NCBI GenBank assembly: GCA_013816855.1
Contig: JACDDT010000015.1
Coordinates: 1-42,586, forward strand
Reading direction: 5' to 3'
Length of the DNA stretch: 42,586 nucleotides
Source of the DNA: Gemmatimonadaceae bacterium
Lineage (GTDB): Bacteria; Gemmatimonadota; Gemmatimonadetes; Gemmatimonadales; Gemmatimonadaceae
Of the stretch, positions 1-42,586 are shown piece after piece (positions within the stretch are counted from its first letter, which is position 1; each line of letters opens with the position of its first letter). The notes beneath the pieces are model-generated. The model did no database searches. It worked only from the letters and a program-made list of their open reading frames with translations, and had not been told where the DNA came from. Made by a program: the position numbers and the translations under genes.

Positions 1-2
1 AA

Positions 3-2390
3 GTGCACAACGAACCGAATCAGACATCGAACGCGGCGCTTCCGGCGCCGCGATTTGCTTTCGCGTGGGCGTCGGCGGTTTATGCGCTCTGCACACTTTC
101 GCTCGCGTATCCCGCGCTCAGCGGCAAGTTTTTAGTCAGCACTCACAGCGATCAGTACATAGCCGGCTATGCGTTCCGCGACTTTGCGGCACGCACGCTC
201 CGTGACACCGGGCATTTCCCGCTATGGAACCCGTATCTCTTTGGCGGACTTCCGTATGTAGCAGCCATGCACGGCGACATTTTTTACCCGACGTTCCTGC
301 TGCGGATGATCATGCCGACCGACGCCGCCATGACGTGGGGCTTCGCCATCCACCTCTTCCTCGCTGGAATCTTTGCATTCGGGTTCTTCCGCATCATCGG
401 CTACGGCTTCTACGCGAGCCTCATAGGCGGGATCGCCTATATGATGGGTGGTCAGCTGGCTTCTCTGGTCTCGCCGGGCCACGACGGTAAGCTGTTCGTA
501 AGCGCGCTGTTTCCGCTCGCGCTGTGGATGCTTTACGCAGGGTTCCGGCAGGGGAAGAAGTGGGCGTGGGGAGTGTTCGCTCTCACCATTGGCCTGGCCG
601 TGCTCAGTCCGCATCCGCAGCTGCTGCAATACATGCTGCTCACCTGCGGAGCTTATTCATTGTACCTCGCTTTTTCGCAGGTCGATGGCAACAAGCTCGC
701 ACGGGACACCTCGCTGCGCAGACTTGGCGCTGCATTCGCAACGGTACTCATCGGCGCGGCGATCGGCGCGATTCAATATCTGCCGGTTCGCGCGTACGTG
801 CCTTGGTCGCCGAGGGCAGGGGGCCTCCCGAGCTATGACGTCGCGACATCCTATGCCTGGCCGGTGGAAGAGCTCCTCAATACGTATCTGCCGCAGTTTT
901 CGGGTATGCTCGACGCATACTGGGGACAGAACCGCATACACCTGCACAGCGAATACATCGGCGCAGTCGTGCTCATGCTGATGGGCGCCGCATTCATCAA
1001 GCTTCGTCGCGACAGGTCGAAGGGGCATCTGTATTTCTGGATCTGCGCGCTGGTTATCGCGCTGCTATGGGCGCTTGGCGGACACACGCCGTTCTATCAC
1101 ATCCCCTACGCCCTCGTCCCCGGTACGAAGTTCTTTCGTGCGCCTGCGACAATATTTTTTGTCGGAGCATTCGCGATATCACTTCTTGCCTGCGCGGGAG
1201 TGGAGAAGATTCTCGCGCGCCAAGTGGCTCAGAAGTATTTCGTCGGGTGGGCCGCGGTCGCAGCGGCGATTGCGCTCCTCGCTTCAGTGGGAGGATTGAC
1301 CGGCATTGCCCAGTCGATCGGCAACGACGCGCAATACGACCGCATTCTTGCGAACTCCAGCCACGTCATCGCCGGGGCATGGCGCTCTTTCGTATTTGTC
1401 GCACTTACTTCAGCGCTTGCGATCGTTTTTCTGCGGGGCCGCATCGACGCGAAGAAATTCGCTGTCGGTCTCGCTGCCATCGCCGCTATCGATTTGTGGA
1501 CGATCATGCGGCTCTACTGGATCTTCTCCGCGCCCGCGTCGCAGTTATTCGCCACCGACATGCTGATCAACGCAATCAAGAAACAGCCGCAGCCCACGCG
1601 CGTCCTTTCACTCGCGCTTGCGAAGCCGCGCGACCCGTTCCTCGGCGGTGATGCGCTGATGGTACACGATGTACGGCAGGTGCTTGGCTATCACGGCAAC
1701 CAGCTCGGCCGCTACAACACGTTCCTCGGCGCCGACGAAGAATACAAGCAGCTCGTGAATCCGAACGCGTGGAAACTCCTCAACATTCAGTATGTGCTCG
1801 CCGATGTTCCCGACCTTGGCTTCATCGCGAACATCGAGCGCATTGCAGGACCGGAGCGGAATGCGGCGGGGACAGACGAATATCTCTTCCGCCTTCCCGG
1901 CGAAAGCCCGTACGCGTGGGTCGCGCCCGTAATGATGAAGGCCCCTGATGCACTGACGCTTCCAACGGTGCTGGACTCACGCTTTGACGTTACGCGGGTC
2001 GCACTTTTCGACACCTCCTCGAAAGTGCAGGCCGTCTCCGATGTGAAAGAGCTTCCGCCGGCGCTGCCAATCCGTGCAACCGTGACGCACTACGAGGCGG
2101 GACGTGCCGACCTCGAGCTGAGTGCTCCCGCACCCCAAGGCTCGGCGCTTCTGGTGTCGGAGAACTATTACCCGGGGTGGAAAGCGACGGTGGATGGTAA
2201 ACCGGCCAAGACCGATCGTGCGGATTACACACTCGTTGGAGTCGAGCTGCCTGCGGGTGCGAAGAAGATCTCGCTCACATTTGATAGCCCGGAATACCAC
2301 ACGGGAAAAGCCATTACACTTGCCGCTATCGTTGCCGCGCTGGTGATATTGACCGTCGGCGCGCTCGCAGAGAGACGCACGGTTGCCTAA
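3..2390 (+). CDS. YfhO-family multi-spanning membrane protein (GT-C-like)
   Basis: A large integral membrane protein of 795 residues. The N-terminal half has many hydrophobic segments (about 20-38, 110-155, 165-185, 195-225, 240-260, 330-350 and onward), and the C-terminal ~200 residues form a soluble domain before a last membrane helix near 765-785. The early motif FPLWNPYLFGG and the late segment NYYPGWKATVDG are typical of the YfhO family. In Bacillus, YfhO is thought to transfer a sugar from a polyprenyl-phosphate carrier to an extracytoplasmic polymer. The next gene is a Dpm1-like synthase that could make such a carrier-linked sugar, and the two overlap by 8 bp. The reading frame opens with GTG at base 3. 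The true start may lie upstream of the window, so the N-terminus is uncertain. The acceptor is unknown. Confidence 0.8.
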   Translation: MHNEPNQTSNAALPAPRFAFAWASAVYALCTLSLAYPALSGKFLVSTHSDQYIAGYAFRDFAARTLRDTGHFPLWNPYLFGGLPYVAAMHGDIFYPTFLLRMIMPTDAAMTWGFAIHLFLAGIFAFGFFRIIGYGFYASLIGGIAYMMGGQLASLVSPGHDGKLFVSALFPLALWMLYAGFRQGKKWAWGVFALTIGLAVLSPHPQLLQYMLLTCGAYSLYLAFSQVDGNKLARDTSLRRLGAAFATVLIGAAIGAIQYLPVRAYVPWSPRAGGLPSYDVATSYAWPVEELLNTYLPQFSGMLDAYWGQNRIHLHSEYIGAVVLMLMGAAFIKLRRDRSKGHLYFWICALVIALLWALGGHTPFYHIPYALVPGTKFFRAPATIFFVGAFAISLLACAGVEKILARQVAQKYFVGWAAVAAAIALLASVGGLTGIAQSIGNDAQYDRILANSSHVIAGAWRSFVFVALTSALAIVFLRGRIDAKKFAVGLAAIAAIDLWTIMRLYWIFSAPASQLFATDMLINAIKKQPQPTRVLSLALAKPRDPFLGGDALMVHDVRQVLGYHGNQLGRYNTFLGADEEYKQLVNPNAWKLLNIQYVLADVPDLGFIANIERIAGPERNAAGTDEYLFRLPGESPYAWVAPVMMKAPDALTLPTVLDSRFDVTRVALFDTSSKVQAVSDVKELPPALPIRATVTHYEAGRADLELSAPAPQGSALLVSENYYPGWKATVDGKPAKTDRADYTLVGVELPAGAKKISLTFDSPEYHTGKAITLAAIVAALVILTVGALAERRTVA

Positions 2391-3105
2391 GCGCGCCCTC
2401 GTAATCATTCCTACGTTCAACGAGCAGGGGAATGTCGCGCGGATCATCGATGCTGTCCTGTCTCAGGATGCATCGCTGGACGTTCTCATCGTGGATGACG
2501 CGTCTCCGGACGGCACGGGAGAGATCGCTGACTCAGTCGCCGCTTCGAATCCGCGCGTTAACGCGCTTCACCGGAGTGGGAAGCTCGGCCTCGGCACGGC
2601 CTACATCGCGGGTTTCCGTTGGGCGCTCGAGCGCGACTACGCCTTCGTCTTCGAGATGGATGCGGATTTCTCGCACAACCCCGACCGCCTGCAGAAGTTT
2701 CTCGAAACGATTCAGACAGCCGATCTGGTTCTCGGGTCGCGATACCAGAACGGCCACGTCAACGTCGTGAACTGGCCTATGAGCCGGCTTTTCCTGAGCT
2801 ACGCCGCGAATATCTACGCGCGAGGAGTAACCGGTTTGCCCGTGTTCGACGCGACCGGAGGCTTCAAATGCTTCCGTCGGAAAGTACTTGAGACGATCGA
2901 TCTTAACGCCGTGCACTCCAACGGCTACGCCTTCCAGATCGAGATGACATTCCGCGCCTGGAAAGCTGGTTTCCGCATCGTCGAGATCCCGATCGTTTTC
3001 GTGGACCGGACCTCGGGCGAGAGCAAGATGTCGAAGCGCATCGTACGGGAGGCTATTTGGATGGTTTGGCGTCTTCGTTGGGCGGCGTTTACCCGAAAAG
3101 TTTGA
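2383..3105 (+). CDS. Dpm1-like polyprenyl-phosphate glycosyltransferase (GT2)
   Basis: A GT-A fold glycosyltransferase of family 2, 240 residues, without C-terminal membrane helices, like soluble dolichol-phosphate mannose synthases. Visible motifs are IIPTFNEQGN at the N-terminus, VDDASPDGT, the metal-binding EMDADFSHNP, TGGFKCFRR, and the C-terminal GESKMS typical of polyprenol monophosphomannose synthases. It should move a hexose from a nucleotide sugar to a polyprenyl phosphate at the inner leaflet. The start codon is TTG, placed inside the 3' end of the YfhO-like gene, which implies translational coupling. The stop shares one base with the dapF start (TGATG). Together with the preceding membrane protein it looks like a donor-synthase plus transferase pair. 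The sugar cannot be read from the sequence. Confidence 0.85.
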   Translation: MPKRALVIIPTFNEQGNVARIIDAVLSQDASLDVLIVDDASPDGTGEIADSVAASNPRVNALHRSGKLGLGTAYIAGFRWALERDYAFVFEMDADFSHNPDRLQKFLETIQTADLVLGSRYQNGHVNVVNWPMSRLFLSYAANIYARGVTGLPVFDATGGFKCFRRKVLETIDLNAVHSNGYAFQIEMTFRAWKAGFRIVEIPIVFVDRTSGESKMSKRIVREAIWMVWRLRWAAFTRKV

Positions 3106-3914
3106 TGGGCCGCCGATTTTATAAGATGAGCGGCTCCGGAAACGATTTCATCGTCTTCGTTTCCAGCGACGGTCCGTTCGGCGAGTTGGAGACGGTGTCA
3201 CAGATTTCGGCAATGTGTGCTCGGGGTACCGGCATCGGCGCGGACGGCGCGGTTTTCATCGAGCCGGCCGGCAAGAACGTAGTGGCCATGCGGTACTACA
3301 ACGCAGATGGATCGCGAGCGACCCTCTGCGGAAACGCGAGCCTTTGCAGCACTCGGCTTTCCCTGGAGCTCGGGCTCGCGTCGGAGGATTTCACCCTCCG
3401 CACCGATGCCGGTGATCTTCCGGCGCGGATAAGAGAGGGCCTTCCAGAGATAGATCTCGAGCCCATCCAGGAGATTGATTCTGACGCCCCCAAGCTCACG
3501 AAGCAGGCGGGCGAGGATCGGATTGGCTTCGCACTGGTTGGCGTTCCTCACGTGGTCATTCTGGTGCCAGACCTGGAGACGATCGCGCTCCAGCAGCGCG
3601 GGTCAGAGCTGCGCCGGGACCCGAGCCTCCGCGACGGAGCCAATGTGAACTTTGTGACGAAGACCCCGTCCGGTTGGGCCTACCGCACCTACGAGCGCGG
3701 GGTGGAAGGGGAGACCCTGGCCTGCGGATCCGGGGCCGTCGCAACGGCGGTGCTGCTAGGACGGTGGGGCCAGTCGGGGGAAACCACGGTTCTTCAGACG
3801 AGATCAGGGCGGTCTCTGACGGTGCGTCTCACCAAGTACCAGGACCGAGTCATTCCCACGCTTCGCGGCGAGGGCCGACTCGTATTCGAAGGTGAAATCG
3901 GCGAGTTGGCCTGA
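3105..3914 (+). CDS. dapF: Diaminopimelate epimerase
   Basis: Interconverts LL- and meso-diaminopimelate for lysine and peptidoglycan synthesis in the cytoplasm. It has 269 residues when started at the ATG at 3105, which overlaps the previous stop as TGATG and gives the family-like N-terminus MGRRFYKMSGSGNDF. Both catalytic cysteines are visible: Cys75 in LCGNASLC and Cys207 in ACGSGA. Other family motifs are GIGADG, NADGS, GVPHVV, NVNFV and ERGVEGET. Some positions are unusual: the first motif reads SGSGND where HGLGND is common, and CGNGxRC has become CGNASLC. The substrate-contacting Asn and Gly are kept, so the enzyme is probably active. It is the last gene before the non-coding dif region. 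Confidence 0.88.
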   Translation: MGRRFYKMSGSGNDFIVFVSSDGPFGELETVSQISAMCARGTGIGADGAVFIEPAGKNVVAMRYYNADGSRATLCGNASLCSTRLSLELGLASEDFTLRTDAGDLPARIREGLPEIDLEPIQEIDSDAPKLTKQAGEDRIGFALVGVPHVVILVPDLETIALQQRGSELRRDPSLRDGANVNFVTKTPSGWAYRTYERGVEGETLACGSGAVATAVLLGRWGQSGETTVLQTRSGRSLTVRLTKYQDRVIPTLRGEGRLVFEGEIGELA

Positions 3915-4059
3915 CAGTCTGTCGCCACAAAGGGCTCTAACTGGCTCCTAGCGGTGATCTGGTGGAAAGCGCCTGCTCGGGTAGAACATACGGCACCATA
4001 AGAGCTTAGGTCATGGATGAGGAAGCCTAGTTCGTTATCCACAGTTATCCCCAGAGTGT
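3915..4059. other. Intergenic stretch after dapF, left of dif
   Basis: No gene seen. A short GACAG/CTGTC inverted repeat overlaps the dapF stop (about 3912-3922) but has no U-run, so it is not a convincing terminator. The DnaA-box pair annotated separately lies at its right end. Confidence 0.6.
4035..4053 (+). promoter_or_regulatory. Tandem DnaA-box-like sequences
   Basis: TTATCCACA at 4035-4043 is a perfect match to the bacterial DnaA-box consensus. One base later, TTATCCCCA at 4045-4053 matches 8 of 9. Looser relatives are GTATCCCCA at 4115-4123 and, on the other strand, 4099-4107. They abut the dif site, not dnaA or an obvious unwinding element, and both gene arms point towards them. An initiation origin is therefore unlikely. 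Titration or regulation by DnaA, or a relic of an integrated replicon, would fit. Confidence 0.45.
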
Positions 4060-4087
4060 AGTTTACATAACATATCTTATACGCATA
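4060..4087 (-). other. dif: Chromosome dimer resolution site (dif)
   Basis: A 28-bp XerC/XerD-type site. On the + strand it is an 11-bp arm AGTTTACATAA (4060-4070), a 6-bp centre CATATC (4071-4076) and a second 11-bp arm TTATACGCATA (4077-4087). The first arm is the exact complement of the XerD arm of Bacillus subtilis dif as I recall it, and matches 9 of 11 of the E. coli XerD arm. The second arm matches 8 of 11 of the E. coli XerC arm. Arm and spacer lengths are canonical. It lies in the only place in the window where the two gene arms converge, as expected of the replication terminus. Confidence 0.75.
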
Positions 4088-4129
4088 TATGGTCGGGCTG
4101 TGGAGATGCCTCACGTATCCCCATCCCTA

Positions 4130-4157
4130 GGTTTACATAAGGCAGGCTGACACGCAG
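4130..4157 (-). repeat. Second, degenerate dif-like repeat
   Basis: GTTTACATAA at 4131-4140 repeats the XerD arm of the dif site exactly, 70 bp downstream of the copy at 4061-4070. With a 7-bp spacer, the following TGACACGCAG (4148-4157) matches the XerC-side arm at 7 of 10 positions. It could be a half-site, a XerD accessory site, or the scar of an element that integrated through Xer. Confidence 0.4.
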
Positions 4158-4164
4158 ATCTTTT

Positions 4165-4228
4165 GGCTAGCTCGAGCGCTCGATCTCTAGGCTACCGGGA
4201 GACTTCGGCTCCCCGGGTGTTGTCACCC
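4165..4228. other. Hairpin-rich non-coding segment
   Basis: Three consecutive inverted repeats lie between the dif region and the terminator. The first is an imperfect GGCTAG/CTAGGC stem enclosing the 12-bp palindrome TCGAGCGCTCGA at 4172-4183. The second is a CCGGGAG/CTCCCCGG stem with a TTCG-type loop at 4195-4216. The third is GGGTG/CACCC around TTGT at 4215-4228. No tRNA, SRP, tmRNA or RNase P signature is recognisable. It may be a small RNA or protein-binding structure. The stretch 4229-4285 shows nothing. Confidence 0.3.
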
Positions 4229-4285
4229 ATCCGCCAACCAAAGCGGCTTCCGTCTCTCATCCTCCCGCAGGCTTGGGGGCGTGAA

Positions 4286-4308
4286 AAAGCCCGCTCGAAG
4301 CGGGCTTT
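4286..4308 (-). terminator. Rho-independent terminator
   Basis: A perfect 9-bp stem AAAGCCCGC/GCGGGCTTT surrounds a 5-nt loop (4295-4299). Read on the - strand the stem is followed by a run of five T. It ends the minus-strand unit whose last gene stops at 4358. On the + strand the tail is only three T. Confidence 0.8.
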
Positions 4309-4357
4309 GACAATCTTCCATCCTGGGTTAGCCAGGCTTATCTATGCTTTGCCGACC

Positions 4358-5029
4358 TTAAACCTTTGCGGGACTCGCCTCGAGCTCACCTATCCGCAGC
4401 TTAGCCTCGAGCGCGAACGGGCTCGCCGGGTCCTTAGCTAGGTCCTGCCAGATGGCCAACGCTTCAGCCCGCTTTCCTGCCCCCACGAGGGCCCGGGCCT
4501 GGTACGCTCGGTACCTGTTCTTGTCATTCGGGAACTTGGAAGTCTCTGCCGCTAAACGATATTGGTCAGCAGCGTTGACAAAGTCCTTCAGCTCTTCGTA
4601 GGCGTTCGCCTCGAGCATGTGGATTGAGGCCGAGAAGTCGTCATCCGACCCGACGGCATTATCTGCGGATTTGAGCTCCGCGATGCCTTCCTTGAATTTC
4701 TTCTGATCCAGATGCATCTGGGCCATGTAGATCCTGCCCTGAACCCCGGCCCGCGTCTTCGGATAGCGCTCAGTGAGCTTCTTGAAATCCGACATCGCGA
4801 GCTTGGCGTTCCCTACGGCAGCCTCCTGGCGGGCCTGGTAGTACGCCTTTTCAGCGCGCTCTGCCTTGAGTGACTCGGAGCGCTCGTAGAACCATCCTCC
4901 ACCAATGGCGATAACCACGGCTAGAGCTGCCCAGCCGAGTGCGGTCTTATGGAGTGCCACCCATTCGGCGAAGGACTCTTCGTCCGCCAGGCGCGGGGTT
5001 GGGGGTACGATCTGATTGTAGGGAGCCAT
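4358..5029 (-). CDS. TPR-containing single-pass membrane protein (YfgM-like)
   Basis: 223 residues: a short cytoplasmic N-terminus, one transmembrane helix at about 31-48 (LGWAALAVVIAIGGGWFY), then a helical periplasmic region built of TPR-like repeats (about 55-215). The repeats carry motifs such as AKLAMSDFKKLTERYPKT and AANAYEEL-type helices. The layout matches the YfgM/TPR_21 family, which in E. coli associates with SecYEG and periplasmic chaperones. No good Shine-Dalgarno precedes the ATG. It lies 20 bp after a small lipoprotein gene and is followed by a clear terminator, so it closes the minus-strand block. The family assignment is fair; the exact partner is inference. Confidence 0.7.
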   Translation of the reverse strand: MAPYNQIVPPTPRLADEESFAEWVALHKTALGWAALAVVIAIGGGWFYERSESLKAERAEKAYYQARQEAAVGNAKLAMSDFKKLTERYPKTRAGVQGRIYMAQMHLDQKKFKEGIAELKSADNAVGSDDDFSASIHMLEANAYEELKDFVNAADQYRLAAETSKFPNDKNRYRAYQARALVGAGKRAEALAIWQDLAKDPASPFALEAKLRIGELEASPAKV

Positions 5030-5049
5030 CGTTTTTGAAGTATCGATTG

Positions 5050-5484
5050 TTATTGACGCGTAAGAACCATCGTTTCGTTGTTAAACCCGGAACCGTTCAG
5101 CTGCGCATTAAAAGTATCGCCCTTGACCGCCCCTGTGAGATTCATCGTGTTGAACCCCGGTGCTGCCAGGTTCGCAGAAAGATTCGGAGCCACGAACGTA
5201 CCCGTCACGGTTAGCGCGGTGGAGTTGGAAACCCCCGACAGGGCGCTCGAGATAAAGCCATTTCCCGTAACTTTGCCGCCTGTGTCCTCGACCATCACCA
5301 AATTCAGCGACACTGTGAACGTTCCGCTCACGAGCGAGCCCGTCCATTTTCCCGACGGCCTCCCGTTCGGGCCGCTCGTTTCCGACGAGCTGCACGCAGT
5401 CGCGACAAAAATCAATGCGAGGGCGACGAGGCACGATCGTAGCGCCGGTATTCTCGACCCCATTATCTCACGAACAGTTTTCAT
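5050..5484 (-). CDS. Small lipoprotein of unknown function
   Basis: 144 residues. A basic N-terminus and hydrophobic segment (about 14-30) end in VATAC, a plausible lipobox with the lipidated Cys at 31, followed by a Ser/Gly/Pro-rich linker. The rest is polar and Thr/Asn/Gly-rich with alternating hydrophobic residues, suggesting a small all-beta domain (GKWTGSLVSGTFTVSL and similar strands). I recognise no family. Two starts are possible, 5484 or the ATG at 5463; both keep the signal peptide. It is probably periplasmic, anchored to the inner or outer membrane. Confidence 0.6.
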   Translation of the reverse strand: MKTVREIMGSRIPALRSCLVALALIFVATACSSSETSGPNGRPSGKWTGSLVSGTFTVSLNLVMVEDTGGKVTGNGFISSALSGVSNSTALTVTGTFVAPNLSANLAAPGFNTMNLTGAVKGDTFNAQLNGSGFNNETMVLTRQ

Positions 5485-5524
5485 TCAGCTATCGGTAAAA
5501 AGTGGCGAACGCCCGGACCAGGAG

Positions 5525-5598
5525 TGCCCCCGGGGTGACTCGAACACCCGGCCAACAGTTTAGGAAACTGCTGCTCTATCCACCTGAGCTACGGGGGC
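5525..5598 (-). tRNA. tRNA-Arg(CCT)
   Basis: A full cloverleaf of 74 nt on the - strand: acceptor GCCCCCG/CGGGGGC, D stem GCTC/GAGC, anticodon stem GCAGT/ACTGT with loop TTCCTAA (anticodon CCT at positions 34-36), and T arm GGGTG/CACCC around TTCGAGT. It decodes AGG. The discriminator base is A and CCA is not encoded, so it must be added after transcription. A short T-run with a weak stem follows at about 5500-5520. Confidence 0.95.
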
Positions 5599-5613
5599 TG
5601 GGGAACCAAATCA

Positions 5614-5642
5614 AGTTAACGGGCCCGGGTGGGGTTACTCAA
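5614..5642 (-). promoter_or_regulatory. Possible promoter of the tRNA gene
   Basis: On the - strand TTGAGT (5637-5642) and TTAACT (5614-5619) are separated by 17 bp and end 15 nt before the tRNA. Both hexamers are weak matches to -35/-10 consensus (4/6 and 3/6), so this is tentative. Confidence 0.3.
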
Positions 5643-5650
5643 GCGAATAG

Positions 5651-5935
5651 TCAGTCGCGCGCTATTGAGAACGGTGACTCGAGTTTCCCCGCTGCCTTCC
5701 CTTCCACGCGCTCGACATTCGAGACGTGCGCGCCGCTCGGGCCTTTCGTCACGAGTGCTTCCAGCGCGCGAAGTCTGTCCGGTGATCCGAGCGCGCAGAG
5801 CTCGACGGTCCCGTCGCGGTTGTTTCGCACCCATCCGCTCAGTCCAAGCCGCCGCGCCTCGTCTGCAACGAACCAGCGAAAACCTACGCCCTGAACTTTT
5901 CCCCGCACGATCAGCCGACGGACTTCTTCAGTCAC
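5651..5935 (-). CDS. acyP: Acylphosphatase
   Basis: A 94-residue small cytoplasmic enzyme that hydrolyses carboxyl-phosphate bonds of acyl phosphates. The signature VQGVGFRWF carries catalytic Arg20, and GWVRNNRDGTVE carries Asn38, both at the usual positions. Length is normal for the family. The GTG start shares one base with the TAG stop of the preceding gene (TAGTG), so it is translationally coupled. It ends shortly before the tRNA-Arg gene. Confidence 0.92.
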   Translation of the reverse strand: MTEEVRRLIVRGKVQGVGFRWFVADEARRLGLSGWVRNNRDGTVELCALGSPDRLRALEALVTKGPSGAHVSNVERVEGKAAGKLESPFSIARD

Positions 5936-6483
5936 TACCGTCTAATGCCGAGCAGCGCGGCTAGAGTTGCAGCAATCGCCGCATCGTCCTGAACGGTTCC
6001 CGGTCCGGGCACGCTCAACTCACCGGCGCGAATGCGGCGGGAGATCTGATCGAGTGCGCGCGCGAGCGCCTCGGCCGCCGACTGCCGGCTTTCCTGGCTT
6101 TCGGCAGGCTCGCTCCAATCAGTGGACGCCCAAGCTTCGGCTGCGGCATCGGGTGGCGCGTTTCCAAGACGTGCCGCTGATCCCCAATCAAAAGACTGCC
6201 AATCAGCAACGGGTTGTTCACGTGGAGGAGGCGCCGCCGCAACGGGGGCTTTCCCGCCCCAGGACCATTCCGTTGCCGCTGTCGCTGCATGCTCTACCGG
6301 AGCGAACTGCTCGATTGGCGGTGCATCGTCGAGAAATTCATCGATCGATGGCAGCGCTTCCACCGGTTGAGAAACGGATCTCCCGTGCAAGTACGGCGGC
6401 AAAATGGCGAACCGCGCGCGAGACTCCGGCGCGGCCGACGCATGCTGCGGCGCGAGATATGGCTTACGCGGAAAGTCGCTCAC
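5935..6483 (-). CDS. Hypothetical protein, disordered with helical C-terminus
   Basis: 182 residues, no recognised family. Residues about 1-125 are rich in Ala, Pro, Ser, Glu and Trp with acidic stretches (SIDEFLDDAPPIEQFAP, DWQSFDWG), typical of a disordered region. Residues about 135-182 look helical (AAEALARALDQISRRIRAGE, then DDAAIAATLAALLGIRR). No signal peptide or membrane segment. It overlaps pcm upstream (ATGA) and acyP downstream (TAGTG), so it is certainly translated with them. Codon usage resembles its neighbours. Confidence 0.65.
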   Translation of the reverse strand: MSDFPRKPYLAPQHASAAPESRARFAILPPYLHGRSVSQPVEALPSIDEFLDDAPPIEQFAPVEHAATAATEWSWGGKAPVAAAPPPREQPVADWQSFDWGSAARLGNAPPDAAAEAWASTDWSEPAESQESRQSAAEALARALDQISRRIRAGELSVPGPGTVQDDAAIAATLAALLGIRR

Positions 6484-7136
6484 GAGCTCCAGCTGTATTT
6501 CCCGAGGAGAGGCACGAAGCGCACGGGCGCAATCTCTTCATGCTCGAGCTCGTCGCCGCGGCGGGTGCACATGAATAGCGTCTGCTCTTCCTTGTCGCCG
6601 ATTGGAATGAGAAGCCGTCCGCCTTCCGCGAGCTGCTCTTTATAAGTAAGCGGAACTTCGGGCGCTCCCGCACCAACGAGGATCGCGTCGTAAGGCGCGT
6701 ACTGACGCCAACCGAGAGTGCCATCGCCCATCAGGAAGGAAATGTTGCGAAGTCCGATCTGCGCGATAATCTCGCGCGCCTTGTCGAGGAGCGCAGGAAT
6801 TCTCTCGATCGAAAAAACCTGCGCTGCAAGCTTGGCGAGAAGAGCCGTTTGATAACCGGAGCCGGTTCCTATCTCGAGAACCTTCTCGTTCCCCGTGAGC
6901 TTGAGCAACTCGAGATAGCGCGCGTGAATGGAGGGCTGTGAGATCGTCTGGCTGTTGCCTATAGGAAGCGCCGAATCTTCATAGGCGCGGTGTCGAACAC
7001 CCGTCGGCACGAAGAGATGGCGCGGCGTCTCGTCGATGGCGTGAAGCACCGCGAGGTCGCGAATCCCGTTCTGCTGGAGAGTCTCGACCAGCCGTCTTCG
7101 AACTCCCTTGAAGTCCTGCTCTACAGCTGGGGCCAC
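6480..7136 (-). CDS. pcm: Protein-L-isoaspartate O-methyltransferase
   Basis: Repairs isoaspartyl residues in damaged proteins using SAM. 218 residues, the normal length. Family marks are the pre-motif LPIGNSQTISQP, SAM motif I VLEIGTGSGYQTALLA, FSIERIPAL, and GDGTLGW. The GTG start lies inside the 3' end of surE (16-bp overlap). surE-pcm pairing is common in bacteria and links stationary-phase survival functions. Confidence 0.93.
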   Translation of the reverse strand: MAPAVEQDFKGVRRRLVETLQQNGIRDLAVLHAIDETPRHLFVPTGVRHRAYEDSALPIGNSQTISQPSIHARYLELLKLTGNEKVLEIGTGSGYQTALLAKLAAQVFSIERIPALLDKAREIIAQIGLRNISFLMGDGTLGWRQYAPYDAILVGAGAPEVPLTYKEQLAEGGRLLIPIGDKEEQTLFMCTRRGDELEHEEIAPVRFVPLLGKYSWSS

Positions 7137-7882
7137 CAGCTCTCCGAGGATTCGAGCATCGCGTGATGCGTGAGATCGAGATGGAGCGGAGTGATCGAAA
7201 TGTATCCCTCCTGCACTGCGCGGAAATCGGAATTCTCTTCACCCGTCCACGCAATCGAGCCGCCGCCGATCCAATAAATCTGGCGTCCCCAGGGATCCTG
7301 CATCGGGGTCAGTGAATCGGAATAGACTCGCCGGCCCAGGCGTGTGAGCCGGACGCCCTTGATATCCGCGCCCCGCAAAGGCGGAATGTTGATGTTGAGA
7401 AGAGTGTCAACGGGAAAGGGCGCCAGTGCGAGCACGCGCTTGAGAAGATCTCGCAACACGTCGATCTGGTCCCCTAGCATACTCACGTCCGCTCGCAAAT
7501 CACCACCCGCAAACGAAAATGCGAGTGAGGGGATTCCCAGCGACAAGCCTTCCATCGCCGCAGCCACGGTTCCCGAGTACAGCACATCTTCGCCCATATT
7601 CTGGCCGTGGTTGATTCCGCTCAAGACGAAATCAGGCCGCTCCGGCATCAACGCTTCAACGGCGAGCATCACGCAGTCGGTTGGGGTGCCGTCAACCTGG
7701 AAGCGTCGCTCCCCTCTCGAAATCGGACGAATCGGATGATGCAGCGTGAGCGAGTGGCTCGTCGCGCTTTGCTCGCGGTCGGGAGCGACCACGGTGATCT
7801 CGCCGAGCGGCGTGGCTGCTTCCACGAGCCGCGACAGACCGATCGCATCGATGCCGTCGTCGTTGGTGCAAAGAAGCCTCAA
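7121..7882 (-). CDS. surE: 5'/3'-nucleotidase SurE
   Basis: A metal-dependent nucleoside monophosphate phosphatase, 253 residues from the chosen start. I place the start at TTG 7882 because it gives the family N-terminus MRLLCTNDDG with metal ligands Asp8 and Asp9, and because it overlaps the previous stop as TTGA. An ATG at 7933 would add 17 atypical residues. Other motifs are VVAPDREQSATSHSLT and VLSGINHGQNMGEDVLYSGTV. It forms the usual pair with pcm. Confidence 0.92.
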   Translation of the reverse strand: MRLLCTNDDGIDAIGLSRLVEAATPLGEITVVAPDREQSATSHSLTLHHPIRPISRGERRFQVDGTPTDCVMLAVEALMPERPDFVLSGINHGQNMGEDVLYSGTVAAAMEGLSLGIPSLAFSFAGGDLRADVSMLGDQIDVLRDLLKRVLALAPFPVDTLLNINIPPLRGADIKGVRLTRLGRRVYSDSLTPMQDPWGRQIYWIGGGSIAWTGEENSDFRAVQEGYISITPLHLDLTHHAMLESSESWWPQL

Positions 7883-8556
7883 CGCTTGAGTACCCCTGCC
7901 TTGTGGCGCCAGAGAACTTTGATGACGAGCCACGCGTCGCGGAACTCGCGGAAATAACTCGGCGAGCCATAGATGGTGGAGATCGGAACGTTCTTCGTCG
8001 TGAATCCCGCGCGCGCAGCACGGATGATGAAATCGGTCTCGAACTCGTACCTGTCCCCGACCGCGTCCACTTTCTTTAGCACCTCGATCTTCATTGCGCG
8101 GTATCCCGACTGACTGTCCCGCACCTTCCCGCCCGAAACCGCACGGGTTGCGGCTGACGAGATCGCGTTCGCGATGCGGCGGTGTTTCGGAACAGATTTA
8201 CCGGAGAGATCGCGCGTGCCAATGACGATGTCGGCGTCGTTGAGCGCGTTCACGATCGCCGGCGCGAATGCGGCATCGTGCTGGCCATCCGAGTCAATGG
8301 TAAGGACGGCGGCCGCCCCTTTGTCGACTGCGGATTTGAACGCCGCGCGCAGCGCCGCACCTTTGCCTTGATTCTTGTCGAATTCGATGACTTCATCGCA
8401 CGTCGACCTTAGCACCGACCGCGTGTCGTCGGTCGACCCGTCGTCGACTCCAATGACGAATGTCTTCGGGAGATGTCGCTTCACGTCTTTCACGATTCGT
8501 CCCGCTGTCTTCTCCGCATTGTATGCGGGGACGATTGTAACCAGTGGCTCGATCAT
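7879..8556 (-). CDS. GT2 family glycosyltransferase
   Basis: 225 residues, GT-A fold, Dpm1-like class without membrane helices. Motifs: VTIVPAYNAEKT, GVDDGSTDDT, the DxD-type TIDSDGQHDA, GTRDLSGKS, and SGYRAMK. It probably transfers a sugar from a nucleotide donor to a lipid carrier or glycan, but the substrate is not readable. ATGA overlap with the MerR gene before it and TTGA overlap with surE after it. It is distinct in sequence from the GT2 gene at 2383. Confidence 0.82.
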   Translation of the reverse strand: MIEPLVTIVPAYNAEKTAGRIVKDVKRHLPKTFVIGVDDGSTDDTRSVLRSTCDEVIEFDKNQGKGAALRAAFKSAVDKGAAAVLTIDSDGQHDAAFAPAIVNALNDADIVIGTRDLSGKSVPKHRRIANAISSAATRAVSGGKVRDSQSGYRAMKIEVLKKVDAVGDRYEFETDFIIRAARAGFTTKNVPISTIYGSPSYFREFRDAWLVIKVLWRHKAGVLKR

Positions 8557-8930
8557 TCACCCTCTTCCTTGTTGTCGTCTTTGCCATCGAGGATGGCGAG
8601 AATTCCCTTTAGGTCCGATTCGAGAGCGACCACCGCCTGTGCGTCCAGCGCAGCGCGTGCGACGTTGCGAAGCTCCCCGTCCTTCCGGTAGTCGTCGATT
8701 TTTTGACGGGCGCCGTCGATGGTGAACTTCTCTTCGTACAGGAGCTGCTTCACCAGCATGATCAGCTCGATCTCCTTACGCTGGTAAACGCGATTTCCGG
8801 ACCGATTTTTTGCCGGGTGGAGAAACTTGAACTGGCTCTCCCAGTAGCGAAGCACATGTGGCTTCAGATCGGTAAGGTTGCACACATCTCCGATTGAGAA
8901 GAATTCCTGCACCGGATCGTTCGTTTTCAT
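8553..8930 (-). CDS. MerR-family transcriptional regulator
   Basis: 125 residues. An N-terminal winged helix-turn-helix (about 10-75) carries the MerR marks FSIGDVCNLTDLKPHVLRYWE and the wing residues GNRVYQRKEIELI. A coiled helical segment (about 78-115) follows, with a charged tail. There are no cysteines in the effector region, so it is not a metal sensor of the classic type. Coupled to gpsA and the GT2 gene by ATGA overlaps. The target genes are unknown; it may regulate its own operon. Confidence 0.85.
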   Translation of the reverse strand: MKTNDPVQEFFSIGDVCNLTDLKPHVLRYWESQFKFLHPAKNRSGNRVYQRKEIELIMLVKQLLYEEKFTIDGARQKIDDYRKDGELRNVARAALDAQAVVALESDLKGILAILDGKDDNKEEGE

Positions 8931-9925
8931 CGGTCGGCCTCCGCTCGCAGCTCTCTCGTCATTAGCTCTCCCATCGCCTCACGGGGATGCTGTCCGTCGA
9001 ACAACACCCGGTTAACGGCTTCCACGATTGGCATAGTGATTCCCTGTTTTGTCGCAAGCTCAAGCGCGCTCTTTGCCGCTACCACACCCTCGGCGACTGT
9101 CTCCTTTCCGCGAAGCACGTCGGCAAGCGCTTTCCCCTTCCCGACCTCGACACCTACTTCGCGGTTGCGACTCAAAGAACCCGTGCATGTGAGAACCAGG
9201 TCTCCGAGGCCGGCAAGACCAGCAAATGTAGACGCCTCTGCCCCGAGCGAAGTTCCGAGTCGAATCATCTCCGCGAGACCGCGGGTGATGAGCGCTGCAC
9301 GCGCGTTGAAGCCCAGACCCAATCCATCAGCGACACCCGTTGCAACGGCCATCACGTTCTTGAGGGCGCCGCCGAGCTCGACACCGGTTACGTCGCTGTG
9401 CGAGTAGGTGCGGAAATAAGGCGAGTTGAAAATCTGCTGCGTTGACTTGACCACACTCTCGTCAACAGAAGCGAGCACGACCGCGGTCGGCTGACAACGC
9501 ACGACTTCCACGGCGAAGCTCGGACCCGAAAGCGCGACGACTGGAGCTTGTGGGATCTCGCTGGCGACGACGTCGGTCATCAATGCGTGCGTTCCCTGCT
9601 CGATCCCTTTCGTCGCGACGACGACGGGCACGCCGGCGCCCACAGAAGGAGCAGCGGCCCGGGACATTTGGCGCAATACGATCGAAGGAGTCGCGAACAC
9701 GACGATCTGCGCACCTTGCACGACCGACGCGATATCAGACGACCCACGAATGCCCGGTGCGAGTTTATGTCCCTTCAGGAAACGAAGATTCTCGTTGTGC
9801 TTGGAAATCGATTTCGCGACATCCTGCTCGAACGCCCAAAGGGAAACGTCATGCCCGTTCCGCCGCAGCAGATCCGCGATGGCCGTTCCCCACGCTCCCC
9901 CGCCGACTACCGCGCACTTGATCAC
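8927..9925 (-). CDS. gpsA: Glycerol-3-phosphate dehydrogenase [NAD(P)+]
   Basis: Makes sn-glycerol-3-phosphate from dihydroxyacetone phosphate for phospholipid synthesis. 332 residues, the normal size. Rossmann motif GGGAWGTAIA at the N-terminus, VVATKGIEQGT, LSGPSFAVEV, ELGGALKNVMA with the catalytic lysine region, and GLAGLGDLVLTCTG. GTG start overlaps the plsY stop (GTGA). Adjacent to plsY, which uses its product, so the two make a lysophosphatidate-forming pair. Confidence 0.96.
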   Translation of the reverse strand: MIKCAVVGGGAWGTAIADLLRRNGHDVSLWAFEQDVAKSISKHNENLRFLKGHKLAPGIRGSSDIASVVQGAQIVVFATPSIVLRQMSRAAAPSVGAGVPVVVATKGIEQGTHALMTDVVASEIPQAPVVALSGPSFAVEVVRCQPTAVVLASVDESVVKSTQQIFNSPYFRTYSHSDVTGVELGGALKNVMAVATGVADGLGLGFNARAALITRGLAEMIRLGTSLGAEASTFAGLAGLGDLVLTCTGSLSRNREVGVEVGKGKALADVLRGKETVAEGVVAAKSALELATKQGITMPIVEAVNRVLFDGQHPREAMGELMTRELRAEADR

Positions 9926-10533
9926 GCTGCGGCCTTTTTAACGAAGCGATGCTCCTCGCCTCGGCGAAGTCTGCCGATGTTGGCGCGGTGAGTCCAAATC
10001 ACGAATGCAGCGATGAATACGCTGGAAATGAATACTGGCGATTCAGGGTCGCGTGATAAAATGAGAATCGCGGTCGGAAGCGTAACCGCTCCGATCAGCG
10101 ACGCGAGGCTCACGTATTTGGTAAAAAGGAAAACAAGCATCCAAACGCCGAAGGTTACCAGCGAGGCGAGAGGCGCGAGCGCCGCGAAGACACCGGCGGC
10201 TGTCGCCACTCCCTTGCCGCCTCCCCTCCAGAGAAGGAATACCGGCTTTACATGTCCCACTATTGCCGCCACTCCGAACGCCAGTGCCCACATCGCTGGC
10301 ATGAGCGTATCGGCGTAGCGAGGAAGGAAATACACAGGGAGAAAGCCCTTCAGGACGTCGACGGCGAAAACGAGCGCGCCTGTCTTCGTACCGAGAACGC
10401 GCACAACGTTCGTCGCGCCGAGATTGCCGGAGCCGTGTTCCCGGAGATCGACCCCATTGAGCTTGCCCGCGATGTACGCCGACGGAATCGAGCCGGCGAG
10501 ATACGCTATTGCGAGGCAAAGCCAAGGAGACAT
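9922..10533 (-). CDS. plsY: Glycerol-3-phosphate acyltransferase PlsY
   Basis: Integral membrane enzyme that acylates glycerol-3-phosphate from acyl-phosphate. 203 residues with about five membrane helices. Conserved loops: AGSIPSAYIAGK, the GSGNLGATNVVR signature, and WRGGGKGVATAAG. The start at ATG 10533 is chosen because it overlaps the der stop as TGATG and gives a membrane helix right at the N-terminus; an upstream start would add 18 residues copied from the der 3' end. Acyl-phosphate made by PlsX is not in the window. Confidence 0.95.
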   Translation of the reverse strand: MSPWLCLAIAYLAGSIPSAYIAGKLNGVDLREHGSGNLGATNVVRVLGTKTGALVFAVDVLKGFLPVYFLPRYADTLMPAMWALAFGVAAIVGHVKPVFLLWRGGGKGVATAAGVFAALAPLASLVTFGVWMLVFLFTKYVSLASLIGAVTLPTAILILSRDPESPVFISSVFIAAFVIWTHRANIGRLRRGEEHRFVKKAAA

Positions 10534-11840
10534 CAGCCGCGCTTGCTCCGCATGACGACCTTGAGCGGATTTCCGGTAAAGCCCCACGCCTCTCGAAATC
10601 CGTTCTGCAGATAGCGGATGTAGTGCTCCTGAACCAAGTCGGGGTTGTTACCGAACACCGCGATCGTCGGCGGTGAGGCCTCGACCTGCGTCGCGTAGTT
10701 GAGCTTCACTTCGCGGCCGGCTGCTTGCGGCGGCTGTCTTCGAGCTACCAGCTGCTCGAGCGTCGAGTTCACCTGTGAGGTGGTGATTCGCTTTCCACGC
10801 TCTTTCTCCACCTCGACGATTGCATCGAGAATCTTGGTGATCCGCTGACCGCTGAGCGCGGAGGTGAAGATGAACGGGACGAATTTGAAGAACGGCGCTT
10901 TCTCCTCGCATTCCGTCTGAAACGTCTTCGCCGTCTGTGTCTCCTTTTCCTTCAGGTCCCACTTGTTCACGACGACTATGAGTCCGCGGCCCTGCTCCCA
11001 GGCGAGAGCTGAAATCTTGAGATCCTGATTGTGCAGCCCCTCGACGGCGTCGAGAACTAGAACGCAGATGTCGGCGCGCTCGATTGCCCTTCGCGTGCGC
11101 AGAGACGAATAGAACTCGATGCCGTCGTCGACCTTCGATTGGCGCCGAAGGCCTGCTGTGTCGACGAAGATGAGCTTCTTGCCATGAAAGTTCATCGGGG
11201 TGTCGATCGAGTCGCGCGTCGTGCCGGCGGAATCCGCGACGACGAGGCGATCCTCGCCCAGCAGACGGTTGATGATGGACGACTTCCCGACATTCGGTCG
11301 CCCAATGACTGCCACGCGAAGCGCTTCGGGCTCCTCTTCCTCGCTCGGCGGAATTCTTTCCACCACCGCATCGAGAAGATCGCCGGAATTCTTGCCGTTC
11401 ACCGCCGACACCGGCACCGGATCCCCGGCGCCGAGCTCATAGAACTCGTAGAAGTCCGTGGTGCGCGGATCGTCGACTTTGTTTGCGACGAGCACCCACG
11501 GCTTCTGCGCTTCCCGCAAAAGGTCGACGACCCGGGTGTCACTCGGGTGAAGGCCGGCCTTCGCGTCGACAACGAGCATCAGCAGATCCGCCTCGGCGAT
11601 CGCCTGAAGAACCTGCCGCTTTATCTCGACATCCATCGGGATGCGCGGATCGTCGGTGAGGCCGCCGGTATCGACGAGCCAGAACTGCCGCCCGTTCCAA
11701 TCGGCGCGCGCGAAATGGCGGTCACGGGTGGTTCCCGCTTCCTCACTCACGATGGCGCTGTTCTCTCCAATTATCCGGTTGAAGAGCGCCGACTTGCCGA
11801 CGTTCGGACGACCTACGAGCGCGATTACAGGAACGCTCAC
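10533..11840 (-). CDS. der: Ribosome biogenesis GTPase Der (EngA)
   Basis: Two tandem GTPase domains and a C-terminal KH-like domain, 435 residues, the normal size. The first G domain has GRPNVGKSALFNR, TTRDR, DTGGL and NKVD. The second has GRPNVGKSSIINR, TTRDSIDT, DTAGLRR and NKWD. Needed for 50S subunit maturation. GTG start overlaps the stop of the DUF512 protein (GTGA), a neighbour that commonly travels with der. Confidence 0.97.
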   Translation of the reverse strand: MSVPVIALVGRPNVGKSALFNRIIGENSAIVSEEAGTTRDRHFARADWNGRQFWLVDTGGLTDDPRIPMDVEIKRQVLQAIAEADLLMLVVDAKAGLHPSDTRVVDLLREAQKPWVLVANKVDDPRTTDFYEFYELGAGDPVPVSAVNGKNSGDLLDAVVERIPPSEEEEPEALRVAVIGRPNVGKSSIINRLLGEDRLVVADSAGTTRDSIDTPMNFHGKKLIFVDTAGLRRQSKVDDGIEFYSSLRTRRAIERADICVLVLDAVEGLHNQDLKISALAWEQGRGLIVVVNKWDLKEKETQTAKTFQTECEEKAPFFKFVPFIFTSALSGQRITKILDAIVEVEKERGKRITTSQVNSTLEQLVARRQPPQAAGREVKLNYATQVEASPPTIAVFGNNPDLVQEHYIRYLQNGFREAWGFTGNPLKVVMRSKRG

Positions 11841-13123
11841 GCTGCCACCGCCGTCTGTCCGGATTCGAGAACGTCTATGAAATCGTAGGACGGGTAAATC
11901 GGATACGGGATCCTCGAGCGTACCTGCTCGAGTGTACGGTCGTCGAGGAAAATGCTGTCGTCGTTGATGGTTTCTGCCGGGATGAGTGCGAAGTCGAGAT
12001 CGGAGCGGGATTCAAGCACGCGCAAAATGTCGGCGCCGACGAGCAGCCCCGCGGTTGTAATGGTTGGGCCGAAAAGAGAATTCTCCGCGACTATCAGCTC
12101 GAATGACGCGCCGGTAACCGACGTAAGCTTCTCGAGAAGAGGCGGCATCATCTCCGCCATTGCAGTGCCGGTCACCACGCCAATGCGCTCACCGTCGAAG
12201 CGCTTTGCCTTTTTCAAGCCGCGCTGCAGACGCGTGCGTAACGCGGTAATCGAGCCGACGCCGTTTTCGATTTGAGCGAAATCGCCGTAGTGCTCCTCGG
12301 GCGGCAGCGGAGTTTCCGCGAGCAGGTACAGCTCATCGGAGCCGAAGACCCAAGCTTCCCCTCTCTCCGTCTTCGCACGGTCGCTCCACCGGGTGATGTG
12401 CTCGAGAAGTTTCCGCGCGGCGCTTACACTCAATTTCTCGCCATTGTAGAGATGCGAGAACTGCGTGATGCCAACGGGAACAACGGCACAGGAGATTACG
12501 CCCTCGCCGAGGTTCCATAGGTCGGTGAGAGACTGTTCGAGCACCTCTGCGTCGTTTAGGCCCGGGACGATCACCATCTGGCAGTGAAAGCGGATTCCGC
12601 CTGCGGCGAGGCGCGTGAGCTGGGCCATCACGTCGGGAACGCGCGGATTGTTCAGAAGAACCTTTCGTGCCTCAAGGTTCGTGGCGTGCACCGACACATA
12701 GAGTGGCGAGAGCCGGTACTCGAGGATGCGTGCGATGTCCTTCTCTTTGACGTTAGAGAGCGTCGCAAAATTTCCGTACGCGAAGGAAAGCCGGTAGTCG
12801 TCGTCGCGGATGTAGAGATTCTTGCGCAGCCCCTGCGGCAGACCTTCGATGAAGCAGAACTCACAGCGGTTCGCGCACCGGCGAACGGAAGGCGGCTCCA
12901 GGGCCAGACCGAGCGGCTCGCCATCCAATCTCTCGATCTCGTAAACGACTTCCTCGCCGTCAGGCTGTTTCGCCTCGATCACAAGCTCTTCTTCGGCGGT
13001 GAGAAACTCCCAATCGAGGAAATCGGCGACCGGCCGGTCATTAACCGAGAGAAGCTGCGTCCCGGGAACGATTCCGACCGCCTCTGCGATCCCGCCCTGC
13101 TCGACTCTCGATACTCTCACCAT
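11837..13123 (-). CDS. PDZ - radical SAM - DUF512 protein
   Basis: 428 residues. N-terminal PDZ-like domain (about 1-60), a radical-SAM-like region with a CX3CX2C cluster (Cys83, Cys87, Cys90 in CANRCEFCF), and a C-terminal DUF512 domain (about 210-415). The family is widespread beside der, but its reaction is not established to my knowledge. An Fe-S cluster and SAM chemistry are expected from the motif. It is the first gene after a 111-bp gap, so it may have its own promoter. No strong -10/-35 pair is evident. Confidence 0.85.
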   Translation of the reverse strand: MVRVSRVEQGGIAEAVGIVPGTQLLSVNDRPVADFLDWEFLTAEEELVIEAKQPDGEEVVYEIERLDGEPLGLALEPPSVRRCANRCEFCFIEGLPQGLRKNLYIRDDDYRLSFAYGNFATLSNVKEKDIARILEYRLSPLYVSVHATNLEARKVLLNNPRVPDVMAQLTRLAAGGIRFHCQMVIVPGLNDAEVLEQSLTDLWNLGEGVISCAVVPVGITQFSHLYNGEKLSVSAARKLLEHITRWSDRAKTERGEAWVFGSDELYLLAETPLPPEEHYGDFAQIENGVGSITALRTRLQRGLKKAKRFDGERIGVVTGTAMAEMMPPLLEKLTSVTGASFELIVAENSLFGPTITTAGLLVGADILRVLESRSDLDFALIPAETINDDSIFLDDRTLEQVRSRIPYPIYPSYDFIDVLESGQTAVAA

Positions 13124-13234
13124 GGCTCAAGTAAGTTAAGAGCCTACGAGAGCGAAAACAAGGAATTGATTGGAGTTAGCGCGACGGCACACCTCCTCCC
13201 GCAGTCGGCGCAAAGCGTTGCAGCAGCGCGTCTT
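13124..13234. other. 111-bp gap between uvrC and the DUF512 gene
   Basis: No gene seen. On the - strand a TTGTTT and a TAACTT separated by 17 bp lie in front of the DUF512 start, but the -10 match is poor. No terminator hairpin with a U-run was found. Confidence 0.4.
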
Positions 13235-15058
13235 CTATTGAATCGGAGAGTTCTCTGCGAGCGTCGCTAAAAGCTTTCTGGCGCGGTCAGAATTGAAACC
13301 TGGAAGCTTCGCGATCGCTTCCTCCCCAGCATCCCGCACACCCTGGACGCTGCCGAATTCGCGGAGAAGCATCCGCCGCTTCACGGGGCCGATGCCAGGC
13401 ACCTTTAGCAGCTCCGAGGTAACAGTCCGCATCGTCCGCCGCTTTCGGTTGTAGGTCACGGCAAAACGATGCGCCTCATCGCGCGCCTGCTGCAGCATCT
13501 TCAGCGCAGGAGAACGTCGTGAAAGGGTGACGGGCTCAGCTCTACCCCAGATGAAGAGCTCTTCTTCACGCTTGGAGATGCTAATGAGCGGCCGGTCGCC
13601 AAGCCCCACGGCGTCGAGTGACGTGTGTGCGGATGAGAGCTGCCCTTTTCCGCCGTCTACGACGATCAGATCGGGAAGCGGCTTCTCGTCCGCGATGCGC
13701 CTCTCGAAATAGCGCCGCACCACTTCCTCCATCGCCGCGAAATCATCGGTGCCCTCTACAGTCTTCACCTTGAACTTCCGGTATTCTCCTCTGCGCGGTC
13801 GGCCATTTTCAAACCACACGCAGGAGCCGACAGTGTCTGTCCCTTGGGTAGTCGAGATATCGAAGCACACCAGCGTGCGCGGAAGACGCTGTAGGCCGAG
13901 CTCTCGTCCCAGCTCATACACAGGATCACCGGCGCGCTCGTCCGCTTCCATGCTCGCCAGCTTCAGCTCCTCGAGGAGGTGACGGGCATTCTGCTCCGCG
14001 AGCGTTATGAGCTGGCGCCGAGAGCCGCGCTGCGGAATGTGGATCCTGGTTGTGCCGAGTGCTTCTTCGACGAGCTCTCTGTCCGGGAAATCGAACGGAA
14101 GGAGCACTTCCCTTGCCCGCTCTTTCAGGCCCACATATGCGCCCGCGAGATAGGCGGAGAGAGCCGCTGTGTCTTCCTCTGCGTCGAGGTTTTCGAGGAA
14201 GCGCTGCTCTCGTGAGAGCAGCTTGCCTCCGCGAACGCGAAGAACGATCACGCAGGCGTCGTCACCGTCCCGCGCGTAGCCAATGACATCCCGATCGCCG
14301 CCTTCAACTTCAAGAACTACAGTTGGCTCCTCCATCTTCTCCAAGTGATTAACTACGTCGCGGAATTCTGCTGCCCGCTCGAAGTCCAGCGCTTCGGAGG
14401 CGAGATCCATTCTCTCCCTGACGCGACTAACTACTTCGTCGGTGCGCCCGGAGAGAAATAGAACGACCTCGTCGATCATCGACCGGTAGTCAGCCATCGA
14501 CTGCGCGAGAATGCACGGTGCCTTGCAGCGATGAATGTAGTAATCCAGGCACGCGCGCTCCGGCATCTCGTCCGGCATGTTGTAGTTGCACGAGCGTACG
14601 GTGAAGATTCGTTTGACGACGTTAAGCGATCGGCGCATCGAGCCAACGTCCGTGTAGGGACCAAAATATTTCGCGCCGTCGTCCTGCAGTCTTCGTGTGA
14701 CGTAGATCCGCGGAAAGCCCTCTTGCAGCGTGACCTTGATGTATGGGTACGACTTATCGTCGCGGAGCGCGATGTTGAAGCGCGGCTTGTACTCCTTGAT
14801 GAGATTGGCTTCGAGGATGAGGGCGTGCGCTTCGCTCGGCACGACAATGGTGTCGACGTCGGCGATGAGATTGACCATGTGCCGCGTCTTCACGCTCGCC
14901 ATGTCGTCGTTGGCGAAATAGCTGCGCACGCGCGAACGAAGACGCTTTGCCTTGCCGACGTAGAGCGTCTTGCCTTCCCTGTCCTGCCAGAGATAAACGC
15001 CGGGCGCTTCAGGGAGATGCGGAAGCTTTGCTGCTACTGCGTCGGGAACGGGGAGCAT
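13235..15058 (-). CDS. uvrC: Excinuclease ABC subunit C
   Basis: The nuclease of nucleotide excision repair, making both incisions after UvrA/UvrB damage recognition. 607 residues. Domains in order: GIY-YIG nuclease (about 15-95, APGVYLW and LYVGKAKRLRSRV), cysteine-containing linker (CLDYYIHRCKAPC), UvrB-binding UVR motif (about 205-240), RNase H-like endonuclease (about 380-530, CFDIS and VVDGGKGQL), and C-terminal helix-hairpin-helix (LKVPGIGPVKRRMLL). Its start is preceded by a perfect TATAAT six nt upstream and no Shine-Dalgarno. Confidence 0.97.
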   Translation of the reverse strand: MLPVPDAVAAKLPHLPEAPGVYLWQDREGKTLYVGKAKRLRSRVRSYFANDDMASVKTRHMVNLIADVDTIVVPSEAHALILEANLIKEYKPRFNIALRDDKSYPYIKVTLQEGFPRIYVTRRLQDDGAKYFGPYTDVGSMRRSLNVVKRIFTVRSCNYNMPDEMPERACLDYYIHRCKAPCILAQSMADYRSMIDEVVLFLSGRTDEVVSRVRERMDLASEALDFERAAEFRDVVNHLEKMEEPTVVLEVEGGDRDVIGYARDGDDACVIVLRVRGGKLLSREQRFLENLDAEEDTAALSAYLAGAYVGLKERAREVLLPFDFPDRELVEEALGTTRIHIPQRGSRRQLITLAEQNARHLLEELKLASMEADERAGDPVYELGRELGLQRLPRTLVCFDISTTQGTDTVGSCVWFENGRPRRGEYRKFKVKTVEGTDDFAAMEEVVRRYFERRIADEKPLPDLIVVDGGKGQLSSAHTSLDAVGLGDRPLISISKREEELFIWGRAEPVTLSRRSPALKMLQQARDEAHRFAVTYNRKRRTMRTVTSELLKVPGIGPVKRRMLLREFGSVQGVRDAGEEAIAKLPGFNSDRARKLLATLAENSPIQ

Positions 15059-15064
15059 GTTCGT

Positions 15065-15070
15065 ATTATA
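15065..15070 (-). promoter_or_regulatory. -10 hexamer of a probable leaderless uvrC promoter
   Basis: TATAAT on the - strand, ending exactly six nt before the uvrC ATG. If transcription starts at the usual distance, the mRNA begins at the A of ATG. No clear -35 is present 17 bp upstream, and murJ stops only 22 bp away at 15093. Confidence 0.5.
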
Positions 15071-15092
15071 CCCCGCCTGGGAAGCGCCGCTG

Positions 15093-16709
15093 CTACGCGC
15101 GCCGTCTCAACAACCGGCGCGTGAATGCCCGCGCCTCGGGGATGCCAATGAGATCGGTGACTACGAGATACAGCATGCCGTATGTGCCCAGCACGGCGAT
15201 GGCGACCACAATCGACCGTGCCGATCCGAGCAGCAGTTGTACACCGTAGCCCAAAGCGCCGGCTACGGCCGCAACGCCCCAGAGGCGGATAACCAGATCG
15301 CGCGAGACCGTCGCCGGTCCAATGCGTTTTTGAAGCTCGCGCCGTAAGAGCGCAAACTCGACCCAGCCGGCGATTCCGGCGGTGAGAGTGAGGCCCGCAG
15401 TACCCCAGTGCCCGTCGATGCCGAGATATCGTGGCAGCGGCACGGCGGCAATCCATCCGAGCGCCATCGTGAGGGCTACACGGATTATGGCATAGCGCAG
15501 CGGCTGCTTCGTGTCCTTCATCGAGTAATACGCAGCGGAGTACAACCGCCCGAGTGTACCGGCAAGCAGACCGACCGCCGAGCCGGCGAGAACCCCCCAA
15601 GCGAACAGCGTATCGAGCTCCGTGAATCTCCCGCGCTGGTACAGCACGCGGATGATGACATCTCCAAAGAGGAGAAAGGCGACAGCAGAAGGGATAACGA
15701 GGAACGTGACCTGGCGCAGGCTCTTCTGCAGCCGTTCACGCAGCAGCGCCGCACGCTCTTCCACCGTTCCGGTGATGCTCGACATCGCGGGTAGCTCTGC
15801 CGCGGAGACAGCCATCCCGAAGAGGCTCACGGGGAGCATGTTGACCGCCTGAGCGGTGGCGAGGAGAGCGGCCGACCCCTGCGGGAGAAACACTGCGATC
15901 CAGAGATCGACGGACGCGCTTATCTGCACCACTCCCCTGCTCATCATTACCGGAAGGATATTGATGAGCACGGTGCGGACAGACTGGTGACGATGGCTGA
16001 ACCGGACTTTGAGCTTCGGCACCAACCGGAGGACAGCCGGCAGCTGCACGAGAAATTGAATTCCGGCTCCCACCACGGACGCCCACGCCACCGCCCGCGC
16101 CAGCGAAGGAAGATTCACCCGCGGTCCGTACCACACGAAGGCCGCGATCATCGTCAGATTCCAGAACACCGGGGCGATGTACGCAAGGAAAAATCGATGA
16201 TGGCTGTTTAGAATTCCAATGCACCACGCCGCCAACACAAAGAGCGCTGCGCCGGGGAAAAGAATCCGCGTTAGCTGAACGGCGAGCTCGTAGGCGGGTC
16301 CCTTCAGTCCGGTCGCGAGAACACGCACGATCCAAGGGGCGAAAATGACCCCGGCGGCCACAATAACGGCTACCGCTAGCGATAGCGTCGCGAGGACAGC
16401 TCCCGCGACGATACCGGCGTCCTCCTCATCTTTCTGCGCGAGAAGTCCGGTGTAAACAGGAATGAACGATGCCGACAGGACGCCTTCGCCAAGCAGATTC
16501 TGCAGCATGTTCGGAATCCGGATCGCCACGACCCATGCGTCGGCGACGTAGCTCACCGTCGCGCCAAGGTATTTCCCGCGAAGCATCTCGCGCACGATCC
16601 CGAAGATCCGCGATGCGAGAATGCCGATGGCGACAAGCGCGGCTCCGCCGAGCCTTCTCTTTGGTGACTTCGGCGGTGCTCCTACCGTTTGTGAATTCGT
16701 AGCCGTCAC
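15093..16709 (-). CDS. murJ: Lipid II flippase MurJ
   Basis: MOP-superfamily membrane protein that moves lipid II across the inner membrane for peptidoglycan synthesis. 538 residues from the GTG at 16709, chosen because it overlaps the bshC stop (GTGA); the longer frame would add 59 residues that belong to bshC in another frame. About 14 membrane helices. Family marks are ASRIFGIVREML, the N-terminal GEGVLSASFIPVY, and RLYSAAYYSMKDTKQPLRYAI. Confidence 0.94.
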   Translation of the reverse strand: MTATNSQTVGAPPKSPKRRLGGAALVAIGILASRIFGIVREMLRGKYLGATVSYVADAWVVAIRIPNMLQNLLGEGVLSASFIPVYTGLLAQKDEEDAGIVAGAVLATLSLAVAVIVAAGVIFAPWIVRVLATGLKGPAYELAVQLTRILFPGAALFVLAAWCIGILNSHHRFFLAYIAPVFWNLTMIAAFVWYGPRVNLPSLARAVAWASVVGAGIQFLVQLPAVLRLVPKLKVRFSHRHQSVRTVLINILPVMMSRGVVQISASVDLWIAVFLPQGSAALLATAQAVNMLPVSLFGMAVSAAELPAMSSITGTVEERAALLRERLQKSLRQVTFLVIPSAVAFLLFGDVIIRVLYQRGRFTELDTLFAWGVLAGSAVGLLAGTLGRLYSAAYYSMKDTKQPLRYAIIRVALTMALGWIAAVPLPRYLGIDGHWGTAGLTLTAGIAGWVEFALLRRELQKRIGPATVSRDLVIRLWGVAAVAGALGYGVQLLLGSARSIVVAIAVLGTYGMLYLVVTDLIGIPEARAFTRRLLRRRA

Positions 16710-18232
16710 AACAGTTGCTCTGCGTGCTCTGATGCTTGCTCGAGCATCGCTTCCTGGAGCTTCCTCCCGTAACGGGCGAGGAAAGGCACAAAGCTGAGCG
16801 TGCGCTCTTGCGGGCGGCCCAGGGGAAATAGCGATCCGCGTGCCGTTGCCACGTCGTGCATCAGCTCCGCGTTTCTGCGCTTCCACGCGGCCACCACTCG
16901 CCTCTCGAAACGATCGACCCGATGAGCAAGGTTGCGGCGAAGTCCCTCAACCACTGCCTTGGTTGCGAGCGAATCCCCTTCCGAAGACGCTGCTGACAAC
17001 GCGGCCGCGCGTTCCTGAATCGAATCCCTCATCGCAGAGATCTCGCGGCTCAGCGGCTCGGGAAGCTGCTCACGTGCCAATCTTGCCTCGGCGGCGTGCG
17101 GATCCTGAAGCTCCGCCGCAGTCATTCCCGTCTTGTCGAGAATCCTTCGCACGTGCGGCTCGACAATCGTGCACGACCATCGCGGCACGATGAGCGGACG
17201 CGGAACACCGAGTGCATCGGCTATCGGAGCCAGCTGCGCAAAGTACGCGATCTCGGCAGGGCCACCGACGTACGCGACGGTCGGAAGAATCTGCCTCTCG
17301 ACAATCGGGCGGAGGAGAACATTCGGCCCGAGGTCGGATCCAGGTGGGATGTCTCGCGCTCCGCGCTTGCGTGGAATGCGCTTTCGACCAGTTGGCGTTT
17401 TCTCGAACACCAGCGAAAGCCCGGCCACATCCTGCACCTGAAGCTCGAAACCATCCTTCTCGATTGAAGCGTTGTTCGCAGCGATGGCCTGCGCGATGTC
17501 CTCGCCTTTGCCGAGTGCGGTCTTGAGTAGTGGAAGTGATGTCTCGCGCACGGCTTCGTGCGACGCATCGAGCACAGAAATGCCGAGCGGCGCAAACAAC
17601 TCCCGGAGAAGTCCAACGTACGCCCCGCCGACAGTCGCTGATGAGCCGTACATGCGCGCGACGAGCGCGGTGATCGGGTCTGCCGCGGAGCCGGACGCCG
17701 CATTCACCTCGGCGAGAAGCGCGGCGACATCTCCAAGCTTCATTTCGGACATCGACGGCCCGGCTGGCTCAGCGGCTTCCAAAACGAGCTCGCGTGCCCC
17801 TCCCGGAAACGAAACGGCAACTTTGCTTGCTTCCCGGAAATCGGTGTCATCAGTCGCAGCCCAGAACACTGGAGCTGTTGGCACACCGGTCAGTTTCTCG
17901 ATCGCATTCGCAAGCGCGAGTGCGCTGAGCGCTTTCGAAAGAGTGTAGATGGGCCCGCCGAAGAGGCCGGGCTGCTGCCCCGTCGTCACAACGACACCCT
18001 TCCCGCCCGCTACCCGCGAAAGCCTGGACTCGGCTTCGCCACCGGTCTGAATCGCGGGACGAAGACGCTCGAGCCAGTCGCTTCCCACGGAAGCGTTGAC
18101 GGCATTCGCCCGTTCGACCCAACCAGCTTTGCCGCTCGGGCGCTGCAGATAACGAGGGTCGGCTTGGCCCGACATCGCCGCGTGAGCCACTCCGGGGAGC
18201 GCGAGCGGCTGGGAAATAATTTCCGGCGTCAT
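16706..18232 (-). CDS. bshC: Bacillithiol biosynthesis cysteine-adding enzyme BshC
   Basis: Thought to add cysteine to glucosaminyl-malate, the last step of bacillithiol synthesis. 508 residues from ATG 18232, chosen for its ATGA overlap with the methyltransferase gene. The core motif TTGQQPGLFGGPIYTLSK and the VFWAATDDTDF segment identify the family, and a helical C-terminal region (about 370-470) is typical. bshA and bshB are not in the window. Its coupling to a SAM methyltransferase is of interest because N-methyl-bacillithiol is known from green sulfur bacteria. Confidence 0.9.
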   Translation of the reverse strand: MTPEIISQPLALPGVAHAAMSGQADPRYLQRPSGKAGWVERANAVNASVGSDWLERLRPAIQTGGEAESRLSRVAGGKGVVVTTGQQPGLFGGPIYTLSKALSALALANAIEKLTGVPTAPVFWAATDDTDFREASKVAVSFPGGARELVLEAAEPAGPSMSEMKLGDVAALLAEVNAASGSAADPITALVARMYGSSATVGGAYVGLLRELFAPLGISVLDASHEAVRETSLPLLKTALGKGEDIAQAIAANNASIEKDGFELQVQDVAGLSLVFEKTPTGRKRIPRKRGARDIPPGSDLGPNVLLRPIVERQILPTVAYVGGPAEIAYFAQLAPIADALGVPRPLIVPRWSCTIVEPHVRRILDKTGMTAAELQDPHAAEARLAREQLPEPLSREISAMRDSIQERAAALSAASSEGDSLATKAVVEGLRRNLAHRVDRFERRVVAAWKRRNAELMHDVATARGSLFPLGRPQERTLSFVPFLARYGRKLQEAMLEQASEHAEQLL

Positions 18233-18993
18233 CGCTTCACGCTCAACACCATTGTGCGTGGGGACGCGCCCGTCCACGCCGACCCGCGATAATCTCCAAA
18301 GACGTTTTGAACGGCAAATCCTGCATCCTCAAGAAGTCCCTCCAGCTGCGCTTTCGAGAACAATCGGACACGCTCGACGAACGATTTATTCTTCCCCCGA
18401 ATCGTGATTGTCTTTTCCACGAATCTTCCGTCAGCGGTTATGGCGCGCTTCTGCTCGATCACGAGATCATTCACCCTGCGCTCGTCGCACGGCTTGAGGG
18501 TCGCGACTACCTGCTCGGCGTTGAGATAGTCCAGCACGAAGATACCGCCTGGAGGGAGCATTGCTGCAACTTCCGCCAACACGCTGAGATGGTCGTCGTC
18601 GCTGCTGAAGTACCCGAAGCTGGTGAACAGGTTCACTACGAGGGAGAAGCTGCCGGCGCGAAAAGGGAGCACGCGCATGTCCCCGCGAACATAACTGCCT
18701 TCCGCAACCTCCCGCCGCGCTACCCGGAGCAGCGTTTCCGAAAGATCAAATCCCGTCGTCCACCAATGGCGGCTGAGCACGCGGGAGTGTCTCCCTGCGC
18801 CGCAAGCCAAGTCGAGAACCCTCTCGATCTTTTTATCGCCAAGCGCCGATTGAAGGAAGGAAACAACTTCTTCCGCCTCACGTGCGTCGCGATGGGGATA
18901 AACCGCGAGATAATCTTCGCCGAACCATTTCTCGAACCAGGCCGGCTCGTCGGGTGCGTCAGTGCTTTTCTTCGCAGGCGCGTCGGCGCTCAT
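18229..18993 (-). CDS. Class I SAM-dependent methyltransferase
   Basis: 254 residues. A Rossmann-like methyltransferase domain with motif I VLDLACGAGRHSRVL (about 60-75), FDLSETLL, GDMRVLPF and FTSFGYF. The C-terminal part (about 165-250) is a mixed alpha/beta extension. The substrate is unknown. It overlaps rlmH upstream and bshC downstream, each as ATGA. The bshC link suggests a small-molecule role such as thiol or amine methylation, but this is inference. Confidence 0.82.
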   Translation of the reverse strand: MSADAPAKKSTDAPDEPAWFEKWFGEDYLAVYPHRDAREAEEVVSFLQSALGDKKIERVLDLACGAGRHSRVLSRHWWTTGFDLSETLLRVARREVAEGSYVRGDMRVLPFRAGSFSLVVNLFTSFGYFSSDDDHLSVLAEVAAMLPPGGIFVLDYLNAEQVVATLKPCDERRVNDLVIEQKRAITADGRFVEKTITIRGKNKSFVERVRLFSKAQLEGLLEDAGFAVQNVFGDYRGSAWTGASPRTMVLSVKR

Positions 18994-19454
18994 TTGTGGT
19001 ACGGCTCGCCGCGAACGATCGTGCCGGCGCGGTAGATCTGTTCGGTGAGCACAAGCCGCGCGAGCTCGTGCGGCATCGTAAAGGGCGAAAGTGAGAGTCT
19101 ACTGTGCGCGGCGCCCAGGATATCGTCACTGAGACCGAACGCGCCACCGACAAGGAAAGCGAGATCCCGTGCGGATTCTCTCGCAGCTTGGATCAGCGCA
19201 GCGAACTTTTCGGAATCGAGGGCATCACCGCGAACGTCGCAGGCGATGACACGCGCGCCCGAAGGTAGCTTCTCGGCGAGTCGCTTCCCCTCACGCGCTT
19301 TCACCTCCGCTGCAGTGAGCGACGAAGCACCCTCCTCCTTGACTTCATACACTTCGAGCGGCCAGTACCGCGCCGCCCGGGTTTGATAGTCGGTGATAGC
19401 CTGTTTCACTTCGGCATTGCGCGGCTTGCCGACGACGGCCACCACGAGGCGCAT
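18990..19454 (-). CDS. rlmH: 23S rRNA (pseudouridine-1915-N3) methyltransferase
   Basis: A SPOUT-family methyltransferase acting on helix 69 of 23S rRNA in assembled ribosomes. 154 residues, the normal size. Marks: [16 protein letters not shown] at the N-terminus, [14 protein letters not shown] forming the knot region, and the invariant C-terminus [14 protein letters not shown]. The start ATG directly follows the TAA stop of the dehydrogenase gene. Confidence 0.96.
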
Positions 19455-20762
19455 TTACGCGTAAACGCCGCGGAGCCTGTGGACGTTCGCCACTCTGCTG
19501 ATGGAAAGCATATATGCGGCTGTGCGCATGTTGACGCTGTGACGTTTGGAGAGGGCGAGCACCTCCGAGAAGCTGGAGCACATGATCTTCTCGAGCCGCT
19601 CGTTGACCACATCCTCGGTCCAGAAGTAACCGCCGCGGTCCTGCACCCACTCGAAGTAAGAGACAGTGACGCCCCCGGCGTTGGCGAGAATGTCGGGGAT
19701 GACGAAGATTCCCTTCTCGTCGAGAATGGAATCGGCGGCCGCGGTCGTCGGACCGTTCGCGCCTTCGCAGATCATCTTTGCGCGAATGTCGTGCGCGTTC
19801 TTCGTGGTGATGACATTCTCCAGCGCAGCCGGCACGAGGACGTCAACGTCCAGCGTCAGGAGATCAGCGCTGCTGATTTGATCGCCCTTCTTGTGGCCCT
19901 CGAGTCCCTTGTTCTTCGCGGCGTATGCAATTGCGTCCGGGATGTCGATTCCCTTTTCGTTGTACAGAGCGACGTTGCGGTCTCCGATGGCGACGACGCG
20001 GCAGCCTTCCTTCGCAAGCAGATCGGCGGCGACGGACCCGACGTTTCCGAATCCCTGCACCGCCACGCGCGTGCCTTTGATCGGCAACCCGAGATGCTTG
20101 AGCGCTTCCCTCGTTACGATCATGCAGCCGCGGCCGGTTGCCTCCTTGCGGCCGAGAGATCCACCCATTTCGACCGGCTTCCCGGTGACAACGGCGGTAT
20201 CGGTGTATCCGACATGCATGGAGTACGTGTCCATAACCCACGCCATGACACGCTCGTTCGTATTGACGTCGGGCGCCGGCACATCGGAGTTAGGGCCGAG
20301 AAAGCGAATGATGCCTGAGGTGTAGCGGCGGGTGAGACGCTCGAGCTCGCTGATGCTCATCGAGTGGGGATCGCATTTGACGCCGCCTTTCGCGCCGCCG
20401 AAAGGGATGTTCACAACGGCGCACTTCCAAGTCATCCACGCGGCGAGTGCTTTCACTTCTTCGAGAGTCACCTGCATGTCGAAGCGGATGCCGCCCTTGG
20501 CAGGACCGCGAGAAGTGTTGTAGAGAACGCGGTAGCCCTCGTACACCTCGACTTCGCCGTTGTCGCGAGTGATCGGAATGGAGACGATGATCTGCTTCTC
20601 CGCCTGCCGCAAAACTTTGTATAGCCCCTGCTCCAGATCGAGAAGCTCGGCGGCCTTATCGAAGCGGGACATCATCGCCTCGAATGGATTCTCTTCGTTT
20701 AGGAAATGGTCCTTGTCCGGCTGAACGACTCCTGTCGCGGGAAGACGACGATCGATTGGCAT
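19455..20762 (-). CDS. gdhA: Glutamate dehydrogenase (Glu/Leu/Phe/Val family)
   Basis: Oxidative deamination of glutamate to 2-oxoglutarate or the reverse. 435 residues. The N-terminal catalytic domain has [23 protein letters not shown] with the catalytic lysine, and [13 protein letters not shown] with the catalytic aspartate. The C-terminal Rossmann domain has [18 protein letters not shown] or NADP preference cannot be decided. An AT-rich TATAAA lies two nt before the ATG, so the start used could be further downstream, for example near [13 protein letters not shown]. It sits 32 bp after lpxK. Confidence 0.93.
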
Positions 20763-20794
20763 TTTTATATGCGTTCGGTGGAAGCCCGGGTTGG

Positions 20795-21811
20795 TTATCT
20801 CAGATCACAAATTCGGTCGAGCATCTGGTCGAGCCGTGCAGCGCCTTCCTCGATGGTCGCGCGCTGTGAAACATACCATAACGAGGCGTGCTCCGGAGGC
20901 CACAACGGTCCCAGCTTGACTGCATCCTTGAGAGTGCAGACGACGAAATCTGCGCTCTCCGCGGCCGCCGCGATCGAGGCCGCTTCACGCGCACTAAAGG
21001 CGTGGTGGTCGGGAAACGGAGCGCCGACAACACTCGCGCCGGTCGCAGTCAATTGCTCGAAAAAGCTCTTAGGATTCGCGATAGCTGCAATCGCGTACAC
21101 CTTTGCATCTGAGAGTGCAGCAAGCGGCATTGTTTGTCCCGTCGCAGTGCTTCTCAGCTCGCCGAGGCGAAAGCGCATCACTGCCTGCGGCACTGAAGGG
21201 GCCGCTACGCTCAACGCGCGCTGAACGTTTTCAATTTTCCCCCGCCCCGCCGTCTTCGCGGTAATCATGACGAGCGATGCCCGGCGTGCGGCGTGAAGCG
21301 GCTCGCGCCAAGGTCCGGCGGGCAGCAGGTTCGCCTCGCCGCGCCAGCCGTCGGCGCTAATGAGGAGAAGGTCGAGATCGCGCGCCGCACGGCGGTGCTG
21401 AAACCCGTCGTCGAGCACGGCGATGTCTGCGCCGCGAGCGACCGCTTCACGGATTCCGCGCACCCTGTCTTTGCAGACGACAACATCTACTTCGGGATTG
21501 AGCGCCTTGTGCACGAGCGGCTCGTCCTCACCGTACCCGCGCAGAACGACAGCGGGATTTTTCCCGCGCTCGACGATAGCTCCGGCGATCCACGCCGCTA
21601 CCGGCGTCTTGCCGGTGCCCCCTACTGTAAGGTTGCCCACACCGATTACGGGAATGGTGCTTTGATAAACCCGTAGAATGCGGCGGTCGTAGAGAAGTCC
21701 GCGCAGCGCTGAGGCTCCAGCATAGAGCGCGCTGAAAGGGCTGAGCAGCGCGCGCGCCGCCTTCGCGCGGGCGCTGTCGCTCGTCCACACCGAGACAAGC
21801 TGCCGTCTCAT
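20795..21811 (-). CDS. lpxK: Tetraacyldisaccharide 4'-kinase
   Basis: Phosphorylates the 4' position of the lipid A disaccharide at the inner membrane. 338 residues, the normal size. Walker A region [14 protein letters not shown] (about 56-69) and Walker B-like [10 protein letters not shown] are clear. An N-terminal hydrophobic helix anchors it to the membrane. ATGA overlap with the DUF374 acyltransferase gene. It ends the lipid A cluster. Confidence 0.95.
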
Positions 21812-22470
21812 GTGACCCCGCCTGCCTCGCGTGTCGTCGCCATCATCAGTCGCTCGAATCTCTCCGCGTCTTCCGCAGCGGCGCGTGGCGAATCCGCGAC
21901 GACCTCAGTAGGCGCGCCATAAACGACCGTCACTTTTGCGAAAGGTTTTGGGATAAGAAACCCGTCCCAGCTTCCCAGACGCCACGCGCTGGATGCGTGC
22001 GCTGCGATTGGCAGGATAGGCGCATTCGATCGTTGCGCAGCGACCAGCGCGCCGGGCGCGTACTTGAAGGCGGGCCCCTTCGGACCATCAGGCGTTACCG
22101 CTACCTCGTTGCCGTCCTGAAGCTCTCTTACCAGGGAAAGGAGTGCGCGCCCAGCCCCTCTAGTCGAAGACCCGCGTATCAACCGGTAACCAAGGGACTG
22201 CGCGAGTCTCGCCACGAGCTCGCCGTCACGGTGCTCACTGATCAGAACGGCGATACGCTGGTCGCGGTGGTGCCACAACAATGGAAGAAGCTGCCCGTGC
22301 CACAGCGAAAAGATGAATGGCCGCCGCTGATCGCGAAGCGATTCCAGCGCGGCAGCGTTTTTTACTTCGTATCGCCATGTATGCGCGATGGACCGAAGAA
22401 CGGCACCGCCCGCCGTGAGTGCCGCGCGATCTTTCCGCGTGAGAACGGACGAGCTGCCTCCTCTGCTCAC
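21808..22470 (-). CDS. DUF374 lysophospholipid acyltransferase-like protein
   Basis: 220 residues. The DUF374/LPLAT domain is shown by LWHGQLLPLLWH, ISEHRDGELVA, RGSSTRGAGRALLSL and TPDGPKGPAFKYAPG. Members are thought to transfer acyl chains in outer-membrane lipid synthesis and often sit near Kdo transferase or lpx genes. Here, between lpxB and lpxK, it is a candidate for a late lipid A acyl step. GTG start overlaps the lpxB stop (GTGA). Substrate is inference. Confidence 0.85.
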   Translation of the reverse strand: MSRGGSSSVLTRKDRAALTAGGAVLRSIAHTWRYEVKNAAALESLRDQRRPFIFSLWHGQLLPLLWHHRDQRIAVLISEHRDGELVARLAQSLGYRLIRGSSTRGAGRALLSLVRELQDGNEVAVTPDGPKGPAFKYAPGALVAAQRSNAPILPIAAHASSAWRLGSWDGFLIPKPFAKVTVVYGAPTEVVADSPRAAAEDAERFERLMMATTREAGGVT

Positions 22471-23576
22471 GGAAGCATCGCCGATGCCATTGCCGAGACG
22501 CGGTCCGCAGCGCCAGCTGAGCCAAGCTTTTCCTTTACTTCCGCCAAGCCGGCGAGTGCTTTCTCTCGCGCGGGACCGGCATCGAGGAGCTTCGTTAGAG
22601 CCGCGGTGATCGACTTGGCTTTGATATCATCCTGAATGAACTCGGGTGCTACTTCCCTCCCGGCGACGACGTTCACGAGGCCGATGTGAGGCACCGTTAC
22701 TACCATCCGCGCCAGAGCATAAGAAATTCGTCCGGTTCGGTAAGCGACGACGAGAGGACATCCAGCGATGGCGGCCTCCAATGTCGTTGTGCCGCTCTTG
22801 CACAGCCCCGCGTCCGCGGCGCGAAGAACGTTCAGTGATTGTGAATGCACAAGCGGGAAAGGGCAGCGCGACGGGTCGAGCTTCACCGTCTCCGCTACAC
22901 TGACCAGTACCCGGAGTCCGGGGCGCTTCGCGCAAAGCATGTTAGCCGCGGCGACGAAATCATCCAGATGCCTTTCGATCTCCTGCTGCCTGCTCCCCGG
23001 AAAGAGCGCCAGCACTTCCGCGTCATCTGGAATTCCCAATTCCGCGCGCGCTTGGGCCTTTGACGGCATGTCGACAGCCCGGTCGAGCATTGGGTGTCCG
23101 ACGAACGTCGCGTCCACTCCATACCCGCGCAGCAATTTCTCCTCGAAGGGAAGGATCACCGCGGCTTTCGTCACCAGCCGCGCGAGTTTCGGAAGCCTGC
23201 CCGATCCCCACGCCCATACTTGTGGTGTGACGTAGTACAAAACGGGGACCCCAAACTCCTTCGCCCGCTCCGCGACTTTCATGTTGAAGCCCGGATAATC
23301 GATGAGGACGATCAGTGCGAGTTCGCCGCGCCGCATCATGTCAGTGATTCTTCCAAGCAAACGGAAATGGGCGGGTATGTGCTCGAGAATCTCGAAGAAA
23401 CCCATTACTCCGAGATGCGCGTCGAGATGAATCATCTCCACGCCCTGCTCCGCGAGCTTCGCGCCGCCTATCGCAGCCAGCTCCAACTCCGGCCTGATAC
23501 GCCTCAGCGACGCGGCGACGCCGGCCGCATGAAGATCGCCGGAAGCTTCTCCGGCGACGAAAAGAACCTTACGCAT
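22467..23576 (-). CDS. lpxB: Lipid-A-disaccharide synthase
   Basis: GT19 glycosyltransferase that joins UDP-2,3-diacylglucosamine and lipid X. 369 residues from ATG 23576, which gives the family N-terminus MRKVLFVAGEASGDLHAA. Other marks: HLGVMGFFEIL, LIDYPGFNMKVA, YYVTPQVWAWG, LFPGSRQQEI and KSGTTTLEAA. The start lies in the last codons of the Gfo/Idh gene (8-bp overlap). No lpxH or lpxI homologue, which would make lipid X, is present in the window. Confidence 0.96.
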   Translation of the reverse strand: MRKVLFVAGEASGDLHAAGVAASLRRIRPELELAAIGGAKLAEQGVEMIHLDAHLGVMGFFEILEHIPAHFRLLGRITDMMRRGELALIVLIDYPGFNMKVAERAKEFGVPVLYYVTPQVWAWGSGRLPKLARLVTKAAVILPFEEKLLRGYGVDATFVGHPMLDRAVDMPSKAQARAELGIPDDAEVLALFPGSRQQEIERHLDDFVAAANMLCAKRPGLRVLVSVAETVKLDPSRCPFPLVHSQSLNVLRAADAGLCKSGTTTLEAAIAGCPLVVAYRTGRISYALARMVVTVPHIGLVNVVAGREVAPEFIQDDIKAKSITAALTKLLDAGPAREKALAGLAEVKEKLGSAGAADRVSAMASAMLP

Positions 23577-24570
23577 ATGCGTGCCGCTTGCCCGCGAGCG
23601 CGGGAAGCGTTCGCTCGATCTCACCTACGATCTTCAGTGCCACCGCCAGCGCCGTCCGGCCGTCTTCGCCGGAAACAACCACGGGACTCGCTCCGTTCAG
23701 CGCGGCGACAAAGCTTTCTAGCTCGAGCTTCAGCGGCTCGCCTTCCGGTGCGTCGAGCGTCACGCGGTCCACGACTTCGGCCATGTCGAGTGGCTTGCCG
23801 GACGCAATTAACTCGGGGAGATTGTTTTTCAGCTTGTAGTACTCGCCGGTGCCCGTGGCGAGGTCGAGCGACATGTATCCGCTGTGCTGAAAGATGCGAA
23901 TCTTCCTTTTGCGATCGCGCGAGATGCGGCTCGCGGTGATGTTCGCAACCGCCCCCGATGTAAACGTCACGCGCGCGTTCGCGATGTCGAGCATTGGAGT
24001 GAGAACGGGCACGCCTACGGCGCTGATCTCGCTGGCGTCGGCGCCCACCAGTGTAAGAAGCAGATCGATGTCGTGGATCATGAGATCCAGCACGACAGCT
24101 ACATCAGAGCCTCGCGGGCTGAATGGCGCCAGCCGCTCGCTGTCAACGAACCTCGGCTCGTGCACATACGGAAGCGCTGCACGCACCGCGCGGTTAAACC
24201 GCTCGATGTGGCCGATTTGGATCATCACCCCGCGCGTCTTCGCCAAAGCGATGAGCTCGTCGGCTTGCTCGAGCGTGACGGTGATGGGTTTTTCGATGAA
24301 GACGTGCTTCCCCGCTTCGATTGCGACCTTGGCAACGGCGTGATGAGCGGGAGTGGGAACGACGATGCTTACCGCATCGCATGCGCCGAGAAGCTCTTCG
24401 AAGCCGGTTGCCGCGTCCACGCCAAGCTCTTTCGTGACGTGCTGTGCGCGCTCGGGGCTCGCGTCGAAAAATCCTGCGAACGTCGCACCCGGCAAATCAC
24501 GGAGCAAACGGACATGGTGAAAGCCGAGACTGCCAGCGCCGACGACGCCGACGCGTGGCGTTGCGCTCAA
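23569..24570 (-). CDS. Gfo/Idh/MocA oxidoreductase in the lpx cluster (GnnA-like candidate)
   Basis: 333 residues. N-terminal NAD(P)-binding Rossmann fold (GVVGAGSLGFHHVRLL), the catalytic-lysine signature FIEKPITVTLEQADEL, GHIERFNRA, and LDLMIHDIDLLL. Its place between lpxA and lpxB matches that of gnnA in Acidithiobacillus ferrooxidans, whose product oxidises the 3-OH of UDP-GlcNAc for a 3-amino lipid A precursor. The partner aminotransferase GnnB is not here. TTG start overlaps lpxA (TTGA). The family is sure; the GnnA role is inference. Confidence 0.85.
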   Translation of the reverse strand: MSATPRVGVVGAGSLGFHHVRLLRDLPGATFAGFFDASPERAQHVTKELGVDAATGFEELLGACDAVSIVVPTPAHHAVAKVAIEAGKHVFIEKPITVTLEQADELIALAKTRGVMIQIGHIERFNRAVRAALPYVHEPRFVDSERLAPFSPRGSDVAVVLDLMIHDIDLLLTLVGADASEISAVGVPVLTPMLDIANARVTFTSGAVANITASRISRDRKRKIRIFQHSGYMSLDLATGTGEYYKLKNNLPELIASGKPLDMAEVVDRVTLDAPEGEPLKLELESFVAALNGASPVVVSGEDGRTALAVALKIVGEIERTLPALAGKRHAYA

Positions 24571-25346
24571 ACGACGACTCCGCGCTCGCTCGCCTCTACG
24601 AACTTCACCAGCTCCTGCACTTCGGGGAATGGCTCCAGCTCTTCTGTAGCTCGCTGCATCGCCTGGCTCACATTAAGGTCCGATCGAAAGAAAAGGCGAT
24701 ACGCGCGCTTGAGCTCGCGAAGCACTTCCTCCGAGAACCCGCCACGCTGGAGTCCGATGGTGTTGAGACCATAGAGCTTCACCGGATTCCCAACCGCTTT
24801 GAGAAACGGCGGAATGTCCTTGGACACGCGCGAACAGCCTCCTATGAAGCTGTGCCGTCCGATGCGCACGAATTGGTGCACGGCGGTGAGTCCGGAGATG
24901 ATCGCCCGGTCGTCGACGATGACGTGTCCGGCGAGCTGCACGACATTCGAAAGAATTACCCCGTCGCCAATCTGACAATCGTGCGCGAGATGCACATACG
25001 ACATAAGCAGACAGTTCTTGCCAACGCTCGTCTTGAACGAGTGGGTCGTCCCGCGATTGATCGTGGTGTATTCGCGGATGGTGGTTCCCTCTCCGATCTC
25101 GACCGTTGTCTCCTCGCCGCCGAATTTGAGATCCTGCGGCTCTCCGCCGAGTACCGTGCCAACTCCGACTTTCACATTCGCAGCGAGCTTGACATTTCGC
25201 TCGAGCATGGCGTGTGGAGCAATGACGCATCCATCGCCCACCTCGCACCCGTCGCCGATTATCGCGAAGGGACCGACTGAGACATTCTTTCCGAGCCTCG
25301 CGCCGGGCGAGATGACCGCGGAAGGATGAACCGCGCTGGACGTCAT
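24567..25346 (-). CDS. lpxA: UDP-N-acetylglucosamine acyltransferase
   Basis: First acylation of lipid A synthesis, using an acyl-ACP. 259 residues from ATG 25346 (ATGA overlap with lpxC-fabZ). A left-handed parallel beta-helix of hexapeptide repeats fills residues 1-180, followed by a helical C-terminal domain. The catalytic histidine is His122 in LAHDC, matching E. coli His125, and LAGHV and AVHQF are kept. If the neighbouring oxidoreductase is GnnA, this LpxA may accept a 3-amino substrate. Confidence 0.95.
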   Translation of the reverse strand: MTSSAVHPSAVISPGARLGKNVSVGPFAIIGDGCEVGDGCVIAPHAMLERNVKLAANVKVGVGTVLGGEPQDLKFGGEETTVEIGEGTTIREYTTINRGTTHSFKTSVGKNCLLMSYVHLAHDCQIGDGVILSNVVQLAGHVIVDDRAIISGLTAVHQFVRIGRHSFIGGCSRVSKDIPPFLKAVGNPVKLYGLNTIGLQRGGFSEEVLRELKRAYRLFFRSDLNVSQAMQRATEELEPFPEVQELVKFVEASERGVVV

Positions 25347-26629
25347 CTGTCGCGGATCGCCGCCGCCATATCCGCCTCGACCACAACCTCGCCATCCACT
25401 TTTCCAATTCCGCGCATTTTGCACACGGTGCCTCGAAGCTGGACTACGTCGAGCTCGAAACGCAGCTGGTCGCCGGGCTTCACCGGGCGGCGAAATTTCA
25501 CATTATCGAGCGACATGAAGTAAACCACCTTCGTGTCGGGCTCGGAAACGGTTCCAAGCAGGAGCATTCCGCCCACCTGCGCCATCGCTTCGATGATGAG
25601 CACGCCTGGCATAATGGGATGCCCGGGAAAGTGTCCCTGAAAGAACGGCTCATTAATGGTGACGTTCTTGATCCCGACGATCCGTTTCATCTCCTCGATC
25701 TCGATGATCCTATCGACGAGCAGGAACGGATAACGGTGCGGAAGCACCTTCATGATGTCTTCAATCGCGAACGTCGTCTTCTTCTCGGCCATCCTCTTCT
25801 CCTTTCTTGCGGCTCTTACGATTTCTCTCACCAACGTTACCGTGCCGCGATGGCTCGGCTTTAGCGCCACAATCCTCGCCTGCACTCGCGCCCCGGCCAG
25901 GGCGAGGTCTCCGACGCAATCGAGCGCTTTGTGCCGCACGAACTCATCCGCCCACCGAAGCGCCCCGCTCAACACCTCCCGCTCGTCGAGGACTACCGTG
26001 TTCTCGAGCGACGCCCCCTTAATCAAGCCGGCTTTGCGCAGCGCATCTACTTCTCCGACGAATCCAAACGTTCTCGCTTCCGACAGCTCCGACTCGAATG
26101 ACCCGGGCGTGACGGTGAAACTGCGTGACTGGCGGCCGATCAGTGGATGCGGAAAATCGATGGTTACGTCGATCTCAAGCTTGTCCGACGGGTACGCTTC
26201 GTAGACTGACGCGCCATCGATAATTCGGAGAGGCTCGTCGAGATGCAAAAACTCCGGTTCACTCTTCCCTTGCGCAAGCCCGGCACCGCGGAGCGCGCGG
26301 AAAAAGGGACCCGAGCTTCCGTCGAGGATCGGCGGCTCCGGACCATCCATCTCTATGACGAGATCATCGATTCCAAGACCCGACACCGCCGCTAGCACAT
26401 GCTCGACGGTGTGCACCGCTTCCTCTCCGGTTCCGAGTTGGGTCCTCCGCTCGCTCGCGCCGACCTGACTTACGTGCGCGAAGATCTCTGGACTCCCGGC
26501 AATGTCAATCCGCCGAAACAGTATTCCCGAGCGATCTCCAGCCGGCTTGAAACTGATGCGGCACGGCACCCCGAGGTGAAGTCCGATTCCCTCGAGGCTT
26601 GTTTCGCGCGCGATCGTGGCGCGCTTCAT
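25343..26629 (-). CDS. lpxC-fabZ: LpxC-FabZ bifunctional fusion
   Basis: 428 residues joining two enzymes. Residues 1-275 are LpxC, the zinc deacetylase that commits to lipid A: ligands His77 (HTVEHV), His233 and Asp237 (HKALDCVGD), catalytic His260. Residues 280-428 are FabZ, the 3-hydroxyacyl-ACP dehydratase: [12 protein letters not shown], catalytic His333 (GHFPGHP) and Glu347 (IEAMAQ). The fusion is known from Bacteroidetes and relatives. At residue 280 there is an ATG preceded by AAGGAG at a 6-nt distance, so free FabZ may also be made. Coupled to lpxD and lpxA by ATGA overlaps. Confidence 0.96.
25790..25804 (-). promoter_or_regulatory. Strong internal ribosome binding site in lpxC-fabZ
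   Basis: On the - strand AAGGAG (25799-25804) is followed by six nt and then an in-frame ATG (25790-25792) that opens the FabZ half with MAEKKTTF. Most genes in this window lack such a site, which makes independent FabZ translation plausible. Confidence 0.5.
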
Positions 26630-27699
26630 TTCTCGGGATGTTCTTCGAGAAGCTTTTCGATCCGGCGCATCATCCCCGCCAGCTTGAAGAGAGCGCCCGA
26701 CGCGCGAAGTGATTCACGGTGCGGCCGCGCGGGGTAGCCCGACCACGTTTCCCCCGGCGGCACATCGCCAAAGACTCCGGACTGTCCCGCGATCTTCGCA
26801 CCTGCGCCGATTGTGATGTGACCGGCGAACCCCGCTTGTCCGCCGATGACGCATCCGTCTTCGATAACGACTGAGCCGGCGACCCCAACTTGCGCGACAA
26901 GGAGGCACAGTCTCCCCACGCGAACGTTGTGCGCGATCTGCACGAGATTGTCGATTTTGGTGCCCGCGCCAATGACTGTGTCGTCGATGCTTCCACGATC
27001 GATCGTCGTATTCGCTCCGATCTCGACGTCGTCCCCGATGATACATCGCCCCACATGCGGAATCTTGGCGTGCGCTCCGCCGCTGAAGACGTATCCGAAT
27101 CCATCCGACCCGAGCCGCGTTCCGGAGTGGATAGTGACGCGCTCACCAAGCGTTACGCCCGGGTACAAGGTGGCGTGCGGATAGAGATTGGAGCGCGCCC
27201 CGATCACTGCCCCCGCTCCGACAACGCAGTGTGATCCAATGACGCAGTCATCGCCGACGGCAGCGCCATCCCCGATGACAGCATAATCGCCGATCGAGAC
27301 CCGCGCCCCGAATGACGCCCCCTTCCCGATGCGCGCGGTAGGCGCAATACCCGGCTCCGCCCGAGGCTGCGCGTACAGCTTTGGCAGCACAGCGAGCATC
27401 TTCTCCATGGGCTTCTCGACGATTATTCGAGCGCGCGCTTTACTCAGTGCGCTTCTAAACTCGGGGTCGACAAGGACGACTCCCGCCGCTGACGACGCGA
27501 ATGACTCGGAATACTTCGCGTTACCGATGAAACTGAGATCATTCGCTTCGGCGCGGTCCAGCGGTGCAACCGCCGTTACGGTCGCGCTGCCGTCTCCGAT
27601 CAGCTCTCCGCCCACTAGGGCGGCAATAGCCTCAGCGGTGATAGTGCAAGCACCATCACCGCTGAGATCATTCGAGCCGGACGAAGTGGATGTCCTCAC
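26626..27699 (-). CDS. lpxD: UDP-3-O-acylglucosamine N-acyltransferase
   Basis: Third step of lipid A synthesis. 357 residues: an N-terminal uridine-binding domain (about 20-110, [10 protein letters not shown]), a hexapeptide-repeat beta-helix (about 115-310) and a C-terminal helix. Marks are [25 protein letters not shown], and IAHNVRVG with the catalytic histidine region. GTG start overlaps the skp stop (GTGA) and the stop overlaps the lpxC-fabZ start (ATGA). Confidence 0.95.
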
Positions 27700-28298
27700 T
27701 TCTTAGGTCGCGTCACTCCCGCAGGCGCCCTGACTGGTCCGCCGGTTACGTTCGGAGCGGGCATCGCCTTGAGACGCGCGAGTACCTTATCCGTGAGATC
27801 GAGCTTCTTATCCGCGGCCACGACAACGCTTGTCTGCGAGCCGACGTCGAGGATCATCGAGTAGCCATCCTCGCCGCGGATCGTCTCGATCACTTTCTGC
27901 ACCTGATCCATGATCGGACGCACTAGCTCTGCCTGGCGCGTCTGCATCGTGGAGTCGAGGGCGCGGGCGCGGGACTGGTACTCAGCCTCTCTCGTGCGCA
28001 CCACCGTTCCGCGGCGATTCCGCGTAGCGCTGTCGAGCGACGGAGCGTCCTTGTCGAACGCAGCCGCCAGGGCGTTCAGCGAATCGTTCATGCGCTGAAG
28101 CTGGGCGCGGTACGCAACCACTTCCTTGTCGAACTGCGCTTCTGCTTCAGCGCGTCCAGGCGCCTGCGCCAGAAGCTGCGCAGAGTTGATGTAACCAAGC
28201 TTGACGACCTGCGCGTGCGCCGGTGCGGCGGCGAAGGCCAGTGATGTCACGGCTACGATCGCCGCGCGAAGTATGCTACGCATTCTTGCTCCAGTCAT
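27696..28298 (-). CDS. skp: OmpH/Skp-like periplasmic chaperone
   Basis: 200 residues with a signal peptide cleaved after AHA (about residue 29) and a mature start [14 protein letters not shown] typical of OmpH/Skp. A long charged helical region (about 50-130) forms the coiled-coil arms. A Pro/Ala-rich tail follows. It should carry unfolded outer-membrane proteins to BamA, whose gene lies directly upstream: the bamA TAA stop is immediately followed by this ATG. Confidence 0.88.
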
Positions 28299-30716
28299 TT
28301 AAAAGAATTGTCCGAGTTTAAAGTGAACCTTCCAGCCCGGCTTCGGATTTCCCGCGAGATCAACCTTGTCCAACCCATACCCTAAGTCCACTCCCAACGG
28401 TCCAAGCGGACTCAACGTGCTCACTCCGAAACCAAGACTGCGGAACAGCCTGGTCGGATCGAACTCGCGGGGACGGTTCCAAACATTGCCGCCTTCGAAG
28501 AAGGTGTTCAAGTAGATCGATTGGTTAAGACGCAATCCGAGCTCTGCCGTACCGACGAAAAATGCGTTTCCGAACGAGCTGCGCTTCGCCTGCGCTTCTT
28601 CAGCGGATGGATCGAATCCATTTGGACCGATCGCGAATTCACTGTATCCCCGCAGTGGCTCGCCATACTGCGTTCCGCCCAGCGTAAACTCCTGGGAGTA
28701 GAAGAACGGCCCCGTGCTGCCGAAGATCGCGCCCGCTCGGGCCGAAAGCCCGACCGTGAAGACCATCGGCTGGCCGCCGAGGACACTGCCGCCCAGGTGA
28801 CCGATCGGGGCGTATGAGCGAAATTCGGTGGTGTATCTCTGATATGCAGCGGTTCCGCCCAGCGGCCCACCGTTGAACTGTGCGGCGAATGATTGGATTC
28901 CGCCTTCGGTTGCGAACGGGAGGCCGACTCGCGTGTCGTGCGTTCCGGTAAGCCCCAGCGTGGAACGAAAGCAGTTAGAGCAGCCATTCGTCGTGGACTG
29001 CCCGAGCAATCCACCGCCCGAGTACTTCACTGCTTCACCGCCATACGAGAGATACACTCTCGTATAAAGCGAATTCGGAACGGGGAAACCGAGCTGCACC
29101 TGGCCGCCGACCCTGCGGGCCTCGCCAAGGTCCGCGATGGTATAGCGCGACTTCGTGTGATAACCGGTTAGCGAGCCCGAGATTCTCGACTGTCTGATGT
29201 TCGGGTCGCTGTACGTTCCGTTGAAGTCGTTGATATACCGCCCGAACTGCCATTGCAGCTGCGCGCGCTTGCAGCGTCCGAACATGTTCGGCTGGTCGAG
29301 ACCGATGAATCCGCCGAGTCCGGTTCCCTGTCCCATCGAAGCGCCGAAGTTCACGTTACCGGTGCGCTTTTCCTTGACGTTGAAGACGACGTCGACGTCT
29401 CCTGCATCTCCGCTCGGCCTGGTCTCGGGGGCCGAGATCGGCTGCTCGAAGAAATTCAGGTTGCCGATGTTCTGATAGCTGCGAATGAGGAAGTTGCGAT
29501 TGAACACCTGGCCGGGAGCGAGCACGACCTGCTCGCGAATGCACGCCTCGGAGGTATAGTCGTTGCCGGCGATCTCGATGCGATTCACAATCGCGGGCGT
29601 GCGCTCGTCGATTTCCCAGCGGAGATTTACCTTGCGCACGGAATCCGTTCCGGGCTGGCGCTCCATCACCGGCCGGATCTGGGCGTAGATGTAACCTTCG
29701 TCGTTGTACGCTTCTGCGAGCTTCTGCTCGGACTCGTCCCACCGGGCCTGGTCGAAAGAGTTGGGCGGATTCACGTGCTTACGGCGAATCATGCCGAGCG
29801 CCTTCGAGGTGACCGGAGCAGAGGCCTTGGCGAAAGGATAGAACAGGGTCACCTCCGCCGTGGAAAAGCGCCTGTTGCCGATCACTTCAAAAGATCCGAC
29901 GGTATAGCGCGGACCTTCATCCACGGTGATGTCGATGAGCGCTTTGCCCTTCGTGCGATCGACGATCAGGGAATCGTGAAGGACCCGGAAATCGATATAG
30001 CCGCGCGAGCTGTAGAGCTGCGGAATGTTCTGCGAGAGGTCCGTCGCGTACTTCGCATCGTCGAACTCGCCCGGCCGGGAGAAAAGAAGCCCCTCCGGCT
30101 TGATCGACATCGCCGAGACTATCTCGCGATCGGAGATGCTGCGGTTACCGTTGATGCGGATTCCTGAAATGGCGAGGCGACGGCCTTCGTCGATTTTGAA
30201 GGCAAGCAGCATCTTCCCGTTCGCGATCGTGGAATCGACGGTGATCCTGGCGAGGTAATATCCCTTGCTCTCGTAGAGGGAGTCGGTGCGCTCGATCGCC
30301 TTGGCGATCTGCCCCGGATCGATGGCGGAGCCGGTGGCAAATGTGATTCGCTCCCTCACATCCTTGCCGGAGACGCGGTTCATTCCGCTCACCGTAAAGC
30401 CGGCGAGCACCGGGCGCTCCTTCAACGCGATGACGAGAACCCCCTTTCCTGCCGGGCTCACGTGACAGACGATCTGCACGTCGTCGAAATTCTGCGTCGC
30501 GTAAAGCGCTTTGATGGCGCGCGAAATGTCGCGCGCGCTAAGGGGGGAACCCGCGGTCAGTCCTGACGTCGTTTGAATGACGGCCGGATCTGCCCTCGTG
30601 TTCCCGGTGATATCTATGGTTTCGGGCGTCGCGCACGGACCGGTAGTCGCATCCTGCGCGGCCAGGGGGCCGCTGGCGCAAACGAGCGCCATAACGGCCA
30701 AAATCACCTTCCGCAT
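28299..30716 (-). CDS. bamA: Outer membrane protein assembly factor BamA
   Basis: Central subunit of the machine that inserts beta-barrels into the outer membrane. About 805 residues from ATG 30716, which gives a clean signal peptide ending LAAQ; a GTG at 30731 would add five residues. Five POTRA domains span roughly 30-430, followed by a 16-strand barrel with the lid motif LRGY (in GEPLRGYSEF) and a C-terminal beta-signal ending in Phe. POTRA 4 is longer than usual. Two close cysteines occur in a barrel loop (NGCSNCF). TATATT lies six nt before the start. Confidence 0.95.
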   Translation of the reverse strand: MRKVILAVMALVCASGPLAAQDATTGPCATPETIDITGNTRADPAVIQTTSGLTAGSPLSARDISRAIKALYATQNFDDVQIVCHVSPAGKGVLVIALKERPVLAGFTVSGMNRVSGKDVRERITFATGSAIDPGQIAKAIERTDSLYESKGYYLARITVDSTIANGKMLLAFKIDEGRRLAISGIRINGNRSISDREIVSAMSIKPEGLLFSRPGEFDDAKYATDLSQNIPQLYSSRGYIDFRVLHDSLIVDRTKGKALIDITVDEGPRYTVGSFEVIGNRRFSTAEVTLFYPFAKASAPVTSKALGMIRRKHVNPPNSFDQARWDESEQKLAEAYNDEGYIYAQIRPVMERQPGTDSVRKVNLRWEIDERTPAIVNRIEIAGNDYTSEACIREQVVLAPGQVFNRNFLIRSYQNIGNLNFFEQPISAPETRPSGDAGDVDVVFNVKEKRTGNVNFGASMGQGTGLGGFIGLDQPNMFGRCKRAQLQWQFGRYINDFNGTYSDPNIRQSRISGSLTGYHTKSRYTIADLGEARRVGGQVQLGFPVPNSLYTRVYLSYGGEAVKYSGGGLLGQSTTNGCSNCFRSTLGLTGTHDTRVGLPFATEGGIQSFAAQFNGGPLGGTAAYQRYTTEFRSYAPIGHLGGSVLGGQPMVFTVGLSARAGAIFGSTGPFFYSQEFTLGGTQYGEPLRGYSEFAIGPNGFDPSAEEAQAKRSSFGNAFFVGTAELGLRLNQSIYLNTFFEGGNVWNRPREFDPTRLFRSLGFGVSTLSPLGPLGVDLGYGLDKVDLAGNPKPGWKVHFKLGQFF

Positions 30717-30722
30717 TACTGA

Positions 30723-30728
30723 AATATA
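30723..30728 (-). promoter_or_regulatory. -10 hexamer of a probable leaderless bamA promoter
   Basis: TATATT on the - strand ends six nt before ATG 30716, the same spacing as in front of uvrC. No Shine-Dalgarno is visible and the clpC terminator lies just upstream, so a promoter is required in this gap. No clear -35 was seen. Confidence 0.5.
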
Positions 30729-30785
30729 CACATTACCGTAGAGTAGAGGTCCCGACGCAGGGGCTATTCCTGTTAGACAACAAAA

Positions 30786-30816
30786 CCGCCGGTGAGCGTT
30801 GCTTTGCTCCCGGCGG
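30786..30816 (-). terminator. Rho-independent terminator after clpC
   Basis: Stem CCGCCGG/CCGGCGG extended by GAGC/GCTC across a one-base bulge, loop of eight nt. On the - strand it is followed by TTTTG; on the + strand by seven T. It lies 22 bp after the clpC stop and separates the clpC and bamA units. Confidence 0.8.
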
Positions 30817-30838
30817 CTTTTTTTGAAAAACGCGGGGA

Positions 30839-33334
30839 TCAGACGCGAGGAGTCGCGCTCAAAACCCGGAACTCGAGGCGTTCCCCCTCTGGCGCAAGAT
30901 CGACTTCGATCTCGTCGCCGGCGGAGAATTCCGCGAGAAGAATCTTCTCAGAGAGCGGATCCTCGATGTATCGCTGGATCGCGCGCTTCAAAGGTCTGGC
31001 ACCGAACTTCTCGTCGTAGCCGTGCTTCACGAGGAACGTCGACGCGGCGTCGGTCAGCTTGATGGAGAGATCCTCCTCCCCGAGTCGCTTCTGCACCGCC
31101 TTCATAAGAATCCCCACGATCTGGGCGATATTCGCTTCCGAGAGCGGATGGAACACGATGACGTCGTCGAGGCGATTCAGGAATTCCGGATTGAAGACGT
31201 GGTTCATCTCTTCCTTTACCTTCTCCGACATTCTCTCGAAGCTGCTCCGCTCGTCCGGAGCGTGGAACCCGAGCTGCTTTCCCTTCGTGATCTCGCGCGC
31301 GCCGACGTTCGACGTCATGATGACGACGGTGTTCTTGAAGTCGATCACCCGGCCGTAGTTGTCAGTGAGGTGACCTTCGTCGAGAACCTGAAGCAGAATG
31401 TTGAACACATCGGGGTGCGCCTTCTCGATCTCATCGAGCAGCACAACGCTGTACGGCTTACGGCGTACGGCCTTGGTGAGCGTTCCAGAATCCTCGTAGC
31501 CGACATATCCAGGCGGCGCGCCGATGAGTCGCGACACGGAGAACTTCTCCATGTACTCGCTCATGTCCACGCGGATGAGTGCCGTTGGATCGGCAAAAAG
31601 GAACTTCGCTAGCGAGCGCGCGAGCTCCGTCTTGCCCACACCGGTCGGCCCCGAGAAGATGAACGAGCCGATCGGCCGGTTCGGATCTTTCAGCCCCGCG
31701 CGACTGCGGCGGATGGACCGCGACAACGCCTTGATCGCTTCTTCCTGGGCGACGACGGATGCGTGAAGCTCGTCTTCCATTCTGAGAAGGCGTGCGGTCT
31801 CCGCTTCCTGAAGCCGCATCACGGGAATGCCGGTCCAACGGGAGACGATGAAAGAGACTTCCTCTTCGCCAAGAACCGGACGATGCGACTGCCGGTGCTG
31901 CTCCCACTCTTCCTGTCTGCGGCGAATGTCGCCCTGAAGCTCGCGCTCACGATCGCGCAGTGACGCCGCGCGCTCGAAGTTCTGATCGCGCACCGCCGCT
32001 TCCTTCTCGATGTTCACACCATCGAGCTGCGCTTTCAGCTCCGTCACCTGCGGCGGCGGAGCCTGAGTGGCTAGACGGGCGCGCGCTCCCGCTTCGTCAA
32101 TGACATCGATCGCCTTGTCTGGCAGGAAGCGGTCGGTGATGTAGCGCTCCGACATCTTCGCCGCCGACACGAGCGTCGCATCGGGAATGGTGACGCGATG
32201 GTGATCCTCGTACTTCGAGCGAAGACCCTTGAGGATCTCCACGGTCTCTTCGACCGAAGGCGGCTCAACGATTACCGTCTGGAAGCGGCGCTCGAGAGCC
32301 CCGTCCTTCTCGATGTACTTGCGGTACTCGTTCAGCGTCGAAGCACCGACGCACTGAAGCTCACCGCGAGCGAGCGCCGGCTTGAGCATGTTGCTCGCGT
32401 CGATGGCGCCTTCGGCAGCCCCCGCTCCGACGAGCGTGTGCAGCTCGTCGATGAAGAGGATGATGTTCTTGTTTTGAGCGATCTCGTTCATAACCGCTTT
32501 GAGGCGCTCCTCGAACTGCCCGCGGTACTTCGTGCCGGCAATGACGGCCGCCATGTCGAGCGAGAGAACGCGATTGTCGCGAAGTGAATCCGGGCACTCA
32601 CCATTGGCGATGAGCTGCGCCAGACCTTCCACGATCGCGGTCTTGCCAACTCCCGGCTCGCCGATGAGAACGGGATTGTTCTTCTTGCGCCGGGTGAGGA
32701 TCTCCATCACGCGCTCGATCTCCTTCGCTCTGCCGATGGTCGGATCGAGCTGGTTCTCGGCGGCGAGCTGCGTGAGGTCGCGGCAGAAATGATCGAGAGC
32801 GGGAGTCTTTGATTTTTTCTCGCCCTTCCCCGGAATCGTCTGCGAAGTTCCGGGTGCGCCGGCCGTTGCGGCAGCTCCGGCCTGCGGCATCTCCGTGCCG
32901 AGCAGCCGGAGCGTCTCTACCCTGGCCGCGTCGAGGTTGACGCCCGCGTCGGAGAGGACCTGCGCGGCGATTCCCTTCTCTTCGCGCAGCAACCCGAGCA
33001 GCAAGTGCTCGGTGCCGACGTAGCCGTGGCTCAGATCGCGGGCTTCGCCCATGGCAAGCTCGAGCACTTTTTTGGCGCGCGAGGTGTAGGGCAAATCCGG
33101 TCCGGTCGCGGCAGCGGCTTTTCCTTTTTTCACCGTCTCTTCGATCTTCTGTTGAATCTCGTCGAGATCCACGCTCAGATTCTGAAGCACCGCGGCGGCC
33201 ACACCCTCGCCCTCGCGGATGAGCCCAAGCAGGATGTGCTCGGTGCCAACGTACTCATGCTTGAGCCGTTGAGCTTCCTCTCGCGCCATCGCGAGAACCT
33301 TTCGGACCCGCTCAGTGAAGTTATACCCGTTCAT
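30839..33334 (-). CDS. clpC: AAA+ unfoldase ClpC
   Basis: Hsp100 unfoldase that feeds proteins to ClpP. 831 residues: double Clp-N domain (about 1-145), first AAA+ module with GEPGVGKTA (Walker A), a middle domain with a UVR motif (about 420-460), second AAA+ module with GPTGVGKTE, and a ClpB-D2-small C-terminal domain. The middle domain marks it as ClpC. A clear Shine-Dalgarno (GGAGAAGG, 33339-33346) precedes ATG 33334. It follows mcsA and mcsB, whose products mark and deliver substrates. Confidence 0.95.
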
Positions 33335-33387
33335 CTCGCCTTCTCCGCAGTGGGAGCGTGAGCCTGCAGTCAGACCCGACTAGCTCT

Positions 33388-34461
33388 TCAGACTGTCTCC
33401 GCAGCGAGTGTCTCCCGCACGTACCGGGCTCTTGCGACATTCGCCTCGATCTCGGTCAGCGCTCGTCCTTCCGAGCGTCCGAGATGCGCCGACTGACTGA
33501 AGATGAGGAGCTTGTTGAGGGTATATACACTGAGACCGCCGATCAGTTTCAAACCAACCGCGAGCCGCACGCCGCTCAGATAGTTCATCGCTTCGTCGAA
33601 GCTGAGACTGCGGGCGTAGCGCAGAGTGCCGAACGCGCGCCATAGCTTGTCTTCAATAATATAACCGGCGTCCCGCAATAACACTCGCCTGGATTCTTCC
33701 TCACGCTCGATGATGTGATGGACTACTCGCACCAGATAATCGAGAAGCTCGCCCTCGGAGCGGCCGAGTGTCGTTTGATTGGAGATCTGAAAGAAGTTTC
33801 CGACGACTTCGCTTCCCTCCCCATAGAGTCCGCGATACGTGAGGCCGACGGACTGTAGTCCGGCGAGAACCTTCCCGATCTCCTTCGTGAGTACGAGTCC
33901 GGGGAGATGAATTAGCACCGACGCCCTGAGGCCGGTTCCTGCATTCGTCGGGCACGCGGTCAGATACCCGAACTCCTGGTGGAAGGCGTACGGCAGGCGA
34001 GCTCCGAGCGCGTTGTCGAGCTCCTCCACTCGGGCAAATGCATCGGCGACGGCGAACCCCGAGTGGAGTGCCTGCAGCCGCAGATGGTCCTCTTCGTTGA
34101 TCATGACGCCGAATCGTCCGGAGAGATAAAGCGCCGCCCCGCTCCTCACAGGCACGTCGTTGAGCCCCGCGAGCTCCTTGCTGGCGAGGTGCCGCTCGTG
34201 CAGCAGAAGTCGGTCTTCCGCCGGCAGCTCATCGACGCGAAGGATTACGCCGTCGCTCAGCATCGGCATGTCCGCGAGCGCCTCCCTCGCCTGCGTGAGG
34301 ATCCGCAGCCGCTCACCGTCACGTGCTCTGCCCGAGAACGCATAACCTTCGAGATTCCTCGCGAGGCGAACCCTCGTCGAGATGACGATGTCGGAATGTT
34401 CGCCCGACGCGTCGAGCCACCCAGTGCCGCCATCGGGAAGGAGGGATAGGTCGAGCGTCAT
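33388..34461 (-). CDS. mcsB: Protein arginine kinase McsB
   Basis: Phosphorylates arginine residues, a degradation tag recognised by ClpC-ClpP in Bacillus. 357 residues with the ATP:guanido phosphotransferase catalytic domain: ISTRVRLARNLEGY, MINEEDHLRLQ, CPTNAGTGLRASV and NQTTLGRSEGE. The C-terminal domain (about 260-357) is typical of McsB and separates it from creatine kinases. ATGA overlap with mcsA. 53 bp before clpC. Confidence 0.94.
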   Translation of the reverse strand: MTLDLSLLPDGGTGWLDASGEHSDIVISTRVRLARNLEGYAFSGRARDGERLRILTQAREALADMPMLSDGVILRVDELPAEDRLLLHERHLASKELAGLNDVPVRSGAALYLSGRFGVMINEEDHLRLQALHSGFAVADAFARVEELDNALGARLPYAFHQEFGYLTACPTNAGTGLRASVLIHLPGLVLTKEIGKVLAGLQSVGLTYRGLYGEGSEVVGNFFQISNQTTLGRSEGELLDYLVRVVHHIIEREEESRRVLLRDAGYIIEDKLWRAFGTLRYARSLSFDEAMNYLSGVRLAVGLKLIGGLSVYTLNKLLIFSQSAHLGRSEGRALTEIEANVARARYVRETLAAETV

Positions 34462-34943
34462 TCGATCCCTCGCAGCTTGTCGCGGATGTCCGCCGCTACT
34501 TCAAACTGCTCGGTTTCGATCGCCCGCTGCAGACGATCGCGGAGCTCCGCGGCAATCGAGACGTGCGGCTGGTCTGATGCCGACGGCGCCTTGTATCTCC
34601 GGCCGACGTGACGTGAATTTCCGTGCACGCGGCGCAGCAGGTCGCGCAAACTTGTCTCGAAGGAGTCGTAGCAGTTCGGGCAGCCGAGTCTGCCGGTCGC
34701 CCGAAAATCCTTCATCGTGGAAGAGCAGAACGTGCACCGCGCCGCATCCCCCTGAGCCGCAGGAAGCTGCTGGTGCAGAGTGTGGAGAAACTCGTTGATC
34801 TGCGGCTTCGCCGCGGAGACGGTGGTCTCGACGCCACGCTCCGCCGCGCATTTCTCGCAGAGATGCAGCTGTCGCACCCCAGTGCCTTCCACCTCGGTGA
34901 GCTGGATGACCGCCTTGCCCTCTTTACAATTATCGCAGACCAC
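34458..34943 (-). CDS. mcsA: McsB activator McsA (zinc-binding, UVR motif)
   Basis: 161 residues with four CxxC pairs (Cys3/6, 29/32, 70/73, 88/91) that should bind zinc, and a C-terminal UVR motif (about 128-160, LQRAIETEQFEVAADIRDKL). It activates McsB and bridges to ClpC in Firmicutes. GTG start shares a base with the lolD TAG stop (TAGTG). The CtsR repressor that normally precedes mcsA in Firmicutes is absent; lolD takes that place. Confidence 0.93.
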   Translation of the reverse strand: MVCDNCKEGKAVIQLTEVEGTGVRQLHLCEKCAAERGVETTVSAAKPQINEFLHTLHQQLPAAQGDAARCTFCSSTMKDFRATGRLGCPNCYDSFETSLRDLLRRVHGNSRHVGRRYKAPSASDQPHVSIAAELRDRLQRAIETEQFEVAADIRDKLRGIE

Positions 34944-35647
34944 TAAGCCCCTACCTCACTCGCCTGCGCCTCGCGCAGCCGCCCTCCTTCGAGAAGAAGA
35001 ATCCGGTTCGCGCGCGAGGCGAGCGCCCTGTTATGCGTGACGACGACCATTCCGACTTCGAAATCGTGAACCATTCCGCTGAGCAGCTCGTGCAGCATCT
35101 CACCGTTGCGAGCGTCCAGATTTCCGGATGGCTCGTCGGCGAGGATCACTTGAGGGTCCATCGCCAACGCGCGCGCCACCGCGGTCCTTTGCTGCTCGCC
35201 ACCCGATAACTGTCCGGGGCGGTGGGTCATTCTTCCGCTGAGGCCGACCCGCGCGAGAAGCTCCTCCGCGCGCGCTCGCGATTTCTTCTCGTCCGCTCCC
35301 GATATCCGCAGTGGCATCATCACGTTTTCAAGCGCCGAAAACTCGCGCAGCAGGTGGTGAAATTGAAACACGAAACCGACAGTTCGGTTCCGAAGCGTGG
35401 CCAAATCTTCCTCGCTTCTTCCCTGCACTGGCTGTCCGCCGATCACCACGTAGCCGCGCGTCGGTGCGTCGAGCGCGCCGAGCATGTGCATGAGCGTGCT
35501 CTTTCCCGCGCCGCTCTCACCAACGATCGAAACCATCTCTCCGCGGCGCACGCTGAGATTGACTCCGCTGAGGACGTCGATCTGGCCGCCGTCGCCGCCG
35601 GTGTAGGTCTTATGGAGGTCGTGTGCCTCGAGGACTGCCAGGCTCAT
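34943..35647 (-). CDS. lolD: Lipoprotein-releasing ABC transporter ATPase LolD
   Basis: ATPase of the LolCDE complex, which extracts outer-membrane lipoproteins from the inner membrane. 234 residues from ATG 35647, chosen for its ATGA overlap with the permease gene and the family-like start MSLAVLEAHDLHKTY. Walker A GESGAGKST, Q-loop FQFHHLL, ABC signature LSGGEQQR, Walker B ILADEPSGNLD, H-loop VTHN. Pairs with the preceding permease. Confidence 0.94.
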   Translation of the reverse strand: MSLAVLEAHDLHKTYTGGDGGQIDVLSGVNLSVRRGEMVSIVGESGAGKSTLMHMLGALDAPTRGYVVIGGQPVQGRSEEDLATLRNRTVGFVFQFHHLLREFSALENVMMPLRISGADEKKSRARAEELLARVGLSGRMTHRPGQLSGGEQQRTAVARALAMDPQVILADEPSGNLDARNGEMLHELLSGMVHDFEVGMVVVTHNRALASRANRILLLEGGRLREAQASEVGA

Positions 35648-36894
35648 TCGTGTCTGATCGCCTCGATGGGATACAGCCGTGACGCCTGAACCGAGGGGTA
35701 GACGGTCGCTATGGCGGCGATGGCTACGCTGGCGCCGACTATCCACAGCACGTCCGGCGCCTGCATAGAGATCGGTAGATGATCGATGAAATACACCTGT
35801 GGGTCGAGCGCGATGAACTTGTACTTTTCGAGGGCGAGCGCGGCGGCGAGCCCGGTAACCAGCCCTAGCAGCGTGCCCACGACACCGATCACGAATCCTT
35901 GGGCGAGGAAAATCCTTCTGATCGATTTTGCCGGCATCCCCATCGCTTTGAGAATCCCTATTTCGCGCGTTTTGTCCGCGACGACCATCGTGAGAGTGCT
36001 CACGATATTAAACGCCGCGACGAGAACGATGAGAAGGAGGATGACACCCATCCCGAGCTTCTCGAGCTTGAGCGCCTGAAAGAGCGAATGGTTTTGCTCC
36101 TGCCAATCCACCGTTCGGAACGGCCAGCCTAGCGCAGCGGTGAGATTCGTAGCGACTGACGTCGCCTGCCAGCGATCGGTCGTTTTCACCTCGATGCCGG
36201 TAACGCCGCTGCCGAGCCCCGCGAGCTCCTGCGCTTTGTCGAGTGCAATGAAAGCGTACGCGTTGTCGTACTCATACATCCCCGTAGAGACGATTCCGGT
36301 GACCTCGAACCTCACCACCTTCGGAATGAACCCTCCGGTGGACGCATTCATCTTTCCGCCGCCGGCAGAGAGAAGGTTCACCGTGTCGCCCGGCCATTTG
36401 TTGAAGCGCGCCGCGAGAAGCTTTCCCAGAACGATTCCACGATGCTCGCCGTCGGAGCTCGCGAAGCGGAAGTCGCCAGAGACCGCGTGCTGACGGATGG
36501 TGGTCACGTCAGGAACATCCCGCGCCTGCGGTAGAATGCCGGCCACGTATACGCCGCCCGCGTAGTCGTGACCCGCTGTCATGAGCGCTTCCGTGAGCAC
36601 GAACGGAGCGGCTTTTACGACTCCGCGCTGCGCGCGCACTTTCTTCAGCGTCTCCGGCCAGTCGCTGATCTTTAGATCTTCGCCGTAGCTAAGGACACGG
36701 ATGTCCGGGCTACCGACGAGAATCTTTTCACGCAGATCGTGCTGCAGTCCGTTCATGACGCCGATGATCACGATCAGTGCGCTCACGCCCACAAGCACTC
36801 CCCCGATGGCGATGAGACTGATCAGCGAGAGCAGCTTCGACCCGCGCCTGCTCCGCAAATAGCGCCAGGCGATTCCCAGCTCGAGACGGCTCAT
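35644..36894 (-). CDS. lolC: LolC/LolE-family lipoprotein-releasing permease
   Basis: 416 residues with the classic MacB/FtsX topology: one helix at about 22-48, a large periplasmic domain (about 50-275), then three helices near 278-300, 325-350 and 375-395. N-terminal LGIAWRYLRSRRGSKLLSLIS and the coupling segment DKTREIGILKAMG are typical of LolC/E. Only one permease gene is present, so the complex may be a homodimer (LolF-like organisation) or another copy is elsewhere. ATGA overlap with lysS and lolD. Confidence 0.92.
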   Translation of the reverse strand: MSRLELGIAWRYLRSRRGSKLLSLISLIAIGGVLVGVSALIVIIGVMNGLQHDLREKILVGSPDIRVLSYGEDLKISDWPETLKKVRAQRGVVKAAPFVLTEALMTAGHDYAGGVYVAGILPQARDVPDVTTIRQHAVSGDFRFASSDGEHRGIVLGKLLAARFNKWPGDTVNLLSAGGGKMNASTGGFIPKVVRFEVTGIVSTGMYEYDNAYAFIALDKAQELAGLGSGVTGIEVKTTDRWQATSVATNLTAALGWPFRTVDWQEQNHSLFQALKLEKLGMGVILLLIVLVAAFNIVSTLTMVVADKTREIGILKAMGMPAKSIRRIFLAQGFVIGVVGTLLGLVTGLAAALALEKYKFIALDPQVYFIDHLPISMQAPDVLWIVGASVAIAAIATVYPSVQASRLYPIEAIRHE

Positions 36895-38378
36895 TCGGGG
36901 CGCATCGTCGGAAACAAGATGACGTCGCGAATGTTCTGCGATCCCGTGAGATACATGAAAAGGCGGTCGATGCCGATGCCGACACCGCCCATGGGAGGCA
37001 TCCCGTACTCCATCGCGCGCAGATAGTCCTCGTCAACTCCGCTCGCCTCCTGGTCTCCGGCGGCCTTGAGCTTTGCCTGCGCTTCGAACCGTCTGCGCTG
37101 GTCGAGCGGATCGTTGAGCTCGCTGAACGCGTTCGCCATTTCTTTTCCGTTTGCGAAGAGCTCGAATCGCTCGGTGAGCTCCGGGTTGCCGCGCTTTGGT
37201 TTCGCCAATGGAGAAAGCTCCAGCGGATAATCCTTCACGAATGTCGGCTCGATCAGCTTCGACTCAACCAGCGCTTGAAAGATTTCGTCGAGCAGCTTGG
37301 GCCGGCTGAGCTCAGATGTCTTTTCTACTCCGACTTTATTGGCGAGCGCGACGAGATCCTTATGCGGGAGTGACATCACATCGGCGCCGGCGGCTGAGTT
37401 GAGCGCCGGAACCCACTCGACTCGCTTGAAAGGCGGCGTGAGCTCGGGAACTTGTGCCTCGAGACCGGTTGTGTTGCGCACCGCCGTCGCCGCGGCAGTG
37501 AGAAGCGCCTCCACCGTGTTCATCATCTCTTCGTAATCGGCGTACGCCTGATAGAACTCCAGCATCGTGAACTCGGGATTGTGCGTGCGATCGATTCCCT
37601 CATTCCGAAAGTCGTGTCCAATCTCATAGACCCGGTCGAATCCGCCGACAACGAGGCGCTTGAGATACAGCTCGTCCGCGATTCGCAGGAAGAGCGGCAT
37701 ATCGAGCGCATTATGCACGGTCGTGAATGGCTTTGCCGCTGCGCCGCCGTAAAGCGGCTGAAGCACCGGAGTTTCGACCTCCAGGAACTCCCGCGCGTCT
37801 AGAAAAGCGCGCATCGCCGTGATCATTCGCGAGCGCGCGAAGAACAACGCCCGCACCTCAGAATGCACGGCGAGGTCGGCGTATCGCTGCCGGTACCGCT
37901 GCTCCGGATCACTGAACCCGGAGTGCCGTACGATCTCGCCGTCGATCTCCTCCTCTTTCCCGAACGGTAACGGCCTAAGCGATTTTGCCAGGAGCTGGAC
38001 TTTCTCCGCTCGCACGGTGACTTCACCCGTGCGCGTACGGAAAAGAACTCCGTTCACGCCGATGATGTCACCCATGTCGAGATGCGAAAGCAGAGCGTAC
38101 AGGTTCTCGCCGATCTCATCCTTCTTGAAGTAAAGCTGCATGCGTCCGGTAGAGTCGCCGAGATGGGCGAACGTCGTCTTTCCGTGCGACCGCCACGCAA
38201 CGATGCGTCCTGCCATCGCGACCGCTTCCCCTTCCGCTGCTTCACCGATGGATGCCAGCGCTGCGGCGGCAGTGTGGGTGCGCGCGAAAGAGTACGCGAA
38301 TGGCTCATGCCCGTCCGCAATGAGCTGGGCGAGCTTGTCCCGGCGCGCCTGCAAAACAAAGTTCAGTTCTTCGGTCAC
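36891..38378 (-). CDS. lysS: Lysyl-tRNA synthetase, class II
   Basis: 495 residues. N-terminal OB-fold anticodon-binding domain (about 50-150, GRIVAWRSHGKTTFAHL), then a class II catalytic core with motif 2 around HDFRNEGIDRTHNPEFT and motif 3 GIGIDRLFMYLTGSQNIRD. GTG start overlaps the prfB stop (GTGA). prfB-lysS adjacency is seen in many bacteria, including E. coli. Confidence 0.97.
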   Translation of the reverse strand: MTEELNFVLQARRDKLAQLIADGHEPFAYSFARTHTAAAALASIGEAAEGEAVAMAGRIVAWRSHGKTTFAHLGDSTGRMQLYFKKDEIGENLYALLSHLDMGDIIGVNGVLFRTRTGEVTVRAEKVQLLAKSLRPLPFGKEEEIDGEIVRHSGFSDPEQRYRQRYADLAVHSEVRALFFARSRMITAMRAFLDAREFLEVETPVLQPLYGGAAAKPFTTVHNALDMPLFLRIADELYLKRLVVGGFDRVYEIGHDFRNEGIDRTHNPEFTMLEFYQAYADYEEMMNTVEALLTAAATAVRNTTGLEAQVPELTPPFKRVEWVPALNSAAGADVMSLPHKDLVALANKVGVEKTSELSRPKLLDEIFQALVESKLIEPTFVKDYPLELSPLAKPKRGNPELTERFELFANGKEMANAFSELNDPLDQRRRFEAQAKLKAAGDQEASGVDEDYLRAMEYGMPPMGGVGIGIDRLFMYLTGSQNIRDVILFPTMRPE

Positions 38379-39494
38379 GCCGCCGCCGTGGTTGACGAAG
38401 CTTCCTGTTTCAGATATGCCTCGATGAACGGATCGATCCCGCCGTCCATCACTTTCTGAACGTCCGGAATCTTGAGCTCCGTCCTATGGTCGTTCACCAT
38501 TGTATACGGCTGAAAGACGTAGCTTCGCGCCTGGCTTCCGAAGGTGACCGGCGCCTTCGTCGCGTCGAGCGCGGCCTTTTCAGCATTGCGGCGCTCGATC
38601 TCCGCCTGATAAAGCTTGTTCTTCAGCATCTTCATCGCCGTCGCCTTGTTCTTGAACTGAGAGCGCTCCGCCTGCGACGCGACGACTGTGTTAGTGGGAA
38701 TATGCGTGATGCGCACGGCTGAGCTCGTCTTGTTGACGTGCTGGCCGCCTGCGCCGGACGCGCGATACACATCGATGCGAAGGTCTTCTTCGTCAATTTC
38801 GATGTTGATCTCTTCGTTCACTACCGGATACACGAACACCGAGGCAAAGCTGGTGTGACGCCGGGCGTTCGAGTCGAACGGAGAGATTCGCACAAGACGG
38901 TGCACCCCCGTCTCGGCTCTCAAGAATCCGTAAGCGTATTGACCGCGGATCTCGAGCACTGCGCCCTTGATCCCCGCCTCTTCCCCTTCGCTCTCATCGA
39001 GCATCACCAATGTGAATCCTTTGCGCTCTGCCCAGCGGATGTACATGCGCATCAGCATCTGCGCCCAGTCCTGCGCCTCGGTGCCGCCCGCTCCCGCCGA
39101 AATTTCCAGCTGCGCGTCACGGAAATCGTCGCTGCCACGCATCAGCGATTTCAGCTCGAACGAGTCGAGCGCGGAGCCGAGCGACTCGATCTCGGTCTCC
39201 AGCTCCTTCGCCATCTCTGGCTCGGAGTCGTCGGCGAGGAGCACATCTAGCTCGGTCGCGCTCTTCAATCTCTCTGAGATTTCTTCGTGCGGCTCGATCC
39301 AGGTCTTGAGGGACTTCACATCCTGGAGCACCGACTGTGCTTTCTCCTGATCGTTCCAGAAGCTGCCGTCGGCCATACGAGCTTCGAGCGCGGTCAGCCT
39401 CTCGCGCTTGGCCTCGATGTCAAAGATACCTCCGCAACTCGGTCAGTCGCGTTTCGAGCTGCCTGAGACTTCGACCGCGTTCGCTGTCAGCCAT
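38375..39494 (-). CDS. prfB: Peptide chain release factor 2, with programmed +1 frameshift
   Basis: Terminates translation at UGA and UAA. It is encoded in two frames: 39494-39423 gives 24 residues and runs into a UGA at 39420-39422; slippage of one base resumes at 39421 and continues to 38375, total about 372 residues. The large part has the GGQ motif (ASGAGGQHVNK) and domain-1 helices. A single-frame reading from ATG 39376 would miss about 40 residues. The gene starts 15 bp after the zinc-ribbon gene. TACAAT lies five nt before the ATG. Confidence 0.96.
39419..39433 (-). promoter_or_regulatory. prfB autoregulatory frameshift site
   Basis: On the - strand GGAGG (39429-39433), then TAT, then the slippery CTT TGA C. 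This is the classical RF2 arrangement: an internal Shine-Dalgarno three nt before the slip codon and an in-frame UGA with following C. Low RF2 favours slippage, giving negative feedback. Confidence 0.95.
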
Positions 39495-39509
39495 TTCTTA
39501 TTGTATTGA

Positions 39510-40157
39510 TCAAAAGATTTTCTTGCCGCCGCCGAGGACTTCGTTGAGCGCTTCTTGAAAATAAGGGGTGCTCTCGGCCAACTGTTGCCCGACTTGGGCC
39601 GTGTACTCCTCGTAGCTCTTCCTGATTTCATCCTTGAACAGATCGCGGATGGTGCCGTCACGAAGGCCTTCGGCGTGTTTAGCCGGCTGATACGTGATGA
39701 TGTCCGATACCAGCGCGCGTGCCAATCTTTTTGCGCGGAGATTCGGATCCTTATTAAGAAAGGGATTGATCGGTCGCCGCGCTGGGGCTGGTGCACCCGC
39801 TGTCACGCCCTGCGGTGCGGGTCCCTTCACTTGCTCGGCGAGGGGCGGGCTGCTCATCGCTGACGGCGTGGCGGAAATCGGCGGCGGCGGAGTCGAGGCC
39901 GCCCAAGGTTTTGCGGCCATCGCCGAGAACTCTCCTGTGCGCGCCAGTGTGCGCGCAGAGTCCCCCGCCGGCTGGACAAGCTCGCGCGCAACCGAATTGG
40001 AATGCTGAGCCGAGCTCCCTGCACTCCCCGCCGCCGTTCCTGCCGGAACCGGGATGATTCCGCTGCAGACCGAGCAGCGCGCTCTCACTCCAGCGGTGGG
40101 AACCTTCGCCGGGTCCACACGAAACACAGACTTGCATTCAGGACACGTGACGTTCAC
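39510..40157 (-). CDS. MJ0042-type zinc-ribbon protein
   Basis: 215 residues. N-terminal zinc ribbon with Cys5/Cys8 and Cys28/Cys31 (TCPECKSVFRVDPAKVP and RARCSVCSGI), a Pro/Ala/Ser-rich disordered linker (about 40-130), and a helical C-terminal domain (about 135-205, RAKRLARALVSDIITYQPAKHAEGLRDG split over two helices). Function unknown. The C-terminal part looks conserved-type rather than random. ATGA overlap with the GGDEF gene suggests a shared pathway. Confidence 0.75.
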   Translation of the reverse strand: MNVTCPECKSVFRVDPAKVPTAGVRARCSVCSGIIPVPAGTAAGSAGSSAQHSNSVARELVQPAGDSARTLARTGEFSAMAAKPWAASTPPPPISATPSAMSSPPLAEQVKGPAPQGVTAGAPAPARRPINPFLNKDPNLRAKRLARALVSDIITYQPAKHAEGLRDGTIRDLFKDEIRKSYEEYTAQVGQQLAESTPYFQEALNEVLGGGKKIF

Positions 40158-41176
40158 TGGCTCTCCGTAAGAAGCGTCGCGCCAATTACCGGACGCTGTT
40201 CCGGCGGCGTAATGCGATCATCGTTCCGTCTATCCACTGTGTAAACCGAGCCGGGAAGGCTCTTCGCATACGTCTTCATTTCGGTTGCCAATTGGCTCAC
40301 TAGAGCCGCACTGGTCAAGTTGCGTTTGAGGTTCGTAACGACGCCGATCGAGAGCGTCATCAGCGGCACACGGTCGAGGTGGCCGCGGCGGTCTTTTCCG
40401 AAAAAGTACCCCGCTTTCCGGTCCTGCTCCGAATACTGGTAGGGAGCGAGAATATCGAACGTGGCGATAATCTCCCCGCATACCTCGGGAATCATGTTGT
40501 ACGGAATGATAAAAATAAAATCATCGCCCCCGATGTGGCCGATAAACCCGCGCTCACCACAGAGCCCCTTCACCACGTCGTGCAGCAGTTTCGCGAGAAT
40601 CCGGATGACGCGGTCGCCGTGATTGTAGCTGTAGCGATCGTTGAATTCCTTGAAGTGATCGAGATCGGCATAGCAAACAGCGAAAGCTTCACCCGTACCG
40701 AGACGTTTTCCAATCTCCAACTCGATTGCCGCTGCGCCGGCGAGGCGGGTAGATGGATGGACGGAAAGATCGCGCTCCGAGCGACGGATCATCGCATCCA
40801 GCCTCGGCACCACGCTCTCGTCCGGCGTCGACTTGGTGATCACCTCATCCGCGCCCGCGTCGAAGCCGGCTGCCATTGCGTCCGCGCCGTCGTCGGACAT
40901 GAACGCGCATGGTACAACAGCGGTATATGAGTCCGCCTTCAGCCGCTTGAGTGCGGACAGGCTCTCAGGTGCGGCTGTGCGGGCATCGAAGATTACGACA
41001 CCGGGCCGGGAGCGGAGCGCAAACGACATCAGCTCGCCTTCCGAGTTGATGGTTATCGAATCACCACCAAGGCGATCCAGCCACGCCGCAACCGACGCCG
41101 GAGGACGGCAGTCGTCGGGGGCGAAGCAGATCAGCGCAGGGCTGGAGAAAGTGTCAGATCGTTTGGGAAGCGCCAA
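40154..41176 (-). CDS. Receiver-GGDEF protein with variant GGDDF motif
   Basis: 340 residues. A receiver-like domain (about 12-130) with acceptor Asp64 (VVIFDARTA) and Lys115, then a GGDEF domain (about 145-315) with the metal-binding CYADLDHFKEFND and signature GGDDF (216-220). The fourth signature residue, normally Glu, is Asp, and no RxxD inhibitory site precedes it. It may be a weak diguanylate cyclase or a c-di-GMP/GTP-binding sensor. The start is TTG with a distant AGGA; no in-frame ATG is near. Confidence 0.8.
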   Translation of the reverse strand: MALPKRSDTFSSPALICFAPDDCRPPASVAAWLDRLGGDSITINSEGELMSFALRSRPGVVIFDARTAAPESLSALKRLKADSYTAVVPCAFMSDDGADAMAAGFDAGADEVITKSTPDESVVPRLDAMIRRSERDLSVHPSTRLAGAAAIELEIGKRLGTGEAFAVCYADLDHFKEFNDRYSYNHGDRVIRILAKLLHDVVKGLCGERGFIGHIGGDDFIFIIPYNMIPEVCGEIIATFDILAPYQYSEQDRKAGYFFGKDRRGHLDRVPLMTLSIGVVTNLKRNLTSAALVSQLATEMKTYAKSLPGSVYTVDRRNDDRITPPEQRPVIGATLLTESQ

Positions 41177-41188
41177 GCAAACCGTTTC

Positions 41189-42241
41189 CTAAAAAAAGAA
41201 AAACGCCACAGCCAGTACCGAGTAAGCCAACATCAGGAAAATTCCCTCAAGCCAATTCGACTCGCCATCCCTGATGACCGAATTCGCAACCGTCACGGCA
41301 AGACCGATGCTTGCCACCTCCATCGTCGAGAACGCGAGATCCATCGGCTGCCCGAATGCACGTCCCATCAGAACCAGTACGGGTGCGATGAGCAATGCGA
41401 CTTGTATGCTCGACCCCACCGCGATGTTAAGCGACAGATCCATCCTGTTTCGGAGAGCCATCAGGATCGCCGAGCTGTTTTCTGCGGCGTTTCCGATTAT
41501 CGGAACCAATATTAGCCCTACGAAAAACTCCGTTAACCCCAAGCTCACGACAGCGCGCTCAGTGACCGAGACCAAGACTTCCGCCATCACGGCCGTGCCA
41601 GCCGCTGCCATTAATAGTATGACGAGTGCCTTCTTTGACGACCATTTCGGGGTTACAGTCACCCTCGCGGCGTCATCAGGCGTGTCAAAGGCGCTGGAAT
41701 GCGTCCAGAACGTGTAAAAAAGCGAGGCGAGGTAGCCCGCTATGAGAAGGACCGCCACATAGAGCGACATCTGCACGGTCGCAACGCGCGCCTTGTCCGG
41801 GTGCAGACTATGGAAGAGCGTTGGCACAGCGAGGCCGAACACCGCGATGAGCAGCACAGTCGCGCTGAATCCGGCGAGATGCCGGCTAAAATGCTGCGTT
41901 TTGAACCGCGTACCTCCCGCGAACATCGCCACCCCGAGCACGAGCAACAGATTGCCGAGTATGGATCCGGTGATCGACGCTTTGACGAGTCCGATCAGTC
42001 CCGCGTGCAGCGCGATGCCGGCGATGATGAGCTCTGCCAGATTCCCCATCGACGCACTGAGCAAACCGCCGACTGTCGGCGACGTGTGCTCGGCTACGGC
42101 TTCCGTGGCAGCGCCGAGTAGCGCGGACAAAGGGATGATCGCCAGGGCGCTCAAGCCGAAGACTACGATCGGAGAGAGTCCGAGATATCGTCCGGCGATC
42201 GCGATAGGCGCCGCGATCAGAAGAAGATAGATGTATTTCAA
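41189..42241 (-). CDS. cax: Calcium/proton exchanger (CAX family)
   Basis: 350 residues, about 11 membrane helices. The two inverted alpha repeats of the CaCA superfamily are visible: GGLLSASMGNLAELII in the first half and PIIGNAAENSSAILMAL in the second. A short acidic-basic loop (about 185-205) separates the halves. It should expel Ca2+ in exchange for protons across the inner membrane. TTG start overlaps the stop of the upstream barrel gene (TTGA). Confidence 0.9.
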   Translation of the reverse strand: MKYIYLLLIAAPIAIAGRYLGLSPIVVFGLSALAIIPLSALLGAATEAVAEHTSPTVGGLLSASMGNLAELIIAGIALHAGLIGLVKASITGSILGNLLLVLGVAMFAGGTRFKTQHFSRHLAGFSATVLLIAVFGLAVPTLFHSLHPDKARVATVQMSLYVAVLLIAGYLASLFYTFWTHSSAFDTPDDAARVTVTPKWSSKKALVILLMAAAGTAVMAEVLVSVTERAVVSLGLTEFFVGLILVPIIGNAAENSSAILMALRNRMDLSLNIAVGSSIQVALLIAPVLVLMGRAFGQPMDLAFSTMEVASIGLAVTVANSVIRDGESNWLEGIFLMLAYSVLAVAFFFF

Positions 42242-42586
42242 AAGAGAAAGCGGAGTGAGAGGTATGTCGGTGGTTGGCCCGCGTCAGCCGAGAGTCCGCC
42301 GAAGGACCGCGCGATGTCGAACACCAAACGTCCGCTGTGAATTCCGAAGCCGAGCGCGGCGCCGGAGTCGTTGTTCTTGTTGTCGCCTACGTAGCCGGCG
42401 CGTAAGTGGATTTCGTCCTGGTAGACGATGTCCGTTCCGACGCGAAAGGCCGCGCCGGCTTCACCGCGGGTCGTGATGACGCTTGCCGCCGCGTTGACCT
42501 TCGTGTCTTTGAGAACTTTATCCAGTGCGGCAACGTGATAGAGCAGGCCTGCGTCGGTGCGCGTCGGCAGAGCGTCGCTCGCTCCC
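42238..42586 (-). CDS. PorV/PorQ-like outer-membrane protein, C-terminal part
   Basis: The right edge cuts this gene; about 115 C-terminal residues are visible, ending at the TGA at 42238-42240. The segment LPTRTDAGLLYHV, alternating strands such as EIHLRAGYVG and GAALGFGIHSG, and the aromatic C-terminus LSLRFLF suggest the end of an outer-membrane beta-barrel of the PorV/PorQ (UPF0164-like) type. It overlaps cax (TTGA). With only the C-terminus seen, the family call is moderate. Confidence 0.6.
   Translation of the reverse strand, partial: GASDALPTRTDAGLLYHVAALDKVLKDTKVNAAASVITTRGEAGAAFRVGTDIVYQDEIHLRAGYVGDNKNNDSGAALGFGIHSGRLVFDIARSFGGLSADAGQPPTYLSLRFLF

Follow-up and report, generated by a model that had tools for sequence, protein, structure and literature searches.

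A chromosomal dif site of Gemmatimonadales accompanied by DnaA-box-like sequences beside its XerD arm

The DNA analysed here (the window, a stretch of 42,586 bp from contig JACDDT010000015.1 of a Gemmatimonadaceae bacterium) contains, at positions 4060-4087, the chromosomal dif site of this bacterium, located at the replication terminus. Immediately outside the 28 bp of the site, on the XerD side, a second block is conserved across the order, and we consider that the whole is probably a composite locus, in which a dif served by XerC/XerD and by a KOPS-steered FtsK is combined with DnaA-box-like 9-mers, DnaA itself being, on sequence grounds, their most likely ligand. One would not expect docking sequences of the initiator type at the point where replication finishes. 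The open-access literature yielded no mention of DnaA boxes at dif, nor any description of a chromosomal dif whose XerD arm has DnaA-box-like sites at a spacing precise to the base.

Identification of the dif site

Read from the sequence, positions 4060-4087 are AGTTTACATAA-CATATC-TTATACGCATA, that is, 28 bp in the 11-6-11 layout, with the conventional XerC-to-XerD orientation on the minus strand. The XerD arm (4060-4070, minus strand; AGTTTACATAA on the plus strand) is the exact reverse complement of TTATGTAAACT, the XerD arm of B. subtilis. It is followed by the 6-bp central region (4071-4076) and by the XerC arm (4077-4087, minus strand; TTATACGCATA on the plus strand), the reverse complement of which, TATGCGTATAA, agrees at 8 of 11 positions with the E. 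coli XerC arm GGTGCGCATAA, as read from the dif sequence of MG1655. Both resemblances had been put forward in an initial annotation of this DNA, and both proved correct. When 75 non-redundant dif sites were aligned, the arms turned out to be near-invariant, and the centre variable between genomes.

As the initial annotation had indicated, the site is found in a gap between convergent genes. This gap, of 443 bp, separates dapF (3057-3914, plus strand, Pfam PF01678), the last gene of the left arm, from a gene encoding a TPR protein (4358-5029, minus strand, Pfam PF09976), the first gene of the right arm. The main open reading frames left of dif are three in number and all on the plus strand, and those to the right are all on the minus strand. 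The description of two gene arms converging on the site, with three plus-strand genes on the left, is therefore retained, while the 'about 40' minus-strand genes announced on the right were slightly too many, since roughly 33 to 35 were counted. Between the two convergent genes a hairpin can also be read from the sequence, AAAGCCCGC-tcgaa-GCGGGCTTT (4286-4308), which is likely to act as a shared bidirectional terminator.

The genome to which the window belongs is a Gemmatimonadaceae draft of 2.47 Mb, 95% complete and distributed over 170 contigs. The 28-mer is unique in this draft, even when three mismatches are allowed, which answers the question of copy number that had been raised with the first description of the site. 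A degenerate pattern of the core was then used on 119 relatives: it was present in single copy in almost every matching genome of the same family, and the reversed pattern, used as a control, gave no match in the 119. The same kind of search on the GTDB collection returned 42 stretches, mostly from Gemmatimonadaceae and other Gemmatimonadota. Two copies of dif were encountered in six draft genomes (G072, G117, G216, G218, G310 and G317), several of them at contig ends; assembly duplication or mixed bins are the likely origin, a real second copy being possible. The same core was also borne by 11 viral contigs (L301-L311), possibly those of Xer-using phages.

Position at the replication terminus

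Cumulative GC skew within the window peaks at 4108, a position obtained with only 4 kb of sequence to the left of dif. Beyond the window, the skew was taken from relatives, the window's own chromosome being in 170 contigs. On contiguous sequence, the cumulative maximum was at 461,683 in G015, where dif is at 461,711 (28 bp away), at 92,077 in G013 for a dif at 92,182 (105 bp), and at 1,930,413 in G039 for a dif at 1,930,287 (126 bp). G039 is a complete relative of 4,636,964 bp, and when its skew was computed over 60 sampled stretches, the peak fell in the 20-kb stretch containing dif. These three relatives thus carry the site at their skew maximum, as had been anticipated. How dif is oriented with respect to the replichores was dropped as an argument, since reversing the strand gives a symmetrical skew picture.

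The distribution of KOPS leads to the same point. An ab initio search for strand-polarised 8-mers in G039 ranked GGGCAGGG first, with 75 occurrences on the leading strand versus 6 on the lagging strand; the octamer corresponds to one form of the KOPS known from E. coli, GGGNAGGG. All six GGGNAGGG octamers of the window aim at dif. To its left, one is found on the plus strand (814-821) and none on the minus strand; to its right, none is on the plus strand and five are on the minus strand (9135-9142, 17997-18004, 27320-27327, 32823-32830 and 33815-33822). A comparable flip takes place at dif in G015 (13/0 and 0/5) and in G013 (13/1 and 0/4). As for the proteins, the window's genome encodes a XerD above the cut-off, a second recombinase whose best match is XerC, at 10 bits below the XerC cut-off, and an FtsK with a gamma domain of the KOPS type; the presence of xerD and of an xerC-type gene, on which the first interpretation depended, is therefore verified. 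In the established mechanism, KOPS aim at dif and FtsK gamma acts on XerD (PMC5052618). Skew maxima at dif in relatives, converging KOPS and the presence of Xer and FtsK gamma genes all support the assignment of the site as a dif at the terminus.

The initial annotation knew of no described dif site for this kind of organism. For the phylum this is wrong: using an iterated HMM, Kono et al. predicted in 2011 a dif in the one Gemmatimonadetes genome of their set (1/1; PMC3025954), that is, in the same phylum and for the same kind of site. The parts of its main text that were consulted deal with the site and with how it relates to GC skew, and report no flanking element. Because of this earlier prediction, the dif of the window can be regarded, taken by itself, as a sound and ordinary new member. 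In common with the E. coli and B. subtilis sites it has 28 bp in an 11-6-11 arrangement, a single copy, a shift of GC skew, convergent KOPS, and XerC, XerD and FtsK gamma as partners. For this phylum, most of which is known from draft genomes, it also offers a ready way of marking the terminus and a definition of KOPS.

A phase-locked pair of DnaA-box-like 9-mers

The initial annotation had recognised the site and overlooked what lies beside it. In the alignment of the 75 sites, a second conserved block, TTNTCCACA-N-TTNTCCAC, was visible beyond the limits of the 28-bp site, next to the XerD arm; going from the outside in, it is followed by about seven unconserved bases, then TA, then the XerD arm. 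This tandem agrees with the DnaA-box consensus. In the window, the first 9-mer, TTATCCACA (4035-4043, plus strand), fits the consensus perfectly and is phase-locked to the XerD arm; the second, TTATCCCCA (4045-4053, plus strand), comes 10 bp after the first and has one mismatch to the consensus. The two are arranged head-to-tail and, measured centre to centre, lie approximately 26 and 16 bp away from the XerD arm. A second box is present at -17 to -15 in 45 of the 75 sites and is degenerate in many genomes, that of the window included. The dominant box variants in the alignment are TTCTCCACA and TTTCCCACA.

Of the 298 genomes searched in the phylum, 128 contained a match to a pattern combining flank and dif, and none a match to its reversed version. 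The flank was present in 83 of the 92 strict-dif genomes of the window's order (families f1 to f3). It was present in 4 of 8 genomes in family f6, 1 of 5 in f4 and 0 of 22 in f5. Since the flank is not universal in the phylum, dif must be able to work without it.

It could be argued that the window holds an ordinary dif and nothing else, the flanking 9-mers being a functionless product of chance or a phylogenetic residue. Position, skew and KOPS are indeed accounted for by dif itself, and many members of the phylum, as well as the E. coli dif (MG1655), are devoid of the flanking pair. The statistics of the flank nevertheless make this explanation very improbable. The sequence TTNYCCACA starts at -26 or -25 in 57 of the 75 sites, compared to 0.003 expected from shuffled flanks, and its only other starts in the searched flank are -16 and -15, which are positions of the second box. 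Moreover, the sequence separating box and arm is not conserved, yet among the matches listed, which span genera and families, the spacing from CCACA to TTWACATAA takes two values only, 17 or 18 (total lengths of 41 or 42, 22 of which were re-measured), when nine values, from 12 to 20, were allowed. The flank was also found at none of the 11 matches to the same dif pattern outside Gemmatimonadota, and at none of the 11 viral cores, whose flanks were judged by inspection.

The pair might alternatively be a KOPS, or some other loading site for FtsK gamma, joined to dif. In favour of this, FtsK acts from the side of XerD, the one on which the pair is placed, and the complement of the pair contains a G-rich octamer, GTGGANAA. 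However, the KOPS of this group is GGGNAGGG, to which GTGGANAA does not match, and GTGGANAA shows no leading-strand polarity (75 versus 72 occurrences in G039) and reads away from dif. We therefore rejected the flank as a KOPS, and a loading site of this kind now seems scarcely credible.

DnaA as candidate ligand

If the flank is a binding site, the other places where it is found may tell which protein it binds. The exact tandem had 28 matches in 70 genomes of the family (none when reversed): 18 at dif, 9 downstream of parB and 1 near recA. On the parB side, the tandem is located in the gap before a gene for a Bmp-type lipoprotein or, past the neighbouring bactofilin gene, before nif3. In addition, 11 of 12 genomes have a single TTTTCCACA or TTATCCACA upstream of dnaA. 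Seven copies of the 9-mer were counted over 400 kb surrounding the origin region of G033, and of these four are at dnaA and three downstream of parB. The DnaA of the window's genome has a canonical domain IV; its alignment with 1j1v, the structure of E. coli DnaA in complex with a DnaA box, shows the recognition motif GGRDH[ST]TV[IL]H to be kept (GGRDHSTVIH versus GGRDHTTVLH). The recurrence of the tandem beside parB, the presence of the 9-mer in dnaA promoters and the canonical domain IV make DnaA the best candidate; it is most likely the ligand of the dif flank, as predicted from sequence, and another factor of the same specificity is less likely.

Such a factor could be a protein of the order, either organising the terminus or accessory to Xer, with a specificity for TTNTCCACA. 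Its strict spacing from the core recalls the accessory sites of plasmid Xer systems, which are bound by ArgR, PepA or ArcA, and the dominant variants TTCTCCACA and TTTCCCACA are not the strongest boxes of the E. coli type. Against it speak the dnaA promoter and the gap downstream of parB, both of which have the motif as well, and the absence of the one familiar factor with 10-bp GTGG repeats, MraZ: mraZ was detected in 7 control genomes and in 0 of 12 Gemmatimonadota genomes, and the flank was accordingly rejected as a MraZ box. We consider a factor other than DnaA unlikely.

Even with DnaA as the ligand, the boxes might have no role in Xer recombination and form a locus regulating DnaA, of the datA, DARS or titration kind, that happens to be sited at the terminus. 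Their sequence is DnaA-box-like, and a terminus position would give a timing signal for the last-replicated region. However, there are two boxes only, with no larger cluster within 80-95 bp, and titration alone falls short because it leaves unexplained a spacing to the XerD arm that is precise to the base through unconserved sequence. A purely regulatory locus thus appears improbable, and we retain the composite of dif and DnaA-box-like sites as the preferred reading.

We infer that the gap downstream of parB is a candidate oriC of Gemmatimonadaceae, apart from dnaA. The two are 111 kb apart in G033. The local minimum of the GC skew, which is noisy, agrees with this in some genomes and disagrees in others: it was found within 150 bp of this gap in G047 and 22 kb off in G033. 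Two or three DnaA-box-like 9-mers are contained in the parB gap of several loci (around 1501-1518 in L220; also L213, L214, L215, L216, L226, L227, L232 and L235), and no clear parB-proximal tandem was seen in the window's own genus. Further single boxes are scattered over G039, at a density close to that expected by chance. This genome also carries, far from dnaA, parB and dif, an isolated divergent pair, TTATCCACA / TTTTCCACA, at 1,630,566 and 1,630,619, 53 bp apart (L150). A separate observation concerns a protein of about 590 amino acids with two DnaA-type AAA+ domains and no match to the DnaA DNA-binding domain. It is encoded in G039 (L109, 1,693,232-1,694,875), G064, G026, G031, G028 and G077 (L106, L107, L108, L110 and L111 being the other loci), and was not found in the window's genome.

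A possible link with dimer resolution

By analogy with the known dif/XerCD/FtsK system, XerC and XerD, activated by an FtsK that the KOPS octamers steer to dif, would resolve sister-chromosome dimers at 4060-4087. DnaA bound to the two boxes would sit next to XerD, and the fixed spacing suggests a bound protein that touches XerD or sets its position, or else one that holds FtsK in check on the side of XerD. Several outcomes can be envisaged: DnaA might stabilise XerD on its arm, it might hold the FtsK arriving from the XerD side, or it might block synapsis until it is released or its nucleotide state changes. In each case, dimer resolution would be tied to the state of the replication initiator. 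We put forward tentatively, and as somewhat less than an even prospect, that in Gemmatimonadales DnaA docks at a fixed position beside XerD at dif and has a part in dimer resolution, or acts as its gate; a single protein would then mark where the chromosome cycle begins and where it ends. If DnaA does bind at dif, it is common to initiation and to the final step of segregation, at opposite ends of the chromosome. How initiation and segregation are coordinated is a long-standing question, which would then become testable by the deletion of one motif in the cultured Gemmatimonas aurantiaca.

Relation to known systems

Unlike the E. coli dif, the Gemmatimonadota site has a pair of DnaA-box-like 9-mers phase-locked beside its XerD arm. 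The plasmid Xer sites cer and psi have accessory sequences for ArgR, PepA or ArcA, on the XerC side and over some 100 bp or more. The resemblance is that sequence-specific sites for a protein that has another job are set at a constant distance from the Xer core; the difference is that here two 9-mers are involved, next to the XerD arm of a dif that is chromosomal. DnaA-box sequences outside oriC are also known from the E. coli loci datA, DARS1 and DARS2, which are far from dif and consist of larger clusters with IHF/Fis sites, whereas in the present case two boxes adjoin dif.

An additional XerD-arm copy in the window

The window has one more copy of the XerD arm, GGTTTACATAA, at 4130-4140, 70 bp from dif. 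Clusters of XerD half-sites, of the type that unloads SMC in B. subtilis, were considered and are unsupported, as an extra copy was seen in the window alone and in no other locus among the 78.7 kb of loci examined. The additional arm is preceded at -16 by GTATCCCCA, which matches the position of the second box of the main site, and 7 bp after it comes TGACACGCAGA, which shares 8 of 11 positions with the local XerC arm (counted by eye). The segment 4115-4158 may represent a duplicate, now decayed, either of the dif module or of some element that uses Xer.
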